DNA of 64,000 nt from Caldicellulosiruptor owensensis OL (GTDB lineage: Bacteria > Bacillota > Thermoanaerobacteria > Caldicellulosiruptorales > Caldicellulosiruptoraceae), in assembly GCF_000166335.1 (NCBI RefSeq), contig NC_014657.1, forward strand, positions 2,028,501 through 2,092,500, in the 5' to 3' direction. Both the position numbers and the translations under genes were made by a program. The notes under the pieces are model-generated. The model ran no database searches, was not told where the DNA came from, and worked only from the letters and a program-made list of their open reading frames with translations. Below are positions 1-64,000 of this stretch, in pieces. How positions within the stretch are numbered: the first letter of the stretch is position 1; every line of letters starts with the position of its first letter.

Positions 1-506
1 CCAATCTTTTCATTTGTCTCTTCATTTGTAATAACAGTCCATGGGTCAGCTTCTGTTCCAGTTCCAGCTGTTGTTGTTATTGCAACAATTGGAAGTGCTC
101 CACCTGATGGGAATTTTCCTTTTCCACTTCCACCAACAATATAGTCCCAGTAGTCACCATCATTTTTTGCCATAAGAGCAATGCTTTTTGCAGAGTCGAT
201 GCTGCTTCCGCCACCAAGCCCAATTACAAAGTCACAGCCCTCTTGTCTCGCTAACTGTGCACCTTCCATAACATGCTTCTTTATTGGATTTGGCAAAATC
301 TTGTCAAACACAACATAGTCAATACTTTTTTCTTTTAGTATCGCTGTGAGCCTGTCCAGATAACCATACTTTTTCATAGACGTTCCAGCAGATATTACAA
401 TCAGTGCTTTTTTGCCGGGCAAAGTTTCATCTTTGAGCCTGTTTAAACTCCCTGGTCCAAACAAGATCTTTGTGGGTATAAAATAATTGAAAACCAAGTT
501 TTCCAT
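1..506 (-). CDS. Iron-containing alcohol dehydrogenase, N-terminal part (runs off left edge)
   Basis: The frame opens with an ATG at 506 (MENLVFNYFIPTKILFGPG) behind a GGAGGG ribosome site and is still open at base 1, so only the first 168 or so residues are present. The segment shows the group III dehydrogenase fold start, the IPTKILFGPG opening and the GGGSSIDSAK nucleotide-binding motif near residue 95, followed by a TTAGTGTEADPWTVI stretch. The family reduces aldehydes or oxidises alcohols with NAD(P)H and Fe or Zn; the metal ligands lie in the missing C-terminal half. It is transcribed away from the HxlR gene at 653, which may control it. Family call is firm, substrate (butanol, 1,3-propanediol, lactaldehyde) is not resolvable. 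Confidence 0.9.
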   Translation of the reverse strand, partial: MENLVFNYFIPTKILFGPGSLNRLKDETLPGKKALIVISAGTSMKKYGYLDRLTAILKEKSIDYVVFDKILPNPIKKHVMEGAQLARQEGCDFVIGLGGGSSIDSAKSIALMAKNDGDYWDYIVGGSGKGKFPSGGALPIVAITTTAGTGTEADPWTVITNEETNEKI

Positions 507-565
507 TGCGTATTCCCTCCAAATTTTTAATCTGTAAATGCCAAAACACAATCTCTTTTAAGTTT

Positions 566-632
566 AGTATAATATACTTGATGTCATTTACAAAGAGCGC
601 ACTTTTTTAATATTAAGTATCATAGATGATAC
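566..632. promoter_or_regulatory. Two palindromes between adh and hxlR, candidate HxlR operators
   Basis: The divergent intergenic space holds AGTAT-AAT-ATACT at 566-578 and GTATCAT-AG-ATGATAC at 617-632, the second with perfect 7-base arms. The second ends just before the ribosome site of the HxlR gene. Both share GTAT/ATAC half-sites, as expected for a winged-helix dimer. The first overlaps a possible -10 (TATAAT at 568-573). Assignment to the adjacent regulator is inference. Confidence 0.5.
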
Positions 633-652
633 CAAAGGAAGGTGTTTTTTCT

Positions 653-1039
653 ATGTCCCAAAAGCAGAAGGTCAAAGAAGCAACGTGCGAGATTGAAGTT
701 GCATTTGAAGTAATAGGTGGAAAATGGAAACCTTTGATTTTGTGGTATTTGGGAGAATACGGAACACTTAGATTTGCTCAGATTCAGCACCTTATTCCTG
801 ACATCACTCACCGCATATTAACCAAGCAGCTGAGAGAACTTGAAGAGCATGGACTAATTAGAAGAAAGGTGTATCCTGAAGTTCCTGTGAAAGTAGAGTA
901 CAGCCTCACTGAAAAAGGAAAAGAAGTACTGCCAATTTTAGATATGATGTGCGACTGGGCAGACAAATACGATTATTTTGGATATAAAATAAAGTACAAC
1001 TTGTGCAATGAAGAGCTGTGCAACCTGCAAGAAGAGTAG
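653..1039 (+). CDS. HxlR-family winged-helix transcriptional regulator
   Basis: A 128-residue protein with the HxlR/MarR-like core: CEIEVAFEVIGGKWKPLILWYL, then FAQIQHLIPDITHRILTKQLRELEEHGLI as the recognition helix region and a wing ending in VEYSLTEKGKEVLPIL. The start is placed at the ATG at 653, nine codons inside the longest frame, because AAGGAAGG at 635-642 sits at correct distance from it. HxlR proteins act as dimers and often sense electrophiles or redox through a Cys near the N-terminus; a Cys is present about residue 12 (EATCEIE). Its divergent neighbour is an alcohol dehydrogenase, so aldehyde or redox control of that gene is a reasonable guess. Confidence 0.9.
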   Translation: MSQKQKVKEATCEIEVAFEVIGGKWKPLILWYLGEYGTLRFAQIQHLIPDITHRILTKQLRELEEHGLIRRKVYPEVPVKVEYSLTEKGKEVLPILDMMCDWADKYDYFGYKIKYNLCNEELCNLQEE

Positions 1040-1086
1040 GTTTCTTCAAAATTTTAACAAATAAAATTTGGAGGTAGTATGTAAAA

Positions 1087-1443
1087 ATGTATCTTTTTGT
1101 ATATGGATCTCTTCTTTCACATAATAGTCATAATTATTTGCTAAATGGCTGTAAATTTATTGGAAAAGCAGTTTTAGAAGGCTACGGGCTCTACAAAGTC
1201 AGCTGGTACCCTGCAATAGTGCCAAAAGAAGGCTCGAAAGTGCTCGGTGAGGTATATGAAGTTAATGAGACTTTAATTGAGAAAATAGACAACTTTGAAG
1301 ATGAGGGTGAGCTTTACAGACGGCAAGAAGTAGATGTCATTTTGAATAATGGTAATGTTTTTAGGGCATGGACATATGTTTATTTACTTGATGTTGATGA
1401 AAAATGCTATATTCCTTTTGAAAACCAGCCATGGAGAGAATAA
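1087..1443 (+). CDS. Gamma-glutamylcyclotransferase-like (AIG2/GGCT fold) protein
   Basis: 118 residues beginning MYLFVYGSLL, the YGSL loop that binds the gamma-glutamyl substrate in this fold. The usual catalytic glutamate is probably in the FEDEGELYRRQEV stretch near residues 72-84, preceded by VLGEVYEVNE. Family members cyclise gamma-glutamyl amino acids or amines to 5-oxoproline, or act on related amides. A GGAGG site at 1071-1075 supports the ATG at 1087. It lies 47 bases after hxlR on the same strand and may be co-transcribed. Exact substrate is unknown. Confidence 0.8.
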   Translation: MYLFVYGSLLSHNSHNYLLNGCKFIGKAVLEGYGLYKVSWYPAIVPKEGSKVLGEVYEVNETLIEKIDNFEDEGELYRRQEVDVILNNGNVFRAWTYVYLLDVDEKCYIPFENQPWRE

Positions 1444-1610
1444 GCATATATCTTATTTTCAGCTCTCTAAATCATTTTAAAAACTATAACTTGAAAGCAA
1501 TCTGTACAAATAGTAAAAATAATATAAATTGGTCTTTAAATTTTGTAGAAAATATACATTTTTTTTGGCTCTATAATAAATATTGGGGTGGATAGATAGG
1601 GAAAAAATAT

Positions 1611-1698
1611 AGCACTTATTCTGAATGCCTGCTATAATAAAATTGTTTTTAAGACAAAAGAACAAAAAAAAAGAAAGGAAGCATCCAGAATAAGTGCT
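1611..1698 (+). promoter_or_regulatory. Inverted repeat that buries the ISL3 transposase start codon
   Basis: Bases 1611-1628 (AGCACTTATTCTGAATGC) are complementary, with one mismatch, to 1681-1698, which contains the GTG start of the transposase and abuts its ribosome site. A TATAAT at 1633-1638 lies between the arms, so a transcript started there lacks the left arm and leaves the start open, while read-through RNA from outside would fold the start away. This matches the translation-shielding logic known from other insertion sequences; the function here is inferred. Confidence 0.55.
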
Positions 1699-2881
1699 TA
1701 ATTATAATTATATCACTGAACTTTTGAAATCAAAAGATATTATTCTTCATGAAATAATTGAAAATGAGAAGGAAGTAGAACTACACATAAGTCAGGGGCA
1801 AAAGCCTCATAAATGCCCCAGATGTGGGAGGATTACAAGCAAGATCCATGATTATCGTGTTCAACGAGTAAAAGACATACCAATGATGGGCAAAAAGACG
1901 TATTTAGTTTTAAGAAAGCGAAGGTATATTTGTAAAGAGTGTGGGAAGAAATTTTTTGAACATGTAAAGTTTTTGGGTAAACACCAAAGGATGACAAACA
2001 GACTGACAGCATATATTATAAGTCAGCTTAGCAATTTGAGCAGTATGAAAGAGGTAGCAAAACAGACAAATGTATCAGTTACAACAGTTATGAGGTTATT
2101 TGACAAAGTAAGCCCTATCCAGAAGGAAGATAAATTTTCTTCTGAGGCGATATGCGTAGATGAATTCAAAGGAAATGCAGGTGGAGCTAAATATCAGTGC
2201 ATAATTGTGGATCCTGTAGAAAAACGGATAGTAGAGATTTTAAAAGACAGAAGAAAAGATATTTTGATTGAATATTTTAGAAAACTAAAGGATAGGGAGA
2301 AAGTGAAGTATTTCATATGTGATATGTGGAGGCAATTTGTGAAGGTAGCAAAGATATATTTTAAAAATGCGAAGATAGTGATAGATAAATTTCATTTTAC
2401 ACGGTATGTTTATTGGGCAACAGAAGGAGTAAGGAAAAGAGTACAAAAGGAGTTAGATGATAGTCTGAGGAAATATTTCAAGAGGAGCAGAAAATTATTG
2501 TTAAAAGCTTATGAAGAACTTACTCCAAAGCAGAAAGAAGAGTTAGAAATAATGTTTTGGTATAGTCAAGATTTGATAAAAGCGCATAGGCTTAAGGAAG
2601 AATTCAGGAAGGTTTTGAAAAGTAGCAATTCAGCAGAAGCAAAAGTTGAATTAAAAAAGTGGATAGAGGCAGCCCAAAGAAGTGAACTTCCTGAATTTCA
2701 TAGATGTATAAAGGTTTTCAGGAAGTGGTTTTCTGAGATAGTGAATTCCTTTGATGTTGGATATACAAATAGCACAACAGAAGGTTTTAACAACAAGATA
2801 AAGGTGTTAAAGAGGAATGCATTTGGATATAGGAATTTTGAAAGATTTAGAAAGAGGATTTTATACAGTTGTAGTAGTTAG
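1694..2881 (+). CDS. ISL3-family transposase
   Basis: 395 residues. The N-terminus carries the family's zinc-binding pair CPRCG (about residue 41) and CKECGKKF (about 80), next a helix-turn-helix stretch ending in VAKQTNVSVTTVMRLFDKV, then the DDE catalytic region with ICVDEFKG (first Asp near 153), FHFTRYVYWA after the second acidic residue and TTEGFNNKIKVLKRNAFGYRN with the final Glu. Length and motif order are normal, so it may be active. The start is GTG (1694), not ATG, and lies in the inverted repeat at 1611-1698. An AAAGGAAG site at 1675-1682 precedes it. Confidence 0.92.
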   Translation: MLNYNYITELLKSKDIILHEIIENEKEVELHISQGQKPHKCPRCGRITSKIHDYRVQRVKDIPMMGKKTYLVLRKRRYICKECGKKFFEHVKFLGKHQRMTNRLTAYIISQLSNLSSMKEVAKQTNVSVTTVMRLFDKVSPIQKEDKFSSEAICVDEFKGNAGGAKYQCIIVDPVEKRIVEILKDRRKDILIEYFRKLKDREKVKYFICDMWRQFVKVAKIYFKNAKIVIDKFHFTRYVYWATEGVRKRVQKELDDSLRKYFKRSRKLLLKAYEELTPKQKEELEIMFWYSQDLIKAHRLKEEFRKVLKSSNSAEAKVELKKWIEAAQRSELPEFHRCIKVFRKWFSEIVNSFDVGYTNSTTEGFNNKIKVLKRNAFGYRNFERFRKRILYSCSS

Positions 2882-3046
2882 GGATTTAGAAGTGGATATT
2901 TAAAACCCGTCGAAGGAGTAGGCAAAGGTAATATGAGTTTTTAAAATCATTTTCTTGTAAGAGGTTTATATGATATTAAATGTATGTTTGATAAAACTAA
3001 AAAGGTGGGCATTCAGAATACCCACCCCAACTCTTGACAAAGAACC

Positions 3047-3267
3047 TTTTTTTTTATTATTATAAGGTATAGATAAATTTCTAAAGAGGTGATATTATTA
3101 CTTTAGAGCCTTTATATGTTAAAATGATATTTTTCATTTTGTATAACTATTTACATTTTTGCTAAAATTATTAAGAAACAGAAGTTTTAAATCAACAAAT
3201 AAAAAAACAATACTCAAGAGCTTAAATAAAAAACGGTATTTTGTGGAGATGGAGGAGGAATAGAACT
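3047..3267. other. Intergenic stretch between ISL3 and the amidase gene
   Basis: Very AT-rich sequence with a small AAAATGATATTTTTCATTTT-type hairpin at about 3121-3140. No convincing -35/-10 pair and no reading frame is seen. It must hold the promoter of the amidase pair unless they are read from the insertion sequence. Confidence 0.4.
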
Positions 3268-3864
3268 ATGAAAAAAACTATTACACTATCTATAATGCTT
3301 ATCTGTTTTATTCTAATAAATTGTTTCAATTGTGTAAAAGTTGAAGCGGCTTATAATGGTTTTGGGGCCACTTCATACGCAGATATTTGGGCACTAAGCA
3401 GAAATTCAAATTACCCTAGTTTTGACGCAGATTGTACAAATTTTGCATCTCAAGCAATGCATGAGGGAGGAACTTTGCCATTTGATAAACAAAATGGTTG
3501 GTATTGCGAGAAAGTTCTTTGGTGGTGGAATTGGGGAACAGCTTGGAGTGTAGCTGATGATTTATACAGATATCTATCAAACTCAACCAGGGGAACGATT
3601 ATAGGTAGATGGAGTTATAATCAGCAAAATGACTATAATGACTTACTTCAACCTGGTGATATTCTATTTTATGATTGGAATTCAGATGGAAGATTTGATC
3701 ATGCTGGTGTTTCTGTAGGTTTAGGGTACGATTCTACTTATGGGAGAACTGGTAATGTTCAAGATCAACACACAACTGATAGATTTCATGCAATTTGGCA
3801 TTTACAACCATATAATATTAATTACAAGATAACAACGATAATATTAGCTATTCGTCCCAAATAA
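3268..3864 (+). CDS. Secreted amidase-domain (Amidase_6-like) protein
   Basis: 198 residues starting at the ATG at 3268 behind GGAGGAGG (3251-3258); the longer TTG frame from 3241 would put that ribosome site inside the gene. Residues 1-26 form a signal peptide (MKKTITLSIMLICFILI..., Ala-X-Ala site near KVEAA). The mature part has DADCTNFASQAMHEGG, the putative catalytic Cys of the NlpC/P60-like amidase fold, then LLQPGDILFYDW and FDHAGVSVG with the partner His. Such enzymes cut peptidoglycan peptides or secreted amide substrates outside the cell. The next gene starts 21 bases downstream and encodes a membrane-anchored partner. Confidence 0.8.
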   Translation: MKKTITLSIMLICFILINCFNCVKVEAAYNGFGATSYADIWALSRNSNYPSFDADCTNFASQAMHEGGTLPFDKQNGWYCEKVLWWWNWGTAWSVADDLYRYLSNSTRGTIIGRWSYNQQNDYNDLLQPGDILFYDWNSDGRFDHAGVSVGLGYDSTYGRTGNVQDQHTTDRFHAIWHLQPYNINYKITTIILAIRPK

Positions 3865-3885
3865 AAATGAGAGGGAGGAGCTAAA

Positions 3886-4578
3886 ATGAAAAAAAGAAAA
3901 ATTTTAGTTTCAATTGTTTCTATTTTGGTTATATTTGGCGCAATATTAATTGCTATCAGTGTAAAAAGCAATCAACAATTGAATAATGAGAAAGATATAA
4001 AGAAAACAGTAATAGGTGCTCTGAAGATCCACGAAATGCTTATCTATCCCGCCGAATATACAAAGTCACCAGACATTCAAATTCCTCAAGAAGTTATTGA
4101 TAAAAAACTGAAGGAAGTTACTCAAGCATGTGAAAAATATTTTAGTAGCAAATCTGGCTGGTTAGCAAACAGACTTAGCGTTTATCAGCAAGCTGTACTT
4201 GCTGAAGCACACCCTCCTACAGATATGAGAACAGTTGAAAACAAAATAACTGATGTAAAATTTTTGGAAATAAAAATTGAAGGAGACACAGCAACAGTTG
4301 TAGCTGATGTATATGCTGAAGGTAAATCTATAGGACTTGCTTTAGATACTGATAAAATACCAGCTCCTGAATTGAATGAAATAACTAATGCTAAAGGTTA
4401 TAAAATGTCACCTGAAGAACAGAAAAAGTTTGCTGAAAAAACTGAAAAATTACCTAAAAAAATACGTGAATACAAAGGAAAGTCCATCACACGCCATTAT
4501 TTCAATTTAGCAAAAGAAAACGGGGAGTGGAAAATAACCTCTGAGACTTTCAATTTTCTTCCTGGGTATGAACCATAA
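3886..4578 (+). CDS. Membrane-anchored extracytoplasmic protein of unknown function
   Basis: 230 residues. One N-terminal membrane segment or uncleaved signal (residues 6-26, ILVSIVSILVIFGAILIAI) follows a KKRK charge cluster, and the rest is hydrophilic with no Cys. An AGGGAGGAG site at 3870-3878 supports the ATG. The middle part (ENKITDVKFLEIKIEGDTATVVADVYAEG) looks like a cystatin/NTF2-type beta-rich domain such as is found next to secreted cell-wall amidases, where it may act as an inhibitor, chaperone or immunity factor; that is speculation. Family not recognised. Confidence 0.6.
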   Translation: MKKRKILVSIVSILVIFGAILIAISVKSNQQLNNEKDIKKTVIGALKIHEMLIYPAEYTKSPDIQIPQEVIDKKLKEVTQACEKYFSSKSGWLANRLSVYQQAVLAEAHPPTDMRTVENKITDVKFLEIKIEGDTATVVADVYAEGKSIGLALDTDKIPAPELNEITNAKGYKMSPEEQKKFAEKTEKLPKKIREYKGKSITRHYFNLAKENGEWKITSETFNFLPGYEP

Positions 4579-4590
4579 AAATTAGAAAAT

Positions 4591-4634
4591 AACAGACTGC
4601 CAGTGGAAAATAACTAATATACTGGCAGTCTGTT
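4591..4634. terminator. Bidirectional terminator between the amidase pair and cysS
   Basis: AACAGACTGCCAGT at 4591-4604 pairs perfectly with ACTGGCAGTCTGTT at 4621-4634. A T-rich tail follows on the plus strand (GTTTTATTTTT) and A-rich sequence flanks the other side, so both convergent units can end here. Confidence 0.85.
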
Positions 4635-4637
4635 GTT

Positions 4638-6035
4638 TTATTTTTCTCTTTCAATCTTTGTCCCCTGAGGAGTATCAAGGACAATATAACCTAAGCTCTT
4701 TAGTTCATCTCGTATTCTGTCTGCCTCGGCAAAGTTTTTAGCTTTTCGCGCCTGGTTTCTCTTTTCAACAAGCTCTAAAATCTCCAGTGGAATTTCATCC
4801 TCTTTCTGTTCATATTGCTCCAAGATTCCTAAAATACCACAAAGCTCTTTTAAAGTATCTCTTGCCAAAATTAGGACATCTTTTGAGCATGTATTTGCAT
4901 GTGTATTTATTTCTCTTACCATCTCAAAAAGATATCCTGTTGCCTCGGCAGTGTTAAGGTCATCTTCCATTGCATCTATGAACTTTATCTTAAACTGCTC
5001 AAGCGATGCTTTTAGCGTACTGTTGCTACTATTTGATCCTGTTTCATTTCTGATCAGATATTCAAGATTTTCATAACATTTGTATATTCTCTTTAGCGCA
5101 CTTTCTGCTTGTTCAATCAAATCAAGTGAAAAGTTTAAAGGCTTTCTATAATGAGCCTGAAGCATAAAAAGCCTCAGTGCCTCTGGATGGTATTTTTCTA
5201 TAATCTCGCGAACGGTAAAGAAATTCCCAAGCGACTTTGACATCTTCTCATTGTTTATATTCACATACCCATTATGAAGCCAAAACCTTGCAAAAGGCTT
5301 TCCTGTTGCAGCCTCACTTTGTGCAATTTCATTTTCATGATGAGGAAATATCAAGTCCTGCCCACCTGCATGAATGTCAATGGTCTCACCAAGATATTTC
5401 ATTGCCATAACAGAACACTCTACATGCCAGCCGGGCCTGCCCTCACCCCAAGGTGAGAGCCATGCCGGCTCTCCTTCTTTTTTAGCCTTCCACAGAGCAA
5501 AATCAAGCGGATCTTCTTTCTTTTCGCTCAGATCAACCCTCGCACCAGCCATCAGTTCTTCAATGTTCTTGTGAGAAAGTTTACCATATTCGGCAAACTT
5601 TCTTGTTCTAAAATACACGTCACCATCAACCACATATGCATAGCCTTTGTCAATCAGCTTTTGTATTAGGGTTATCATATCAGGGATTTCTTCTGTTGCT
5701 CTGGGATTTTTGGTTGCTCTTTTTACATTGAGTCTGTCTGCATCTTTATAGTACTCTTTTATAAACCTTTCAGCAAGTTCAAAGACGGTTATTCCCTCTT
5801 TGTTTGCTCTGTTTATCATCTTATCTTCAATGTCAGTAAAGTTTTGGATGTATATTACCTCATAGCCTTTGTATTCAAAATATCGCCTTAAAGTATCAAA
5901 CACAATTAAAGGCCGTGCATTGCCAATGTGAATAAAGTCATAGACAGTTGGACCGCATACGTACATTTTCACTTTGCCTTGTTCTAAGGGTTCAAACTCC
6001 TCTTTTGTCATTGTCAGAGTGTTGTAAAGCTTCAT
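4638..6035 (-). CDS. cysS: Cysteinyl-tRNA synthetase
   Basis: 465 residues, full length for the family. Charges tRNA-Cys in the cytoplasm. The class I signatures are clear: HIGN at residues 36-39 within [16 protein letters not shown], whose Cys27 is the first zinc ligand, [19 protein letters not shown] with further zinc ligands, and KMSKSLGN near residue 266. The start ATG at 6035 has AAAGGAG about ten bases upstream, inside the end of cysE, so the two genes overlap by 44 bases in different frames. Last gene of the gltX-cysE-cysS operon, an arrangement usual in Firmicutes. Confidence 0.98.
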
Positions 6036-6696
6036 ACTCTTTTAATCTCCTTTCATACTCGGCAAGTTTTTTCTCCAAAGCCTCTATTTTGGCTTCAAGC
6101 CTGCAAATCTGCATTGCAAGCGGGTCGGGAAATCTTATTTGGTCAAGCTGTTCTTCAACAGTTGGCTTTTCTTTTTTCTCTTTTCTGACAACTCTTCCCG
6201 GCACACCAACTACGGTCGAGTTCTCTTCAACCTCGCGAAGAACAACTGCATTTGCACCAATTTTTGTATTATCTCCTACTTTGAACGGACCTAAAACCTT
6301 TGCACCGGCACCAATTAAGACGTTGTTTCCAATTGTTGGGTGACGCTTGCCTTTTTCTTTTCCTGTACCACCCAACGTCACGCCCTGGTAAATCAGAACA
6401 TCATCTCCAATCTCAGCTGTCTCACCAATCACAACACCCATGCCATGGTCTATAAATACCCTTCGACCAATCTTAGCACCGGGATGTATCTCAATACCTG
6501 TTTTGTGCCTTGCACGCTGGGAAATCCACCTTGCAATGAAATACATCCTGCGGTTGTAAAACCAGTGAGCTATTCTGTGATATATAATAGCCCACAGGCT
6601 TGGATACAAAAGAGTTTCCAGCCTGCTCTTGCAAGCCGGGTCTTTTTCCATAATGACATCCATCTCTTCTTTTATCATCCTTATGAATTTAAACAT
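5992..6696 (-). CDS. cysE: Serine O-acetyltransferase
   Basis: 234 residues. Makes O-acetylserine from serine and acetyl-CoA, the first step of cysteine synthesis. The sequence has the alpha-helical N-terminal domain, then the left-handed beta helix of hexapeptide repeats ([31 protein letters not shown]), with the catalytic DHG-type His near residue 79 and [15 protein letters not shown] with the second His. The C-terminal 60 residues form a charged, coiled-coil-like tail ([26 protein letters not shown]), longer than in many homologues. Overlaps cysS, so cysteine supply and its charging enzyme are produced together. Confidence 0.97.
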
Positions 6697-6739
6697 ACTT
6701 CTTCATAACTCCTTCTAAAAAGCTCAAAATAAATCTAAT

Positions 6740-8197
6740 CTAATTATACCACGTTTTGAAGAATTCCAATCGTTTTAGTATGCTTTCTTTGCCCACTATC
6801 TCGATTATTTCAACAAGTTCAGGACCATGTGTTTTTCCTGTCAAGACAACTCTTATTGGCATAAATAGGTTTTTACCTTTATAGCCAGTTTCTTTTTGTA
6901 TCTCTTTAAAAAGAACTTTGATGTTCTCAGGTGTCAAATCCCCTGCTTCTTTTATTTTATTTTCAAAGACATCAATCAAATGCTTTAAATGTTCCCATTT
7001 CAAGACCTCTTTTGCCTCATCTTCTTCTATTTTGACTTCATTGTTAAAGAAGATATCAACTTTGTCTTTAATCTGAGATAGATAATCCAGTCCTTCATAC
7101 ACAGATTTTACTATCTTCTTGAGCCATTCAAATTTGGACTTTGCCTCATCTTCTTTGATATATCCTGCTTCAACAAAGTATGGTATACACATTTGGGTAA
7201 GTTCGTCCAATGATTTTAGCTTAATGTGTTGAGAGTTTATATAGTTTAGCTTATCAATGTCAAATATTGCAGGGTTTTTGGAAACTCTGTCTAATGAAAA
7301 ATTCTCAATTAGATATTCCATATCAAATATTTCTTTATCTTCTGGTGGTGACCAGCCAAGCAATGCCAAGAAGTTTATAAGCCCTTCTTTTAAATACCCC
7401 TGCTCTCTGTACTGTTCAACCCAAGTAGATCCATGGCGCTTTGACATCTTTGTTCTGTCTTTCCCAAGTATAAGCGAAACATGAGCAAATTGCGGAAGTT
7501 CAAACTCAAGCGCATTGTAAATTAGAATTTGACGCGGAGTGTTTGAAAGATGCTCCTCACCTCTTATAACATGCGAAATCTTCATCAAATGGTCATCTAT
7601 AACAACTGCAAAGTTGTATGTCGGGATACCATCAGACTTGACAATCACAAAATCACCAATATCATCCGACATAAACTCAACATCGCCACGCACAAGGTCA
7701 TGAACAACTATCTTAACACCTTCTGGCACTTTAAACCTGACGGTTGGTTTTCTCCCCTCTTGTTCAAATCTTCTTTTTTGCTCCTCTGTTAAATTCCTGC
7801 ACTTGCCAAGATATCTTGGCATCTGTCCTTGGCTCAGAAGCTGCTGACGCTGAGCCTCAAGTTCTTCTTCGGTGCAGTAGCAATGATATGCATATCCTTT
7901 TTCAAATAAAACATCAACATACTTTTTGTAAATGTCCACTCTTTCTGTTGATCTATAAGGCCCGTGAGGTCCTCCTACCTCAATTCCTTCGTCCCACTCA
8001 ATCCCAAGCCATTTTAAGCTTTCGATAATAACCTTTTCGGACTCAATAGATGATCTTTCCAAGTCTGTGTCTTCTATCCTTAATATGAACTTCCCCCCAT
8101 ATCTTTTGGCAAAAAGGTAGTTGAAAAGTGCTGTTCTTGCACCGCCTATGTGAAGATGCCCTGTCGGGCTTGGTGCAAACCTTGTTCTGACTTCCAC
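6740..8197 (-). CDS. gltX: Glutamyl-tRNA synthetase
   Basis: 485 residues, normal length. RFAPSPTGHLHIGGARTAL carries the class I HIGH-type motif (residues 8-20) and KMSKRHGSTW near residue 255 is the KMSKS loop. The cysteine-containing insert CYCTEEELEAQRQ follows the first half of the Rossmann fold as in bacterial enzymes. The start is GTG at 8197 with AAAGGA about 13 bases upstream. First gene of the operon with cysE (43-base gap) and cysS. No T-box leader is seen upstream; a plain promoter is present at 8291-8319. Confidence 0.97.
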   Translation of the reverse strand: MEVRTRFAPSPTGHLHIGGARTALFNYLFAKRYGGKFILRIEDTDLERSSIESEKVIIESLKWLGIEWDEGIEVGGPHGPYRSTERVDIYKKYVDVLFEKGYAYHCYCTEEELEAQRQQLLSQGQMPRYLGKCRNLTEEQKRRFEQEGRKPTVRFKVPEGVKIVVHDLVRGDVEFMSDDIGDFVIVKSDGIPTYNFAVVIDDHLMKISHVIRGEEHLSNTPRQILIYNALEFELPQFAHVSLILGKDRTKMSKRHGSTWVEQYREQGYLKEGLINFLALLGWSPPEDKEIFDMEYLIENFSLDRVSKNPAIFDIDKLNYINSQHIKLKSLDELTQMCIPYFVEAGYIKEDEAKSKFEWLKKIVKSVYEGLDYLSQIKDKVDIFFNNEVKIEEDEAKEVLKWEHLKHLIDVFENKIKEAGDLTPENIKVLFKEIQKETGYKGKNLFMPIRVVLTGKTHGPELVEIIEIVGKESILKRLEFFKTWYN

Positions 8198-8290
8198 TTC
8201 TTTCAGTCCTTTCTTCTGGAATTTTATGAATTATTCTCTACCTTAACAAGTGACTTATTCTTAAAGTTAAAAACATATTCTCTTTTTAAA

Positions 8291-8319
8291 AGTATAAACT
8301 TTGAAAAATTTGTAGTCAA
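8291..8319 (-). promoter_or_regulatory. Promoter of gltX-cysE-cysS
   Basis: On the minus strand TTGACT (8319-8314), a 17-base spacer, then TATACT (8296-8291), about 90 bases before the gltX start. This is a near-consensus vegetative promoter. Confidence 0.75.
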
Positions 8320-8322
8320 TCT

Positions 8323-8361
8323 AAAAAAATAAAAGAGGATTGGTATCTCATTACCACCTCT
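8323..8361 (-). terminator. Terminator after the dynamin-like gene
   Basis: On the minus strand AGAGG-TGGTA and TACCA-AT-CCTCT form a stem (8361-8334) followed by TTTTATTTTTTT. It ends the fluoride-riboswitch operon and lies next to the gltX promoter. Confidence 0.75.
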
Positions 8362-8376
8362 AACTTAGTTAATTTT

Positions 8377-10146
8377 TTATTCTGCTGCCTCACTAATAAT
8401 TTCTATAATCTCTTTCTTGATTTTTTTAATTTCGGATAATACCTCTTGATTAAATGCAATTTTTATCTCAAGTTCACTTTTATTTTTTCTCAAATCTTCC
8501 ATGGTATTACTCAGAAGTTCTGAAATAAGACTGCAAACCTGTGATACTCTATCTTCCATATCAGACTTAAAAGCTTCAAAGCTTTCCTCCATTCTTCTCA
8601 GAAGATCATACCTGATTCTGCCAATATTCCTATCAGCATCTATCTCAATTCTGTCAAGGACTCTTTTTAAAATTATTCTTTGAGCAAGTTTTCCGGGTAA
8701 AAGATAAGAAAAATAAACAGGGTCAATTTCAAGCGCACCAACCTCATAGCCTATTTTGTAAGTAAATTTACTCTTTGCTACAAACCCTTGCATTCCTTCA
8801 TAGTAACCAATCTCAATTGAAAAAAGGTCTTTTGCTGTATCCTTTATACTTTTTATAAGGTCATTTATTTTCGCGCAATATCTTGAAAGAAGAGCAGAAT
8901 ATTTCTCTTCCACATATCTTTCAACCTCTTTCTTCAAAAACTCAAATTCCTGCACAATAATTTCTTCAAGATACTTCTCTAAGTATTCCTTTTGTTTTTT
9001 TCTTTTAAGTTTTGCAACCGACGGATAATAGTTTTTTATTTTTTTTGTAATGCTTGTTATGAGCTCTTTTTTTGTTCCCTCCATTTTGTCATCAAAAACT
9101 GTTAGAATATCATTCATCTCTACCTTAAAAAGTTTGTAGATCTCCAATTTGCTCTGGTTTATCTTTTTTAAAAACTTATCAAACCTTTCTATGTTCTCTT
9201 CAAGCTGGGAAAGTGGCATGATTTTGAGCTTAATTTCATTTTCTAAAAATGTTCTGCATACCTCTAAAAAATTATCTAAACTTTTTAGATTACTTAAAAT
9301 CTGTACCTTTTCTTTTTCTTCCTGTAAAAACTTTCTTAGATGTTCTTCAAAAACTTTTATATCACTTTTTTTAAGAATATCTTTACTATTACTTAGCCTC
9401 CCTTCAAGTGCCATCTTAGCTGAAACAGGAAAAATATTTATACTTGCTTTTTTTGTAATATCCTTAATAACATTTATTGTAAATCTTATTATCTCTTCTA
9501 ATTCGTTTTTGCCTGTAAGGTCACATTTATTAATTACAAAAAATATCTTATCAACACTTTCAGAAATCCTCTGCAGAAACTTTTTTTCAACCTCAGTGAT
9601 AGGTGGGTCGACAGACAATACAAATATAACTGCATCTGCTCTATCTACAAATTCATATGTCACATCTGTATTGTGCTGATACACAGAACCAATTCCCGGT
9701 GTATCAACAATCACAACATCTTTGTTCAAAAAATCAAACGGATATCCTATCTCAATTGTATCCACACCTTTTTGATTCTCTGGATTTCCTTTTTCTGTGC
9801 AATAAAGATATAGGTCTTGAGATAAAATTTCTTTTTTCATGCCATTTTTGAAAATTACATCAACTTTAACCTCTGGACTGTAATAAATCTTTGTTATTGT
9901 TGAAGTTAATGGAAGAACTCCCGTTGGCAACAAATCTGTGCCAAGCATGTAATTTATGAGTGTTGACTTTCCCCTTTTGAACTGTCCAAGTACAACAAGG
10001 TAAAATGCATCTTTTTCTATCTTTTCTTCAATACTTTTTGCTAATTTCTTAATAGATTCGGAATCTATTTTATCTGATATCTCTTTAACCCTACTAGTAT
10101 ATTTTTTAATATTCTCCTGCATAACATCATATGTCATATTTCTCAT
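8377..10146 (-). CDS. Dynamin-family GTPase
   Basis: 589 residues. G1 loop GQFKRGKST at residues 54-62, TSTIT in switch I near 82-86, DTPGIGS near 149-155 (G3) and NKCD near 206 (G4) define a bacterial dynamin-like large GTPase. The C-terminal 330 residues are long charged helices typical of the stalk, with a weakly hydrophobic middle part (PVYFSYLLPGKLAQRIILKRVL) that could act as the membrane paddle. Such proteins remodel or protect membranes. It begins 11 bases after uspA and is the last gene of a riboswitch-led operon, suggesting a role in membrane stress from fluoride or ions; that is inference. Confidence 0.88.
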   Translation of the reverse strand: MRNMTYDVMQENIKKYTSRVKEISDKIDSESIKKLAKSIEEKIEKDAFYLVVLGQFKRGKSTLINYMLGTDLLPTGVLPLTSTITKIYYSPEVKVDVIFKNGMKKEILSQDLYLYCTEKGNPENQKGVDTIEIGYPFDFLNKDVVIVDTPGIGSVYQHNTDVTYEFVDRADAVIFVLSVDPPITEVEKKFLQRISESVDKIFFVINKCDLTGKNELEEIIRFTINVIKDITKKASINIFPVSAKMALEGRLSNSKDILKKSDIKVFEEHLRKFLQEEKEKVQILSNLKSLDNFLEVCRTFLENEIKLKIMPLSQLEENIERFDKFLKKINQSKLEIYKLFKVEMNDILTVFDDKMEGTKKELITSITKKIKNYYPSVAKLKRKKQKEYLEKYLEEIIVQEFEFLKKEVERYVEEKYSALLSRYCAKINDLIKSIKDTAKDLFSIEIGYYEGMQGFVAKSKFTYKIGYEVGALEIDPVYFSYLLPGKLAQRIILKRVLDRIEIDADRNIGRIRYDLLRRMEESFEAFKSDMEDRVSQVCSLISELLSNTMEDLRKNKSELEIKIAFNQEVLSEIKKIKKEIIEIISEAAE

Positions 10147-10157
10147 TACATCTCACC

Positions 10158-10577
10158 TCATTTGACAACCATAACTGAACAATGAGCGTGCCTTACAATA
10201 TTCTCAGCAACGTTTCCAACAATATACCTTGCAACACCACTTCTTCCCCTCTGACCAACAATAATAAGATCTGCCTTGATACTCTCTGCAAAGCTTACAA
10301 CACCATTTGCAGGATGTCCCGGGACAATTGCACAGTTTATTTCAATCCCTTCACTTTTTGCCCTGTCTATTGCCTGCTGCTGTATTTTTTCATAATACTG
10401 ACGTGCATCACTCAGTATACCGTTCAGTTCATCTTTTGTCTCCACAAAATCAGGTATATGCGCAACAGAAACAATGTGTATACTGGATTCGAACATCTTT
10501 GCAAGCTCAAGTGCTACCTCAAAGCCTTTTTTAGAATGTTCAGACCCATCATATGCAACAACAATCTTTTTATACAT
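10158..10577 (-). CDS. Universal stress protein, UspA family
   Basis: 139 residues from the ATG at 10577 (MYKKIVVAYDGSEHSKKG), chosen over an upstream ATG at 10598 because AAGGGGG lies eight bases ahead and the longer start would overlap the antiporter gene by 17 bases. The ATP-binding class signature is complete: VAYDGS at the start and G-X2-G-X9-G(S/N) as VGQRGRSGVARYIVGN near the end. UspA proteins bind ATP and modulate stress survival; they are often partners of antiporters. The gene starts four bases after the antiporter stop, so coupling is tight. Confidence 0.93.
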   Translation of the reverse strand: MYKKIVVAYDGSEHSKKGFEVALELAKMFESSIHIVSVAHIPDFVETKDELNGILSDARQYYEKIQQQAIDRAKSEGIEINCAIVPGHPANGVVSFAESIKADLIIVGQRGRSGVARYIVGNVAENIVRHAHCSVMVVK

Positions 10578-10581
10578 TGTT

Positions 10582-11715
10582 CTAAACCCCCTTATCATTT
10601 ACTTCTTCATTATTCTGAGGATTGAAAAACTTTTGAGCTATCATTGTTGGCACAACCGCACTCAATATTACAGCAGACACTAAAATAGAATACTGACTTT
10701 GAGTTATTATCCCCTTGTTCAAACCAAATAGCGCTGAAATTGTACCAAAGGTTAAACCTGTTGACATCAAAAGGGTTGTATAAATCCCTTCTTTCTTTCT
10801 GTACTTGAACATTATTGTAAATGGCCTTACACCTATATATTTTGCAATCATCTTGACAATCAGAAATGCCAAGACTATCCAGATATAATTGATAACACCA
10901 AATGTTACCTTGCTACCAGCTTTTAGAAAGTAAAAAGGAGTAAAAAGTCCAAATACCATGGCTCTGAGCCTGTATAGAAGATCTTTTTGTTTTGCGAAAA
11001 ATGGTGACATTGCAAGTCCCAAGATGTAAGCAGGCAGTACTGCTTCCATATTAGAAAGATTTGCTATTCCTCCGCAAAGCAGTATTAGTAAAAATAGATA
11101 TTTTAGTTCAAGTTGATATGTTCTATTTCCAAACTTGTTGAAGAAAGGTTCTGTATACTTGTTTGCCACAATGGTGGCTATTATCATAACAATTATAAAC
11201 ACCAGTATCCACCAGTTGTAATTAGCAAATAAAAATCCAAGCATTAAAACTGTTCCGAGGTCATTTATAAAACATGCTGCCAGAATAACCTTGCCAAGCT
11301 CTGTTGTGTTGAGACCTGTTTCTATCATCACAGCATACACAACTGCAACAGATGTGGTTGAAAGTGCAATTCCTGCAATCTGAGCTGCTCTCATATCCCA
11401 GTGGAAAATCCAGAATGCTACTCCCCATGCAAACAAAAAAGGCATCAAAAATGCAAAGATTCCTATCAACATGCTCTCTTTGAACTTGTTTTTTAAAACA
11501 TCATAATCAATCTCTGCTCCTGATAAAAATGTCAATATGATGCTTCCCATGCCAGCTAAAAAATCAATCCACTGATTTGTGTTAAGGTGCAGCAGATTCC
11601 CTGCAAGAAACCCAACAACTATCTCTACAAGCGATATGGAAATACCAGAAAAGTAAGCTAAAAATCCTGCAAACAGAGCTATTGCCATCCACTTCGAAAA
11701 CTCCAGCCACATCAA
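10582..11715 (-). CDS. Cation:proton antiporter (CPA2/KefB-like Na+/H+ exchanger domain)
   Basis: 377 residues, almost entirely membrane segments (about 11-12). Family landmarks are FLSGAEIDYDVLK after the third segment, GIALSTTSVAVVYAVMIETGLNTTELGKVILAACFINDLGTVLMLGF (the ND pair near residue 150 is the ion-binding site of this superfamily), and LPAYILGLAMSPFF. It lacks the cytosolic TrkA-N domain of KefB, and a UspA protein encoded next door may regulate it instead. Lies second in the fluoride-riboswitch operon. Exchange of Na+ or K+ for H+ is the family role; a fluoride-linked function is inferred from control. Confidence 0.88.
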   Translation of the reverse strand: MMWLEFSKWMAIALFAGFLAYFSGISISLVEIVVGFLAGNLLHLNTNQWIDFLAGMGSIILTFLSGAEIDYDVLKNKFKESMLIGIFAFLMPFLFAWGVAFWIFHWDMRAAQIAGIALSTTSVAVVYAVMIETGLNTTELGKVILAACFINDLGTVLMLGFLFANYNWWILVFIIVMIIATIVANKYTEPFFNKFGNRTYQLELKYLFLLILLCGGIANLSNMEAVLPAYILGLAMSPFFAKQKDLLYRLRAMVFGLFTPFYFLKAGSKVTFGVINYIWIVLAFLIVKMIAKYIGVRPFTIMFKYRKKEGIYTTLLMSTGLTFGTISALFGLNKGIITQSQYSILVSAVILSAVVPTMIAQKFFNPQNNEEVNDKGV

Positions 11716-11754
11716 AATCCCCCCTGTTGTTATTGGAAAAGTGGTTGAAATTGA

Positions 11755-12390
11755 CTAATCTTCAGAACCTGCAACAAACCTGACTGCCATATGCCATGAC
11801 TTTACTTCTTCAGGAGTGTAGTTTTCATGAATGTTTCGGTAATCATTCTTTTCTTTTATTTTCTCAAGATGAGTTATTATCTCATCAATTTTTCTTTTAA
11901 CAATAGATAGAAGTTCATTTTTTGTTGAAGACGAAGTCATTTTGTCTAAAACCTGATCAAGATGTCTTTGACATATAAATCCTTTTTCTGCAAATGCAGC
12001 TTTAAACTTAGGTTGAGTTTTAAAGTAGTGAGAAAATGCTCTTGTATAAGTGTCTTCAAAACTCTGTTCTTTTTCGCAAAATACGCAAATATTTTGTTCT
12101 TGATTTTTCTTTTTACGAGGTAAAATATCTACTCTATGATTGTTTTTGAAACTATTTAGCAAATCTGAATATATAATGGCATGGGCAAGTACATCTCCAA
12201 ACGACTCTAACTTTCTTGCATGCTCCGGGCATATCCCCCCTTTTCTGATTCTGTCGCGAAGGTTATAGTCATTTACAGATTCATACAGAAAATCATCAAA
12301 GAATTTGTTCATTGCCTTATTTTTTAGATGGCAAATTATACACCTGTCTTCCTTCAGGTTTTCTACCATTTCAAAATACACAATATCCAA
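11755..12390 (-). CDS. DUF6062-type Cys/His-rich cytoplasmic protein
   Basis: About 211 residues, no membrane segment. Two similar halves each carry a CxxC pair followed by a Cys-Pro-Glu-His or Cys-Gln-Arg-His element: CIICH, then GGICPEHARKL, and ICVFCEKEQ, then GFICQRHLDQVL. This looks like an internally repeated zinc or metal site. I recognise the DUF6062 pattern; its function is unknown. The start is uncertain: no ATG lies at the 5' end, and TTG at 12390 with GGGGGG seven bases ahead looks better than TTG at 12405. First gene after the fluoride riboswitch. Confidence 0.72.
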   Translation of the reverse strand: MDIVYFEMVENLKEDRCIICHLKNKAMNKFFDDFLYESVNDYNLRDRIRKGGICPEHARKLESFGDVLAHAIIYSDLLNSFKNNHRVDILPRKKKNQEQNICVFCEKEQSFEDTYTRAFSHYFKTQPKFKAAFAEKGFICQRHLDQVLDKMTSSSTKNELLSIVKRKIDEIITHLEKIKEKNDYRNIHENYTPEEVKSWHMAVRFVAGSED

Positions 12391-12439
12391 AGTGCATCCC
12401 CCCAAATCCTTTAAAAAAGCTTAAAACTCTTTAAAAAAG

Positions 12440-12476
12440 CAAAAAACTCCTGCCCGCACTTTATACGGACAGGAGT
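12440..12476 (-). terminator. Intrinsic terminator of the fluoride riboswitch
   Basis: On the minus strand ACTCCTGTCCG (12476-12466) pairs with CGGGCAGGAGT (12456-12446), one G-T wobble, followed by TTTTTT. The 5' arm is also the strand that closes the riboswitch pseudoknot, so aptamer and terminator exclude each other: fluoride should switch the operon on. Confidence 0.88.
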
Positions 12477-12530
12477 TATCAGCCAACAAGGGTATTCCCC
12501 GTGGCACTTTAAGGCGAACTCCATCGCCCT
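12467..12530 (-). ncRNA. Fluoride riboswitch (crcB motif)
   Basis: Minus-strand RNA from 12529: GGGCGATGGAGTTCGCC, a TTAAAGTGCC joining strand, an extra small hairpin, then GGCTGATAACTCC. The GGCGATG...CGCC stem, the GTGCC/GGC pairing, the GCTGATnA strand and the GGAGTT/AACTCC pairing all match the known crcB aptamer. Only the hairpin insert near 12490-12500 is longer than in the shortest examples. It sits 28 bases after a strong -10 and directly upstream of the DUF6062-antiporter-uspA-dynamin operon. Confidence 0.9.
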
Positions 12531-12556
12531 GATATTTACTTTTTCTTTCAATATTT

Positions 12557-12585
12557 ATTATATGGGGTTTTTAGAAGCAAGTCAA
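12557..12585 (-). promoter_or_regulatory. Promoter of the fluoride-riboswitch operon
   Basis: Minus strand TTGACT (12585-12580), 17-base spacer, TATAAT (12562-12557). The predicted RNA start near 12550 is about 20 bases before the aptamer. Confidence 0.85.
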
Positions 12586-12650
12586 TATGGGTATATGATT
12601 TATCTCTCCACAAATTATATTGTGAATCTTAAATTTAAGTCTCATTTGCT

Positions 12651-12906
12651 TCATATCTCATTTTTACTTTTATTCTTAAAACAGTGGAATTCCAACCATG
12701 CTAATACATCTTCTTTTTTATATCTTCCTTCTGCTATACCTGTACCAAGATCAACCAGCTCTTCATCAGTATACTCAACTGATAGTTTATTCAACTCACA
12801 CAAAACAAGTAACATAGCAGTTCCTAATCTTTTATTGCCATCTATAATCGGGTGATTTTTAATTATTGAATAACATATTGTTTCTATCTTTTCAATACAT
12901 AGAAGG
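12651..12906 (-). pseudogene. Doc-type (Fic fold) toxin, C-terminal fragment cut by a TnpB element
   Basis: Reading the minus strand upstream of the TGA at 12653-12651 gives an open frame with HPIIDGNKRLGTAMLLVL, the HxFxDGNKR active-site loop of death-on-curing toxins (the usual Phe is Ile here), and ending VLAWLEFHCFKNKSKNEI. The frame stops having toxin sequence at 12906, exactly where the TnpB element's right end begins, so roughly the first half of the gene is gone. No matching antitoxin is visible. The toxin phosphorylates EF-Tu in the known system; this copy cannot be functional. Confidence 0.8.
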
Positions 12907-13166
12907 GTGAACTACCAACCACCTGTAGAGGGGGATGGCTTCGTGAGAAGTTTGGCAGTTTTTAAGCTACCCTTATTCTCACAGGGTGGTTCACACACCC
13001 ACTACTGGCTATCTGCTTCTTTGCAGACTCGCCAGCTACCTTCTTTAATATGTTCATCGCTCCATTTATATCCGCATTTACAACATACCCACACTCACTA
13101 CACACATACAATCCCCTGTACTTCCTGTTGCCTTTCCTTACTATCCCACACCTGCTGCACGTCTGT
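12907..13166 (-). pseudogene. TnpB (IS200/IS605-type OrfB) C-terminal remnant, copy 1
   Basis: The right end GTGAACTACC at 12907 matches the two other TnpB elements in the window (28706 and 47604). The coding remnant on the minus strand has CSRCGIVRKGNRKYRGLYVCSECGYVVNADINGAMNIL: the zinc ribbon and the final RuvC Asp (NADING). It reads on past the normal stop of copy 2 to end at 12962. Upstream it is cut near 13166 by a Mutator-type transposase remnant, so it is the older of two nested insertions. Confidence 0.8.
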
Positions 13167-14300
13167 GGGGAGTTAAAATAAAATTGTGTCCACTGTATAA
13201 TTAGTATTGAAATAATCATCAAAGGGAGCTATTTAACATGAATAAAAACGAAATTATTGAGACTGCTAAAAACATGGCAAAAGAAGCAAGTATTAAATAT
13301 GTAATTGCTTCCTGTGATGATCCTAACCGCCCAGCTCTAAAGAAACTTAAAGTAAAACTTGCAACACCTGCCTCAAGTCTTGAAATCTCTGTCCCTCGCA
13401 CACGTTACTTACAATTTCCGACCTTATATCCTCTTCTTCCCGCTACAAAAGAGTTGATAGTTTTCCTACTTACCTGCTTATGTCTTCAGTCACAATGGTT
13501 ATTCTTGAGCGTTCCCTTGTCCAGACTTTGAAAGCTTTGAATCTTCCATATTCCGAAAATGAAATACTAAAAATCAAAGAAGACCTTAAAAATGAGCTTG
13601 AGTTTCCCAAACAAAGAGAACTTACCTGCAAGTGCTTTTGCTATCATCATCGATGGTTATTCAAAAGTGAAGTTAAGGATAATTCTAAGGTTAAACAAGC
13701 TACTTGCAATGCCTGACTCTGTATCGACTAAGAAAGGTAAAAAAGACATTTTCGATACCTAACACTTTCTTCGGCAAAGAAAATAAGGCTTACCTAAATG
13801 AAAGTATTTGAAGACTTAATTACAAGAGGGCTAAAAGAGATTCTAATTGTCACAGTAGATGACTTCCCTTGATATTTTGATATGCTGTCAAACTTGCTTA
13901 TCCTTTTGCTGACCTTGAGCTTGCTTTTGTCCATCTCCAACGAAATAGCAGAAAACATATGATAAAAGATAAAGCTTTCCGCTCAAAATATCCTCGATTT
14001 TATTGCTGCAATATCAGAAAAAGCAGAGTTTTATTCTGTCCATATGAAATACCCTGAAAAATTAAGAAAGCTCTTTCTACAAATGCCGCTTTGTGTGTAA
14101 ATAGCATGATTGAAAAGGCAAGAAGTAAATTCAGGTGGATACTTTCAGCTGCCTGTATCTTAGAAATTAATATTTACTTGCAGCAAGAAAACTTACGCTA
14201 TGCAAAATGGAAAAATGGAGTTCCCAGTATTAGAAAATGCATTAACAACATAACCCAACTTTACAACTTACGTTATAAATTGGAAACACAAAATTCTTGA
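13167..14300 (+). pseudogene. IS256/Mutator-type transposase, heavily decayed
   Basis: Starting with ATG 13238 (MNKNEIIETAKNMAKEASIKYVI), several frames must be joined to follow the protein: frame changes occur near 13380, 13480-13500, 13620 and repeatedly between 13720 and 14090. The last piece, from about 14094, reads VNSMIEKARSKFRW and ends with YNLRYKLETQNS at 14300; VNSMIEKAR is the C-terminal catalytic-Glu region of Mutator-type transposases. The left end, after about 13167, carries GTGTCCACTG; no matching right end follows the stop codon, so that end has been deleted. Confidence 0.75.
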
Positions 14301-14410
14301 CCAGTCTCTTTCCCTCTCTTTTTTTTGAGTTCAATAAACTCTAATACCTCTTTTTGGACTTCTTCTGGTAAGTTTACTATAACATCTAAAATTCTCTTTG
14401 CTAGCTCCAT
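14301..14410 (-). pseudogene. DUF2281-like small antitoxin, N-terminal fragment
   Basis: From the ATG at 14410, behind GAGGG, the minus strand reads MELAKRILDVIVNLPEEV then QKEVLEFIELKKKR. This Leu-rich LPEE(V)QKEVLEFIE pattern is that of small DUF2281/VapB-like antitoxins. The frame meets the end of the Mutator-type transposase at 14300, so the C-terminus is lost. A TGGTATAAT extended -10 lies just upstream (about 14462-14454). Confidence 0.5.
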
Positions 14411-14530
14411 CAAAATCCCTCTTTTCATTTTTTTGCTTAATTCCTGCTATTTTCATTATACCACACAGTTCAAAAGATTTTTCAATTATCCTCTTGACAT
14501 TTTTCACATTTTCTTTAACCTTTTCTATTT

Positions 14531-14690
14531 CTACTCCTTCCCCTTTAGCAATCTCACTGCCAATTCTATTTGTTGAATTTCTTCATCTGTTAGTTCTTCA
14601 TCTGTAGTAACTATCCTCTTAACTATAACTCTTATTTTAGCTGTTTTAACATCTTGGAAGCTTAAAAATTTAAGAGCCTGTTTAAAAAAG
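14531..14690 (-). pseudogene. Unidentified reading-frame remnant without a start codon
   Basis: The minus strand is open from about 14690 to a TAG at 14533-14531, with plausible protein composition (FLSFQDVKTAKIRVIVKRIV, then TTDEELTDEEIQQIELAVRL), but it has no ATG, GTG or TTG with a ribosome site and an in-frame TGA lies just upstream. It probably is the tail of a lost gene. Family not recognised. Confidence 0.35.
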
Positions 14691-14734
14691 GATATAGTAT
14701 AAAATCATCATAGCTTAATTTTATTATACCGCAA

Positions 14735-14778
14735 AAAAGAAAAGCAACTCAGCAAAATTTGTGAGTTGCTTTTCTTTG
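14735..14778 (-). terminator. Terminator after the GH127 gene
   Basis: AAAGAAAAGCAACTCA (about 14737-14752) and TGAGTTGCTTTTCTTT (14762-14777) form a perfect 16-bp stem. Read on the minus strand it ends in TTTTCTTTTTT, suited to stop the sugar-uptake operon. Confidence 0.85.
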
Positions 14779-14801
14779 TAGGTTTAAGTAAATTTATAAT
14801 G

Positions 14802-16778
14802 TCATATCTCGTTTATCCAAACTCTCATCTCATTTTTCCCTCTATTAGCCCACGCATAGTATGGAATAAATTTTAGTTTTACAGGTAACAATTTATATTC
14901 ATAATCTTCCCTGTACAGTTCCTTGCCAAAGTCTTCTTCATCTATTCTATATCCATCTGCATACACCACATATAATCCATTTAAAATTTGCTCTTCAAAT
15001 TTGATTTCAAGTCTTGAATCTTTTGAAATAAACAATTCATGTAAATTTGGACCATTGTCAACCTCTTCTAAGCAAAAAAGAATAGGTCCTTTCATAATTG
15101 CTACCTTTCCAATATTATCTTTCACACGTGGATGAGATTTAACTCTTTTCGGTAATGTTATAAGATTTAAGAAAATTTCATCATTATTTTTCCATGTTTT
15201 ATTAATTACGACATATTCCTTTTCTTTCTTATAATTATTTTCTTCCTTCCCATTTACAAAAACTTTATACTCAACGCACCACTTAGGTATCCTCAGTTTC
15301 AAATCAAAAGCCAGCGGATTTTTTACGTTAATTCTGAGTAACACATTATCTCCAAAAGGATAGTCGCTATTTAGAATTATTTTTACTTTATTTTCCCCAA
15401 TATCCACCTCATATTCGTTGCTTATATACAAATTAACATACAGTTCATTTTCAGAATATGCATAAATATATTTCCCAATTGATGATAGCAGTCTTGCCAC
15501 ATTTGGAGGACAGCATGCACAGCCAAACCACCTTTGCCTTGGAACTTTTACATGTTGAGTATCCCATCTTTTTTCACATGCTTTTGGAATTACCTCTAAT
15601 GGATTGACATAAAAGTAACTTCTGCCATCCAAACTCATAGAGCCAATTATATTATTGTATAAAATTTGTTCAATCACATCGTAGTAATAGCTGTTATGAT
15701 CTACCAAAAACATCCTGTGTGCAAAAAAAATCAAACCAACTGAGGCACATGTTTCTGCATAAGCTCTGTCATTTGGCAAATCATATTCAAACGAAAATGA
15801 TTCTCCATGTGCGCTCGCCCCAATCCCACCAGTTATATACATCTTCCTTGTCACAATATCTTTAAATAAAGCTTTGCAAGTCTCCAATAATTCTTCATCT
15901 TTAGTAATTCTCGCTATATCTGCCATCGCAGAATACATATATGTTGCTCTTACAGCATGACCCACTGCCTCTTTTTGTTTTCTTACAGGAAGATGAGTCT
16001 GGGCATATTCTCGACCAAAGTTTCTTATCAGACCTGGCCAGTGTTCTGTCCTTCCTCTTTTTTCCCATTCTATATCAAAATAGTAAGGTTCTTTACCTCT
16101 TTCTTCAATGAAATATCTTGCAAGATTGAGATATCTCTCATCTTTTGTAACCTCATAAAGTTTTATTAGCGCAAGTTCTATCTCCTGATGACCAGGATAT
16201 CCTTTTAATTTCCCTTCGTCGGGGCCAAATACGTTATTAATATGATCTGCAAATTTCCTTGCTATATTAAGAAGCCTATCATTTCCCGTTGCGAGATAAT
16301 ATGCAACAGCTGCTTCAATCAAGTGCCCTGCACAGTAAAGTTCATGACATTCTTGAAGATTTGTCCATCTATTTTGAGGTTCTTTAATAGTAAAATAGGT
16401 ATTAATATAACCATCTTCCCACTGAGCTTTTTCTATTAGATCAATTACCTCATTTACTTTTCTGTCCAAATCTTCATTGTAATTTGCTTCCAGAACATAG
16501 CTTGCTGCTTCAAGCCATTTGTAAACATCACTATCTTGAAATACCATTCCGTAAAAGTCGCCTTGCTCCAAGCCAGCAGCAATTTTGAAGTTCCGAATAG
16601 CTGAACTTTTTTCAACACCTTCAATCTTGTCATTTAAAATCTCCCACTGGTATGGAACAACAACATTTCCAACAAGACTGATATATCTGCTCCAAAAATC
16701 ACTATGAATTTTCACATCTTTGATTTTTGGAACATTCAGTGGTTTTTCAAATCTCATCTCTTGCTGCAAAACTATCAC
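14802..16778 (-). CDS. Glycoside hydrolase family 127 (DUF1680), probable beta-L-arabinofuranosidase
   Basis: 658 residues, cytoplasmic (no signal peptide), full length for GH127. The catalytic metal site of the characterised enzyme, Glu-X-Cys plus Cys-Cys, is present as YAETCASVG near residue 343 and FGCACCPPNVARLLSS near 420. The N-terminal two thirds is the (alpha/alpha)6 barrel (ECHELYCAGHLIEAAVAYY), followed by beta-sandwich domains. Family enzymes release beta-L-arabinofuranose from short plant-derived oligosaccharides. It follows the permease genes by 16 bases, so the imported sugar is likely an arabinose-containing oligosaccharide. The start could be GTG 16778 or TTG 16769, which has the better AAGGG spacing. 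Confidence 0.92.
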   Translation of the reverse strand: MIVLQQEMRFEKPLNVPKIKDVKIHSDFWSRYISLVGNVVVPYQWEILNDKIEGVEKSSAIRNFKIAAGLEQGDFYGMVFQDSDVYKWLEAASYVLEANYNEDLDRKVNEVIDLIEKAQWEDGYINTYFTIKEPQNRWTNLQECHELYCAGHLIEAAVAYYLATGNDRLLNIARKFADHINNVFGPDEGKLKGYPGHQEIELALIKLYEVTKDERYLNLARYFIEERGKEPYYFDIEWEKRGRTEHWPGLIRNFGREYAQTHLPVRKQKEAVGHAVRATYMYSAMADIARITKDEELLETCKALFKDIVTRKMYITGGIGASAHGESFSFEYDLPNDRAYAETCASVGLIFFAHRMFLVDHNSYYYDVIEQILYNNIIGSMSLDGRSYFYVNPLEVIPKACEKRWDTQHVKVPRQRWFGCACCPPNVARLLSSIGKYIYAYSENELYVNLYISNEYEVDIGENKVKIILNSDYPFGDNVLLRINVKNPLAFDLKLRIPKWCVEYKVFVNGKEENNYKKEKEYVVINKTWKNNDEIFLNLITLPKRVKSHPRVKDNIGKVAIMKGPILFCLEEVDNGPNLHELFISKDSRLEIKFEEQILNGLYVVYADGYRIDEEDFGKELYREDYEYKLLPVKLKFIPYYAWANRGKNEMRVWINEI

Positions 16779-16794
16779 CCTTTGCCTTAAAATT

Positions 16795-17631
16795 TTAACC
16801 TTTTAAACCACTCATTTTGATACCTTCTACTAAATAGCGTTGCCCTACCATATAGAGTATCATTGGTGGAATAATCATTAACGTTGCCATTGCCATAACT
16901 AAATTCCATTGTGTCACAAACTGCCCTTCTGCCTTGAATGAAATTAAAGCAGTAGTCAAAGGCTTTAGATTCTCAGAATTTATATAAATCAGTGGTGTAA
17001 AGAGTTCGTTCCACCAATATATTGATGACAAAATACCAATTGTGATAAATATTGGTTTTGCTAATGGAACAAGGATTTTATAAAAGATCTTAAACCTTGA
17101 ACACCCATCTATCATTGCAGCTTCATCCAATTCTTTTGGTATTGTCAAGAAAAATTGTCTAAACAGAAATACATTATAGGGGTAAGCGAAAAATGCTGGC
17201 ACAAAAAGCGGGTATAAAGTGTCAATCCAATTCAAACGTCTAAATAGGATAAACTGAGGTATTATTGTAACAGAGCTTGGAACCATCATTGTTGCCAATA
17301 TTAAGCTGAAAATTAACTTTTTGCCCTTAAAATTCATTCTTGCAAGCGGATAAGCAACCAACGAACTTGAAATTAAAGTTCCTACAGTGTTTCCAACAAT
17401 AAGAATCAAGGTATTTCTCAAGTATATCAATGCATTTCGTCGTGTTAGGACTTCTACATAGTTGCTAAGTTGAGGTTCTTTTGGTATTAGTTGGGGAGGA
17501 TATGAGGTAATGGCTGTCAATGTCTTAAACGAAGATGAAATAATCCATACTATGGGAAAGAACATTATTATCGCAATTATAATCATTACCAAATAAACAG
17601 CTGCTTTGAGAGTCAAACTGCGCCTTTTCAT
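16795..17631 (-). CDS. Sugar ABC transporter permease, MalG type
   Basis: 278 residues, six membrane segments. The EAA loop that docks the ATPase is FLTIPKELDEAAMIDGCSRFKIFYKILVPLAKP near residue 155-187. The N-terminal KRRRSLTLKAA and the conserved LIPKEPQLSNYVEVL segment are typical of the CUT1 subfamily that imports oligosaccharides. It lies three bases after the MalF-type gene. No ATPase gene is in this operon, so a shared MsmK-type ATPase elsewhere in the genome must energise it, as is usual for CUT1 systems of Firmicutes. Confidence 0.95.
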   Translation of the reverse strand: MKRRSLTLKAAVYLVMIIIAIIMFFPIVWIISSSFKTLTAITSYPPQLIPKEPQLSNYVEVLTRRNALIYLRNTLILIVGNTVGTLISSSLVAYPLARMNFKGKKLIFSLILATMMVPSSVTIIPQFILFRRLNWIDTLYPLFVPAFFAYPYNVFLFRQFFLTIPKELDEAAMIDGCSRFKIFYKILVPLAKPIFITIGILSSIYWWNELFTPLIYINSENLKPLTTALISFKAEGQFVTQWNLVMAMATLMIIPPMILYMVGQRYLVEGIKMSGLKG

Positions 17632-17634
17632 GAC

Positions 17635-18537
17635 TTAGCCCTCACTTTCATAATAAACCCATTTTTTAGAAAGTACAAACTGAGCTAATGTCAACAGTGC
17701 AACAATTATAAAGAGTATTACACCCTCTGCTGCTGCATAACCCATTCTAAAGAGCTGAAATGCATTTCTATATATGTCTAAACTTAAAACATTTGTAACT
17801 TCATTAGGTCCCCCACCTGTCAGTGGGTATATGAATGTAAAAGAGTTGTTCAATATTGCAATAGTTGAAACAACAAGGTTAAATAAAATGATTGGTGATA
17901 TAGAAGGCAACGTCACATGTATAAATCTCTGGAAAGAATTTCCTCCATCAATTTCAAATGCTTCGTATAGCTCTTTCGGCACTTCTTTTAACGCTGCATT
18001 ATATATTAACATCATCTGACCTGAAGAGTAAGTATATATTGAAAGAGCTATGAGTGTCGGAATTACCCATTTTGAATCCATTAACCAATTTGGACCGTTA
18101 GTAATGCCTATTAAGGATAGCAAATAGTTTACAACTCCAACCTCTTTATCCAACATTATCTGAAATACAAAGGCTAAAGCTACAGTAGGCAATACAGCAG
18201 GTATAAAATAGAAAAACTGAAACACGCCTATCAATTTTATTTTTTGATTCAACAAAATTGCCAGGAAAAGAGCCCATATATTAGTAAATATCACAGCAAA
18301 TAAAGTATAAATTAAAGTTACTTTTAGACTGTTATAAAAAGATTGATTGTTAGTTAAAAGATTCTTAAAGTTTTCAAGTCCTACAAAAATTGGTTTGCTA
18401 ACTAAATCCCATTTCATAAAGCCGAGAATAAAAGCATATACGATTGGTCCACCTGTAAAGAGGATAAATCCGATTATCCAAGGAAGTAAAAATAAATAAG
18501 CAGTAAGGTTTTCTTTTAACTCTCTATTTGATTTCAT
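17635..18537 (-). CDS. Sugar ABC transporter permease, MalF type
   Basis: 300 residues with six membrane segments (LTAYLFLLPWIIGFILF first). The cytoplasmic EAA loop reads ELYEAFEIDGGNSFQRFIHVTLPSISP around residue 190-216. Together with the MalG-type protein it forms the heterodimeric membrane channel of a CUT1 importer. The short length without a MalF P2 loop is normal for Gram-positive homologues. Confidence 0.95.
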   Translation of the reverse strand: MKSNRELKENLTAYLFLLPWIIGFILFTGGPIVYAFILGFMKWDLVSKPIFVGLENFKNLLTNNQSFYNSLKVTLIYTLFAVIFTNIWALFLAILLNQKIKLIGVFQFFYFIPAVLPTVALAFVFQIMLDKEVGVVNYLLSLIGITNGPNWLMDSKWVIPTLIALSIYTYSSGQMMLIYNAALKEVPKELYEAFEIDGGNSFQRFIHVTLPSISPIILFNLVVSTIAILNNSFTFIYPLTGGGPNEVTNVLSLDIYRNAFQLFRMGYAAAEGVILFIIVALLTLAQFVLSKKWVYYESEG

Positions 18538-18592
18538 CTATCTCACCTGCTTTCAAAAGTTACCTTTTTATGTAATGCTTTAATTTATTTGA

Positions 18593-18622
18593 GGGAATGG
18601 AGAGGTTTGTTTCTCCATTCCC
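18593..18622 (-). promoter_or_regulatory. Intercistronic stem-loop between binding-protein and permease genes
   Basis: GGGAATGGAGA (18593-18603) and TCTCCATTCCC (18612-18622) form an 11-bp perfect stem with an eight-base loop and no T run on the minus strand. It probably protects the upstream binding-protein mRNA or lowers permease expression, the common stoichiometry device in these operons. Confidence 0.6.
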
Positions 18623-18638
18623 CCAAATTTCAAATAAA

Positions 18639-19901
18639 TCATTTGTAGCTTGCAGTAATTTCTTTGAGCTCTTTAATACCCTCATTTACTGCTTGGTCAA
18701 TTGAAACTTGTTTTGCAACTGCCGATTCAAGCCTCTTCACGAATTTGTCTGTACCACCAGGAGGCAAAAGTACATACCCAAGCTGAGCAAACTGAGCGGT
18801 TTCATCCATTGCTTTCCAGTTTGTTGGACCATTTGGCCCTGCAACTTTATAATAACCTTTTGCCATTATGCTTTTTCTTGCACTTGGGTTATTATAACCC
18901 TGACTTAGGATTTTCTGTCCTTCTTCGCTCAGCATAAATTCAATAAATTTCCAGCTTTCTTCTTTGTGTTTTGAAGTTTTGCTTATTGTATAAAATCCTG
19001 TGTGAAGATTTGAATACTGTCTTACCTTTTTGGGAAGAGGTGCAATATCCCATTTAAAATCTTTAATATCTCTATATGTGGAAATCATCCAGCTCCCTGT
19101 AAATGTCATAGCTGCTTTACCACTTGCGAACAAATCTGTAACACCCATGCTTGTTGAAGGAGCTGGCATAACTTTGTATTTATTAACAAGGTCATATACC
19201 CATTGAACAGCAGTTTTAACTCCCTTGCCTAACGCAACATTTCCTTTCTCATCTGCAACATCATCACCCGCAGCACCAATCAGTGCATACCAAATACCGA
19301 CAAAACGAGGATAGTCAATTCCCCATTGAATTGTTTTTCCACCCTTTACTATTGTAAGCTTCTTTGCAGCATTTAGAACATCTTCCCATGACCATTTATC
19401 TGTTGGGTAAGGAACTTTTGCTTTATCAAAAAGAGTCTTGTTGTAATACATAATCTCTGTTGCAAAGCACCATGGAAGCCCATAAACTGCCCCCTGCATC
19501 TTTGTGAGTTTTGCGAACGCTGGTATGAAGTCATCCATTGTAAATTCTTTAGTCTTTTTAATATAAGGATCCAAAGGGATAATAACACCATTTTTGGCAA
19601 ATCGACCTATATCACATTCCCATACAAGCGGAACATCTGGCGCTTTATTTGCTGCAATCATAGCTTGTAATTTTTCAGAATAATTTTCAGGCGCTTTAAT
19701 TACATTCACTTTGATATTGGGATATTTTCTCTCAAAAGCTGCAATAAAATCATACTTTGCGTTGATATCTCCCCACATGCTGGTTGAGATGGTTACCTTT
19801 TTAGATGAGGAAATCGCTTCAGAGGGTCTGAAAGCTACAAATAACGTTAAAGCCAATGCGAAAACTACCAGAACTGCTATAAACCTCTCAAACTTTTTCA
19901 T
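18639..19901 (-). CDS. Sugar ABC transporter substrate-binding protein, family 1
   Basis: 420 residues. An N-terminal signal (KKFERFIAVLVVFALALTLFV) lacks a lipobox Cys, so membrane tethering would be by an uncleaved anchor. The solute-binding fold is shown by YDFIAAFERKYPNIKVNVI, APDVPLVWECDIGRFAKNGVIIPLDPYI, AAMTFTGSWMIS and SWKFIEFMLSEEGQKILSQ near the C-terminus. First gene of the operon, behind a LacI-type operator; together with the two permeases and GH127 it points to uptake of arabinose-containing oligosaccharides. Confidence 0.93.
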   Translation of the reverse strand: MKKFERFIAVLVVFALALTLFVAFRPSEAISSSKKVTISTSMWGDINAKYDFIAAFERKYPNIKVNVIKAPENYSEKLQAMIAANKAPDVPLVWECDIGRFAKNGVIIPLDPYIKKTKEFTMDDFIPAFAKLTKMQGAVYGLPWCFATEIMYYNKTLFDKAKVPYPTDKWSWEDVLNAAKKLTIVKGGKTIQWGIDYPRFVGIWYALIGAAGDDVADEKGNVALGKGVKTAVQWVYDLVNKYKVMPAPSTSMGVTDLFASGKAAMTFTGSWMISTYRDIKDFKWDIAPLPKKVRQYSNLHTGFYTISKTSKHKEESWKFIEFMLSEEGQKILSQGYNNPSARKSIMAKGYYKVAGPNGPTNWKAMDETAQFAQLGYVLLPPGGTDKFVKRLESAVAKQVSIDQAVNEGIKELKEITASYK

Positions 19902-20017
19902 GAAATAAACCTCCTTTTTGTTTGATTTTTAGATTCTTTCAGAACTTTGAACAATAAAAGTTTTTAAGTTCTCCTTTTTTTAATTATTTTTTGTAACATC
20001 CTCCTTTCTTTTTGGTA

Positions 20018-20059
20018 TTATTTAAACGTTTAAATAAAAACTTAAAAACAAACATTATA
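20018..20059 (-). promoter_or_regulatory. Promoter and LacI-type operator of the GH127 transporter operon
   Basis: TTATTTAAACGTTTAAATAA at 20018-20037 is a perfect 20-base palindrome with the central CG that LacI-family dimers favour. On the minus strand it lies about 10-30 bases after a TATAAT (20059-20054), so the repressor would act as a roadblock. The adjacent LacI gene is the natural candidate to bind it. Confidence 0.8.
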
Positions 20060-20128
20060 ACAAGCCTTTATAAAAAATATATCACAACTTTTTCTTTTTT
20101 GCAATAACTTTTATATTAAAAGTGTAAC

Positions 20129-21205
20129 CTATAAGTTATTCGAACTATAATGTATTTTCTTTACCGACTCTCTTTCTATCACAGTACATTTTAATTTTAA
20201 GTTACGTATCTCTTTTTCATCTTCAGTACATATTAATTTATCTCCACTTATACATTCTAAAATTAATTTAGCCGCTTCCTCTCCCATTTTATCCAAAGGC
20301 ATTTTCACAGTTGTAAGCTTTGGATCATGAAAATAACTAAATTCTCTATCATCAAAACCCACAACAGAAAGTTGATCAGGTACTTTGATACCCAACTCTT
20401 TTGCAGCATCCATCACACCACAGGCCATTAAGTCATTCATTGCAAATATTGCAGTTACTTCACGGTTTTCTTTTAAAATACTCATTGTATTTTCATATCC
20501 GCTTTCATATTCCCAGTTACCAACTCTTATTAATTTGTTATCAAGCTTAACTCCAAAATCACTCAATGCATCTTTGAAACCTTTTAACCTTTCTTGGGAC
20601 GGTAAAGAATCATTAGGTCCTGTAATTAATCCTATTTTTCTGTGACCGTTTTCTAATAAATATTTAGTAACCTCGTACGCACCTTGATAATCATCGCAAT
20701 TTACCGAAATATGTCCAAGCGATGAATAACAATAAGTACATACTATTGGAATTTTTATCCCTTTAATAAATGGTGCAACATCTCTCATATGAAAACCTAT
20801 ATAAATCATGCCTTCGACTTGTCTTGTGAGAAGCACTTCAATGCTTTTCTTTATTTCTTCAAGATGCTCAATAACTTTTGAATAATTATTTCCAACCTTT
20901 TTTACTAATCTTAGATTGTTCAAAATGATATGATATCCTTTTTCTTCTAAATACCTGTTAATTCCATCTATAATTTCTGGAGCACTGAACACTGTAATAT
21001 CCTCTGCAATAACTCCAATTGTCATGCTCTTTTTCTTTCTTAAAGACTTTGCCAAATTGTTAGGTTGATAGTTAAGCTCTTGAGCAGCCTTTAATACCCT
21101 TTCTCTTGTTTCAGGGCTAATTTGCGCACTGTTGTTAAGTACATAGGATACAGTTGCAGGTGAAACATTTGCCTTTTTTGCTATATCTTTTATTGTCGCC
21201 ATCAT
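20129..21205 (-). CDS. LacI-family transcriptional repressor
   Basis: 358 residues. The helix-turn-helix ATIKDIAKKANVSPATVSYVLNNSAQISPETRERVLKAAQELNYQPN occupies residues 3-50, with the hinge helix NNLAKSLRKKKS after it. The periplasmic-binding-protein-like effector domain follows (TIGVIAEDITVFSAPEIIDGI, NEDLMACGVMDAAKELGIKVP-type region, VVGFDDREFSYF). It is encoded upstream of the sugar-uptake operon, on the same strand, and presumably binds the palindrome at 20018-20037; the imported sugar or its product would release it. Confidence 0.95.
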   Translation of the reverse strand: MMATIKDIAKKANVSPATVSYVLNNSAQISPETRERVLKAAQELNYQPNNLAKSLRKKKSMTIGVIAEDITVFSAPEIIDGINRYLEEKGYHIILNNLRLVKKVGNNYSKVIEHLEEIKKSIEVLLTRQVEGMIYIGFHMRDVAPFIKGIKIPIVCTYCYSSLGHISVNCDDYQGAYEVTKYLLENGHRKIGLITGPNDSLPSQERLKGFKDALSDFGVKLDNKLIRVGNWEYESGYENTMSILKENREVTAIFAMNDLMACGVMDAAKELGIKVPDQLSVVGFDDREFSYFHDPKLTTVKMPLDKMGEEAAKLILECISGDKLICTEDEKEIRNLKLKCTVIERESVKKIHYSSNNL

Positions 21206-21352
21206 ATAAAACTCCTTTTAAAAATAATATCTAAAACATTTCTACAATAAAAAAAAGATGATGCAAGTAGATTTTGCATCTGAATCATGCAGCAATTTCT
21301 TTTGTAATCAGACACCCACTCATTATCTAATATATACCTAGATAACTGTACT

Positions 21353-21433
21353 TTACTTATGTACATTTCCACGCTATCCAATAGTAACAATAAAAATGAC
21401 CTCTTGTTCTTTTTGTATTTGGTAAATAATCCT
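21353..21433 (-). pseudogene. RelE/ParE-type toxin, C-terminal scrap
   Basis: Minus strand from 21433 reads RIIYQIQKEQEVIFIVTIG, a stop, then RGNVHK and another stop. RIIYxI...V.IVTIG.R..VY is the last beta hairpin of RelE toxins. Everything before it is deleted, and an in-frame TAG replaces the residue before Arg. It directly adjoins the antitoxin remnant. Confidence 0.6.
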
Positions 21434-21649
21434 ATTCAAACACATACTCAATGTCGTATACATCACCGTTTTCTATATCTTTAAGCCTCTTTTAATTGAT
21501 TCCATTAATTCCACATCATTAAAAATTTCGTTTTCTTCTTTTTCTTCCTTAAATTTTAAATATTCTGTAAAATTAATAACCTCTGTAAGTTCTTCTTCAT
21601 GAAGACTATCCACAATTTCTTTCAATTTGTTCCTTAGCAAATTATTCAT
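21432..21649 (-). pseudogene. RelB-like antitoxin with a one-base frameshift
   Basis: From ATG 21649 the protein reads MNNLLRNKLKEIVDSLHEEE and continues with an acidic helix (KFKEEKEENEIFNDVELMESIKRG). At 21480-21482 one A is missing from the coding strand (GGCTTAAAGAT); restoring it continues the frame as LKDIENGDVYDIEYVFE and ends at 21432, next to the toxin scrap. Without the base the protein ends early at 21473. RBS is only weak. Confidence 0.55.
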
Positions 21650-21803
21650 GACTCTCACCACCGTTTTTACTTCACTTTTATTATAACTCTTTTTATAGTA
21701 AAATAGTATCTTAATTTTTATGTATCTTATCACCGTTTCTTTTTAAACAATGCCTTCTATAAATTCTTTTATTAAATTACGCTATACAATTCTTCAACTC
21801 ACA

Positions 21804-21848
21804 TAAAAAAAGAGCCCCTTTACCCAAAAGGCAAAGAGGCTCTTTTTA
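21804..21848 (-). terminator. Terminator after the ribose-type binding-protein gene
   Basis: On the minus strand AAAGAGCC-CTTTGCC and GGTAAAG-GGCTCTTT arms (about 21846-21806) form a long stem followed by TTTTTTT. Confidence 0.85.
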
Positions 21849-21861
21849 ACAGTTTTAAAAT

Positions 21862-22899
21862 TTACTTAATCACATTAACCTTATAGAACGCATCCACATT
21901 CTGTTTTGTTACAACCATTGTACCTGTGTCAACATACGGTGGAAGCGGATTAATTCCATACTTCTGCCAGTTGTCAACTGGATTGACAATACCATGTTTC
22001 AAATAAAACAGGAATGTCATGCCCCAGAATCCCATGTTCCATGTACCCTGTGCTATAGATGCATCAATTATTCCTTGCTTAATTAAATCAAGTGTGCCTT
22101 TGTCAGTGTCAAAGCTTACAATCTTAACCTTACCAACCTTATTAGCTTCCTTGATAGCTGTTGCAGCACCAACACCACCAAGAGCATCTGTACAGAATAT
22201 CCCTTTGATGTTCGGATGAGCTTGAAGCATAGCAGAAATCTGTCTTGCAGCTTTTGTCTGGTCGTTTTCATCATTGACTATTGCAACCACCTTAATTCCA
22301 GGGAACTCTTTCTTGAGAGTATCAATAAACCCTTGTTTTCTTTGCTCATGGTTGAGCTGTGCAGCAACTGTTGAAATACCTACTTCACCTTTTCCGCCTA
22401 AGAGCTTTCCTAAGTATCTTGCCGCCATTGCACCCGCGTTATAGTTTCCTGTCTCCAGAACAGAATATCTACTGGACTTTGGCGAATCTGCGTCAAATGT
22501 TATAACAGGAATTCCTTTCTTGATTGCCTCATCAATTGGAGCTTTCAGAGCATCAGGATTTGCACATGTAACTAAGATTCCTGCTGGTTTTTTAGCAATA
22601 ACCTGGCGAAGAACAGTAACTTCCTGGTTCACATCAAACTGTGGTGCACCAGTGTAGATAGCCTTTACACCGTACAGATCTGCTGCTGCCTTCATTCCCT
22701 TGAAGCAGCCTTTCCAGTACTCAATACCAGATACAAATGTTACCATATAATACTCTTCATTTGGACTTCCTTTGAGTTTTGGATTGCTACTACTTGCCTG
22801 TGTGATATCCTTTGAGTTTGGAACAAGTACATAAGCCAAAGATACAATCAGTGCAACTGCCAGAAAGATTGAAAGGTACTTGTAAAAGTTCTTTTTCAT
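21862..22899 (-). CDS. Ribose/galactose-type sugar ABC transporter substrate-binding protein
   Basis: 345 residues. Signal-anchor MKKNFYKYLSIFLAVALIVSLAYVLV at the N-terminus, then the type I periplasmic-binding fold: EEYYMVTFVSGIEYWKGCFKGM, AKKPAGILVTCANPDALKAPID, IPVITFDADSPKSSRYSVLETGNYNAGAMAARYLGKLLGGKGEV and VKIVSFDTDKGTLDLIKQGIIDASIAQGTW. This is the CUT2 (RbsB) class that binds monosaccharides. Last gene of the ATPase-permease-binding protein operon. Sugar not resolvable. Confidence 0.93.
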   Translation of the reverse strand: MKKNFYKYLSIFLAVALIVSLAYVLVPNSKDITQASSSNPKLKGSPNEEYYMVTFVSGIEYWKGCFKGMKAAADLYGVKAIYTGAPQFDVNQEVTVLRQVIAKKPAGILVTCANPDALKAPIDEAIKKGIPVITFDADSPKSSRYSVLETGNYNAGAMAARYLGKLLGGKGEVGISTVAAQLNHEQRKQGFIDTLKKEFPGIKVVAIVNDENDQTKAARQISAMLQAHPNIKGIFCTDALGGVGAATAIKEANKVGKVKIVSFDTDKGTLDLIKQGIIDASIAQGTWNMGFWGMTFLFYLKHGIVNPVDNWQKYGINPLPPYVDTGTMVVTKQNVDAFYKVNVIK

Positions 22900-22937
22900 A
22901 ATATCAAACCTCCTCCAATATAGTTTTTATTTATTTT

Positions 22938-22990
22938 AACCCCTGCCGCCCTAAAAGTTTTTTACTAAATAGGTCGGCAGAAGTTAAAAC
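22938..22990 (-). promoter_or_regulatory. Intercistronic stem-loop between permease and binding-protein genes
   Basis: TTAACC-CTGCCG-CCTA near 22938-22964 pairs imperfectly with TAGG-CGGCAG-GTTAA near 22974-22990. There is no terminal T run on the minus strand. It probably protects or uncouples the downstream mRNA of the abundant binding protein. Confidence 0.5.
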
Positions 22991-23013
22991 CAAGCTTTTA
23001 ATTTTAAAATCCT

Positions 23014-23997
23014 CTATGATTTTTTCTGATGTGTCAGATAGTCAATTGTCACAGCTGCAATCAGAATCACACCGCTGACTAAGTTCTGCCAGTAGACAGA
23101 GACGTTCAAAAGTACAAGCGCATTGTTGATAATACCAACCAAAATTGTACCAAGAATTGCACCAAGCACAGTTCCTTCACCGCCAGCCAGTGATGCACCA
23201 CCAATAACACATGCTGAGATAGCATTGAGCTCTGAACCGTTTCCTGCTGTTGGTGCTGCAACCGAAAACCTTGAAAGAGTAAATATTCCAGCTATTCCTG
23301 CTAAAACTGACATCAATACATACACAGAAATCTTTACCTTTGGAACATTTATGCCAGAAAGCTTTGCAGCATTTTCATTGCTACCAACATAGTATACAAG
23401 CCTCATAGGTGCTGATTTTCTCATAAGGAAATCAAAAAGGATGATAAGAAGGATAAAGAATATTATAAAGAATGGGATTCCAGCTATTTTGCCCTGACCA
23501 AGAAAATCAAAGCCTTTCAAGTTTCCGTAAAGCGAAAGAGGCGAGCCTTGAGTGAGTACATATGCAGCACCTCTTGCAATTCCCATCATGGCAAGCGTCA
23601 CAATGAGCGGTGGAATTCCAATTCGTGCAATAAAGTATCCATTGAAAAGACCAATCAGAGCACAAATAACAAGAGCTATCAAAGAACCTATCCAGATATT
23701 TACTCCATAGTTTAAATAAAGCCCACCTGCAATGACAGCCGAAAGACCCAGAACAGAACCAACAGAAAGATCTACGCCGCCAGAGACAAGCACAACTGTC
23801 ATACCAATTGCAAGGATACCATCTGCAGCAAGTCCCAAAGCTGTTGTTATCAAGTTTTCTGCTGTCAAAAAGTTTGGACTTAAAATAGAGATTATTGCAC
23901 TTATTACAATTATTATAAATATCAAGGTGATTTCCCTAAAACCCATCATCTTTTTTAATATGCTTTTATTTGCTGCATTTGACATAGAATTTGACAT
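23014..23997 (-). CDS. Sugar ABC transporter permease, RbsC type
   Basis: 327 residues from the ATG at 23997, which has AAGGAGGAG at the right distance; a longer frame to 24048 would overlap the ATPase gene. About eight to ten membrane segments, with the CUT2 signature VLVSGGVDLSVGSVLGLSAVIAGGL, NGYFIARIGIPPLIVTLAMMGIARGAAYVLTQG and ISACVIGGASLAGGEGTVLGAILGT. Forms the homodimeric channel with the ATPase encoded just upstream. Confidence 0.94.
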   Translation of the reverse strand: MSNSMSNAANKSILKKMMGFREITLIFIIIVISAIISILSPNFLTAENLITTALGLAADGILAIGMTVVLVSGGVDLSVGSVLGLSAVIAGGLYLNYGVNIWIGSLIALVICALIGLFNGYFIARIGIPPLIVTLAMMGIARGAAYVLTQGSPLSLYGNLKGFDFLGQGKIAGIPFFIIFFILLIILFDFLMRKSAPMRLVYYVGSNENAAKLSGINVPKVKISVYVLMSVLAGIAGIFTLSRFSVAAPTAGNGSELNAISACVIGGASLAGGEGTVLGAILGTILVGIINNALVLLNVSVYWQNLVSGVILIAAVTIDYLTHQKKS

Positions 23998-24031
23998 CTC
24001 CAAACACTCCTCCTTCCATCTGTATAAATAA

Positions 24032-25531
24032 CTATTTGTGTGCTGCAAGGTGCATTATATTCTCTTCTGTGATTTTATCGCCAGAAAGTTCACCAGTTAT
24101 CCTTCCTTCTCTCATGACAAGCACTCTATCGCACATTCCAATAATCTCTGGCATCTCAGATGAAATCAGAATAATTCCTATGCCGTTTTTTGCAAGTTCT
24201 CTTAAAAGAGCATGAATTTCTGCCTTTGCCCCAACGTCTATTCCACGCGTTGGCTCATCCAGAATCAAAATCCTTGGGTTTATAGCAAGCCATTTTGCTA
24301 TCATAACCTTTTGCTGGTTACCACCCGAAAGACTCATAACAAGCTGAATATACGATGAAGTCTTGACATTTAGTTTTCTGATAAATTCCTGTGCAAGTGA
24401 AAATTCTTTTTGCCTGTCAATCAAAAGCCTTTTGTAATCGTATTTAAGATGTATTGCCGAGACATTGTGCGCAACAGGAAGCTTTAGAAAAAGACCATAT
24501 TGTTTTCTGTCTTCTGTGACATATCCGATTTTATGCCTGATTGCATCTTCGAATGAGTTTATCTCAATCTTTTTTCCTTCAAGATAAATTTCCCCACAAT
24601 GCTTTGGCAAAATTCCGCAGATTGTCTGGGCAAGCTCTGTTCTACCAGCCCCCACAAGCCCTGCAAACCCTAAAATCTCACCTTCTCTGAGCGAAAACGA
24701 AACATTGTAAACCTTGTTAGAGCTAATGTTTTCAACCCTAAAAATCTCTTTGCCAATTGATGTGCTCTTTGGCGGATACATCTCTTTTATTTCTCTTCCC
24801 ACCATCAGGCTTACAACCTGGTCGGGGTTTGTCTTTTCTGTATTTAGCGTTGTGATGTACCTGCCATCTCGAAGAACTGTGATTCTGTCTGCAAGCTCAA
24901 AGATTTCACGCAGCCTGTGAGAGATATAAAGAATGCTTATTCCCTTTGCCTTTAAATCTTTTATGATCTTAAAGAGCACTGCTGCATCAGCTTCAGACAG
25001 AGCCGATGTTGGTTCATCTAAAATCAAAAGCTTGCATTTAAAGGTTATTGCTTTTGCAATCTCAACAATCTGCTGCTGCGCAACATTCAAGTTTGCAACC
25101 TTGTCAGTTGGTTTTATATCAACTTCTTCAAACAAAGCCAAAACCTCTTGCGACATTTCATTGAGCTTTTTAAAATCCACTATTTTCCCAGATTTTTCAG
25201 GAAGTCTTCCTATGTATATATTCTCAGCAACAGTAAGATGCGGACAGAGCGCAAGTTCCTGGTGAACTATGCTAATGCCAAGATTTTGAGCATCTCTTGG
25301 AGATCTTATGTTGACCTTTTTACCCTCAAGGTATATCTCACCTTTGTCTGGAAGAAGGCTTCCTGAAATGATATTCATCAAAGTTGACTTACCAGCTCCG
25401 TTTTCACCAACTATTGCATGTACCTCTGCCTTGTTTACTGAAAATGAAACATCAGAAAGTGCCACAGTTCCCGGGAAAATTTTTGTAATTCCATTTAGCC
25501 TTAAAAGTTCGCTATCAGTGGAGCTTTTCAT
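24032..25531 (-). CDS. Sugar ABC transporter ATP-binding protein, RbsA type (two ABC domains)
   Basis: 499 residues. The first domain has Walker A GENGAGKST near residue 39 and Walker B LLILDEPTSALSEAD; the second has a degenerate Walker A (GFAGLVGAGRTELAQ), signature LSGGNQQKVMIAKWL and Walker B ILILDEPTRGIDVGA. This fused, asymmetric arrangement is typical of CUT2 importers. First gene of the operon, divergent from the DeoR gene. Confidence 0.95.
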   Translation of the reverse strand: MKSSTDSELLRLNGITKIFPGTVALSDVSFSVNKAEVHAIVGENGAGKSTLMNIISGSLLPDKGEIYLEGKKVNIRSPRDAQNLGISIVHQELALCPHLTVAENIYIGRLPEKSGKIVDFKKLNEMSQEVLALFEEVDIKPTDKVANLNVAQQQIVEIAKAITFKCKLLILDEPTSALSEADAAVLFKIIKDLKAKGISILYISHRLREIFELADRITVLRDGRYITTLNTEKTNPDQVVSLMVGREIKEMYPPKSTSIGKEIFRVENISSNKVYNVSFSLREGEILGFAGLVGAGRTELAQTICGILPKHCGEIYLEGKKIEINSFEDAIRHKIGYVTEDRKQYGLFLKLPVAHNVSAIHLKYDYKRLLIDRQKEFSLAQEFIRKLNVKTSSYIQLVMSLSGGNQQKVMIAKWLAINPRILILDEPTRGIDVGAKAEIHALLRELAKNGIGIILISSEMPEIIGMCDRVLVMREGRITGELSGDKITEENIMHLAAHK

Positions 25532-25650
25532 GCAAATCTCACCTCGCTTTGTTAAAAATTATAGCATTCCTGGTAAAACTATCTATCCTCATTCATTTTT
25601 CGTTTCTCTATTTATATATATTCTACATCAAAATCAAAAATCCTTCTTTT

Positions 25651-25788
25651 TTAATCAAAAATTTTTTATTTTTTTGATTAATGTTATCAAAAGTGTTCAG
25701 TTTATTGACAGGTCTGATGAAATGTAATAAACTGAAAAAAAGAAAATATATCAAACTTGTTCACATACAACTTTTTAAGTGGTATAAT
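25651..25788 (+). promoter_or_regulatory. Divergent control region of the ribose-type operon and deoR
   Basis: The deoR promoter is TTCACA (25760-25765), 17-base spacer, TATAAT (25783-25788). Upstream lies TTAATCAAAAA (25651-25661) facing TTTTTGATTAA (25671-25681), plus further ATCAAAA copies near 25628-25641 and 25686-25692. These repeated half-sites are candidate DeoR-family binding sites acting on both directions; no experiment supports this. Confidence 0.55.
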
Positions 25789-25820
25789 ATCATAAGAGTT
25801 TGCAAAAGTGGTGAATATTG

Positions 25821-26600
25821 ATGCTTGTTGCAGAGAGGCTGAAAAAGATAAAGGAAATACTTCTTCAAAAAAAGCACATTGACGTTTCAACACTTGCAGA
25901 AATTTTGAATGTTTCAGAGGTTACAATCAGACGCGACCTTGACAGACTTGAAAGCGAAGGGTTTTTGATAAAAACATACGGTGGAGCAATCTTAAAAGAA
26001 GAAGCAGCAAAGATTTTATCACCTGCAATCTCTGAAGATTCTGAAAAAGAGGCTATTGCAAAGGTATGCTCTTATATGATAGAAAGCAATCAGGCAATTA
26101 TTCTTGCAGGCGGAAACATACTCAGACTTGTTCCAAAGTACATAAAGGAAAAACAGAATATCATAGTCCTTACAAACGACCTTCTTTTAGCAATAGAATG
26201 TGGCAAACTTTCCATCCAGACAATTGTCACAGGTGGATATATTGTTGGAAATACATTCTCTTTAGCAGGACCTATGCTTGTAAACCCGAACCTTGATATA
26301 TTTGTTGACAAGGCGTTTATTGAGGTTGATGGTGTCTCACTTGAAAGAGGATTTACAGTAAACAATGTTGAGTTTGCAAATGCTTACAAGTACTTTAAGT
26401 CAATTGCTAAAGAGACAATTATAGTTGCTGATTCCTCAAAGTTTGACAAGATTTCTCTTTTCCAGATAGCAAGGGTTGATGAGATCAAAAAGGTTATAAG
26501 CGACACAAACGTGCCTGATGAGTACAAGTCATTTTTCTTTGAAAACGGCACCCAAATATTTTGCAGTTTCGACTTTTCTGACCTTGAAAGAGAGGTTTGA
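25821..26600 (+). CDS. DeoR-family transcriptional regulator
   Basis: About 259 residues from the ATG at 25821. N-terminal helix-turn-helix VAERLKKIKEILLQKKHIDVSTLAEILNVSEVTIRRDLDRLESEGFLIKTYGGAIL is classic for the family. The C-terminal sugar-phosphate sensing domain has AIILAGGNILRLVPKYI, FVDKAFIEVDGVSLERGFTV and ETIIVADSSKFDKISLF. Such regulators respond to phosphorylated sugars. It overlaps no gene but is seven bases ahead of the second ATPase gene and divergent from the transporter operon it likely controls. Confidence 0.93.
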   Translation: MLVAERLKKIKEILLQKKHIDVSTLAEILNVSEVTIRRDLDRLESEGFLIKTYGGAILKEEAAKILSPAISEDSEKEAIAKVCSYMIESNQAIILAGGNILRLVPKYIKEKQNIIVLTNDLLLAIECGKLSIQTIVTGGYIVGNTFSLAGPMLVNPNLDIFVDKAFIEVDGVSLERGFTVNNVEFANAYKYFKSIAKETIIVADSSKFDKISLFQIARVDEIKKVISDTNVPDEYKSFFFENGTQIFCSFDFSDLEREV

Positions 26601-26606
26601 AAAATT

Positions 26607-28082
26607 ATGGCTATTTTGCTTAAAAATATCTCAAAAAAATTTGATGATTTTTATGCCTTAAAAGATATAAACCTTGAATTTTTTGAAGGTCAGGTAAATG
26701 TCATTCTTGGCAAAAACGGTTCCGGTAAGACCACACTGACAAAGATTATAAACGGAAGCATAGAACCAACCAATGGTAAAATCTTTATTGATGGGAAAGA
26801 ATATTCAAACCTCAATCCAATACTTTCTAAATCTCTTGGAATATTTACTGTACATCAGGAACTTTTATATTTTCCTCACCTTTCTGTTGCTGAGAACATC
26901 TTTATTGACAACAAGCCAAAAAACAAGCTTGGCTTTATAAGCCACAAGGCAATGATAAAACAGGCATCAGAAATCTTGAGTAAAATGGGAGTTTATATAA
27001 ACCCTGAAGTGCTTTGCAAAAACCTGGGACTTTCTCAGCTTCAGGTGATTGAAATCTGTAGAGCACTTGTTCAAAACGCAAAGGTTCTAATTTTTGATGA
27101 GCCAACAGCAGGGCTTACAACATATGAGATAGAAAATCTCTTTAAAATCATAAAAGAGTTAAAAGAAAAAGGAATTGTGATAATATTTGTTACAAACATG
27201 GTTGAAGAAGCGCTATCTATTGCAGACAGGGTAACAATTCTTCGCGACGGTGAGGTTGTAGCCTCCGACAATGTCACAAGCTTTAACTTAAGCAAGGTAA
27301 TTTCTTTGATCTTCGGTAGTATAAACAGGACATATCCAAAACTAAAGGTTGAAAAAGGCACTACCATCTTTAGCGTTAAAAATTTAACAAAGCGTGGAAT
27401 AATTGAGGACATATCATTTGATGTAAGAGAAGGTGAGGTTTTTGGGATTGCCGGACTTGTTGGTTCTGGTCGAAGTTTTCTGGCAAAGGCTCTTTTTGGA
27501 GCTGAAAAAGTGGACAGTGGAGAAATCTATATGAATGGAAATCTTCTAAAACTTTCAAGCCCGGCTGATGCAATAAAGAATGGTATTGCGTTTATGAGTG
27601 AAGATCGGATTGGCACAGGCCTTTTCAAAACACTCAATATTGCAGACAATATCATCTCATCTAATATATGGAACATAGCAAATGGTTTTTTAGTAGACTC
27701 ATCTCGTCAGGAAAGGATTGCACATCTTTATGTAAAAAAGCTCGGAATAAAACCAAAGGAGATTACTCAAAAGATTGCGTTTATGAGCGGTGGAAACCAG
27801 CAAAAGGTATTGATTGCAAAATGGCTATTTTCAAGATCATACGTATTTATACTGGATGAACCTACAAAAGGTCTTGATCTGGCATCTAAGGTTGAGGTTT
27901 ATAACATCATAAATGAGCTTGCAAGAATTGGCTGTGCTATTATTTTCATCTCTTCTGACTTTTCAGAGCTGATTGGTATGTGCGATAGGATTTTGGTACT
28001 TCACAAAGGCAAAACAGCCGGAGAGTTTTCTAAAAGAGAAATGAATTATGATAAGATTTTGAAAACGGCAATGGGGTTGTAA
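26607..28082 (+). CDS. Second RbsA-type double ABC ATPase, without adjacent permease
   Basis: 491 residues with Walker A GKNGSGKTT near residue 35, Walker B VLIFDEPTAGLTTYE, second-domain GLVGSGRSFLAKALFG, signature MSGGNQQKVLIAKWL and FILDEPTKGLDLASK. The first-domain signature is altered to LGLSQLQVIEICRA, whereas active RbsA proteins have LS(V/I)xQQQ or LSGG-like loops. It is co-transcribed with the DeoR regulator (six-base gap) and diverges from a complete transporter that already has its own ATPase. It may be a paralogue serving the same permease under other conditions, or a partner for a distant one. Confidence 0.85.
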   Translation: MAILLKNISKKFDDFYALKDINLEFFEGQVNVILGKNGSGKTTLTKIINGSIEPTNGKIFIDGKEYSNLNPILSKSLGIFTVHQELLYFPHLSVAENIFIDNKPKNKLGFISHKAMIKQASEILSKMGVYINPEVLCKNLGLSQLQVIEICRALVQNAKVLIFDEPTAGLTTYEIENLFKIIKELKEKGIVIIFVTNMVEEALSIADRVTILRDGEVVASDNVTSFNLSKVISLIFGSINRTYPKLKVEKGTTIFSVKNLTKRGIIEDISFDVREGEVFGIAGLVGSGRSFLAKALFGAEKVDSGEIYMNGNLLKLSSPADAIKNGIAFMSEDRIGTGLFKTLNIADNIISSNIWNIANGFLVDSSRQERIAHLYVKKLGIKPKEITQKIAFMSGGNQQKVLIAKWLFSRSYVFILDEPTKGLDLASKVEVYNIINELARIGCAIIFISSDFSELIGMCDRILVLHKGKTAGEFSKREMNYDKILKTAMGL

Positions 28083-28108
28083 AAAAAAAAGATGGCATCT
28101 TGCCATCT
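28081..28108 (-). terminator. Terminator between the second ATPase gene and the 110-residue gene
   Basis: AGATGGCA-TCT-TGCCATCT at 28090-28108. Read on the minus strand it is followed by ten T, so it mainly ends the gene at 28129; the same stem may slow the plus-strand transcript. Confidence 0.75.
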
Positions 28109-28128
28109 GATTACTGAAAATTTTATTA

Positions 28129-28461
28129 TTAATCTGAACACTCACCCGAAGAAACAATATTTGACTTACCTTTAAACTTTTCACCTTTTTTGTCTGTGTC
28201 AAAATCTTTAATTAACTCAAGTTTTTTGACAAGTATTTGTTGCTTCTGGATAAGTCTTTCAAGTATTTCAGCAACCGATTTTTGTAAAGCAATAATTTTC
28301 TCAAAATCATCAGGTCTGGAAAGGTGATGTGAATCTACAATTTTTTTAATTTTTTCAGCTTCTGCATCTATAAGGTTTGCAATTGCTATCTCTTCTTTTG
28401 CAACAGAAGTCAGCACTTCATTTACCGCATTCTCTCTTGGATTATCACCATGCACTGGCAT
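28129..28461 (-). CDS. Small hydrophilic helical protein, unknown function
   Basis: 110 residues, no signal or membrane segment. AVNEVLTSVAKEEIAIANLIDAEAEKIKKIVDSH at residues 12-45 and EKIIALQKSVAEILERLIQKQQILVKKLELIKDF later are long helices. The pattern SVAKEEIAIANLIDAEAEKI resembles a small clostridial/bacilli family often seen near spore-coat or exosporium proteins (SIALEEAALAHIINAEGEKIQ-like), from memory only. The ATG at 28461 has GAGAGGTAA 10-18 bases upstream. It is monocistronic with its own terminator. Confidence 0.6.
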   Translation of the reverse strand: MPVHGDNPRENAVNEVLTSVAKEEIAIANLIDAEAEKIKKIVDSHHLSRPDDFEKIIALQKSVAEILERLIQKQQILVKKLELIKDFDTDKKGEKFKGKSNIVSSGECSD

Positions 28462-28605
28462 ACAAAATTACCTCTCAAATTATGGGGTATATATAAATCA
28501 TAATATGAAACACAGACTTTAAGTGTTAATATTTTAATGTGTATAGTGAAAAAAATTAAGGAATAATATTATAAAAAAGAATATTGAAAGTGGCAATATC
28601 TTGTT

Positions 28606-28725
28606 ATGAGCAAAAAATTTTTCAGGGGTTTAATGTTCGGTATTCTCATAAGCCTTGTTCTCTGGATAGCTATAATCATCTTCATTAAAATTGGCTTTTC
28701 TTTCTGTGAACTACCACACACCTGA
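28606..28725 (+). CDS. Small single-membrane-segment ORF ending inside a TnpB element
   Basis: 39 codons: MSKKFFRGLMFGILISLVLW followed by AIIIFIKIGFSF, then CELPHT read from the TnpB element's right end (from 28706) to the TGA at 28725. A single strong membrane helix follows a basic start. The original C-terminus was probably removed by the insertion. Ribosome site is weak (GAAAGTGG, 16 bases ahead). Could be a chance frame. Confidence 0.35.
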   Translation: MSKKFFRGLMFGILISLVLWIAIIIFIKIGFSFCELPHT

Positions 28726-28802
28726 AGAGGTGGAGGCTTCGTGAGAAGTTTGGTAGCAACTATGCTACCCTTATTCTCACAGGGTGGTTCACACACCCGC
28801 AA
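28706..28802 (-). ncRNA. Predicted omega RNA scaffold at the right end of TnpB copy 2
   Basis: Between the tnpB stop (28803) and the right end the minus strand can fold GTGAACCACC with GGTAGTTCAC, GTGAGAA with TTCTCAC and GGTAGCA with TGCTACC. The same structure with changed bases recurs at 47604-47700 and partly at 12907-13000, so it is conserved. TnpB guide RNAs derive from this position, with the guide taken from flanking DNA beyond the end (AGAAAGAAAAGCCAATTTTA at 28705-28686). Confidence 0.6.
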
Positions 28803-29979
28803 CTAAGCTATCTGCTCTGCGGCAGACTCGCCAGCTACTTTTGCAAGTATATTCATCGCTCCATTTATATCCGCATTTACTACATACCCGCAATCTTTGC
28901 ACATATACAATCCCCTGTATTTCCTGTTACTTTTCTTGACCGTCCCACATCTGCTACATCTCTGTGATGTATAACTTTCATCAATTTCCATATACTCTAT
29001 GCCATAATACCTGCACTTTGTTTCTAACTTCCTCTTGAACTTATCATACGGAATACTCACAAAGTTTTGATTATTCACTCTCCCAAGTCCTATCTCTTGT
29101 TTTATACTCTTCATTTCTCCAACTACTACTGTCCCAATTTGATTGTTCAGACAATGTTTATACTGTCCTGTTCACTGCCTGATTTAAAAAATTGTCAATT
29201 ATATGCTGTCTTTTAAGAGAAATCTGAGCAAGTTTTTTACCAAATTTTACTCCCTGCTTTGAGTATATACTCTGCAGTCTTGCTTTTTCTTTGTTGTACC
29301 ATCGGTTAACTGATTTTATATACCTGCCTTCTATCAAAAAGGCAGTCCCGATGGTATCAACTACAGCCGCAAAATTGTCAAGACCAAGGTCTATTGATAA
29401 GTACCTGTCTTTGTTAAGATCACAACTCTGCTCTTCTTCTTCATACACATACTCAATCTCAAACCATTTACCATGAAACCTTGCTACTATCCTGACTTCT
29501 TTTATCCTCTTACCTGAAACTGTTACTGGCAGTTCAAAATACAAATACTTTGTCCCAAACTCTTTGTAAAAATTCCTGCCCAGACTCAATCTCAATTTGT
29601 TCCCTTCTACCTTGAACTGGTCTTCAGGAAAACTGAGAAGAAACATTCCATCCCTGGGCAAGTACTTTGGCATGGAAATCTTCTTGTCAATCTTTCCTTC
29701 TTTCTTTGCTTTCAGTGAACCAAAAAACGATTTAAAAGCTTGGTCCACTGCTAAAATGGTTTGCTGGGCAACTTGAGATGGTAGTAATCTGTAGTTTTCG
29801 TTCCCTTTTACAAGATGATATACACTTTCATATCGAAGATATTCCTGAGTTTTAAAATAGTGTTGTCTTACATGGTAGAGTGCATAGTTGTACAGATTCT
29901 TTGAAAGACGGCATAGGATTCGAAGTACCCTGTACGTTTGTTTATCACATCTTATATGATTTTTCTGTGTTTTGTACAT
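28803..29979 (-). pseudogene. tnpB: tnpB, frameshifted (copy 2)
   Basis: The N-terminal frame (29979-29158, 273 residues) has MYKTQKNHIRCDKQTYRVLR and the RuvC-I region LSIDLGLDNFAAVVD. It breaks after NFLNQAVNRTV, where one extra base relative to copy 3 shifts the frame near 29160. The second frame (29114-28803 and upstream) has GEMKSIKQ (the RuvC-II Glu lies in VVVGEMK), the zinc ribbon CSRCG...CKDCG and NADINGAMNIL with the final Asp. All three catalytic acids exist but no single frame holds them. Confidence 0.85.
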
Positions 29980-30011
29980 CTGAAATCACCCAAAAATATT
30001 GTATCATATTT

Positions 30012-30530
30012 TTAGCAATTCATCTCCCACCTTAAAGAGGTGGGAGTCTTCTTGCTGTATTTTTGATAAAATAATCTACAAATGATATTGTAAACTAACA
30101 TACCAATAACTGCACCTAAAGCATCAATCAAAACATCAGTTGCTTTTGCTCCTCTGCCAGGGACAAACAACTGGTATATTTCGTCACTTGTGGCATAAAA
30201 GAAGCAAAATATTAATGAGAAAATAAAGGCTTTGTAACCTCTAATTCCACTTAGGATAAATGCATTAATAACCAATATACCCAACACTAAGTATAATATC
30301 ACATGGGCATATTTTCGAATGAGATTATTGAGTTTAATTATTACATTTTTTCTTGAATTTATGTAACTATTCAGTACAATCACCTTTTGTGTTACTTTAA
30401 CAATTTGCTTTGTCACACTTTTGCTAAGGTCATTAGACTTTGTCCCTGGCTGGGAGGATAAGGAAAAGATAACAAGCAACCATAAGATCATGGTTACCCA
30501 GGAAAGGAAGACTGTTGTTTTTCTGATCAT
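30012..30530 (-). CDS. VanZ-family membrane protein with a transposon-derived C-terminus
   Basis: 172 residues. Membrane segments at residues 8-26, about 73-92, 98-116 and 137-158 and the VanZ features SLSSQPGTKSNDLSKSVTKQIV, KLNNLIRKYAHVILYLVLGIL and FCFFYATSDEIYQLFVPGRGAKATDVLIDALGAVIGML are clear. VanZ proteins give low-level teicoplanin resistance or act in envelope functions. The last dozen residues (KTPTSLRWEMNC) are encoded by the left end of the TnpB element at 30050, so the native tail was replaced. Same strand as, and 218 bases beyond, the exopolysaccharide operon. Confidence 0.88.
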   Translation of the reverse strand: MIRKTTVFLSWVTMILWLLVIFSLSSQPGTKSNDLSKSVTKQIVKVTQKVIVLNSYINSRKNVIIKLNNLIRKYAHVILYLVLGILVINAFILSGIRGYKAFIFSLIFCFFYATSDEIYQLFVPGRGAKATDVLIDALGAVIGMLVYNIICRLFYQKYSKKTPTSLRWEMNC

Positions 30531-30747
30531 ATTCGAAAAATCCCTCTCTTTGAGTAAAATGTATATTTAATTTTAGTCTAAAACACAGCTTCGGAGAAGT
30601 TACATTAAATAGAAAAAGCCTAGTAGTTAGTTGCACATTAAATGGATAGATATTAGATTATAGCTTTAATTTAAATGTTTCATTTTTAGTTAATTGGTCT
30701 ATCTATATAATATAAGTGATGAATATAATGCAAAAGCAAATCTGATA

Positions 30748-31386
30748 TTATCTCCATTTGTATATGTTGTCCATAATAATTCTACAAGGATTGCCAGCCG
30801 CAATACAATTACTGTTTATATATTTGTTAACTATACATCCGGCACCTACTATTGCACCATCATCAATTATTGAACCTTTAAGTATTGTAACATTGCAACC
30901 TATCCATACATTGTTTTTAATAATAACAGGCTTATCCTTGTTAATTATTTCATCTTTAATCCATATATTATGCAAATCAGAATCCATAATAACAACATTA
31001 AATGAAATAGCACAATTTTCGCCAATTTCAATATAATTTTTACAATAGATTTTGCTCTCACCTGTTATATATGTATTATTGTTAATAATCAATTTGGCAT
31101 TTTTGCCAACGTAAATAGAAACACCAGGCCCAAGTGTTACCTTCCCATTTATAATCAAAGTTGCCCCCTCATCCAAAATAATTTTTGTGGTACCTTTGCA
31201 AAGTTTACTTATATTCTTATCAATTCTTAATCTGCCATTGATTTCTATTCTTGATCTTTTACTTTTTATTATTTTCGCGGGACAATTTATTAATAATGGT
31301 AATATATTGCTTTTTTATTTATTTTTATATAATAAATCAAGTTTAAAAAGGCATAATAAATAAAACATATATTTTTCACTTTTCAT
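30748..31386 (-). pseudogene. Hexapeptide-repeat acyltransferase (WbbJ/maltose O-acetyltransferase type) with an in-frame stop
   Basis: The clean frame from 31176 (142 residues) shows left-handed beta-helix repeats: VTLGPGVSIYVGKNAKLIIN, WIGCNVTILKGSIIDDGAIVGAGCIVNK and AAGNPCRIIMDNIYKW. Upstream the same frame continues through ILPLLINCPAKIIKSKR and back to ATG 31386 (MKSEKYMFYLLCLFKLDLLY) behind GGGAGG, interrupted by a single TAA at 31317-31315. So the gene was 212 codons and now has a nonsense codon at position 24. A short protein from an internal start could still be made. Would O-acetylate the polysaccharide. Confidence 0.7.
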
Positions 31387-31403
31387 TTCCTCCCAAAACG
31401 TAA

Positions 31404-32564
31404 TTAATATTTCAACTTGTTTTTTACAAATACATATACTTTTTTCAGTATTCTAATCATATTATTATCTATCTTGATTTCTTTATTAGCTACTTTATTA
31501 AACCCTTTTTTTCTGATTTCTCCTATGATATAATCTCTCTGCTTAGGTCTTTCGTAATAACCCGAATAAACACGAATATTGTATTTAATAGCTTTATCTT
31601 TTTCAACTTCTCTCAATTCAATTCTATTATTCTTCCTTAATTCTTCAACAATATTTAGTCCTGCTGAATTGTTCACAATAATCAATGATACACCTTCATT
31701 CTTTTTATCATATTTCTTCTCTATACCCCAAAAATCTCCAAGTGTGATATCTCCTTGTCTCGGCAATTTACTAAACAGACATGAATAACAAGCTTCATTA
31801 AGATAATAATTTCTTAAGTACCCCATAAAAAATTTATCTTTATAATGCACATGAGATACCTTTCTTTTTTTTTCATAATATGTTAAACTAAAGTTTCTCC
31901 AGCCGGTAATTTTATCTCGAAAATTCACTTTTTCTACCTTCTCATTTAAGGCTTCAATAAAAGATTTAAACGGAATATATGACGGAATACCATGACATAC
32001 TAAATCACATGTTATAAGCCTATCACTTTTGACAATCTTTTTTAATCCAGCTACCTGACAAGGAGTACCAACAAAAAGAACATTTTTCTGGGAATTTTCT
32101 AATATTTCTTTAATTTCTTTGTAAGCATACCCCACTTTGCTTTGCAAGTATTTTGAACCCCTTAATAAATATAAATTATCTATCGAATCTACCTTAATAT
32201 GTTTTACTTCTAAACAATCATCCCAAGCAGCTCCAAAAACTATGCCTCTACTTTCTAAAATGGCAATTGCGATTTCGCTAAAAATTCCTCCCGATGATGA
32301 TGCCTTCCGAATTTGTTGATTTTTACTCCAACCCATGTAGAATTTGGGTTCAGGATTGTTCGAATATTCAGGATTTAAAACAGGACAATTAGTTATACAA
32401 AATCCACATCCGATGCATCTTTCTTTTTTGATAACAGGTTTATAAAAACCATCCTCTGTTTTTCTTATCTCAATAGCTTTCATCTCACATATATTATAAC
32501 AGGCGTAACAACCCGTACAATTTGAATTTCCTATTAAATCCAAGATTTTTTCTAACATAAACAT
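31404..32564 (-). CDS. Ferredoxin-like F420-dehydrogenase beta-type (FrhB family) protein of the polysaccharide cluster
   Basis: 386 residues. Two 4Fe-4S motifs at the N-terminus, NCTGCYACYNICEMKAI and CIGCGFCITNCPVL, precede the FrhB/FdhB N-terminal domain (SSGGIFSEIAIAILESRGIVFGAAWD) and C-terminal domain (FVGTPCQVAGLKKI, TCDLVCHGIPSYIPF, GDITLGDFWGIEK). Such proteins recur next to polysaccharide pyruvyl transferases in capsule loci; the redox role there is unsettled. It lies 15 bases before the polymerase gene's stop. Confidence 0.88.
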   Translation of the reverse strand: MFMLEKILDLIGNSNCTGCYACYNICEMKAIEIRKTEDGFYKPVIKKERCIGCGFCITNCPVLNPEYSNNPEPKFYMGWSKNQQIRKASSSGGIFSEIAIAILESRGIVFGAAWDDCLEVKHIKVDSIDNLYLLRGSKYLQSKVGYAYKEIKEILENSQKNVLFVGTPCQVAGLKKIVKSDRLITCDLVCHGIPSYIPFKSFIEALNEKVEKVNFRDKITGWRNFSLTYYEKKRKVSHVHYKDKFFMGYLRNYYLNEACYSCLFSKLPRQGDITLGDFWGIEKKYDKKNEGVSLIIVNNSAGLNIVEELRKNNRIELREVEKDKAIKYNIRVYSGYYERPKQRDYIIGEIRKKGFNKVANKEIKIDNNMIRILKKVYVFVKNKLKY

Positions 32565-32579
32565 ACCACCTTGCTAAAT

Positions 32580-33863
32580 TTAAATGAATTTTATGTGCAT
32601 TTCTCTCCACATCGTCATTAACAAACATGTTAATGAGAAGAAAAACACAATATAAAGATCTTCAAAAATTATTGTATAAAAAGATGAAAATAATAATAAT
32701 ACGATAATCATAAGCGAATTAATAAGGTCATTTTTATTTATTAATTTATTATAAAAAGAATAGTGAAATAGAATTAAACTGAGATAAAAAATCAATCCAC
32801 CTTCATAAATTCTGATTGACATTGTATTAATACCAAAATGTTTGGGCAAAGTAGGATCATCCCATAGCAATATTGAACCTATTCCTTTACCAAAAACACC
32901 ACCATCTTTTATAGCATAGCTTACCAAGAAAAACCTCTCTATTTTTTCTAATTTGCCACTTTGTATTAAATTATAAATATATAAGTAATTCTTTATATGT
33001 GATAACAAATTATTGTATTCAAACAAATTGTAGATTATATTTTTATTAATAAAATAAAACACAAGAATTATTATTGGACACACAAAAATTAAAGTAAGTA
33101 ATATTTTTTCTTTTGTTAAAATATACATCATTACTGCAATTATAAATAGGAAGATGTAAAACATTTTGTTATCATTGTATAGAGATATATAAATCATAAA
33201 TATAACTTCACCGATTAACAATAAAAGCACTATTTTCTTTTTTTCTTTTAAATAAAATAACAAATTAGTTATAATTAAACTAATCCAATAAAAAGCTAAA
33301 ACGTGGGTCCCCGAAGCACCAATTAATCCAGTTATATGGTCTAAATATAAAGGATTGTATTTAAAAAAGTCTTTTCTCATTAAAAAACCTGTATAATTTT
33401 TTTGAAGTATCAAAATTGGTATATTAATAATAAAATAGCAATTTAACAGCCAAAAATTAATTTTTACAAATCTTTGCTTTACTTTACAGTCACTTTCCAG
33501 CACCTTTTTCAAAGCTACAAAGAAAAAGATTATAATAACCCCTTTTAGTGCATGAAACAACGAAGAGATGGTTAATTTATATAATCCATTTAAAACAACA
33601 TTAAACAATATAACAACCATTAAAAAAAAGGAAATTATAATTTCGCCCCACTTAATATTCATCTCTTTAATCACTTTATTTAGTGTATATTTTGAATATC
33701 TTCTTTGTAGAATATAGTTGGACATATATATAAACATAAACAAGGCAATAGATAAATAAATAGGATATTGTTTAGGATATACTAGGTATCTACCAAAAAA
33801 ACATATAAATATAAACAACACATAAATATATATTAAATTTTCTTTAAACTTATCTTGCCACAT
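32580..33863 (-). CDS. Wzy-like O-antigen/exopolysaccharide polymerase
   Basis: 427 residues with about 11-12 membrane segments and no cytosolic domain. A long extracytoplasmic loop lies between about residues 275 and 345 (YNLLSHIKNYLYIYNLIQSG and GVFGKGIGSILLWDDP), the feature that separates Wzy/WaaL proteins from other membrane proteins; the FGxGxGS-type motif is where the O-antigen ligase domain has its conserved loop. It would link repeat units on the outer face of the membrane. A second, decayed polymerase is at 38026-39117. Confidence 0.75.
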   Translation of the reverse strand: MWQDKFKENLIYIYVLFIFICFFGRYLVYPKQYPIYLSIALFMFIYMSNYILQRRYSKYTLNKVIKEMNIKWGEIIISFFLMVVILFNVVLNGLYKLTISSLFHALKGVIIIFFFVALKKVLESDCKVKQRFVKINFWLLNCYFIINIPILILQKNYTGFLMRKDFFKYNPLYLDHITGLIGASGTHVLAFYWISLIITNLLFYLKEKKKIVLLLLIGEVIFMIYISLYNDNKMFYIFLFIIAVMMYILTKEKILLTLIFVCPIIILVFYFINKNIIYNLFEYNNLLSHIKNYLYIYNLIQSGKLEKIERFFLVSYAIKDGGVFGKGIGSILLWDDPTLPKHFGINTMSIRIYEGGLIFYLSLILFHYSFYNKLINKNDLINSLMIIVLLLFSSFYTIIFEDLYIVFFFSLTCLLMTMWREMHIKFI

Positions 33864-33924
33864 ATATTCAAATTTAGCCTCCTTGAAATTTTTATTTGTT
33901 TTATCTTGTTTCTAAATTTATTCT

Positions 33925-35103
33925 TTATTTTTTTGTTTCATAAACAATATCTAACGCTTCTAAGCTTTTTTGGGTATAATTTGGCATTTTTTCCTTTAAC
34001 AATTCTCGAATGAAATGCTCATTTTTCATTATAAATTCAAAAGATTTAGTTAAAAAATCTTCAGCCTCATTTCTTATGTCAACCACATAATTTTCATATG
34101 TTCCAAAGATATCTTTGGCAATTCCTTTAGCCTTTGTGCTATACGCAATAGCCAACGTTGGCACCATAGTCGAGTATGCAGCTATAGTTGAATGCGTTCT
34201 TGCACCTATAAAAAAACGAAATTTACTTATAATAAACTTTAACTGAGAAGCTGTATACTCCTTGCGAATTATCTTTATTCTGTCTTTCGCTTTTTTAACA
34301 TGTTCTTCATAAATAATATTCAAAATATTATAATCATTCTGTAGGAAACTGTTTTTTTGTATAACATGAGGCAGCAATACTATGTTAAGGTCAGTTTCTC
34401 TTAAAATAAATTCAATAAATTTTCTTATTTCTTTAATTAATCTTTCCCTACTACTTGCATAGTTTAAAGCTAAGGGACTCAAATTTATACCAATGCTGTT
34501 TTGTGAAATAAATTCATTGACTTCTTCCATAGGTAATAAAAAAGCCGGATCAGGATACAAATAAATATTGGAAAATCCTCTCTTCTGAAGCATATTATAG
34601 GAAATACTCTCTCTCACAATAATGACATCAAACAGTTTTAAGTCATTTAATGTTTCTTCATCTAAATTAAATTCCTCAAATGAAGCTCCCAAAATTATTA
34701 ATCTTTTACCCGCCATTTTAGCTTTCTTATCAATACTGTTTAGCAAATATATAAGATTCTTATCATAACAGTAATTATCACCACCAATTGATATACAAAC
34801 ATCACTTGCCTTTATGTATGGCTCAAGATGTAAAGTTTTTAATTCAGAAGATAAGGAATAATTTCCAGCTATTTGGGCAATTTTACCTAAATATTTCTTT
34901 ATTGAAAAATAATTCGGCACATGTCTAATATAATAATCAACTTTAATATCTTGCCGTTTCTTATCATTTACATAATCAAAAGTTGCAAGAATAAACTTTA
35001 CGTGATCACCAAATTTATTTTTTGTCAATTCAGTTATACTCTTGACAATAGCCTCACAACCTCTATTGTAAAAGGAACCGTGTCCAAATAAAAAAACATT
35101 CAT
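33925..35103 (-). CDS. Polysaccharide pyruvyl transferase family protein
   Basis: 392 residues. MNVFLFGHGSFYNRGCEAIVKSI gives the family's N-terminal nucleotide-type fold, with ISIGGDNYCYD, VIIVRESISYNMLQKRGF, YPDPAFLL, NIVLLPHVIQKNS and FFIGARTHSTIAAYSTMVPTLAIAYSTKAKGI (the conserved R-x-H in GARTHS). It adds a ketal-linked pyruvate from PEP to a sugar, which gives the polymer negative charge. In S-layer bacteria pyruvylated wall polymers are bound by SLH domains, and an SLH protein is encoded in this operon. Confidence 0.88.
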   Translation of the reverse strand: MNVFLFGHGSFYNRGCEAIVKSITELTKNKFGDHVKFILATFDYVNDKKRQDIKVDYYIRHVPNYFSIKKYLGKIAQIAGNYSLSSELKTLHLEPYIKASDVCISIGGDNYCYDKNLIYLLNSIDKKAKMAGKRLIILGASFEEFNLDEETLNDLKLFDVIIVRESISYNMLQKRGFSNIYLYPDPAFLLPMEEVNEFISQNSIGINLSPLALNYASSRERLIKEIRKFIEFILRETDLNIVLLPHVIQKNSFLQNDYNILNIIYEEHVKKAKDRIKIIRKEYTASQLKFIISKFRFFIGARTHSTIAAYSTMVPTLAIAYSTKAKGIAKDIFGTYENYVVDIRNEAEDFLTKSFEFIMKNEHFIRELLKEKMPNYTQKSLEALDIVYETKK

Positions 35104-35140
35104 TTTATTGAAACTCCTTTCAGCTCATGTAATTGCTAAT

Positions 35141-36145
35141 CTAAATATTATTTATTAAATCTTTAATTTGCAAATCACTTTTTTCTTTAAACTTTAAATT
35201 AAAAATTGTTCTACTTAAAATTATATCATTTATAATTTCGGAAATAATCCATGGATTTTTAATAATAATTTTGTATGCATTTGAAAAATTTCTACTATTT
35301 ATATAATTACATGCAACACCATAGATTATTTTTTTCTCTACTTTAGCTATTATTTTGTCAATAATTTCATGCCTATTCTCTAATTCTAAACTGTTCATAT
35401 GTATTTTTATAAGTTCTGATATTTGACTTAACTCCTTTTCCCATACTTTCATATCTGTTTCTCTTGTCAATGACGAATAATTTTTTCGGTAAAAATATGA
35501 CTGAGAATTACAAATAGCTAATTTTTTACCTTTTAAAAACAACTCAATATAGAAAATATCATCTTCAGCTATTTTTAAATTTTCACAAAACCTAATATTA
35601 TTCTCAGATATATCCTTTACCTTTATTAAAGGTTGTATGGAACTTATATCAAAATGTTTCTTTGATATATCAAAATAATTTTTTAAACTATTAATTATAA
35701 AAATATCATTGTCATTACATAATCTTGTCTTACTTAATAAACTCTTGTATGGTATTAATTTGCCAGATTTCTCAAAAAATCTCACCACATCATCTGCAAC
35801 AAAAAAACCAACGCCTACCTTTTCTATTGTATTGAGAAGTATCTCAATACGATTTCGTGCCCATAGATCATCAGCATCAATGAAAGTTACATATTCCCCC
35901 TGCATAATATCTAATCCAATATTTCTTGCTTTTGCAGGACCACAATTTTTATTTAGTTTTACATACTTAATTCTTTTGTCTTTAAAACCTCCTATTATCT
36001 TTGCAGTAGAATCTATAGACGCATCATCAATTATTATCAACTCAAAATTTGGATAACTTTGAAATAATACAGATTTTATAGCCTGAGCTATATATTTTTC
36101 TCCATTATAAACAGGCATAATAACAGAAACCAGAGGATTATTCAT
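35141..36145 (-). CDS. Glycosyltransferase, family 2
   Basis: 334 residues. GT-A start PLVSVIMPVYNGEKYIAQAIKSVLFQSYPNFELIIIDDASIDST (residues 4-47) and the metal-binding TFIDADDLWARNRIEILL near residue 92. The C-terminal half is helical and less conserved. Transfers a sugar from a nucleotide sugar to the lipid-linked repeat unit on the cytoplasmic face. Sits in the middle of the exopolysaccharide operon. Confidence 0.93.
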   Translation of the reverse strand: MNNPLVSVIMPVYNGEKYIAQAIKSVLFQSYPNFELIIIDDASIDSTAKIIGGFKDKRIKYVKLNKNCGPAKARNIGLDIMQGEYVTFIDADDLWARNRIEILLNTIEKVGVGFFVADDVVRFFEKSGKLIPYKSLLSKTRLCNDNDIFIINSLKNYFDISKKHFDISSIQPLIKVKDISENNIRFCENLKIAEDDIFYIELFLKGKKLAICNSQSYFYRKNYSSLTRETDMKVWEKELSQISELIKIHMNSLELENRHEIIDKIIAKVEKKIIYGVACNYINSRNFSNAYKIIIKNPWIISEIINDIILSRTIFNLKFKEKSDLQIKDLINNI

Positions 36146-36166
36146 ATCTTCACCTCATTATTATTA

Positions 36167-36667
36167 TTATAAAATATCTTTAATTATATGTTCTTCTATA
36201 TATTTACCAACTACTTGAGCAATATTCGAATTTATTGTTAATATTTTATGACTATTGCATATTTCTTCATAGTTTTTTATGTTATATTCCAAATCTTCTT
36301 CATTAAAGGCAACCAAAGCCAAATTTGATTTTTTTAAACGTTCGGCAAAAAATAATTGATGTTTATCTACATGCTCTTTGTATTTAGGATCTCTCGGAAA
36401 TACTATTGGTATTTTTGAATTTATCCAACACTGAAATAATGTTGCAGGACCTCCATGTGTTATAACTATTCGAGCTTTTTTTATTAAATCAAGCATATCA
36501 TTGTATGAAAAAAATCGGCTACACTTGTAATACTGTGGTTCATAAGTTGAATACCCAGTCTGTGCAATAACTTCTTCATGAATTGTACCATTTGAGATAA
36601 ACAAATCAATAATTTCTAATAACCTGTTGAATTGTTGCTCATGAGTTCCTACTGTAACAAAAATCAT
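36167..36667 (-). CDS. Glycosyltransferase catalytic subunit, PssE/Alg13 type
   Basis: 166 residues from the ATG at 36667 (MIFVTVGTHEQQFNRL); AGGAGG lies 7 bases ahead, and a longer frame to 36721 would run into the preceding gene. It is the C-terminal GT28 half of MurG-like enzymes: VITHGGPATLFQCWINSKIPIVFPRDPKYKEHVDKHQLFFAERL. It works as a complex with the PssD/Alg14-type protein, whose gene overlaps it by four bases (ATGA). Confidence 0.92.
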   Translation of the reverse strand: MIFVTVGTHEQQFNRLLEIIDLFISNGTIHEEVIAQTGYSTYEPQYYKCSRFFSYNDMLDLIKKARIVITHGGPATLFQCWINSKIPIVFPRDPKYKEHVDKHQLFFAERLKKSNLALVAFNEEDLEYNIKNYEEICNSHKILTINSNIAQVVGKYIEEHIIKDIL

Positions 36668-37122
36668 ACAAATCCTCCTATCACAATTCCTTTTGGATAA
36701 AACCTTTTTTGTTCTTCCCACTGCAGCAAAAACAAATCAGTAATAGGATAAACTAACTTCCCAGTTAAAGTGGGTAAATCTATCCTGTCAAATACTTCAA
36801 TATATACTAATTTGCATCCTAAAATTTTCCCAATGTAAAAAAAAGGTACCGCCACACCTGCTCCTGTTGATATAATTAGATCAGGTTTTTCTTTAATCAA
36901 AATTTTAAAAGCTAAAAAAGTATTTTTTATAAGGTTAGGAATATTCCTATTCGTAGGATAATAACAATAATATTTTTTTTCATCTGCTAACAAAGACTTA
37001 GCATCTTCCTTATCAAATGTAACCCAAAATCTATTGTATTTTTGCCACCATTCTTTTAACATATACAATTGATATAAGTGACCTCCACTTGAAGATACCA
37101 GTGCTATTTTTATTTTTTTCAA
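36664..37122 (-). CDS. Glycosyltransferase membrane-anchor subunit, PssD/Alg14 type
   Basis: 152 residues. KIALVSSSGGHLYQLYMLKEWW begins the Alg14-like fold; LIISTGAGVAVPFFYIGKILGCKLVYIEVFDRIDLPTLTGKLVYPITDLFLLQWEEQ gives the membrane-associated part. Together with the PssE-type protein it forms a split GT28 enzyme, often a galactosyl or glucuronosyl transferase adding the second sugar. Translationally coupled to the next gene. Confidence 0.92.
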   Translation of the reverse strand: MKKIKIALVSSSGGHLYQLYMLKEWWQKYNRFWVTFDKEDAKSLLADEKKYYCYYPTNRNIPNLIKNTFLAFKILIKEKPDLIISTGAGVAVPFFYIGKILGCKLVYIEVFDRIDLPTLTGKLVYPITDLFLLQWEEQKRFYPKGIVIGGFV

Positions 37123-37210
37123 ATTGCTTATACCTCCATCTTCTCAAATACTTTTTCTCACATTCCAATTAATCTATTATTTAAAAAAATAACATACTCT
37201 TTTAATACAA

Positions 37211-37993
37211 TTATGTAGAAGGCAAAAAGAAATTTTTGAAAAGTTTTTCTCTTTTTATTAGTTGCAACCGCCAAAACAAACGACTGCCTTCTAACCCTAT
37301 TAAATTTTTAATCTTTATCTTTAACTTTTGTTTTTTGCCAAGCCATGTCCCCGAAAAATGATGAATGCAATACGTTTTATCAGTTAAAAAACTTTCTCTT
37401 CTATCCGGAGCTATTGGACAAAAGTATTCCATTGGAAAAACATGGACGCCCGTTTTCAAAATATGAAATTGATTTCCAACCTTAAAGTCAAATAACTTAT
37501 AAGATAGATATGTAATAATATCTACATTTGAAATAATATTAACAGTGCCATTATCAACGTTTACAAGTTTATCAATATTTTTGTCATAAAAATCTAATAT
37601 AGCTTTTATCCATTCATGTCCTTTCTGAGCTCCAATTATTCCTGTAGATATTCGATAATATCCTTCATAACCTGTAAATGCCGGCAAATATAACAGATTA
37701 TCTAATCTTCTAATAATTTCAACATCACTGTCAACATAGACGCCTCCATAATGATATAGTATCCATATCCTTGCATAATCAGAAACAAAAGCATATTTTT
37801 TGTTTTTATATGCAATTTCAACATACTTATTAATATTTATGTCAAAATTCTTTTCATCCCATTTTATTATTTTAAAATCAGGGCAAAATTTAAGCCAACT
37901 GTCAATGCATTTCTTAACAATATCAGGAGGCTCATTTCCGCCAAACCAGCAATAATGTAAATACTTGGGAATCATGTTTAAATTAGTCGCCAT
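37211..37993 (-). CDS. Glycosyltransferase with DXD motif (GT32, capsular type)
   Basis: 260 residues. IPKYLHYCWFGGNEPPDIVKKCIDSW at the start and KYAFVSDYARIWILYHYGGVYVDSDVEIIRRLD with the catalytic DSD near residue 98 define the OCH1/GT32 fold. AAGAAGGT precedes ATG 37993; an inner Met at residue 7 is an alternative. Adds a hexose to the repeat unit. Confidence 0.9.
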   Translation of the reverse strand: MATNLNMIPKYLHYCWFGGNEPPDIVKKCIDSWLKFCPDFKIIKWDEKNFDININKYVEIAYKNKKYAFVSDYARIWILYHYGGVYVDSDVEIIRRLDNLLYLPAFTGYEGYYRISTGIIGAQKGHEWIKAILDFYDKNIDKLVNVDNGTVNIISNVDIITYLSYKLFDFKVGNQFHILKTGVHVFPMEYFCPIAPDRRESFLTDKTYCIHHFSGTWLGKKQKLKIKIKNLIGLEGSRLFWRLQLIKREKLFKNFFLPST

Positions 37994-38025
37994 ACAATTA
38001 CCTTCTTTCTAAAATTTATACACCT

Positions 38026-39117
38026 CTAAATTTCTATTTTCTCATATGAAAAAATAAGCTTTAAAAGAATCCCTGCAGTTATCATGAAATAACTTATACA
38101 CTGAGGAGCTAAAGTGTTTTCTTGGAAAATACTCGCAATAATAAGTCCATAAATTACTTTGAAAAAATATGCAATATCAAAATTTAATTTTATACTCAAT
38201 TTCTCGATAATTTCTTCTTTTTTATAATAATACCAATCAATCATTAATAAAAAGCAAATATACAATGCAAAACCTACAATACCTACTTGATATATCATCG
38301 TTCCTACAGCACTTTCAGCACCTGTTTCCAACCAACTACTTTTAAGTCCTCCCAACAAAACACTAAAGTTTCCGCCTGAACCCAATCCGTTTCCGAATAA
38401 ATGTAAAAGAGATGGTTTAAGATTATCAACAATATTGTTTATGGCTATTATATGAGGCAAAGAAGCTTTAGAAAAGATATAGTAATATTTTATACCAATA
38501 TAATAAATTGAATAAGTTAAAATGCTAAATGTTAATTATATTTTATTTTAAAATCCTTATTTCTAAAAAATTTATCGATACTTATCCAGAAAAACAAAAA
38601 ACCCAGTTACAATTGTTGTCAGCAAACCGCCTTTGCCAAATGTCAAAATATGTGCTATAGCAGATAATAAAATACCTCCTATTTTCTTTATTCTTTTTTC
38701 ATATTTCCTTGCCAGAAAATAAATAACTAACCATGAAAGAAAATAACTTAGATTGATGAAAATATAAATAGTAATACTATATAAACAAAGCTGATAGGTG
38801 GTATTAATTTATAGTTATTGCTAAATAATTTCCCACTCGTAATCGATATAAAGAAATATAATATTCTGATATATTATCAATATAACATACAATATTAAAT
38901 AAGGTGTTTCTTCTCTATTTACTAAATATGAAACCCCAATCATAGACATCATAGCAATTTCAAAAACAACAACTAAGCTTATTGATATATTATCTTAAAT
39001 AACTATCATAAATTCACAAAATATTACCAAAAGTAAAGCTAAAAATATTTGACCATAACTTAATTTTTCTGACAGTAAATATTCCTTAGATACACCTGCT
39101 TTTTGAAGCATTACATT
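38026..39117 (-). pseudogene. Second Wzy-type polymerase, broken
   Basis: An intact C-terminal frame (38460-38026, 144 residues) reads LLHLFGNGLGSGGNFSVLLGG and ends with membrane segments, the conserved end of O-antigen polymerases/ligases. Upstream pieces in shifting frames give GGLLTTIVTGFFVFLDKYR, then stop, and at the 5' end MLQKAGVSKEYLLSEKLSYG then QIFLALLLVIFCEFMIVI, then stop near 39000. At least three stops or frameshifts separate them. The 3' piece is clean, so decay is recent. The intact polymerase at 32580 may have replaced it. Confidence 0.75.
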
Positions 39118-39162
39118 CACTATTGTAATTCCACTCCTTATTCGTTAAGCTTGTAGACAATG

Positions 39163-40542
39163 TTATCTCCCATTTAGTTTAAATATCAATACCAATGTTT
39201 TAAATATTAGAATCACGTCTAAAAGAAAATTCTTTTTGATTATATACTCATAATCCATCCTCATCCACTCACTATACCCAACGTCATTTCTATTGTGAGT
39301 TGCCTGCCAAATACATGTAAGGCCAGGCTTCACTGAATGTCTTATATGATGTTCAAATTCACAGCCAAGGGCTTCTCTGGTCTCTAAAGGTCTTGGTCCT
39401 ACTAAGCTCATCTCTCCTTTTAAAACATTTATTAATTGGGGAAGCTCGTCAAGATTTAGTCTTCTTAAGATCTTCCCTACCCTCGTTATTCTTGGGTCAT
39501 TGGTTATCTTAAAAACAGGTCCATCCATTTCATTATACTTCATTAATTGATCTTTCATTTTATCTGCATCAGGTACCATAGTTCTAAATTTTATAAGTTT
39601 AAACCTTCGACCATTTAGTCCAACACGTTCTTGAACAAAGAATACAGGGCCATCTGGAGAATCTATTTTAATTAAAATTGCTATAAGCAAGAAAAGTGGA
39701 GATAATACAATCAATGCAATAGTGGATATAACAATATCCAATAATCTTTTTATAAATCTATATAAAAAGCTAAACTTTATTGGTTGAAATTCTAATGTCA
39801 AACAATTTTCGTTTATATTAAGTCGTGCATTCTCAAATCCCATGTTATTTTTGTACATTATCTTTAATTTTCTGCCTGTAATTTTGCAAATTTCTATTAC
39901 TTGCTTAACAAAAACATTGTTTAAATCAAATTCTGCAAGTAATATTACTTCATCAACAATGGAATTTTTTATTTGCCTGCATAGTTTTTCAGTTGCATAC
40001 TCAAATACATCTTTCTTTTCATTATCCAAAACTATAAATTCAGACTTTCCTTCAAACTCTTTTATAATATTTTTAAATTCGTAACTATTTAAAACTTCTT
40101 TTGTACCAATTATTACACAATGATAATCTTTCAAATATGAACCAAACAAAATTTTATCTATCCCCTGACACAAAAATTTTAATAAAATACCAAGCAAGAA
40201 ATATAGAACAATAAATACGCCTATATATATTCTACTCAATCCAAGTTTAGCAACAAAGTCTATGCAGGAAATATAAATAAATAACCACAACACTCTCTTT
40301 AAAGTAACAATAATAATATCCTTTTTACTAATTCCATTAGATTCAAAATTAACTTCTATTTTCATACTTACTATAAACCAAAATAGCACTATAAGACCAT
40401 ATGTCAAAACATAAAGTTGATCCTCAAATAATTTAAATTCACCAAACCTGAACTTATATGCAACAAAGTAAGCTATACTTAATGTTATAAAACCTGAAAA
40501 ATTATATAAAAATCTTCTCAAGTGCTTTACATCATCAGGCAT
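39163..40542 (-). CDS. Polyprenyl-phosphate sugar phosphotransferase (priming glycosyltransferase)
   Basis: About 459 residues from the ATG at 40542, with GGGAGAG ahead; a frame to 40569 overlaps the previous gene. Four N-terminal membrane helices and a central Rossmann-like region precede the catalytic bacterial sugar transferase domain from about residue 265: RLLDIVISTIALIVLSPLFL, PVFFVQERVGLNGRRFKLIKFRTM, LRRLNLDELPQLINVLKGEMSLVGPRP and VKPGLTCIWQATHNRNDVGYSEWM. It loads the first sugar-1-phosphate onto undecaprenyl phosphate and so starts each repeat unit. Confidence 0.95.
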   Translation of the reverse strand: MPDDVKHLRRFLYNFSGFITLSIAYFVAYKFRFGEFKLFEDQLYVLTYGLIVLFWFIVSMKIEVNFESNGISKKDIIIVTLKRVLWLFIYISCIDFVAKLGLSRIYIGVFIVLYFLLGILLKFLCQGIDKILFGSYLKDYHCVIIGTKEVLNSYEFKNIIKEFEGKSEFIVLDNEKKDVFEYATEKLCRQIKNSIVDEVILLAEFDLNNVFVKQVIEICKITGRKLKIMYKNNMGFENARLNINENCLTLEFQPIKFSFLYRFIKRLLDIVISTIALIVLSPLFLLIAILIKIDSPDGPVFFVQERVGLNGRRFKLIKFRTMVPDADKMKDQLMKYNEMDGPVFKITNDPRITRVGKILRRLNLDELPQLINVLKGEMSLVGPRPLETREALGCEFEHHIRHSVKPGLTCIWQATHNRNDVGYSEWMRMDYEYIIKKNFLLDVILIFKTLVLIFKLNGR

Positions 40543-40565
40543 AAAGGTCTCTCCCTTTATAAAAA

Positions 40566-41207
40566 TCATTTATACCTAAAATACAACTCTTTTAATCTCT
40601 TTTTCTGTTCAGGTGATAATCTTTGTTTTAAAATTGAAACTCCTTTTTGTATTGCTTCGCTTTTCTTACCTTCTTTATAAAGGCTTATAAGTTCTTTTAT
40701 TTCCCCCATTGACATAACTGATAAAACTATTTTGGCTGCTTCTAACTGGTCAGAAGTAGAAACACTAAGTTTTTGCTGGCTGTTTGTAGAATATTTTTGT
40801 TCTTTTTTGAGCACAGAAGTAGGAATTTTATGAGTCTCAGAAACACCTGCTGTTGAATCCTTTTCAGTTGTGTGTTTGTTAAAATTCTTAGCACTATCAC
40901 TCACTTTAGCAGTACTATTTTTTTGCTGGCTATTTTTTATAAGGTCAGATGAAACAATATTTTTAGTAGTATCACTTGTTTCTCTTAAATCTCTGTTATA
41001 AACTACACTTTGCACATCTTTTATTATGCTTTCATCATTTATAATACTACTTATCTCTTTATTTAACCCCTCATCGTCTAAAAGTTCTTTCACCATCTCC
41101 GGCGGCAAAACCGAATTCAAAGCCTTTTCAATTACTACTGCAAAAAGTATTGCCATTAAAATTAGCGACAAAGCCAGTATAAGTAATACTTTTCGCCTCC
41201 TTTTCAA
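40566..41207 (-). CDS. Membrane-anchored extracytoplasmic protein, unknown
   Basis: 213 residues. KRRRK then one membrane helix (residues 7-27), an acidic helical segment, a Ser/Thr/Lys-rich linker (about residues 78-150) with repeated QQK-S units, and a C-terminal helical region (QLEAAKIVLSVMSMGEIKELISLYKEGKKSEAIQKGVSILKQRLSPEQKKRLKELYF). The C-terminal pattern recalls surface proteins of related clostridia, not identified further. Lies between the SLH gene and the priming transferase in the operon, so it may guide polymer export or anchoring. Confidence 0.7.
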   Translation of the reverse strand: MKRRRKVLLILALSLILMAILFAVVIEKALNSVLPPEMVKELLDDEGLNKEISSIINDESIIKDVQSVVYNRDLRETSDTTKNIVSSDLIKNSQQKNSTAKVSDSAKNFNKHTTEKDSTAGVSETHKIPTSVLKKEQKYSTNSQQKLSVSTSDQLEAAKIVLSVMSMGEIKELISLYKEGKKSEAIQKGVSILKQRLSPEQKKRLKELYFRYK

Positions 41208-41231
41208 TCACACCACACCTTTTTCAAAACA

Positions 41232-41261
41232 CCTTGAGGTCTCATTTGCGAGACCTCAAGG
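41232..41261 (-). terminator. Strong hairpin after the SLH gene
   Basis: CCTTGAGGTCTC (41232-41243) pairs perfectly with GAGACCTCAAGG (41250-41261). On the minus strand only TGTTTTG follows, so it may be a partial terminator that separates a highly expressed cps/SLH part from the rest of the operon. Confidence 0.65.
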
Positions 41262-41285
41262 CTGTTTAATATTTTCAAAAGGTTT

Positions 41286-43663
41286 TTACTTAACTAAAGC
41301 TCTTACTATAACTGTCGCAACCTCGGCTCTTGTTGCATTTGCCTTTGGTGCAAAGACAGAGTTTCCTCTTCCTTCCATAATTCCATTTTCAACTACAACA
41401 GCCACATATTTTTTAGCCCACCCTGCAATTTCTGGTTCATCAGCAAAACTAAGTGTCGGTATTGCAGATATAGAAACTTTTCCTGCTTTGCTCAGTGCAA
41501 GAGAAATCATCTTTGCCATCTCTTCTCTTGTAACTGGTTCGTTTGGTGCAAACTTAGTTTCACTTCTGCCATTTATAATCCCCAGGTTATAAAGTGTTGC
41601 AACATATGGATAGAACCAGTCTGATTCTTTTACATCTTCAAATTTAGATACTGCTTGTCCTGCAGTGTCAAACTGGAACGTCTCAACAACCATCTTTGCA
41701 AACTCTGCTCTTGTAACATTGCTATTTGGTCTGAATGTACCATCCGGATAACCGTTTGTAATGCCTTTTGCAGATACCAGTTGAATATTCTTGTAATACC
41801 AAGCTTTTGAATCCACATCTGAGTATGTCTTGTTATAGCTTCCTACATAGTATGTGCTTAAAGACTTTCTTTCAACCAAGAAACTGTTAGTTGTTGATAC
41901 ATATATGCCCGGAACAATCTCTGTTTTGTCATCTACTACTCTATAAACAGCAACTTTTGACTCATCTGCAATTTTGTTGCTAAGTTTCAATACTAACACA
42001 ACTGTCTTATCAAACTTTTCTTGGGCCTTGCCGCCAACAACTACATTTACTTCAACTGCTTGAGAAAGTGCATTTGAAACCTGAACAGGTTTAATTTTTA
42101 TTTCAACATTGTCAGCGTTTATAATCGATGTTGGAACTGCAATGCTTGCAACTGGAGTTACTACCAATATATTTGTTATCTTGCTATCATTCTTTATCTT
42201 ATCAATTGCATCTTTTTCAAGCAGAACAGAAACTTCTTTGTTAGTATTTGCATTTATAGCTACAGAAAAACCTATAAAGTTCAAAGATTTCTTTAAAGTA
42301 GCATTTGTTATTTTTTGCGCAGCTGAAACCATTTCATTTGCTCTTGAAATAGCAGTTGTAACATCATTTGCAGACACTTTGAATGTTACTTTGGTTGCCT
42401 CCTCAGCCTTCAGTGGTGTTACTGCAACTGCTTCATAAGCTTTCAAAAGTAAACCTGCTGTTTCGAATTTGAGGTTTTCAAGTTTAAGTGTTTTTTCTAC
42501 TGTCGATACTGACTGTTTTTCTATATTCGATGCAACCACATTTATAGCATTTGTCAAACCACTTACAATAGATTTTATTTCAGTTACATTTGAAATCTTG
42601 TTCAAAACAGATGCAATTTTTTCTAAAGCTTGACTTAAACCAGATACCGCCTTATCAGCATCTTTTTCAGCTGAGAGTACCGTCGGCAAAACATTAATAA
42701 TATCATCTATCTGATCAAGTTTACCCTGAGAAATTGCTGCGTCAAGATTTGAAACTACATCAGATAATGTCGATGGCTGTGCAGTTTGAACTGGCTGTGA
42801 TGGCTGTTGCGTACCAGATTCGCCGGTCGAAGTACCTGGAGTCGAAGTCCCTGCACCTGTGCCTGGCACAATAATTCCCCCACCCGCTGATGGCACACTT
42901 TCAACATACAAAAGCCCCAGTGCTTGTAGTAGTGCTTTTGCTCCAAGTTTTTCTGTCGAACTTGTAATAGAGTTGACTGCATTGACAATTGTTTGAAATG
43001 CTGTCTTTATATTGTCAATATTTTGCTGATTTTCAATAGGATTACCTAACACCCCAACAAGTAGCGCAATTAAATTATTCAACCCATTTACATTTATACT
43101 GAACATACCTGTAGATTCTGAATACACAAGAGGTTTATATTCTACACCTGTTGCCTTGAATACTGTAATCGCTGCATAAATTTTTGTGAGCTGATACTCT
43201 GCTTTGGATACATCACCTACTGTTGCTACGTACTTTGTTGCAAAATCTGTTGCAGCTACAGTAAGATCATTATCTGTTCCAGCAGTCACAAGATTTACAA
43301 ACCAATTTTTCCCCGTCCCATCTTGATAACTTGCCATCCAGTTATAAGAAGTAAACTGATTGTATCTGTATCAAGACCAAGTGTATCTTTTAATCTCTGG
43401 GCAGCTCCTGGACCACTTGAAATTTGATTGAATGCATTGATTAAAGCAGTTCTTCCACTTCCGCTTACAAATTTGCTGATTACTTCTGCAGTTTGAGCAG
43501 CTGAACCAGAATTTTTAACATACGTAACTAGTTCCTGTAAGAGACCTTTTGCCCTGTCAATACATGTCTGCGACGGAGTAAGGTTCTGTCCAAAAGCAAA
43601 CACACTGCTTATCAAAAATACAACTATCACTGTTAAACTTATAAATCTTCTAAAATTCTTCAT
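41286..43663 (-). pseudogene. S-layer homology (SLH) domain protein with one frameshift
   Basis: Starts at ATG 43663 (MKNFRRFISLTVIVVFLISS, signal peptide) behind GGGAGG. The first frame ends at 43295 after an out-of-frame tail. Restoring one A at about 43360 (GATACAATCAG to GATACAAATCAG) joins it smoothly to the 683-residue frame starting 43337 with sequence NQFTSYNWMASYQDG. The long middle is helical and Val/Ala/Thr rich, with a Pro/Gly/Thr linker near 42800-42860. Three SLH repeats end it (YKNIQLVSAKGITNGYPDGTFRPNSNVTRAEFAKMV, then IINGRSETKFAPNEPVTREEMAKMI and IMEGRGNSVFAPKANATRAEVATVI). The repeats would bind pyruvylated wall polymer. Confidence 0.82.
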
Positions 43664-43685
43664 GTCTCCAAAACCTCCCTTTTTC

Positions 43686-44426
43686 TTAACTAAACATTCT
43701 TTCAAAAATATTTTTCTTAGACACAGAAAATGTAACAATTTCTCCCGAGTTTTTTAAAACACTTTCCCCATTTCGAGTAAGCAAAACATCTAAAGGTTCT
43801 TTTTCTTTGTAATTACTTTTAAAATACCTTTTTACTTCATTAAAGTAAAATTTCCTCACTTTACTGTCGTGAGCATCTGAAGCAATAAAATGACAAAGTC
43901 CTATTTCAAGCAGTTCAGCAGCAAACTTTTGAACACGCCGTCCAAATACACCTGCAAAACTTCCTGCTGTAAGTTGAAAGTATACACCCATTTCTGACAA
44001 TCTCACAAGCTTATCAATGTCCTTTTTCTCAAACGACCTTTCCGGATGAGCAATTATGATTTCATAACCGCAAAGTTTAAGCTCATAGATCTGGTTCAGC
44101 ACATATTCTGCCAAAATCCCTGATGTGATCTCTACTAAAACATAATCTGAATCAGCTAAAGTTATCAGGTCATCTTTTTGAGTCAATGCGTCTTTGAGCT
44201 TATATTCACAACCTCTATATAGCATCACCCCTTCCTCAATGGACATTTCCTGCAATTGTTTAAATTTCGTCTCATAAAAAAACTTAAGTTTCGCTGAATA
44301 ATGAGGAGTAACTATTATCCCTGTTATACCCTCTTCTCTGGCAAGTTTTATCATATTTTTTGCTTCTTCAAGAGTTTCTGCACCATCATCAACGCCTACC
44401 ATCAGATGGCAGTGTATATCTATCAT
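43686..44426 (-). CDS. PHP-family tyrosine-protein phosphatase, CpsB/YwqE type
   Basis: 246 residues. MIDIHCHLMVGVDDGAETLEEA carries the HxH metal site (His5, His7), VTPHYSAK the next His, IIAHPERSF and FIASDAHDSKVR the remaining metal ligands of the trinuclear manganese centre. It removes phosphate from the tyrosine-rich tail of the CpsD-type kinase, and its gene overlaps the kinase gene by 38 bases. Controls polymer length and export. Confidence 0.95.
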   Translation of the reverse strand: MIDIHCHLMVGVDDGAETLEEAKNMIKLAREEGITGIIVTPHYSAKLKFFYETKFKQLQEMSIEEGVMLYRGCEYKLKDALTQKDDLITLADSDYVLVEITSGILAEYVLNQIYELKLCGYEIIIAHPERSFEKKDIDKLVRLSEMGVYFQLTAGSFAGVFGRRVQKFAAELLEIGLCHFIASDAHDSKVRKFYFNEVKRYFKSNYKEKEPLDVLLTRNGESVLKNSGEIVTFSVSKKNIFERMFS

Positions 44427-45162
44427 CTTTCTTCCTTCTCCTACCTACTTTCTTTTTCTTTACAGTTTCACCACTTTCATCAGTGTAATAGTAATAATAG
44501 TAGTAATAATAGTAATAACTCGATGTCTGTCGTTTTACTTTATTTAAAACAACACCTATTATGTTGGCATTGACCTTTTGCAAGTTCTCCTTCGCCTGCT
44601 GAATTGCTTCTATCTGCACCTCACCTGCAGCTGCTACCAAAATTACACCATCTACTATCCTGCCAATTATAGCTGCATCTGTCAAGCTACCACATGGTGG
44701 TGTATCTATAATTATGTAATCGTAGCTTTGGCTAATTGTATTTAAGAAATTTTCAAATTTCTTGGAACCAAGTAGTTCAGCTGGATTTGGTGGAATAGGA
44801 CCTGATGTTATCAAGTCTAATCCTTCAACACCATCTTTTTGTACAATCTCCTCAAACTTTTTGTTTTCTACAAGAAGATTTGTCAATCCCACTTTGTTAC
44901 TGACTCCAAATACTTTATGTATTGCAGGGCGTCTTAAGTCTGCATCTATTACAAGAACTTTACTCCCTGCTTGGGCCATTACAACTGCAAGATTTGCACA
45001 TGTAATAGTTTTTCCTTCCGAAGGTCCTGTACTAGTTATAACTATCGTCTTTATTGGCTTGTCCAGACTTGAATACTGAATATTGGTTCGAAGCATTCTA
45101 TAACTTTCTGTAATGGGCGAGCGAGGATTATATAGTGCTATGACTTCTTTGACGGCATTCAT
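44389..45162 (-). CDS. BY-family tyrosine kinase, CpsD/CapB type
   Basis: 257 residues. Walker A TGPSEGKTITCANLAVVMAQ near residue 45, Walker A' KVLVIDADLRRPAIHKVF and Walker B YIIIDTPP give the P-loop tyrosine kinase core. The C-terminal tail has 11 consecutive Tyr (44517-44485) followed by TDESGE and basic residues, an unusually long substrate cluster for autophosphorylation. It works with the separately encoded CpsC-type membrane activator, whose gene ends one base before. Confidence 0.96.
   Translation of the reverse strand: MNAVKEVIALYNPRSPITESYRMLRTNIQYSSLDKPIKTIVITSTGPSEGKTITCANLAVVMAQAGSKVLVIDADLRRPAIHKVFGVSNKVGLTNLLVENKKFEEIVQKDGVEGLDLITSGPIPPNPAELLGSKKFENFLNTISQSYDYIIIDTPPCGSLTDAAIIGRIVDGVILVAAAGEVQIEAIQQAKENLQKVNANIIGVVLNKVKRQTSSYYYYYYYYYYYTDESGETVKKKKVGRRRKKDDRYTLPSDGRR
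44485..44517. repeat. Triplet repeat coding for 11 tyrosines
   Basis: TAT/TAC codons alternate over 33 bases. Because the unit is three bases, slippage changes tyrosine number without breaking the kinase frame. Confidence 0.8.
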
Positions 45163-45849
45163 CTAATTTTTGCCCCCTTCATCCAAATCAGGAATGACAG
45201 CCAAAACAGGCAGCTGCAAGTACTTTTCAAGATCATCAGGTGTTTTAATGGTATTGTCCAAGTACTCAATGAAAAATGCAATTCCTACTCCTACCATTAG
45301 TCCTAATATAAATGCAACTGCTGTGTTCAAAAGTTTTTTTGGCTTTTCTGGCTTGTCCGGAACAACTGCTTTGTCAACTATTTGTACATTTTCTATCTTC
45401 ATTATTCTTTGAACTGCTTCTATAAACACTTCTGCAAGCTTATTAGCAACAGTTGCAGCAAACTTTGGATCCTTGCTTTCAATGTTTATCATTAAGATGC
45501 GGGTGTCATTTTTTAGCTGTACAGATACCATATTACTTAATTCTTCTGTTGTCATTTTTAAATTAAGTTCTTTAATTACTCTTTCCAAAACTGTGCGGCT
45601 GACAGCAATTTCTCTGTAGTCTTTAACAAGCTGCTGCCCCAGCAAAACATCGCTGTACAGCGCTTGAATGTTATCATTTGAACCATTGCTGTTAGTTGAA
45701 CGCCCCGCAAAAAGTGTAACAGTTGCTTTGTAAATGGGTGGGAGAATATAAAAGCTTAAAATTGCAGCAATAAAAGTTGATATTAGGGTAGTTGCAACAA
45801 TAAGAGGTAACCTTTTTCTGATTATAAGTATGTATTCTTTTATTTCCAA
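45163..45849 (-). CDS. Chain-length determinant / kinase activator, Wzz/CpsC type
   Basis: 228 residues with a first membrane segment (LPLIVATTLISTFIAAILSFYI, residues 14-35) and a second near 178-200 (LLNTAVAFILGLMVGVGIAFFIEYLDNTI), framing an extracytoplasmic domain. YIDNT-like end motif reads EYLDNTIKTPDDLEKYL. It sets polymer length and activates the tyrosine kinase encoded next. First gene of the long operon; the ATG has AGGAGAGG seven to ten bases ahead. Confidence 0.95.
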   Translation of the reverse strand: MEIKEYILIIRKRLPLIVATTLISTFIAAILSFYILPPIYKATVTLFAGRSTNSNGSNDNIQALYSDVLLGQQLVKDYREIAVSRTVLERVIKELNLKMTTEELSNMVSVQLKNDTRILMINIESKDPKFAATVANKLAEVFIEAVQRIMKIENVQIVDKAVVPDKPEKPKKLLNTAVAFILGLMVGVGIAFFIEYLDNTIKTPDDLEKYLQLPVLAVIPDLDEGGKN

Positions 45850-45879
45850 TCTTAATCCTCTCCTGTTTAAAAGTTTTTT

Positions 45880-45949
45880 GTAAAAAAAATACCACCACTT
45901 TGTGGAATATAACTGTTTATATTATACCCCACAGGGTGGTATTTTTCAA
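45880..45949 (-). promoter_or_regulatory. Promoter of the exopolysaccharide operon inside an inverted repeat
   Basis: Minus strand: TTGAAA (45949-45944), 17-base spacer, TATAAT (45926-45921), near-consensus. The spacer (AATACCACC-CTGTGG) is complementary to a downstream arm CCACAAAG-TGGTGGTATT at 45905-45885, which is followed by eight T. Transcripts from this promoter start between the arms, while RNA from upstream contains both and would form a terminator-like hairpin. The repeat may also be an operator. Confidence 0.7.
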
Positions 45950-46049
45950 TCTTATCCAGCATTTTAGCCGTAACTTTCCATTGTTCAGCATTAAATTTTC
46001 ATATTTTAGTAATATAATTGTAATATTTTTAACACACAATTACAAATTT

Positions 46050-47273
46050 CTACCCATTCTCCGCCTCAAAAACCTCACCTTCCCAGTTTCTAAAAACTAC
46101 CTTGCCTTTGCCAAAGTAAAGAAGATAATTTGGCATGATTGGAGTTTTTCCCTTGCCCTTTGGTGCATTTATGATGTATGTTGGTACTGCCATTCCTGAT
46201 GTTCTTCCTCTAAGGCTCTCAATAATCTCCATACCCTCTTCAATTGTCACCCAAAAGTGCGATGTTCCTTTTACTCTTTTGGGATGAAAGATATAGTATG
46301 GCTTTACTCGGATTTTCAAAAGCTGTTGATTGAGCTTTCGAACAATGTACTTGTCGTTGTTGACCCCATTTAACAAAACCATCTGGTTGCCAAGTGGAAT
46401 GCCACTGTCTGCCAGCATTTCACATGCCCTTTTTGATTCTTTTGTTATCTCACGCGGATGGTTAAAATGGGTGTTTATATAAATAGGGTGATATTTCTTT
46501 AGCATATCGACAAGCTCTTTTGTTATCTTTTGTGGCAACGTTACAGGTGCCCTTGTTCCAATTCTGATTATCTCAACATGAGGAATCTGCCTGAGTGACC
46601 TTAAAATCCACTCCAAAATCTCATCAGAGAGCATCAAAGCATCGCCACCTGTAATTAGAACATCTCGAATGTGAGGGTTTTTTGCCACATACTCTATTGC
46701 ATCTGTAATATCATCTAAGGATGCATGTGTGTCAGTCTCGCCAATGAGCCTTCTTCGCTGGCAAAATCTGCAAAACATCCCACATATATTTGTAACCTTT
46801 ATAATAAGCCTGTCTGGGTATCGCTGCGTGACTATCTTGGTAGGGGAGGTGTGCTCTTCATCCATTGGGTCAAGCTCTCCTTTTTCTATCAACTCAAATG
46901 AGCTTGGGACTGATTGCTTTTTTATTGGGCAGTTTGGGTCATCTGGGTCAATTAGCGATAAATAGTAAGGTGAGATTGCAAAACGGTAAACCTTGGCTAC
47001 CTCTTCAATTTGCTGCGCTTCTTTTTCATCAAGATTTAAAAGTTCTTTTAGTATTTTGGCTGAGGTAATCCTATTTTTCAGCTGCCACTTATAATTTGCC
47101 CAATCTTTTTCGCATGCTCTAAAGTAGGAAAGAATCTTTCTCTTTTGATATTCAATCCTTTCCTCATCCTCGATGCCAGTTTTGATTGTGTCTCTGACTT
47201 CTAAGTAGTCTTTAATAGCTTCTTTTAACTTTTCAAAACTTTCATTGTTGTTGATAACATTTAACTTTTCCAT
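46050..47273 (-). CDS. Radical-SAM 2,3-aminomutase (KamA family), likely glutamate type
   Basis: 407 residues from ATG 47273, with AAAGGAGG eight bases ahead; an 11-codon extension to 47306 would include that site. CGMFCRFCQR near residue 160 is the CxxxCxxC cluster site, ITGGDALMLSD follows and TSGMAVPTYIINAPKGKGKTPIMPNY holds the PLP lysine region. The enzyme moves an amino group from C2 to C3. In the lysine enzyme two Asp residues hold the substrate's terminal amine, in GVND and CDLS-type contexts; here these read LNGVNNDK and FHPKRVKG, non-acidic, which favours glutamate. Beta-glutamate is an osmolyte. Controlled by the c-di-AMP riboswitch upstream. Confidence 0.88.
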   Translation of the reverse strand: MEKLNVINNNESFEKLKEAIKDYLEVRDTIKTGIEDEERIEYQKRKILSYFRACEKDWANYKWQLKNRITSAKILKELLNLDEKEAQQIEEVAKVYRFAISPYYLSLIDPDDPNCPIKKQSVPSSFELIEKGELDPMDEEHTSPTKIVTQRYPDRLIIKVTNICGMFCRFCQRRRLIGETDTHASLDDITDAIEYVAKNPHIRDVLITGGDALMLSDEILEWILRSLRQIPHVEIIRIGTRAPVTLPQKITKELVDMLKKYHPIYINTHFNHPREITKESKRACEMLADSGIPLGNQMVLLNGVNNDKYIVRKLNQQLLKIRVKPYYIFHPKRVKGTSHFWVTIEEGMEIIESLRGRTSGMAVPTYIINAPKGKGKTPIMPNYLLYFGKGKVVFRNWEGEVFEAENG

Positions 47274-47302
47274 ATCTATAAAACCTCCTTTCAAAATATT
47301 GG

Positions 47303-47351
47303 ACAAAAATAAAAGCAGCCAAACCCCATAACCTCGGAATTTGGCTGCTTT
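47303..47351 (-). terminator. Terminator and anti-terminator of the c-di-AMP riboswitch
   Basis: On the minus strand AAAGCAGCCAAA (47351-47340) pairs with TTTGGCTGCTTT (47323-47312), followed by TATTTTT. The loop contains TTCCGAGGTTA (47339-47329), an exact complement of TAACCTCGGAA in the aptamer's 3' part (47436-47426). Aptamer folding frees the loop so that the terminator forms; without ligand the 11-bp pairing acts as anti-terminator. Ligand should switch expression off. Confidence 0.85.
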
Positions 47352-47407
47352 GAAATCAAAGGCAAAGGAATGTCTCCCTTTTCAAAAAAAGGCATAAAAA
47401 ACTCCTT

Positions 47408-47558
47408 TTGCCTCCCTTTCAAAGCTTCCGAGGTTAGCTGACGGGTTCGGGCCGAAAGGGTTAGCCCTACAGAAGCTTTTGCTTCTGATTCACCCCAAAA
47501 AGGTTGGGTCCCCCGTATCCCAGGTTTTTAACCTGGGAATTCAGCTTTTCAAAAGGAG
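47408..47558 (-). ncRNA. c-di-AMP riboswitch (ydaO/yuaA class)
   Basis: The minus strand reads the full set of conserved blocks in order: GGGGGACCCA, TTGGGGTGAATC, GTAGGGCTAACC, CCCGAACCCGTCAGCTAACCTCGGAAGC. The P1 helix is formed by CTCCTTTTGAAAAGCT near 47558-47543 and AGCTTTGAAAGGGAG near 47424-47410. The variable hairpins CCAGG-TTAAAAA-CCTGG and AGAAGC-AAAA-GCTTCT are where this class varies. It lies 135 bases upstream of the aminomutase start. Confidence 0.95.
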
Positions 47559-47603
47559 TGCAATAGTATTTAATTTTTTTTAGTTCATATCAACTCATTT
47601 AAA

Positions 47604-47700
47604 GTGAACTACCATCCACCTAAAGAGGTGAAGGCTTCATGAGAAGTTTGGTAGCTTTCATGCTACCCTTATTCTTACAGGGTGGTTCACACACCCACTA
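47604..47700 (-). ncRNA. Predicted omega RNA scaffold of TnpB copy 3
   Basis: Same pairings as at 28706-28802: GTGAACCACC with GGTAGTTCAC, GTAAGAA with TTCTCAT and GGTAGCAT with AGCTACC. Base changes mostly keep pairing. The predicted guide beyond the end is TTTAAATGAGTTGATATGAA (47603-47584). Confidence 0.5.
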
Positions 47701-48606
47701 CTGGTTACCTGCTTTACTGCAGACTCACCAGCTACTTTCGCAAGTATGTTTATCGCTCCGTTTATATCCGCATTCAATACATTCCCACACTCTTTGCATA
47801 TATACAACCCTCTGTATCTTCTGTTACTTTTCTTTACTATCCCACACCTGCTACATGTTTGTGATGTGAAACTTTCATCTACTTCAATGTACTCTATGCT
47901 ATACTCTTCACACTTTGCCCCAAGCTTCCTCTTGAACTTCTCATATGGAATACTTACAAAATTTTGATTGTTTAACTTACCAAGTTCAATTCCTTGTTTT
48001 ATATTCTTCATTTCTCCAACTACTACTGTACCAATTTGATTATTTAGACAATGCTTAACTATTAGGTTTACAGCTTGATTCAAAAAATTGTCAATTATGG
48101 GATGTCTTCTAAAAAAAATTTAAGCAACTTTTTGCCATATTTAAATCCCTGCTTGCTGTAGATTGACTGTAATCTTGCTCTTTCTTTGTTGTAACATCGG
48201 TTGACTGACTTTATATACCTGCCTTCTATCAAAAAGGCAGTCCCGATTGTGTCAACCACTGCTGCAAAATTGTCAAGACCAAGGTCTATTGATAAGTACC
48301 TGTCTTTGTTTAAATTGCAAGGTTGGGTGGTCTCTTCGTACACATACTCAATCTCAAACCATTTACCATGAAACTGGGGTACTATTATAATTTCTTTTAT
48401 TTTCTTGTCTCTAATATTTTGTAGCAGGTCAAAATACAAATACCTTGCCCCAAACTCCTTGTAAAATCCATTACCAAGACTAAGTCTTAGTTTGTTTTCT
48501 TTTACCTTGAACTGGTCTTTTGGAAAACTAAGAAGAAACATTCCATCTTTGGGCAGGTACTTTGGCATAGAAATCTTTTTGTCAATCTTCCCTTTTTTCT
48601 TAGCTA
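47658..48606 (-). pseudogene. tnpB: tnpB, truncated and frameshifted (copy 3)
   Basis: From the junction at 48606 the frame reads KKKGKIDKKISMPKYLPKDG, then the RuvC-I LSIDLGLDNFAAVVD, and breaks at 48095 (KKLLKFFLEDIP, stop). The second frame (48083-47658) has IGTVVVGEMKNIKQ with the RuvC-II Glu, the zinc ribbon CSRCGIVKK...CKECG and NADINGAINIL. The N-terminal domain is missing and the frame is broken, so it cannot make an active nuclease. Confidence 0.85.
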
Positions 48607-48961
48607 CTATAAGTATAAATATTGCATCTGGTGTTCTGATCTTATATCTTGCTCGTATTTCTGCACTTTTTTCTAATATCATATAATCGATTTCTCTTAA
48701 GGTTAAGTTTGGGAAAATACTAACTAATGCTTTATATTTTTTAGCAAGCGTAAAATCACCCATTTCAAAAGGTTTTACCAACAATTATGCAATCACTAAT
48801 GAAGAGGTTATTGCATGGATATCTCCATGTTCAATTTTTTCAAATATATATTTTGCTAACTCAGCATAGTTAGGATTCTTCTCTACTAAAATAGATAAAC
48901 AAATTAGTGTCAATGGCAATGCAATTATACATTTATCTAAAACTTGCTGAAGTTTTCCCAT
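48606..48961 (-). pseudogene. VapC-type PIN toxin, dead, fused to tnpB
   Basis: From ATG 48961 (behind GGAGAG) the coherent protein would be MGKLQQVLDKC..., IAIDTNLFIYFLVEKNP, YAELAKYIFEKIEHGDIHAI and ALVSIFPNLTLREIDYMILE, ending RARYKIRTPDAIFI, with the PIN Asp in DTN and the PDA motif. The DTN stretch is out of frame because of nearby indels, a TAA at 48787-48785 replaces the Glu of ITSSLVIAEL, and the C-terminus is cut by tnpB at 48606. A 229-residue open frame from 48784 therefore fuses toxin and transposon protein by chance. Confidence 0.8.
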
Positions 48962-49217
48962 GAGTTTCTCTCCTGATTTATATACTCTTCAGCATTAATA
49001 TCTCCCCAAATTTTTGAACCAATCTCAATTAACGCCTCAGTAAATGACTCTGGTTTTTTGAAAATGATGGCTTCTTTTTTTTTCCTCATCATATGTTAAT
49101 ATAACATTATTACCTAATAACTTTTTTATTTCTTCAAATATCTCTCTTTGCATTCTAAGTAAAACATACTGGGATTCTGAATCATAGTTAATATCTATTT
49201 TTTTTTATAATTTTCAC
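48937..49217 (-). pseudogene. Antitoxin of the VapBC pair, with two A-run frameshifts
   Basis: Joining frames gives IDINYDSESQYVLLRMQREI, FEEIKKLLGNNVILTYDEEK, then EAIIFKKPESFTEALIEIGS and KIWGDINAEEYINQERNSWE, ending at TAG 48939-48937, overlapping the toxin start by about 25 bases as toxin-antitoxin pairs do. Frame shifts fall in nine-A tracts (plus-strand T9 at 49075-49083 and 49198-49206), each one base from the length that keeps the frame. Start codon unresolved (GTG 49217 is possible). Confidence 0.6.
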
Positions 49218-49223
49218 CTCATG

Positions 49224-49239
49224 GCAGAAAGCTTTCTGC
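49224..49239. promoter_or_regulatory. Palindrome upstream of the VapBC remnant, candidate auto-operator
   Basis: GCAGAAAGCTTTCTGC is a perfect 16-base palindrome directly ahead of the antitoxin frame, the usual place for the antitoxin-toxin complex to bind. A TATAAT-like TTATATTATAC lies a few tens of bases upstream near 49270-49281. Confidence 0.5.
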
Positions 49240-49310
49240 TATTAACATTTTTTCTTAATCTTTGTTTGCTTATATTATACCACATTTTTAACTTAAAAAA
49301 CAATAAGATA

Positions 49311-50976
49311 AAACAATAGATAGTGTCAAGAGTTTGTAGGGAAATTTTTTATTAAAATACGACTGCATTTAAGAAATCTCCAGTACTTAGGCCTTTCAGT
49401 ACTCTAAACGTCAAATCAACTTTTCCTCTTGCTAAAATTGGCACATTATTCCTCGTCTCCTCAATCTGTTTCCTTATCTTCTTAACATTTTTTCTCACAA
49501 TTTCTTTCAATATTTTTTCTTCTTTCTCTTCCTTGCCACAAATCTCTTTTAAATATGCTTCTTTCAAGTTTACACCATTATACTTCAAGCTCAATAACTT
49601 TACCATCACTTCTGCTCCTTGTTCGCTCCATCCTCTTGGTCTTGAACTCATCCTATCTGCTAATACGTGGCTTACATGCCCTTCTGCACTACATCCTTTT
49701 ATAATCCTATTATCTAACTCTAATACTATATTATCCCAATGATTGGCTATATATCTCCTACTTTCATTTATCCTCTTCAACGCTCTTTTGTCCTCTCCAG
49801 CCTTTTCCATCGCTTTAGCTACCAATCCCTCAAACTTCTCTCTATCCTTATCCCTCAATGCTTCTACTATCCCAGCAAAAATATTCTTATCTCCACCGCT
49901 TATTTTGATTACCTCTCTCATTAGATGAAACCTGTCTAATACAAATTCTGCACCCACTATCCATTCAAGCCCTTCCTTTATCCATGCCGCTCCATCCCCT
50001 AACAAATATATCTTCTCTATCTTCTCCGTTTCATAGTGCTCCTCTATATATTCACTTACTTTTGACCAAAAATCTTCTGGTCTCTCTTTAATACTGCTAA
50101 AATAATGCACCCCTTTTAATTCCTTTCTTTTGACAATCCCTTTCTCTTCTTTATATCCCTCATTTATGTACGCAAGCTTCGCTATCTTCCCTTCTCCGTT
50201 TTGTAACGAAATATGATCTTCATCTGCCTCTATATAAAGTTCTTTTACCACTTTTTTACTGCCTGCAACTCCTTTTTTATTATGCTCGATTCTATCTAAC
50301 TGAGCTGCCTCTATCCTCCTCAAAATATTCATTACACTTTGTCTTGTCATTTTCTCTTCTCCTAATACTTCTTTGGCTGCTTTTTCATATGATATTTCCA
50401 CTACTTTCTCAACTATTGCTGCTTTGACTGCTTTGTCTATTCTTTGGTATTTCTCTATCCCCAAAATTTCATCTGCTAAATACACATACCCTCCCTCTTC
50501 TTTATTCTTGTAGTACGTCCTTATATATTCCACATCTCCAAATATTGTCTTTATGCTCCTCTTATCTTTCCTTACAACCTCATACCTTGCCTTCCTCTTC
50601 TTTTCATTCCTTACAATCTCATCTACAAGCCCGCATGCCTCTTTTATCATCTCCTTCCCTATCTCATCCATCTTCTCCTTCAATTCCATTGAATACATCG
50701 CTATATCTTTCTCACCTCTTAATATCTCCACTATCCCTTCTCCAAATCTATTTAAAAGTTCCTCTATTTTTGTTATAATATTATCAAACATTTTGCTCCC
50801 TCCTTTGGTTTGTTTTTCCTTTCAGTTTTCTTCTTCTTTTTTTGCTCATTATTTTATATCATTCTCTCATTTTTCCCAAGAGGAGGGAGCATTTTTTCCA
50901 TCTCAAGTCCTATAAATATTTTACACTAAGAAACAATATGGTAGTTTCAATGGTTTGTAGAAGATTTTTTATTATT
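49311..50976 (-). mobile_element. ISLre2-family element with similar sequences flanking it in direct orientation
   Basis: The single transposase gene is flanked by AAACAATA...TAG...CAA...GTTTGTAG...TTTTTTATTA at 49311-49355 and at 50931-50975, about 70 percent identical and in the same orientation. Boundaries are uncertain; normal inverted repeats are not seen between these two flanks, so one may belong to a deleted second copy. Confidence 0.55.
49352..50791 (-). CDS. ISLre2-family transposase (UPF0236)
   Basis: 479 residues, full length. MFDNIITKIEELLNRFGEGI starts the family; IKTIFGDVEYIRTYYKNKEEGGYVYLAD, YIEADEDHISLQNGEGKIAKLAYINEGY (first catalytic Asp region), GDGAAWIKEGLEWIVGAEFVLDRFHLMREVIKISG with the DGA and DRFHL motifs and SSRPRGWSEQGAEVMVKLLSL are characteristic. 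GGAGGGAG precedes ATG 50791. No stop or frameshift, so possibly active. It lies beside a dead toxin pair and an orphan MntA gene. Confidence 0.93.
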   Translation of the reverse strand: MFDNIITKIEELLNRFGEGIVEILRGEKDIAMYSMELKEKMDEIGKEMIKEACGLVDEIVRNEKKRKARYEVVRKDKRSIKTIFGDVEYIRTYYKNKEEGGYVYLADEILGIEKYQRIDKAVKAAIVEKVVEISYEKAAKEVLGEEKMTRQSVMNILRRIEAAQLDRIEHNKKGVAGSKKVVKELYIEADEDHISLQNGEGKIAKLAYINEGYKEEKGIVKRKELKGVHYFSSIKERPEDFWSKVSEYIEEHYETEKIEKIYLLGDGAAWIKEGLEWIVGAEFVLDRFHLMREVIKISGGDKNIFAGIVEALRDKDREKFEGLVAKAMEKAGEDKRALKRINESRRYIANHWDNIVLELDNRIIKGCSAEGHVSHVLADRMSSRPRGWSEQGAEVMVKLLSLKYNGVNLKEAYLKEICGKEEKEEKILKEIVRKNVKKIRKQIEETRNNVPILARGKVDLTFRVLKGLSTGDFLNAVVF

Positions 50977-51061
50977 TAAAATCAGCCTACCAATATCTTG
51001 CAATTCACAATTTTTTTATGATATCATTAAATAAGATTCTTAATGTGGAGTTGAAGAGTTC

Positions 51062-51481
51062 ATGCTAAACGTAGATAATAAACTTTTTGATCTTATTAGT
51101 TTTTTCAAAGCGCGAGATGATATAGTAGCCGTCTGGATAGTGGGTTCATATGGTACAAAATATCAAACAGAAAATAGCGATATCGACCTTGCGATTTTAT
51201 TTTCTAAAGAAATTAGCTTTTTTGATGAACTCGATTTAGAAGTACAGATATCCGATATTCTTCAAACAGATAAGGTGGACATTATAAATCTCAATAAAGC
51301 TCCGTTGACTTTACAGTTTAAAGCCATCAGCGAAGGAAGAGAGATAATTAAAAAAGACCCTATTAAAGTAGCAGACTTTGAAGAAGTAGTCCTGGATTTG
51401 TATCAAGATCATGAGTACTTTTACATGAAATTCTATAAAGAATTAAATGAGAGAAATCATCATGAGTCTCAATATAGATAA
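51062..51481 (+). CDS. MntA-type minimal nucleotidyltransferase without its HEPN partner
   Basis: 139 residues. VWIVGSYGTKYQTENSDIDLAILF near residue 27 carries the GS-X10-DxD signature of polymerase-beta-like minimal nucleotidyltransferases, and VDIINLNKAPLTLQFKAISEGREI follows as in MntA. MntA proteins AMPylate and neutralise HepT RNase toxins encoded next to them. No HEPN gene is adjacent: upstream is the ISLre2 element, downstream a transporter. TGGAG lies 12 bases before the ATG, weak. A HepT gene may have been lost on insertion of ISLre2 or reside elsewhere. Confidence 0.85.
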   Translation: MLNVDNKLFDLISFFKARDDIVAVWIVGSYGTKYQTENSDIDLAILFSKEISFFDELDLEVQISDILQTDKVDIINLNKAPLTLQFKAISEGREIIKKDPIKVADFEEVVLDLYQDHEYFYMKFYKELNERNHHESQYR

Positions 51482-51496
51482 GGAGGATTCCCTATC

Positions 51497-52576
51497 ATGG
51501 TTGACATATTGATGATAATAATCCTGTTGCTTGTCTTCATATTACCGTTTATTTTTCGCAAGATTGAGCACAATTTGGAGCTATTTTTGCTTTTAATGGG
51601 TTTGTTGGCAACTGTGGTTTCTAAAACTTTATCATTTCATCTTCTGGGACACGTATTTAGCAATTATCTTCTTTATCTGGTTACAGCAGTTGTTCTTGTA
51701 ATGGGGTTTGTGTTTAACCTTACAGTCAGCAAACTTAAAACTGCAATAAACTCCATTTTGAGCAAGATAAAAATAGAACTCTTTGTGACCTTTGTGGTTT
51801 TATTCCTTGGGCTTATCTCAAGCATCATCACTGCAATTGTTGCAACATTGATACTTGTGGAGATCATTCACCTTCTGCCACTGAAACACAAAACAAAGGT
51901 TAAGGTAGCAATAATAGGCTGCTTTTCTATAGGTTTTGGTGCAGCATTAACTCCCGTTGGAGAACCACTTTCAACAATTGTGGTAAGTTCGTTGAATGCC
52001 GAATTTTTGTATATACTTAAAAGTCTTGGAATTTATATAGTACCCACAATAATCATCCTATCACTTTTAAGCTACTTTATCCTGTTGTATGAAATAAAAA
52101 GAGGGTGTATTCTGCCAACTTATGAAGAGCTTCTCACAGAAGAAGAGGCTATTGTGAAAGCTGAAGAAAGAGCTATTTTAGCCCTTGAGGCAAGGAAAGA
52201 TGTAATTCTACGTGCTGGCAAAATTTTTATGTTCATAGTCGCATTGGAACTGCTGGGCAATGGTTTTAAGCCTTTCATTGATAAATATATTGTAAAACTG
52301 GGGGATAAACTTCTGTTTTGGATAAACATCATTTCAGCAGCTCTCGACAATGCAACAGTTGCAGCTGCTGAAATAACACCAAGCCTTTCAACCGGTCAAG
52401 TAAAAGCAATACTTTTGAGCCTTCTTGCAAGTGGTGGTATTTTGATTCAAGGCAACATCCCAAACATAATTGCAGCAAATAAATTGGAAATAAAAAGCAA
52501 GGAATGGGTGCAGCTGGGGCTACCATTGGGACTAATATTGCTTCTTGTATTTTACTTGATCCTTTTTGTAATTTAA
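51497..52576 (+). CDS. DUF1646-family membrane transporter
   Basis: 359 residues with 10 or so membrane segments, starting MVDILMIIILLLVFILPFIF. The repeated inverted-half layout and the loops GFGAALTPVGEPLSTIVVSSL and ISAALDNATVAAAEITPSLS, then GGILIQGNIPNIIAANKLEI, place it in the ion-transporter superfamily near arsenite and Na+/H+ carriers (the NATVAAAE and GNIPN elements mirror each other). Substrate unknown, probably a cation. AAGGAGG sits nine bases before the ATG at 51497. It follows mntA by 15 bases. Confidence 0.85.
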   Translation: MVDILMIIILLLVFILPFIFRKIEHNLELFLLLMGLLATVVSKTLSFHLLGHVFSNYLLYLVTAVVLVMGFVFNLTVSKLKTAINSILSKIKIELFVTFVVLFLGLISSIITAIVATLILVEIIHLLPLKHKTKVKVAIIGCFSIGFGAALTPVGEPLSTIVVSSLNAEFLYILKSLGIYIVPTIIILSLLSYFILLYEIKRGCILPTYEELLTEEEAIVKAEERAILALEARKDVILRAGKIFMFIVALELLGNGFKPFIDKYIVKLGDKLLFWINIISAALDNATVAAAEITPSLSTGQVKAILLSLLASGGILIQGNIPNIIAANKLEIKSKEWVQLGLPLGLILLLVFYLILFVI

Positions 52577-52601
52577 GTGTAGAAAGAATAGTTTAAAAAA
52601 T

Positions 52602-52629
52602 ATAGAGGCTGGCAATATCCAGCCTCTAT
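52602..52629. terminator. Bidirectional terminator between DUF1646 and copZ
   Basis: ATAGAGGCTGG (52602-52612) and CCAGCCTCTAT (52619-52629) form an 11-bp stem. On the minus strand ATTTTTT follows, and the last copZ codon lies in the stem. Confidence 0.8.
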
Positions 52630-52835
52630 TCTATCCTCGCAACCTCATACCCTGCATCATCAATTGCTCGAACAAACTCTTCATCTTTTACATCTTTACT
52701 TAGCTCAACAGTTGCAACTTTGCCCTGCAGATCAACCTTCACAGAGCTTACACCTTCTATGGCTTTTATGCTGTTTTCCACTCTTCTTACGCAGTGGTCG
52801 CAAGTCATGCCTTTAATATAAATTTTCTTTGTCAT
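52626..52835 (-). CDS. copZ: Copper chaperone with a single HMA domain, CopZ type
   Basis: 69 residues, KIYIKGMTCDHCVRRVENSIKAIEGVSSVKVDLQGKVATVELS, with the CxxC copper site at residues 10-13 in the GMTCDHC loop. It carries Cu(I) to the membrane ATPase encoded 21 bases upstream in transcription. Ferredoxin-like fold of about 68 residues, no signal. Confidence 0.94.
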   Translation of the reverse strand: MTKKIYIKGMTCDHCVRRVENSIKAIEGVSSVKVDLQGKVATVELSKDVKDEEFVRAIDDAGYEVARIE

Positions 52836-52856
52836 CCTAAAACATATCCTTCCTTA

Positions 52857-55334
52857 TTAATTTTTTATAATTTTTACAGGCTTGAATCTTTTCAGTCTCA
52901 GAGCATTTGAAACAACAGAAACTGAAGAAAGTGCCATTGCAAAGGCTGCTATCATCGGATTCAAAAGTGGTCCACCAAATATGTGTAAAACTCCTGCTGC
53001 AACCGGAATGCCCAATGTGTTGTAGAAAAATGCCCAGAATAAATTCTGTTTAATGTTCTGTATTGTCTTTTTACCAAGAAGGATTGCATTTACAACGTCC
53101 AATATGTCATCTTTCATAAGAACCACATCAGCAGCTTCTGCTGCTACATCCGTTCCAGACGCAACTGCAATACCTACATCAGCTTGAGCCAAAGCTGGTG
53201 CATCGTTTATACCATCACCTACCATCGCAATCTTTTTACCCTGCTTTTGCAGCTCTTTCACCTTGTTTGCTTTGTCCTGTGGCAACACATTTGCTAAAAC
53301 CTTTTCTATCCCAACCAACTGTGCAATTGCATTTGCTGTTTTGCTATTATCCCCTGTAATCATCACAACCTCAATACCCATATTATGCAGAAGTTCAATT
53401 GCTCTTTTAGCGTTTGTCTTAATCAGGTCCGATACTGCAATGATACCTGCAAACTTTCCATTTATAGCAACAAACATGGGAGTCTTTGCCTGCTGTGAAA
53501 GCTTTTCTACATCAAGTAAAAAACCTATCTCAACGCCCTTATCTTGCATAAGTTTTTCATTCCCAACAAGAATCTTTTGGCCATCTACCACTGCCTCTAT
53601 TCCATGCCCTGAAATTGCTTCAAACTGACTTGCTTCATGAAGCTGCAGATTCTTTTCCTTTGCTGCGGCAACTATTGCTTCACCTAAAGGATGTTCAGAA
53701 AGCCTTTCTGCCGACGCTACTATTTGCAGCAGCCTTTCTCTTTCCCAGCCATTTGCTGGAATTATGTCAGTTACTTTTGGCTTACCCTCAGTGATTGTTC
53801 CAGTTTTGTCAAAAACAATTGTTGTAACCTTATGCAAAGTTTCCAGTGCCTCACTTCTTTTTATCAAAATCCCGTGTTCCGCACCTTTACCTGTTGCAAC
53901 CATAACAGCTGTTGGTGTTGCAAGCCCCAAAGCACACGGACATGCAATAACTAACACGGTTATAAAAATTCTTAACGCGAAGGTAAAAGAATCACTAAGA
54001 AAGTACCACGCAATCGCTGAGATTACAGCGATGAGAATGACAACTGGCACAAAATACCCTGAGATTACATCTGCCAACCTTGCGATTGGTGCCTTTGAAC
54101 TTTGAGCATCCTCAACCAGCTTGATAATTTGCGCAATGACTGTATCTTTGCCGACCTTTGTAGCTCTTATCTTTAGCGTGCCATTTTTATTTATAGTAGC
54201 TCCAATAACCTTGCTCCCAGGTGTTTTTTCAACGGGGATGCTTTCACCTGTCAGCATTGATTCATCAACAAAGCTTCTACCTTCAATTACTTCTCCATCA
54301 ACCGGAATATTCTCACCGGGCTTTACTAAAAGTATATCCCCTACCTCAACTTCTTCTATTGGTATGACTACTTCATTATCACCTTGAATAACCACTGCAG
54401 TTTTTGGTGCAAGTCCCATTAATTTTTTTATAGCTTCTGAGGCTTTGCCCTTGGAAACAGCTTCTAAGTATTTACCCAGCAAAACAAGGGCTATAATTAC
54501 ACCTGCAGTCTCAAAATACATCTCTTCTGCATACTGGTAGTTACCCTTTGCAATCTGGTACATAGCAAAAAGACCGTAAAGAAAAGCAGCTCCTGTCCCC
54601 ACTGCAATTAATGAGTCCATGTTTGGGTGAAACTTAAAAAGCCTTCTAAAGCCTACCGTATAGAACTTATACCCTGCAATGACAACTGGAACTGCCAATA
54701 TTGCCTGCACAAGCGCAAAATTCAAAGGATATTTTTCAGGCGAAATTATCTCTGGTAGCGGGAGTCCCACCACATGTGCCATAGCAATCAATAAAAGTGG
54801 AACTGCAAATATGCTTGCAATAATAAATCTTCTAAAAAGACTATTTATCTCCTTTTGTTTTCGCTCTTGATGCGAATCTTCATAGGATGTCTTCTCAATC
54901 TCAAGTGGCGTGTATCCGGCTTTTATTATCGCATTTTTTATTTCAGACAGTCTTACCTGAGATGAATCATACACAACTCTTGCTTTTTCGCTTGCAAGGT
55001 TAACACTTACCTCTCTTATTCCATTTAGCTTTGAAATTGATTTTTCGATTGCTCTTGCACATGAAGCACAAGTCATGCCTGAGATGGGAATGCTTACCTC
55101 TCTAATAGTTTCTTCACCGTCATCCAAAACACCATAGCCGGCTCTTTCCTCAGCTTCTTTGATCTTTTCAATGCTGGCTTTGCTCTCATCAAATTCAACA
55201 ATAAGCTTTTCAGTGGCAAAGTTAACCGATGCATTCGTTACACCTTCTATTTTGCTAACACTTTTTTCAATCGCTCTTGCACATGAAGCACATGTCATAC
55301 CTGTTACACTTAAAACTTTTTTCTTCATTCTCAA
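52857..55334 (-). CDS. copA: Copper-translocating P1B-type ATPase
   Basis: 825 residues. Two N-terminal HMA domains each with [14 protein letters not shown] (starting near residues 12 and 89), eight membrane helices, the actuator TGES near residue 363, the intramembrane copper motif [12 protein letters not shown] near 465, the phosphorylation site DKTGTITEG near 510, and [16 protein letters not shown] near 707. Exports Cu(I) from the cytosol. No CopY or CsoR regulator gene is visible nearby; the next gene is a DUF134 protein on the same strand. Confidence 0.97.
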
Positions 55335-55371
55335 ACTTTCTTCCTTTTTAGCATTTGCTAATCTACCTTTG

Positions 55372-55399
55372 ATTATAATCTACTATTTCTATAAGTCAA
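55372..55399 (-). promoter_or_regulatory. Promoter of copA-copZ
   Basis: Minus strand TTGACT (55399-55394), 16-base spacer, TATAAT (55377-55372), 38 bases ahead of the copA start. No CopY-type TACA-TGTA or GC-rich CsoR palindrome is visible over it. Confidence 0.7.
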
Positions 55400-55465
55400 G
55401 TATGAATTTATTACAAAAACTTCTTTCCTTTTTAATACCCTATTCAAGTAATACTAAACAACATT

Positions 55466-55921
55466 TTAAGCCTCTAATTTCCCGTGTCTGTGACGGAAAC
55501 AGTGTCCTTTCCCCATACCTTTTGCACATCCAACATTTTTTGAATGGCAAACAGGACACTCTGAAAGGTCTGAATCAAATATATATCCACATTCTCTACA
55601 GACCACCTTGCAACTGCCAACAAAATAATTGCCACCTTCTATTCTGATAGCCTTGCCGTTTATAAGAGCATCTGCAATCTTTTTTCTCGCCTCTTCTAGT
55701 ATGAGCTGAAATGTCTGACGGGAAACTTGCATCTTTTGGGCACATTCTTCCTGCATTAGCCCTTCTAAGTCCTTTAGTCTTATTGCTTCAAGTTCTTCAA
55801 CTTTTAAAATCACTTCATCACTATAACCTTCTCCGGGGAAAAAATAATTAAACCTTGGCAAAAACTCTACTCTTCTGCATCTTACTGGTCGTGGCAAATC
55901 AAATGCCTCCTTTTGGCTCAA
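55466..55921 (-). CDS. DUF134-family helix-turn-helix protein
   Basis: 151 residues. PRPVRCRRVEFLPRFNYFFPGE is the family signature; EVILKVEELEAIRLKDLEGLMQEECAQKMQVSRQTFQLILEEARKKIADALINGKAI is the helix-turn-helix (residues 35-90). The tail is Cys-rich: CKVVCRECGYIFDSDLSECPVCHSKNVGCAKGMGKGHC, a zinc- or Fe-S-binding domain. Such proteins are encoded with NifX/NifB-type genes in anaerobes and are thought to regulate them. The ATG has AAAGGAGG ahead. Confidence 0.88.
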   Translation of the reverse strand: MSQKEAFDLPRPVRCRRVEFLPRFNYFFPGEGYSDEVILKVEELEAIRLKDLEGLMQEECAQKMQVSRQTFQLILEEARKKIADALINGKAIRIEGGNYFVGSCKVVCRECGYIFDSDLSECPVCHSKNVGCAKGMGKGHCFRHRHGKLEA

Positions 55922-55988
55922 TAAAAAACAACTATTTTACTGTGTTTTTTGTAAACTTTATTATATCACATGGCAGAAACATAAAAAA

Positions 55989-56390
55989 CTACTCTTTGCG
56001 ATGATGGTGCTGGTGAAAATGCCTGTGTGAATGATGATGCAATCCTTCCTCATGTTGATGAATATCATTTGCAAGTTCTTCATTTGACTTGAGCTGACCC
56101 TTCAACAGCTTTTCAACAGCCTGGTCCGGGTTACCCAGAACACCAATGAAGTATTTAACTCCAAGAGTGTCAAATATATATCTTGCTCTTTCACCCATTG
56201 ACCCGGCAATTACAACATCTGCTCCTTTTTCTTTTATAAACTTTGCAAAAAGACCAGCCCTGTGCTCTGGCATGTTAAAATACTCTTTTGCTACAATACT
56301 GTCGTTTTCGACTGTATATATACAAACCTTTTCACTTCCCCCAAAATGTGGACTTATCTGATTGCCTACCATCATTACTGCTATTTTCAT
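55989..56390 (-). CDS. Dinitrogenase iron-molybdenum cofactor family (NifX/NifB-like) protein with His-rich tail
   Basis: 133 residues from ATG 56390 behind GGAGGG. KIAVMMVGNQISPHFGGSEKVCIYTVENDSIV, PEHRAGLFAKFIKEKGADVVIAGSMGERARYIF and VKYFIGVLGNPDQAVEKLLKGQL define the RNase H-like NifX fold. Nitrogenase genes are absent, so it may handle iron or another metallocluster. The last 30 residues hold at least 12 His (HQHEEGLHHHSHRHFHQHHHR), a probable metal store. Between the DUF134 and Fur-like genes on the same strand. Confidence 0.88.
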   Translation of the reverse strand: MKIAVMMVGNQISPHFGGSEKVCIYTVENDSIVAKEYFNMPEHRAGLFAKFIKEKGADVVIAGSMGERARYIFDTLGVKYFIGVLGNPDQAVEKLLKGQLKSNEELANDIHQHEEGLHHHSHRHFHQHHHRKE

Positions 56391-56417
56391 CTTTTTTCCC
56401 TCCACTTGGTTTAAGAT

Positions 56418-56860
56418 TTAACTAACTGCTGTTTTAGTATATGCTGAACATTGTTTACATATTCCATGAAATTCAAATATTATAAGATCACTTTTGAATT
56501 TATATAAATCCTCAATCGCCTGAGCTATATTTTCAATATCTTTCTTATCCAATTCTAACCGATAGACATTTCTGCACTTCTCGCAAATTAAAAAGGCAAA
56601 AAGTAGAATCTTGTTTGAATCTTTTTTAAACAAAGCTAAATAATGGTCTTTTCCTACCTGAAAAGAGATAATCTCCCCTTTTCTTAATAGTCTATTTACT
56701 CCTCTGTAAATAGTAACTAAGCTAACATGTTTTTTTAAGTTCTCAAACAACTCCTTTTTCCTGGCAACACCTGAATTATCGTGGAGAAATTGAAGAATCA
56801 GATTATTTATTTCTCTATTCTTTATTCTTTCTTTTTTTTGTTTTTAAGCATACTCTTCAT
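56418..56860 (-). pseudogene. Fur-family regulator with an A-run frameshift near the start
   Basis: The open frame from 56750 (110 residues) has VSLVTIYRGVNRLLRKGEII, the recognition-helix region of Fur, two CxxC pairs (CEKCRNVY, CKQCSAY) for the structural zinc, and FEFHGIC. Fur proteins need about 30 more residues: these exist upstream in another frame (RIKNREINNLILQFLHDNSG then VARKKELFENLKKH), joining to ATG 56860 if the eight-A run (T8 at 56832-56839) is one base longer. TTG 56750 has a GGAG with no spacer, so it is a poor start. Possibly slippage-corrected, decayed or an assembly error. Confidence 0.72.
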
Positions 56861-56924
56861 AACAACCCACCAAATTTGAGTATCAGGCTTAATCTTATTA
56901 CAGATAATTTCGGTTTAACAAATT

Positions 56925-56963
56925 GGGGGCACATAACATTACAAAATATTCTGCTGTGCCCCC
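56925..56963 (-). terminator. Terminator after the glycine-rich gene
   Basis: GGGGGCACA (56925-56933) and TGTGCCCCC (56955-56963) form a nine-bp stem; the minus-strand tail AATTTGTT is only moderately T-rich. Confidence 0.7.
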
Positions 56964-56988
56964 TTCTATGAAGTCTCTTTAAGTTCCT

Positions 56989-57222
56989 TTACTCTTGCTT
57001 TTGTTCATTATCTTTTAGAAGCTTATCAATTAGCTTTAGTCTTTGCTCTAAAACCTGTTTTTCAAACTCCAAAGCATCCTTGACATAAGGCGCGTAAGAA
57101 GTGCTACCTAAGAGAGTCCACTTGCAAATTCCAAGGCCTCTGCCAAAACCACAGCCAAAACCTCTACCAAAACCTCTACCTGCGCTGCCACCCGCAAATC
57201 CTGGCCCAAAACTCCAAGGCAT
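56989..57222 (-). CDS. Glycine-rich DUF5320-like small protein
   Basis: 77 residues. MPWSFGPGFAGGSAGRGFGR then GFGCGFGRGLGICKW makes a Gly/Phe/Arg-rich first half with two Cys, followed by an acidic helix (DALEFEKQVLEQRLKLIDKLLKDNEQKQE). DUF5320 proteins, often beside Mrp and NifX-like genes in clostridia, have this build (Gly-rich start, coiled tail). The role is unknown, presumably in metallocluster handling. It has its own promoter with the TGRCATATGYCA motif. Confidence 0.75.
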   Translation of the reverse strand: MPWSFGPGFAGGSAGRGFGRGFGCGFGRGLGICKWTLLGSTSYAPYVKDALEFEKQVLEQRLKLIDKLLKDNEQKQE

Positions 57223-57255
57223 TGTTTTTCACCTCCAAAGCTATTTTTCTGTTTA

Positions 57256-57301
57256 TGGCATATGCTAATTATAATTATACTCTGTTTTTGGCATATGTCA
57301 A
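57256..57301 (-). promoter_or_regulatory. Promoter of the glycine-rich gene with two palindromic operators
   Basis: Minus strand TTGACA (57301-57296), 16-base spacer, TATAAT (57279-57274). TGGCATATGTCA at 57289-57300 overlaps the -35, and TGGCATATGCTA at 57256-57267 lies downstream of the -10. Both fit the palindrome TGRCATATGYYA. Confidence 0.75.
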
Positions 57302-57420
57302 TAACTTTTTTGAAAAATTTTTACCCTTGCTTTTCACAAGGGCAATCACCTACCAAAAAAGAAATTATTGCTCTGTCCCAGATATTTTGTGGTTCTATAA
57401 TACAAAAGTTGTAAAAATTT

Positions 57421-58212
57421 TCATAATCCTTCTCCAACGTCTCTTTTCAAAACCTCTATACAGGAATCCAAGTATAAATTCCTTACTTTTTCAATTTCAC
57501 CCTTATCACAAAGTTTGGTCAGTTCTGGATCTATTGGAATCCGCCCTAAAATCCTCAAATCCAACTGCTCAGCCACATCTTCCAATTTACTTTTGCCAAA
57601 AATATCAAATTCTTTTCCACAATGAGGACATATCGCATAACTCATATTTTCAACAATACCTATAATTGGTATATCCATTTGCTTTGCCATGTTATAAGCT
57701 TTTTTGACTATTAGTGAAACAAGGTCTTGAGGCGATGTTACAATAATGATTCCGTCAATGGGCAAAGATTGAAAAACTGTAAGTGCAACATCCCCCGTCC
57801 CTGGAGGCATATCGATTAAAAAATAGTCCAATATACCCCAGCCAACTTCTGTCCAGAACTGTTCTATTGTCTTTGCAATGAGCGGACCTCTCCAAATTAC
57901 CGGTGCATCTTCTTTGTTCAAAAGCAAGTTCATTGACATAATTTTTATATCATTGTGAGTTCTCACAGGATAGATTGCTTTTGAGTCTGATTCAATCTTT
58001 GCACCACTTACACCAAACATCTTTGGTATGGATGGTCCAGTTATATCAGCATCAAAAATTCCAACTTCATAACCTTCTCTTCTCAAACCCACAGCAATCA
58101 ATGAAGTAATCAGACTCTTTCCAACTCCACCTTTGCCACTCACAACGGCATACATCTTTTTTACGTCAGTAAATTCATTTTTAGAAATTGGATGCATTAC
58201 ATTCTGTCTCAA
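57421..58212 (-). CDS. Mrp/NBP35-family P-loop iron-sulfur carrier
   Basis: 263 residues. Deviant Walker A SGKGGVGKSLITSLIAVGL at residues 25-43, FDADITGPSIPKMFG (switch I), YFLIDMPPGTGDVALTVFQS and the C-terminal CPHCGKEFDIFG near residue 196, whose CxxC binds the shared 4Fe-4S cluster of the dimer. It transfers clusters to apo-proteins in the cytosol. In anaerobes it is commonly encoded with NifX-like and DUF5320 genes, as here. Confidence 0.94.
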   Translation of the reverse strand: MRQNVMHPISKNEFTDVKKMYAVVSGKGGVGKSLITSLIAVGLRREGYEVGIFDADITGPSIPKMFGVSGAKIESDSKAIYPVRTHNDIKIMSMNLLLNKEDAPVIWRGPLIAKTIEQFWTEVGWGILDYFLIDMPPGTGDVALTVFQSLPIDGIIIVTSPQDLVSLIVKKAYNMAKQMDIPIIGIVENMSYAICPHCGKEFDIFGKSKLEDVAEQLDLRILGRIPIDPELTKLCDKGEIEKVRNLYLDSCIEVLKRDVGEGL

Positions 58213-58239
58213 TTTTCTCTCTCCTTGTTTTTTCTTTTA

Positions 58240-58268
58240 ATTTTACTCTTGTTTCTGGCATATGTCAA
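58240..58268 (-). promoter_or_regulatory. Promoter of mrp with the same palindromic operator
   Basis: Minus strand TTGACA (58268-58263), 17-base spacer, TAAAAT (58245-58240). TGGCATATGTCA at 58256-58267 overlaps the -35 exactly as in the promoter at 57256-57301, so one regulator probably controls both. Confidence 0.72.
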
Positions 58269-58390
58269 TTTCGTTCCTGTCTTCTAAATAATTTGCAAAT
58301 TTTTCGTGTATCAAAGCAAACTTTGGGTATATAATAAAATTGTAGAGCGTCTATCTGATAATTAATAACTAATTCTGGGGGAATATAAAA

Positions 58391-58762
58391 ATGCTTTTAA
58401 ACATGGTTAACAAGGATTTTATAAAACTTTTACCAACAGATACAGTCAAGTTTGCACTTGAGCAGATGCAGAAAAGAAAAAAGAGCGTGGCAGTTATTGT
58501 AGATGAAAGTGATTTTCTAAAAGGGATCATCGTAAAAGCAGATATTTATAGGTTTCTCAGCCAGCCAGGACATTTCGAAACATATCCTGTTGAGCTTGCT
58601 ATGACAAAAGCGGTAATTACAGCTGATAAAAACGACGACATTAAAGATGTTGCAAAACTTTTGCGCGAAAACGATATTTCAGCTGTTCCTGTTGTTGATG
58701 ATGGCAAGGTAATTGGTCTTATTGGTCTTGAAGATATAGTTGATTATTTTATAAATATGTAG
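58391..58762 (+). CDS. CBS-domain pair protein
   Basis: 123 residues, two CBS repeats and nothing else: DTVKFALEQMQKRKKSVAVIVDESDFLKGIIVKADIYRF and DDIKDVAKLLRENDISAVPVVDDGKVIGLIGLEDIVDYF. CBS pairs bind adenosine ligands such as AMP, ATP or SAM. As a stand-alone pair its partner is unknown. GGGGGAATA 7-15 bases ahead supports the ATG. Confidence 0.92.
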   Translation: MLLNMVNKDFIKLLPTDTVKFALEQMQKRKKSVAVIVDESDFLKGIIVKADIYRFLSQPGHFETYPVELAMTKAVITADKNDDIKDVAKLLRENDISAVPVVDDGKVIGLIGLEDIVDYFINM

Positions 58763-58834
58763 TATTAAATATATTCAGATATACAGCAAGTTCAAAAATA
58801 ATTTGTTGTTATCCAGTACTAAAGGGGGCACAAA

Positions 58835-59599
58835 ATGGAGCATATGTTTGAGTCAAAGAGAGTAATTATTGGCCCGGAAGGATTTAAAAAGGTTATTGAT
58901 ATATCTATACCAAAAAGGGTTAACCTCCCAACAGGCTATATTGAAACAGAGAAAATTGCTCACATTCCACCCGGTGGAAGCTTTTTTGCAAATGATGTTG
59001 AATATTTTGTCTTCCCGTGTGACACGTTTGATTATGTCATGCACTTTTTAAAAAGACACACTCAAATAGTCTATCCAAAAGATGGAGCTTATATTCTTAT
59101 GAAACTTGATATACACCCTGGAAAAAGAGTTGGAGAAGCTGGTACAGGTTCTGGTGCGTTTACCCTTTATCTTTCAATGGCTGTTGGTCCTGAAGGCAGG
59201 GTGTATACATATGAGCAAAGAGAAGAGTTTTATAAAAAAGCTGAGAAGAATATAAAAAACTTTTCTAAATTTGATAATGTGGTTATGCATAACAAATCTG
59301 TAGTCGAAGGAATTGAAGAGAAAGATTTAGATGCATTCTTTTTAGATATCAGAGAACCTGAAGAAGCAATCCCAGCTGTGAGGGAAGCTCTAAAACCGGC
59401 AGGACATTTAGGGATTTTAGTACCAACAACAAATCAAGTGTCAGAGACGCTAATAGCTTTGCAAAATCACAGGTTTTATGTCTCTGAAGTTGTTGAAATA
59501 ATGATGCGCCAGTATAAACCAGTAGCAGAGCGTCTGCGACCCGATGATAGAATGATAGGGCATACCGCTTATATGATTTTTGCAAGGAAGATTCTGTGA
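58835..59599 (+). CDS. trmI: tRNA (adenine-N1)-methyltransferase, TrmI type
   Basis: 254 residues. The N-terminal beta domain (RVIIGPEGFKKVIDISIPKRVNLPTGYIETEKIAHIPPGGSF) and the Rossmann methyltransferase domain with GEAGTGSGAFTLYLS (SAM-binding motif I, near residue 107), PEGRVYTYEQREEF and DAFFLDIREPEEAIP are typical. The VPTTNQVSETLIALQ segment lies in the catalytic domain. It makes m1A58 in the tRNA T-loop, a modification important for tRNA stability in thermophiles. GGGG six bases ahead of the ATG. Confidence 0.93.
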   Translation: MEHMFESKRVIIGPEGFKKVIDISIPKRVNLPTGYIETEKIAHIPPGGSFFANDVEYFVFPCDTFDYVMHFLKRHTQIVYPKDGAYILMKLDIHPGKRVGEAGTGSGAFTLYLSMAVGPEGRVYTYEQREEFYKKAEKNIKNFSKFDNVVMHNKSVVEGIEEKDLDAFFLDIREPEEAIPAVREALKPAGHLGILVPTTNQVSETLIALQNHRFYVSEVVEIMMRQYKPVAERLRPDDRMIGHTAYMIFARKIL

Positions 59600-59621
59600 T
59601 GATAGTAAGCTTCTAGCAAAA

Positions 59622-59667
59622 GCCATAGATAGTTTTGCCACGGCAAGCTATCTGTGGCTAATTTTTT
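59622..59667 (+). terminator. Terminator after trmI
   Basis: GCCATAGATAG (59622-59632) pairs with CTATCTGTGGC (59648-59658), one G-T pair, followed by TAATTTTTT. The convergent Rpn gene ends two bases beyond. Confidence 0.8.
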
Positions 59668-59668
59668 G

Positions 59669-60676
59669 TCAGAATTGTTCAAATTCTTTATCTGTCATGT
59701 TTTGCCTCAATTCTTTTATTTTCTCAATGTCAAGTCCTGTGACTTTTGAAATAAAGCTGTCTTCTGCTCCTGCCAATATCATGTTTCTTGCTATTCTGAT
59801 TGTAGCTTCAAGTTCTCCTTCAAGTTTTCCTTCAAGCTTTCCTTCAAGCTTTCCTTCCTCGTACCCTTTTTCTTTTCCTTTTTCTTCAGCTTCTTTGTAA
59901 TACTCCTGCATCAGTCGCTGAACATTAAATACAAAATCACCCACATCTGCCACCCCCTCCTGTTCTATTCTTTTAAGTAGATCATCTAGCTCCCCTTGCA
60001 CCTCTTCCATCATCTGCGGCCTTATCACCCTCAAAAGCCACATCGCAAATACCTTCACCTGTTCTGTCGGCAAACAACTAATATACTCTGTCACCTCTTT
60101 TAGCTTCTCTATAAACTCCTTTGCTGTTTTCCTTGACCTATCTAAATACAATATTACACTCAAAAGGTCAAGTCTATTTTTAAGTGTTTCATCATCAATA
60201 TTGTTCACATCAACAAGAAAATAGTTGAACATGTCATCTTTGAAAATTTCCCAGCCTTTGAATATAAGCGTTGGTACATTCCAATTGCTTCTGCCGTTAT
60301 ACAAAACTATTGGGACAATTGGTGGCAGAAGATCATCTTTGGTCTCTTCAATATGCCTTTGCCATATCAGGTTCATATATTCAAAAAGTCTTCTTGGCAT
60401 AGTTTTGTCTGTTGTTGACTGGGCTTCTAAAAGGACGTAAAAATATATGTCAGTATCTTCAATCTTTGCCCTGTAGATGACATCTGCCTCTTTTTCAACA
60501 AACTCATCTTTTACAAAGCTTCTGTCTACAAACTCAAGACTCTGCAGGTCTATTTTATCAACCCATGGTCTTTTGATGGTTGATTTTAGAAAGTTCACGA
60601 ACACTTCTTTGAAACTGAATATCCTTTTGAAAGTCAGATCATACTGGTTGTGAGGAGGTTTTTGTTCCACTTTCAT
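59669..60676 (-). CDS. Rpn-family recombination-promoting nuclease / Transposase_31 protein
   Basis: 335 residues. PPHNQYDLTFKRIFSFKEVFVNFLKS opens the PD-(D/E)XK nuclease fold, with KEADVIYRAKIEDTDIYFYVLLEAQSTTDKTMPRRLFEYM holding the catalytic D...E-x-Q residues near 67 and 87-90. Rpn proteins cut DNA and promote RecA-independent recombination; they spread like mobile genes. Near the C-terminus LEGK is repeated four times (GKLEGKLEGKLEGELEA), from a 12-base tandem repeat. An extended -10 TGGTATAAT lies near 60776-60768. Confidence 0.88.
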   Translation of the reverse strand: MKVEQKPPHNQYDLTFKRIFSFKEVFVNFLKSTIKRPWVDKIDLQSLEFVDRSFVKDEFVEKEADVIYRAKIEDTDIYFYVLLEAQSTTDKTMPRRLFEYMNLIWQRHIEETKDDLLPPIVPIVLYNGRSNWNVPTLIFKGWEIFKDDMFNYFLVDVNNIDDETLKNRLDLLSVILYLDRSRKTAKEFIEKLKEVTEYISCLPTEQVKVFAMWLLRVIRPQMMEEVQGELDDLLKRIEQEGVADVGDFVFNVQRLMQEYYKEAEEKGKEKGYEEGKLEGKLEGKLEGELEATIRIARNMILAGAEDSFISKVTGLDIEKIKELRQNMTDKEFEQF

Positions 60677-60809
60677 TTATACTCCCATCTTCAAATAATA
60701 AACTGAAATTAAACACTGGATGATAGTCTGAGCTGCCGCTGAAAGCTCCTTTGTATTTTCAATTTTATTATACCACACTCTCCTGCTTTTTGACATAGCA
60801 ACTTAACAA

Positions 60810-60837
60810 TTGACTGCGGTGAAAGTCTACATAATAT
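60810..60837 (+). promoter_or_regulatory. Possible promoter of the GH28 gene
   Basis: TTGACT (60810-60815), 16-base spacer, TAATAT (60832-60837), about 120 bases before the ATG. Moderate consensus; the rest of 60677-60957 shows no gene. Confidence 0.45.
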
Positions 60838-60957
60838 CATTTAGAAAATCAAAATATTTCCAGCAAAAACTTCAAACATAATTAAAATTTTGAGAAGACC
60901 AAATTAAAAAGTTGTTATATGGTAAAGATATAAAAGCTTTATGGCAGAGGGATTAGG

Positions 60958-62297
60958 ATGATAATAAATATTACAGAGCTTGGGGCAAAGCCAGATGGTA
61001 TAACCTTCTGTGAAGGTGCAATTCAAAAAGCAATTGACATGTGCCATGAAAAAGGTGGTGGAAGGGTAGTTGTGCCAGCAGGAGTATACCTTTCAAGACC
61101 AATTGAGTTAAAGTCCAATGTGACCCTGTACTTAGAAGAAGGTGCTATCTTAAAAGCATCACCTTACATAGAAGATTACTTTAAAATTGGGTATTATCAC
61201 AACGAATGGGGAGATGTGACTTCATTTTTATTTGCAATGAACCAAAAAATATCTCAATCGAAGGCAAGGGCACAATTGACCTCTCTGGAAACAGCTTTAT
61301 GGACTTTTCACAGGCGTTTAACATTTTTGATGAACTTCAAAATCTCACACCTGAGCAGTTTGAAGAAACAGAGTGCAAACCAAAGTATCGACCAAACCAA
61401 CCTATATTTTTCTACAACTGTGAAAACATAAATCTTTCTGGAATCTCAATTATAGATTCTCCATGCTGGACAGTTTCCATTCACTCTTCAAAGTTTATCA
61501 AGATAAACTCAATAAAGATTGTGAACAATCTCAGAGTCCCAAACAGTGATGGAATCCACCTTTGTTCGTGTGAAAATGCTATTATCACAAACAACTTTTT
61601 TGTATGCGGTGACGACTGCGTTGCTTTAAGTAGCATCACCAACTGGGAAAAGCCATGTGAAAATGTGATTGTCTCAAACTGCATCATGCAGACACGCCCT
61701 GCAGCTTTGAGAATGGGACATTTAGATAGTAAAATCAAAAATGTAATTGCTTCAAACCTTATAGTCCTAAACTCTAACAGAAGCATAGCAATATTTGCAA
61801 ATGGCAAAAATGGATACGTAAAGCATGTGACCATTTCAAATGTGACAATGTCAACCAAAATCTTTGCGGGTACATGGTGGGGAAAAGGCGAACCCATTGT
61901 CATAGCAGCACCAGAAGAAGGAAATTTAATTGAGGATATTACAATATCAAATGTAAAGACATTTTCTGAAAATAGTATTGTTGTTTGTGGTAAAAATAAA
62001 AATATTAAAAATGTAACTTTGAAGGACATCGATATATATCTTTCATTTGGGAAAAACAGACCTCAGTTTGCCAAGAGAATTGACCTCCTTCCCAGTGAAT
62101 GTCCAGATTTTCCTGAGTACATGAGAAAAATTCCATGGATATTTGCAAAAGATACTGTAAATCTCAAGCTTTTGAATATAAACTATGGATATGGTTTGAG
62201 CAGTCTCAATAAAGATTACGATATAGAAGGTCTTTTTGAGAACCTGACAAATTGCCTCTTTTCTAATGTGGCAAAGAGCGAAAAGTTTGTGGTATAA
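60958..62297 (+). pseudogene. GH28 polygalacturonase-like glycosidase with one frameshift
   Basis: Frame 1 from ATG 60958 (GAGGG ahead) reads MIINITELGAKPDGITFCEG, then AIQKAIDMCHEKGGGRVVVPAGVYLSRPI, the GH28 start. It is shifted at the six-A run 61244-61249; with one more A, NQKNISIEGKGTIDLSG continues directly into the second frame, which ends at 62297. Catalytic motifs NSDGIHLC near 61551, GDDCVAL near 61609 and RMGH near 61710 are present, so a 446-residue cytoplasmic enzyme acting on pectin fragments would result. No signal peptide. Restored, it could be active. Confidence 0.8.
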
Positions 62298-62343
62298 TTA
62301 TTAAAAAGAGAAATCTTGTGTTTTGAGCAAAGGTGGGTATAAG

Positions 62344-62919
62344 TTGGAGACAAGCTTCCCCAATAAATATGAGTACTACACATATGAAGAATTTTTGACT
62401 CTTCAAAAAGAGGAAAACCGATTTAAAATTGAATACGACAATGGCTTTATCTTTTCTATGGCCCCTGCTCATCCAAACCATGATAGAGTGAAGAATAAAA
62501 TTGCAACAGCGTTTATTAATCATCTTGGATTTGGTGGCATGTGTGAAGTTTTCACAAGTGATATTGCTGTTGTTTTTGAAAATCAAGATGAAATTTATGA
62601 ATTTCAACCAGATATAATGGTATGCTGCAACTCCAAACTTTTTCATGGGCCAAAGTACAAGGGAATTCCTCGCTTGATTGTTGAAATACTATCATATTCG
62701 ACTGAACACCGTGACAGAACAATTAAACTGTCTGTGTATGAAAAATTTCAAGTACCTGAGTACTGGATAGTTGACATTTCAAATGAGTGCATTGAGGTTT
62801 ACAGCAACAATATTAATGGGAAATATTACTCAATAAATAAATACAAAAAAGGTATGACAATAAAGGTATTTGATAACCTTGTTTTGGATGTTAATGAAAT
62901 ATTTAGCGTGATAAAATAA
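62344..62919 (+). CDS. Uma2-family (DUF820) PD-(D/E)XK protein
   Basis: About 191 residues. YTYEEFLTLQKEENRFKIEYDNGFIFSM, HDRVKNKIATAFINHLGF, EFQPDIMVCCNSKLFHGPKYKGIPRLIVEILSYSTEHRDRTIKLSVYEKFQVPEYWIVD show the family fold, with catalytic Asp in QPDIMV and Glu-X-Leu in VEILS. Uma2 proteins are widespread putative nucleases with no known substrate. The start is uncertain: TTG at 62344 with AAAGGTGGG ahead fits best, TTG 62323 is seven codons longer. Confidence 0.85.
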   Translation: METSFPNKYEYYTYEEFLTLQKEENRFKIEYDNGFIFSMAPAHPNHDRVKNKIATAFINHLGFGGMCEVFTSDIAVVFENQDEIYEFQPDIMVCCNSKLFHGPKYKGIPRLIVEILSYSTEHRDRTIKLSVYEKFQVPEYWIVDISNECIEVYSNNINGKYYSINKYKKGMTIKVFDNLVLDVNEIFSVIK

Positions 62920-62979
62920 ATTTAAAAGATTTTTACAAACAAAAGATTTGGTAACAAGATAATCGAAAACAACAAAGAA

Positions 62980-64000
62980 AAAGAGGCTGTCCAAAAAGAT
63001 GAGATGACAGCCTCTTTATTTTTACTGTATTTACACTATGATATATTTATGATATAATATCTCAAAAATGATTACATAAGGAGGATCAATATGCCCCGCA
63101 AACATGATAAAATCGTCTTTAAAGAATACAACCCCAACCAATTAATAATGCCAATCGACCCTGAAGCCTTTATCCCTCAAACTCATCTGGTAAGAGCAAT
63201 CGATAAAATCGTTGATAAAATAGATATCTCAACCATAATAGAAAAATACAAAGGTGGTGGGACTTCCAGCTACCATCCTTTGATGCTTTTGAAAGTTCTT
63301 ATCTATGCTTACATACAGGGTATATACTCTTCAAGAAAGATAGCAAAGGCGCTTCAAGAGAATATAACCTTTATGTGGCTTTCAAAACTTCAAACCCCTG
63401 ATTTCAGAACTATCAATAGATTCAGAAAAGAAATAATAGGTGATTGCATTGAAGAAATTTTTGCAGAAGTTATTGAACTTCTTGTAAAACTGGGGTATGT
63501 AAACTTTGAGTATTACTATCTTGACGGAACAAAGATTGAGGCAAACGCGAACAAGTATACGTTTGTATGGGCAAAAAGCACAAGAACATACAAAAGGAAA
63601 TTAAGAGAAAAAGTAAAAAACATCCTTGATGAAATAGAAAGGATAAACGAGGAAGAAGACAGAACTCTTGGCGAGTTGGATGTCAATTTAGAAGCTGATT
63701 ATGATAGCCAAGAGCTTGAACAAAAAGTTGAAGAACTCTCCCAAAAGCTAGCAGAAGCTAGCTTTGGGAGCAAAAGAAAAGAAAGGAGAGTGAAAAAACT
63801 TGTAAAAACTCTCCAAAATGACTGCATATTAAGACTCAAGAAATATGAGTCTTATGAGCAGATCTTAAGTGGTAGAAATAGCTTTTCAAAAACAGACCAT
63901 GATGCCACATTTATGAGGATGAAGGATGACCATATGAAAAACGGGATGCTAAAACCCGGGTATAATGTACAAATCGGCACACAGAATCGATTTGTCATAG
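62980..64000 (+). mobile_element. IS1182-family insertion sequence, left part
   Basis: The left end lies near 62983 with GAGGCTGTCCAAAAAG, the usual start of IS1182-type inverted repeats. AAAGAGGCTGTC (62980-62991) and GACAGCCTCTTT (63006-63017) form a hairpin followed by ATTTTTAC, a terminator that could insulate the transposase from outside transcription. The right end is beyond the window. Confidence 0.82.
63091..64000 (+). CDS. IS1182-family transposase, N-terminal part (runs off right edge)
   Basis: From ATG 63091 behind GGAGG (63080-63084) the frame is open to base 64000, 303 codons. [38 protein letters not shown] and [40 protein letters not shown] give the DUF772 N-terminal domain; [22 protein letters not shown] contains the first catalytic Asp; [32 protein letters not shown] follows as in IS1182. 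The Glu of DDE lies beyond the edge. No stop within the window. Confidence 0.92.

Follow-up and report, generated by a model that had tools for sequence, protein, structure and literature searches.

A predicted fluoride-riboswitch operon of Caldicellulosiruptor owensensis contains DUF6062 and dynamin-like GTPase genes that recur behind fluoride aptamers in other bacterial families

Known bacterial fluoride defence comprises export, extra copies of fluoride-inhibited enzymes and pH control, and antiporters, UspA and MutS are among the genes already described behind fluoride riboswitches (PMC11139923, PMC5533749, PMC2864571). A well-described example is the fluoride-resistance operon of Enterobacter cloacae FRM, which has the gene order ppaC-uspA-eno-gpmA-crcB-orf5249 (PMC5533749). 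Here we analyze a 64,000-nt window of the Caldicellulosiruptor owensensis OL genome (NC_014657.1, positions 2,028,501 to 2,092,500; feature coordinates are those of the window) containing a minus-strand operon that, like that of E. cloacae FRM, is riboswitch led, multigene and equipped with a universal stress protein (Usp) gene (PMC5533749). The E. cloacae operon encodes an exporter and fluoride-inhibited enzymes, whereas the operon in the window encodes an antiporter, a DUF6062 protein and a dynamin-like GTPase and has no exporter. Its predicted regulation is of a known kind, with DUF6062 and the dynamin apparently constituting two new effectors. Outside the gene list of Baker et al. 2012, a literature search turned up no connection between fluoride and either DUF6062 or dynamins.

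The switch RNA resembles the described fluoride riboswitch (crcB motif, RF01734; PMC2864571) in scoring above the cut-off, in its overlapping terminator and in its ON-switch layout, and differs from the consensus only in a longer P3. The aptamer (12463..12537, minus strand) matches the whole model (positions 1-64 of 64) at 46.9 bits (E 7.3e-10; gathering score 34), and scores 52.4 bits against R1, a model built from 27 aptamer sequences that include the window's own. P1, P3 and the loop-tail pseudoknot are all present, and covariation across the 27 aptamers backs each of them; 99.4% of the cells in this alignment are paired, with covariation that extends to the pseudoknot, and one pair is UA in 14 sequences and CG in 13. 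A putative sigma-70-type promoter, TTGACT-17-TATAAT (12557..12585, minus strand), identified by consensus match only at 11 of 12 positions, is the top such match between 8100 and 13000. Overlapping the 3' end of the aptamer is an expression-platform terminator (12445..12477, minus strand) with a 15-pair stem followed by a U-run (-23.3 kcal/mol, z -7.5), and its 5' arm, AACUCC, is the 3' strand of the aptamer pseudoknot. A promoter, a full crcB-type aptamer and an overlapping terminator had been proposed here in an earlier sequence-only reading, and all three are borne out. Chance occurrence of the aptamer is excluded by conservation, because this second aptamer of the genome is followed by DUF6062 or its remnant in 13/13 genomes of the window's family. 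At low fluoride, the hairpin at 12477-12445 would stop transcription ahead of the first gene; fluoride, together with Mg2+, would stabilize the pseudoknot and keep the ACUCC strand from the terminator, so that the four genes are transcribed.

All four genes lie on the minus strand. The first encodes a DUF6062 protein of 211 aa (11755..12390; PF19538, 63.7 bits against a cut-off of 27) that probably starts at the TTG at 12390, where the sister genus has ATG. After a gap of 42 nt comes a cation:proton antiporter of the PF00999 superfamily (10582..11712; 132 bits) with at least 8 hydrophobic segments, described here as CPA2-like on a TIGR00932 score of 96 bits that lies under the 238 cut-off for that subfamily. 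A UspA family protein of 139 aa (10158..10577; PF00582, 121 bits, cut-off 24) follows after 4 nt, and a dynamin-like GTPase of 589 aa (8377..10146; PF00350, 111 bits, 6e-32), for which the genome yielded no second match, after a further 11 nt. These gaps agree with the close spacing given in the earlier reading; its terminal terminator stands as a hairpin and T-run (8333..8361, minus strand; AGAGGUGGUA...UACCAAUCCUCU, then a T-rich tail), although at z -1.7 the stability of the hairpin is moderate only. That reading had also held that an internal terminator or promoter before uspA and the dynamin gene would speak against a single unit. We found no intrinsic terminator between the operon genes, and the weaker promoter-like matches that exist inside the operon number 22, against 18.1 +/- 4.3 expected by chance. 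With gaps of 4 and 11 nt ahead of these two genes, and with the aptamer kept in every genome of the window's family, it is extremely unlikely that the aptamer is nonfunctional here or that Usp and the dynamin are expressed from an internal promoter outside fluoride control.

No match to CrcB or CLC-F was obtained for any of the four proteins (0/4) in profile searches, as had been noted for the operon, and no CLC-family gene was found in the whole genome. The genome does, however, carry a crcB pair elsewhere, with another RF01734 aptamer (55.6 bits) heading crcB1-crcB2 (two PF02537 genes), and the operon is, as predicted from its sequence, the second fluoride-switched gene set of this genome besides ordinary fluoride-channel genes. 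The proposal that the operon replaces a missing channel fails on this riboswitch-led pair, and also on loci elsewhere in which dynamin or DUF6062 genes share operons with crcB (L140, L145, L148, L152, L218 and L219). Because the other aptamer heads crcB-crcB in the same genome, the unit would assist export rather than replace the channel: crcB1-crcB2 would export fluoride, and the present operon would supply the remaining response, in which the antiporter and Usp may counter the acidification and energy loss that follow HF entry.

The DUF6062 gene is found behind fluoride aptamers well outside the window's family. In the remainder of the class all 12 DUF6062 genes follow an aptamer, 11 of them within 150 nt and one with an insertion between, and in the phylum outside the class 11 further DUF6062 genes from 8 families lie directly behind an aptamer, with additional ones inside aptamer-led operons. 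A contig search that found no relative with a family-only alignment yielded 37 named loci with a broader one. In other phyla, RF01734 lies directly before DUF6062 in L241, L240 and L266 (55.7, 46.4 and 41.9 bits), and at 32.8 bits, slightly under the cut-off, in L268. Among these phyla, DUF6062 is preceded by aptamers with Rfam-level scores on contigs of Omnitrophota, UBP3 and Armatimonadota. More than half of the DUF6062 genes outside the class have no aptamer, and the window's own genome encodes a PF19538-type paralogue (238 bits) without an aptamer and among unrelated neighbors. Proximity of riboswitch-free DUF6062 genes to fluoride genes was rejected for families f24 and f11, where the neighbors checked were unrelated. 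Judged by gene context, the DUF6062 family is not exclusive to fluoride.

Within PF19538 the window protein belongs to the aptamer-linked set, at ∼21-36% identity to its named relatives. Across 38 sequences the only invariant columns are eight Cys/His residues in two CxxC...CxxH repeats (C17, C20, C54 and H57; C102, C105, C140 and H143). The AF2 model is all-helical and confident (pLDDT 91.9), and sequence and fold searches against the PDB returned nothing convincing (best E values of 0.016, for a match with ribosomal protein S18, and 1.1).

The dynamin-like protein retains intact G motifs (P-loop GQFKRGKS at 54, DTPG at 148 and NKCD at 206), and no strongly hydrophobic segment was found by hydropathy. 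It shares a Dynamin_N GTPase domain with intact G motifs with Bacillus subtilis DynA and the LeoA-type dynamins, and profile matches to both are weak: 86 bits to LeoA and 68 bits to the DynA equivalog NF052648, far under the 1600 cut-off. In contrast to these proteins, it is encoded by a single gene, falls in a sequence cluster of its own and lies behind a fluoride aptamer. Across 398 genomes of the phylum, 33 of the 36 dynamin homologues scoring at least 366 bits have an aptamer on the same strand no more than 3.2 kb upstream (17/36 within 160 nt), with a profile seeded from DUF6062 loci, most of which have aptamers; among homologues that are neither seeds nor from the window's genus, the figure is 18/21. 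No aptamers were found around 18 lower-scoring dynamin loci (112 kb) used as a control, and in a tree the fluoride-linked dynamins group together, with 3 changes compared to 16.9 when shuffled.

Taken over hundreds of genomes, both DUF6062 and the dynamin recur across families, and the view of the sequence-only reading that these two genes looked new under fluoride control gains support. The antiporter-Usp-dynamin order also recurs (L220, L137 and L139; L230 and L231 have it with an additional aptamer). Since antiporters and UspA are already well documented behind fluoride riboswitches (PMC11139923; PMC5533749), one could argue that only these two matter for fluoride and that DUF6062 and the dynamin are cotranscribed passengers. 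We consider this very unlikely, given that 10/13 genomes of the window's family lack the antiporter and Usp at this locus and yet retain DUF6062 or its remnant directly behind the aptamer, and that in 17 cases an aptamer is followed first by the dynamin gene. Neither protein is essential, however, because 8/13 of these genomes have a broken dynamin gene or none, and 3/13 have a truncated or deleted DUF6062 gene. Fluoride islands may be passed on as a whole by horizontal transfer, in which case the families are not fully independent events. From the switch architecture, the gene cluster and the cross-family association, each read directly from sequence, we infer that the operon is very probably a fluoride-response unit of C. 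owensensis in which DUF6062 and the dynamin both serve; the fluoride-stress unit proposed earlier holds as a type, with these two genes as recurrent members rather than a local accident.

What the two proteins would do in such a unit can be proposed only tentatively, and we regard the particular jobs suggested here as rather doubtful. Both would be conserved non-exporter fluoride-tolerance proteins. Membrane remodeling by the dynamin is suggested by its family name, and its most likely task would be to hold the membrane intact or reshape it under HF or acid stress, while DUF6062, a putative two-metal-site helical protein, may partner the dynamin or guard metal-dependent functions that fluoride attacks. 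A related reading, which we find quite possible though short of an even chance, is that the dynamin serves in general membrane surveillance, in the manner of DynA or LeoA-type proteins, and came under fluoride control on account of the membrane damage done by HF, with DUF6062 as its partner or regulator. The distant similarity to LeoA and DynA fits this, as do the surveillance and phage-tolerance roles of DynA (PMC8844932) and the adjacency of DUF6062 and dynamin genes in both orders (DUF6062 leads in L031, L171, L172 and L179, the dynamin in L145 and L168), but the fluoride-linked dynamins form their own cluster of single genes, unlike several LeoA-like controls, which are paired, and no phage-defense neighbors were noticed.

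GTPases and phosphotransferases are blocked by metal-fluoride complexes, which act as mimics of phosphoryl transition states. DUF6062, the GTPase or both might accordingly handle such complexes, whether AlFx, MgFx or Zn- or Fe-fluoride, instead of acting on membranes, a reading in keeping with the restriction of invariance to the Cys/His repeats and with the presence of enolase, a fluoride-inhibited metalloenzyme, in operons with DUF6062 or the dynamin (L217 and L266); we judge it unlikely, and the Cys/His sites may be structural only. Returning to a shared role of the two proteins in fluoride tolerance, we see the chances as evenly balanced that DUF6062 and this distinct dynamin clade form a widespread non-exporter module, linked to fluoride riboswitches in several phyla, with a membrane GTPase and a two-metal-site protein jointly opposing an unrecognized form of fluoride damage. 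If so, the recurrence of two families behind fluoride switches in ∼20 bacterial families would mean that fluoride harms something whose upkeep needs a dynamin and a metal-site protein, and would point to an overlooked part of bacterial fluoride tolerance. It would also provide a first functional context for DUF6062 and a defined inducer for one bacterial dynamin clade, both of them directly testable.

One further locus (L154, in genome G312) looks rearranged and was left out of the adjacency evidence; it carries a truncated dynamin gene and an open reading frame that joins enolase-like and DUF6062-like stretches.

The minus-strand operon opens with a promoter-like pair (TTGACT-17-TATAAT, 12585-12557, matching the consensus at 11 of 12 positions), followed by a complete fluoride aptamer (Rfam RF01734, 12537-12463, 46.9 bits), a terminator hairpin over the aptamer's 3' end (12477-12445, -23.3 kcal/mol), four closely packed genes and a terminal hairpin. 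Pfam identifies the genes as DUF6062 (11755-12390), Na_H_Exchanger (10582-11712), Usp (10158-10577) and Dynamin_N (8377-10146), with gaps of 42, 4 and 11 nt between them in the sequence, and the DUF6062 gene probably starts with the TTG at 12390, as the starts of homologues suggest. Sequence, Pfam and Rfam bear out this architecture as the sequence-only reading described it, and a search for an internal terminator or promoter that would isolate uspA and the dynamin gene found no terminator between the operon genes and a number of promoter-like matches at chance level. In 27 aligned aptamers, AACUCC in the 3' half forms a pseudoknot with a GGAGU/GGAGC loop; at one position of this helix the pair is UA in 14 and CG in 13 with no exception. 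In the window this AACUCC also forms the 5' arm of the terminator, making pseudoknot and terminator mutually exclusive, so that ligand binding should prevent termination in a predicted ON switch. Weinberg et al. (PMC2864571) described the same aptamer-terminator layout for this motif.

The host genome, a single contig of 2.43 Mb, contains two RF01734 matches, the stronger of which (55.6 bits) heads two PF02537 genes, a crcB1-crcB2 pair; a CLC-family gene was sought in this genome and none was found. Given this riboswitch-led exporter pair, the operon adds to export and is no substitute for it, and the earlier proposal that it replaces a missing channel fails.

All 13 Caldicellulosiruptoraceae genomes carry at least two aptamers, and in each, DUF6062 or what remains of it comes after the second; the gene is complete in ten, truncated in two and internally deleted in one. 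Antiporter, Usp and dynamin lie downstream in three genomes, including that of the window, in which no second gene of the dynamin's kind was found; three more have the dynamin alone (one split in two frames), one has an interrupted dynamin, and the rest have neither dynamin nor antiporter-Usp. This pattern, which the operon alone does not reveal, shows DUF6062 to be the constant component and the pair of antiporter and Usp to be optional. Among individual loci, an apparent IS200/IS605 element breaks the dynamin gene into ORFs of 136 aa and 388 aa in a sister species (L034, genome G004), and the split gene is that of L032. At DUF6062 positions 177/180, near-invariant elsewhere, the consensus E/R is K/E in this family, perhaps a swapped salt bridge.

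Outside the family, DUF6062 follows an aptamer in 12 of 12 genes (11 genomes) among 37 genomes of the class Thermoanaerobacteria, 11 at a distance of ∼150 nt or less and the twelfth separated from it by an insertion. The sample of 398 Bacillota genomes contains DUF6062 in 53 and the aptamer in 156; beyond the class, eight families supply 11 DUF6062 genes immediately downstream of an aptamer, and further DUF6062 genes take second or third place in aptamer-led operons. With an estimated aptamer density of about one per several megabases of this sample, chance adjacency is negligible. Beyond the class, over half of the DUF6062 genes lack an aptamer, and in two families (f24 and f11) such genes have neighbors unrelated to fluoride, indicating that the domain family extends past the fluoride response. 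Another 37 DUF6062 loci came from a search of named genomes. RF01734 scores above the Rfam cutoff directly 5' of DUF6062 on one contig each of Omnitrophota, UBP3 and Chthonomonadales, and slightly under it on a second Chthonomonadales contig. The first Chthonomonadales contig brings together aptamer, DUF6062, enolase and dynamin, and a Chloroflexota contig has DUF6062, enolase, crcB and aptamers in one locus.

A profile built from 14 dynamins of DUF6062 loci and run on the 398 genomes recovered 36 dynamin genes scoring at least 366 bits. For 33 of them an aptamer on the same strand lies no more than 3.2 kb upstream, and 17 are first genes with the aptamer within 160 nt. The three exceptions lie near a contig start, inside a fluoride cluster, and 172 nt from a divergent aptamer. 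Because the seeds came from DUF6062/aptamer-type loci, the fair count excludes them and the window's genus, leaving 21 genes, 18 with an upstream aptamer. The control dynamins score at most 339 bits, and the 112 kb surrounding them contained no aptamer, apart from one 14-bit match in a different locus that we regard as noise; for the 339-bit gene, the end of its contig cuts off the upstream side. Fluoride-linked rows of the dynamin tree need three label changes versus 16.9 in shuffles; they group together, with branches too long for a strictly single origin to be asserted. Among the controls, several dynamins are LeoA-like and come as paired genes; the fluoride-linked ones are single. Both DUF6062 and dynamin recur across families in aptamer-led operons of the class and the phylum sample; the sequence-only reading had suggested looking for them in such operons of other Clostridia.

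CrcB, enolase, antiporters, Usp and MutS are established fluoride-riboswitch genes (PMC2864571, PMC5533749, PMC11139923). The antiporter-Usp-dynamin order recurs in one further family of the class (L220), in f5 (L139) and f117 (L137), and in f112 (L230, L231), where an aptamer separates Usp from dynamin. DUF6062 adjoins dynamin in several families in either order (L031, L171, L172 and L179 versus L145 and L168). Loci with DUF6062 or dynamin, often led by one aptamer, also include crcB (L140, L145, L148, L152, L218, L219), enolase (L217, L266), paired MutS-domain proteins or an MFS protein. We found no open-licence paper joining fluoride riboswitches with dynamins, naming DUF6062, or joining fluoride, riboswitch and dynamin-like. 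The regulatory kind is already known; DUF6062 and dynamin appear to be new as its effector families, in line with the initial impression of novelty.

Other arrangements were seen in these loci. Tandem aptamers ∼120 nt apart lie 5' of an antiporter (L124, 499-681; L220, 4709-4899), and fluoride islands have divergent aptamer pairs on both strands (L141, L229, L217, L169). A 113-aa protein without a Pfam match and a zinc-ribbon/HEAT protein, candidate further members of the fluoride regulon, follow DUF6062 or dynamin at several fluoride loci (L035, 5123-5871; L121 to L126). In families f41 and f92 (L226, L227, L228, L229, L233), dynamin precedes an ORF for a MoxR-like AAA ATPase and another conserved ORF. 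L261 has a row of dynamin-like fragment, crcB, DUF190-CBS protein, MFS, DUF6062 and zinc-ribbon-HEAT genes, with no aptamer detected.

Across 38 DUF6062 sequences, the others 21 to 36% identical to the window protein, the only invariant columns are eight that form two CxxC...CxxH sets. By hhalign its two halves are homologous (probability 96%), and the AlphaFold2 model is confident and all-helical (pLDDT 91.9, pTM 0.86); a PDB search with it gave no significant match. We read the protein as a pseudo-twofold helical protein with two putative Cys3His metal sites. All G motifs are present in the dynamin, and it lacks a strongly hydrophobic segment, which would suit a soluble GTPase that acts as a peripheral membrane protein. 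HF entry and dissociation acidify the cytoplasm and drain the proton gradient, effects that fit an antiporter and Usp (PMC11139923), which would counter both. By analogy with DynA (PMC8844932), the preferred role for the dynamin is membrane maintenance, and DUF6062 could be a partner or protect metal-dependent functions. The association with fluoride aptamers is strong; these jobs for dynamin and DUF6062 are guesses of modest confidence.

Elsewhere in the window, TnpB-type C-terminal remnants lie upstream of the fluoride operon (12962-13222, minus strand) and at 47658-48083 (minus). A short ORF with HPIIDGNKRLG (12651-12890, minus) has no Pfam match and resembles a Fic/Doc C-terminal piece. 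A c-di-AMP riboswitch (47407-47556, minus, 101 bits) lies directly 5' of an ORF (46050-47306, minus) that is presumably a lysine 2,3-aminomutase, possibly an osmolyte (beta-lysine) gene under c-di-AMP control.
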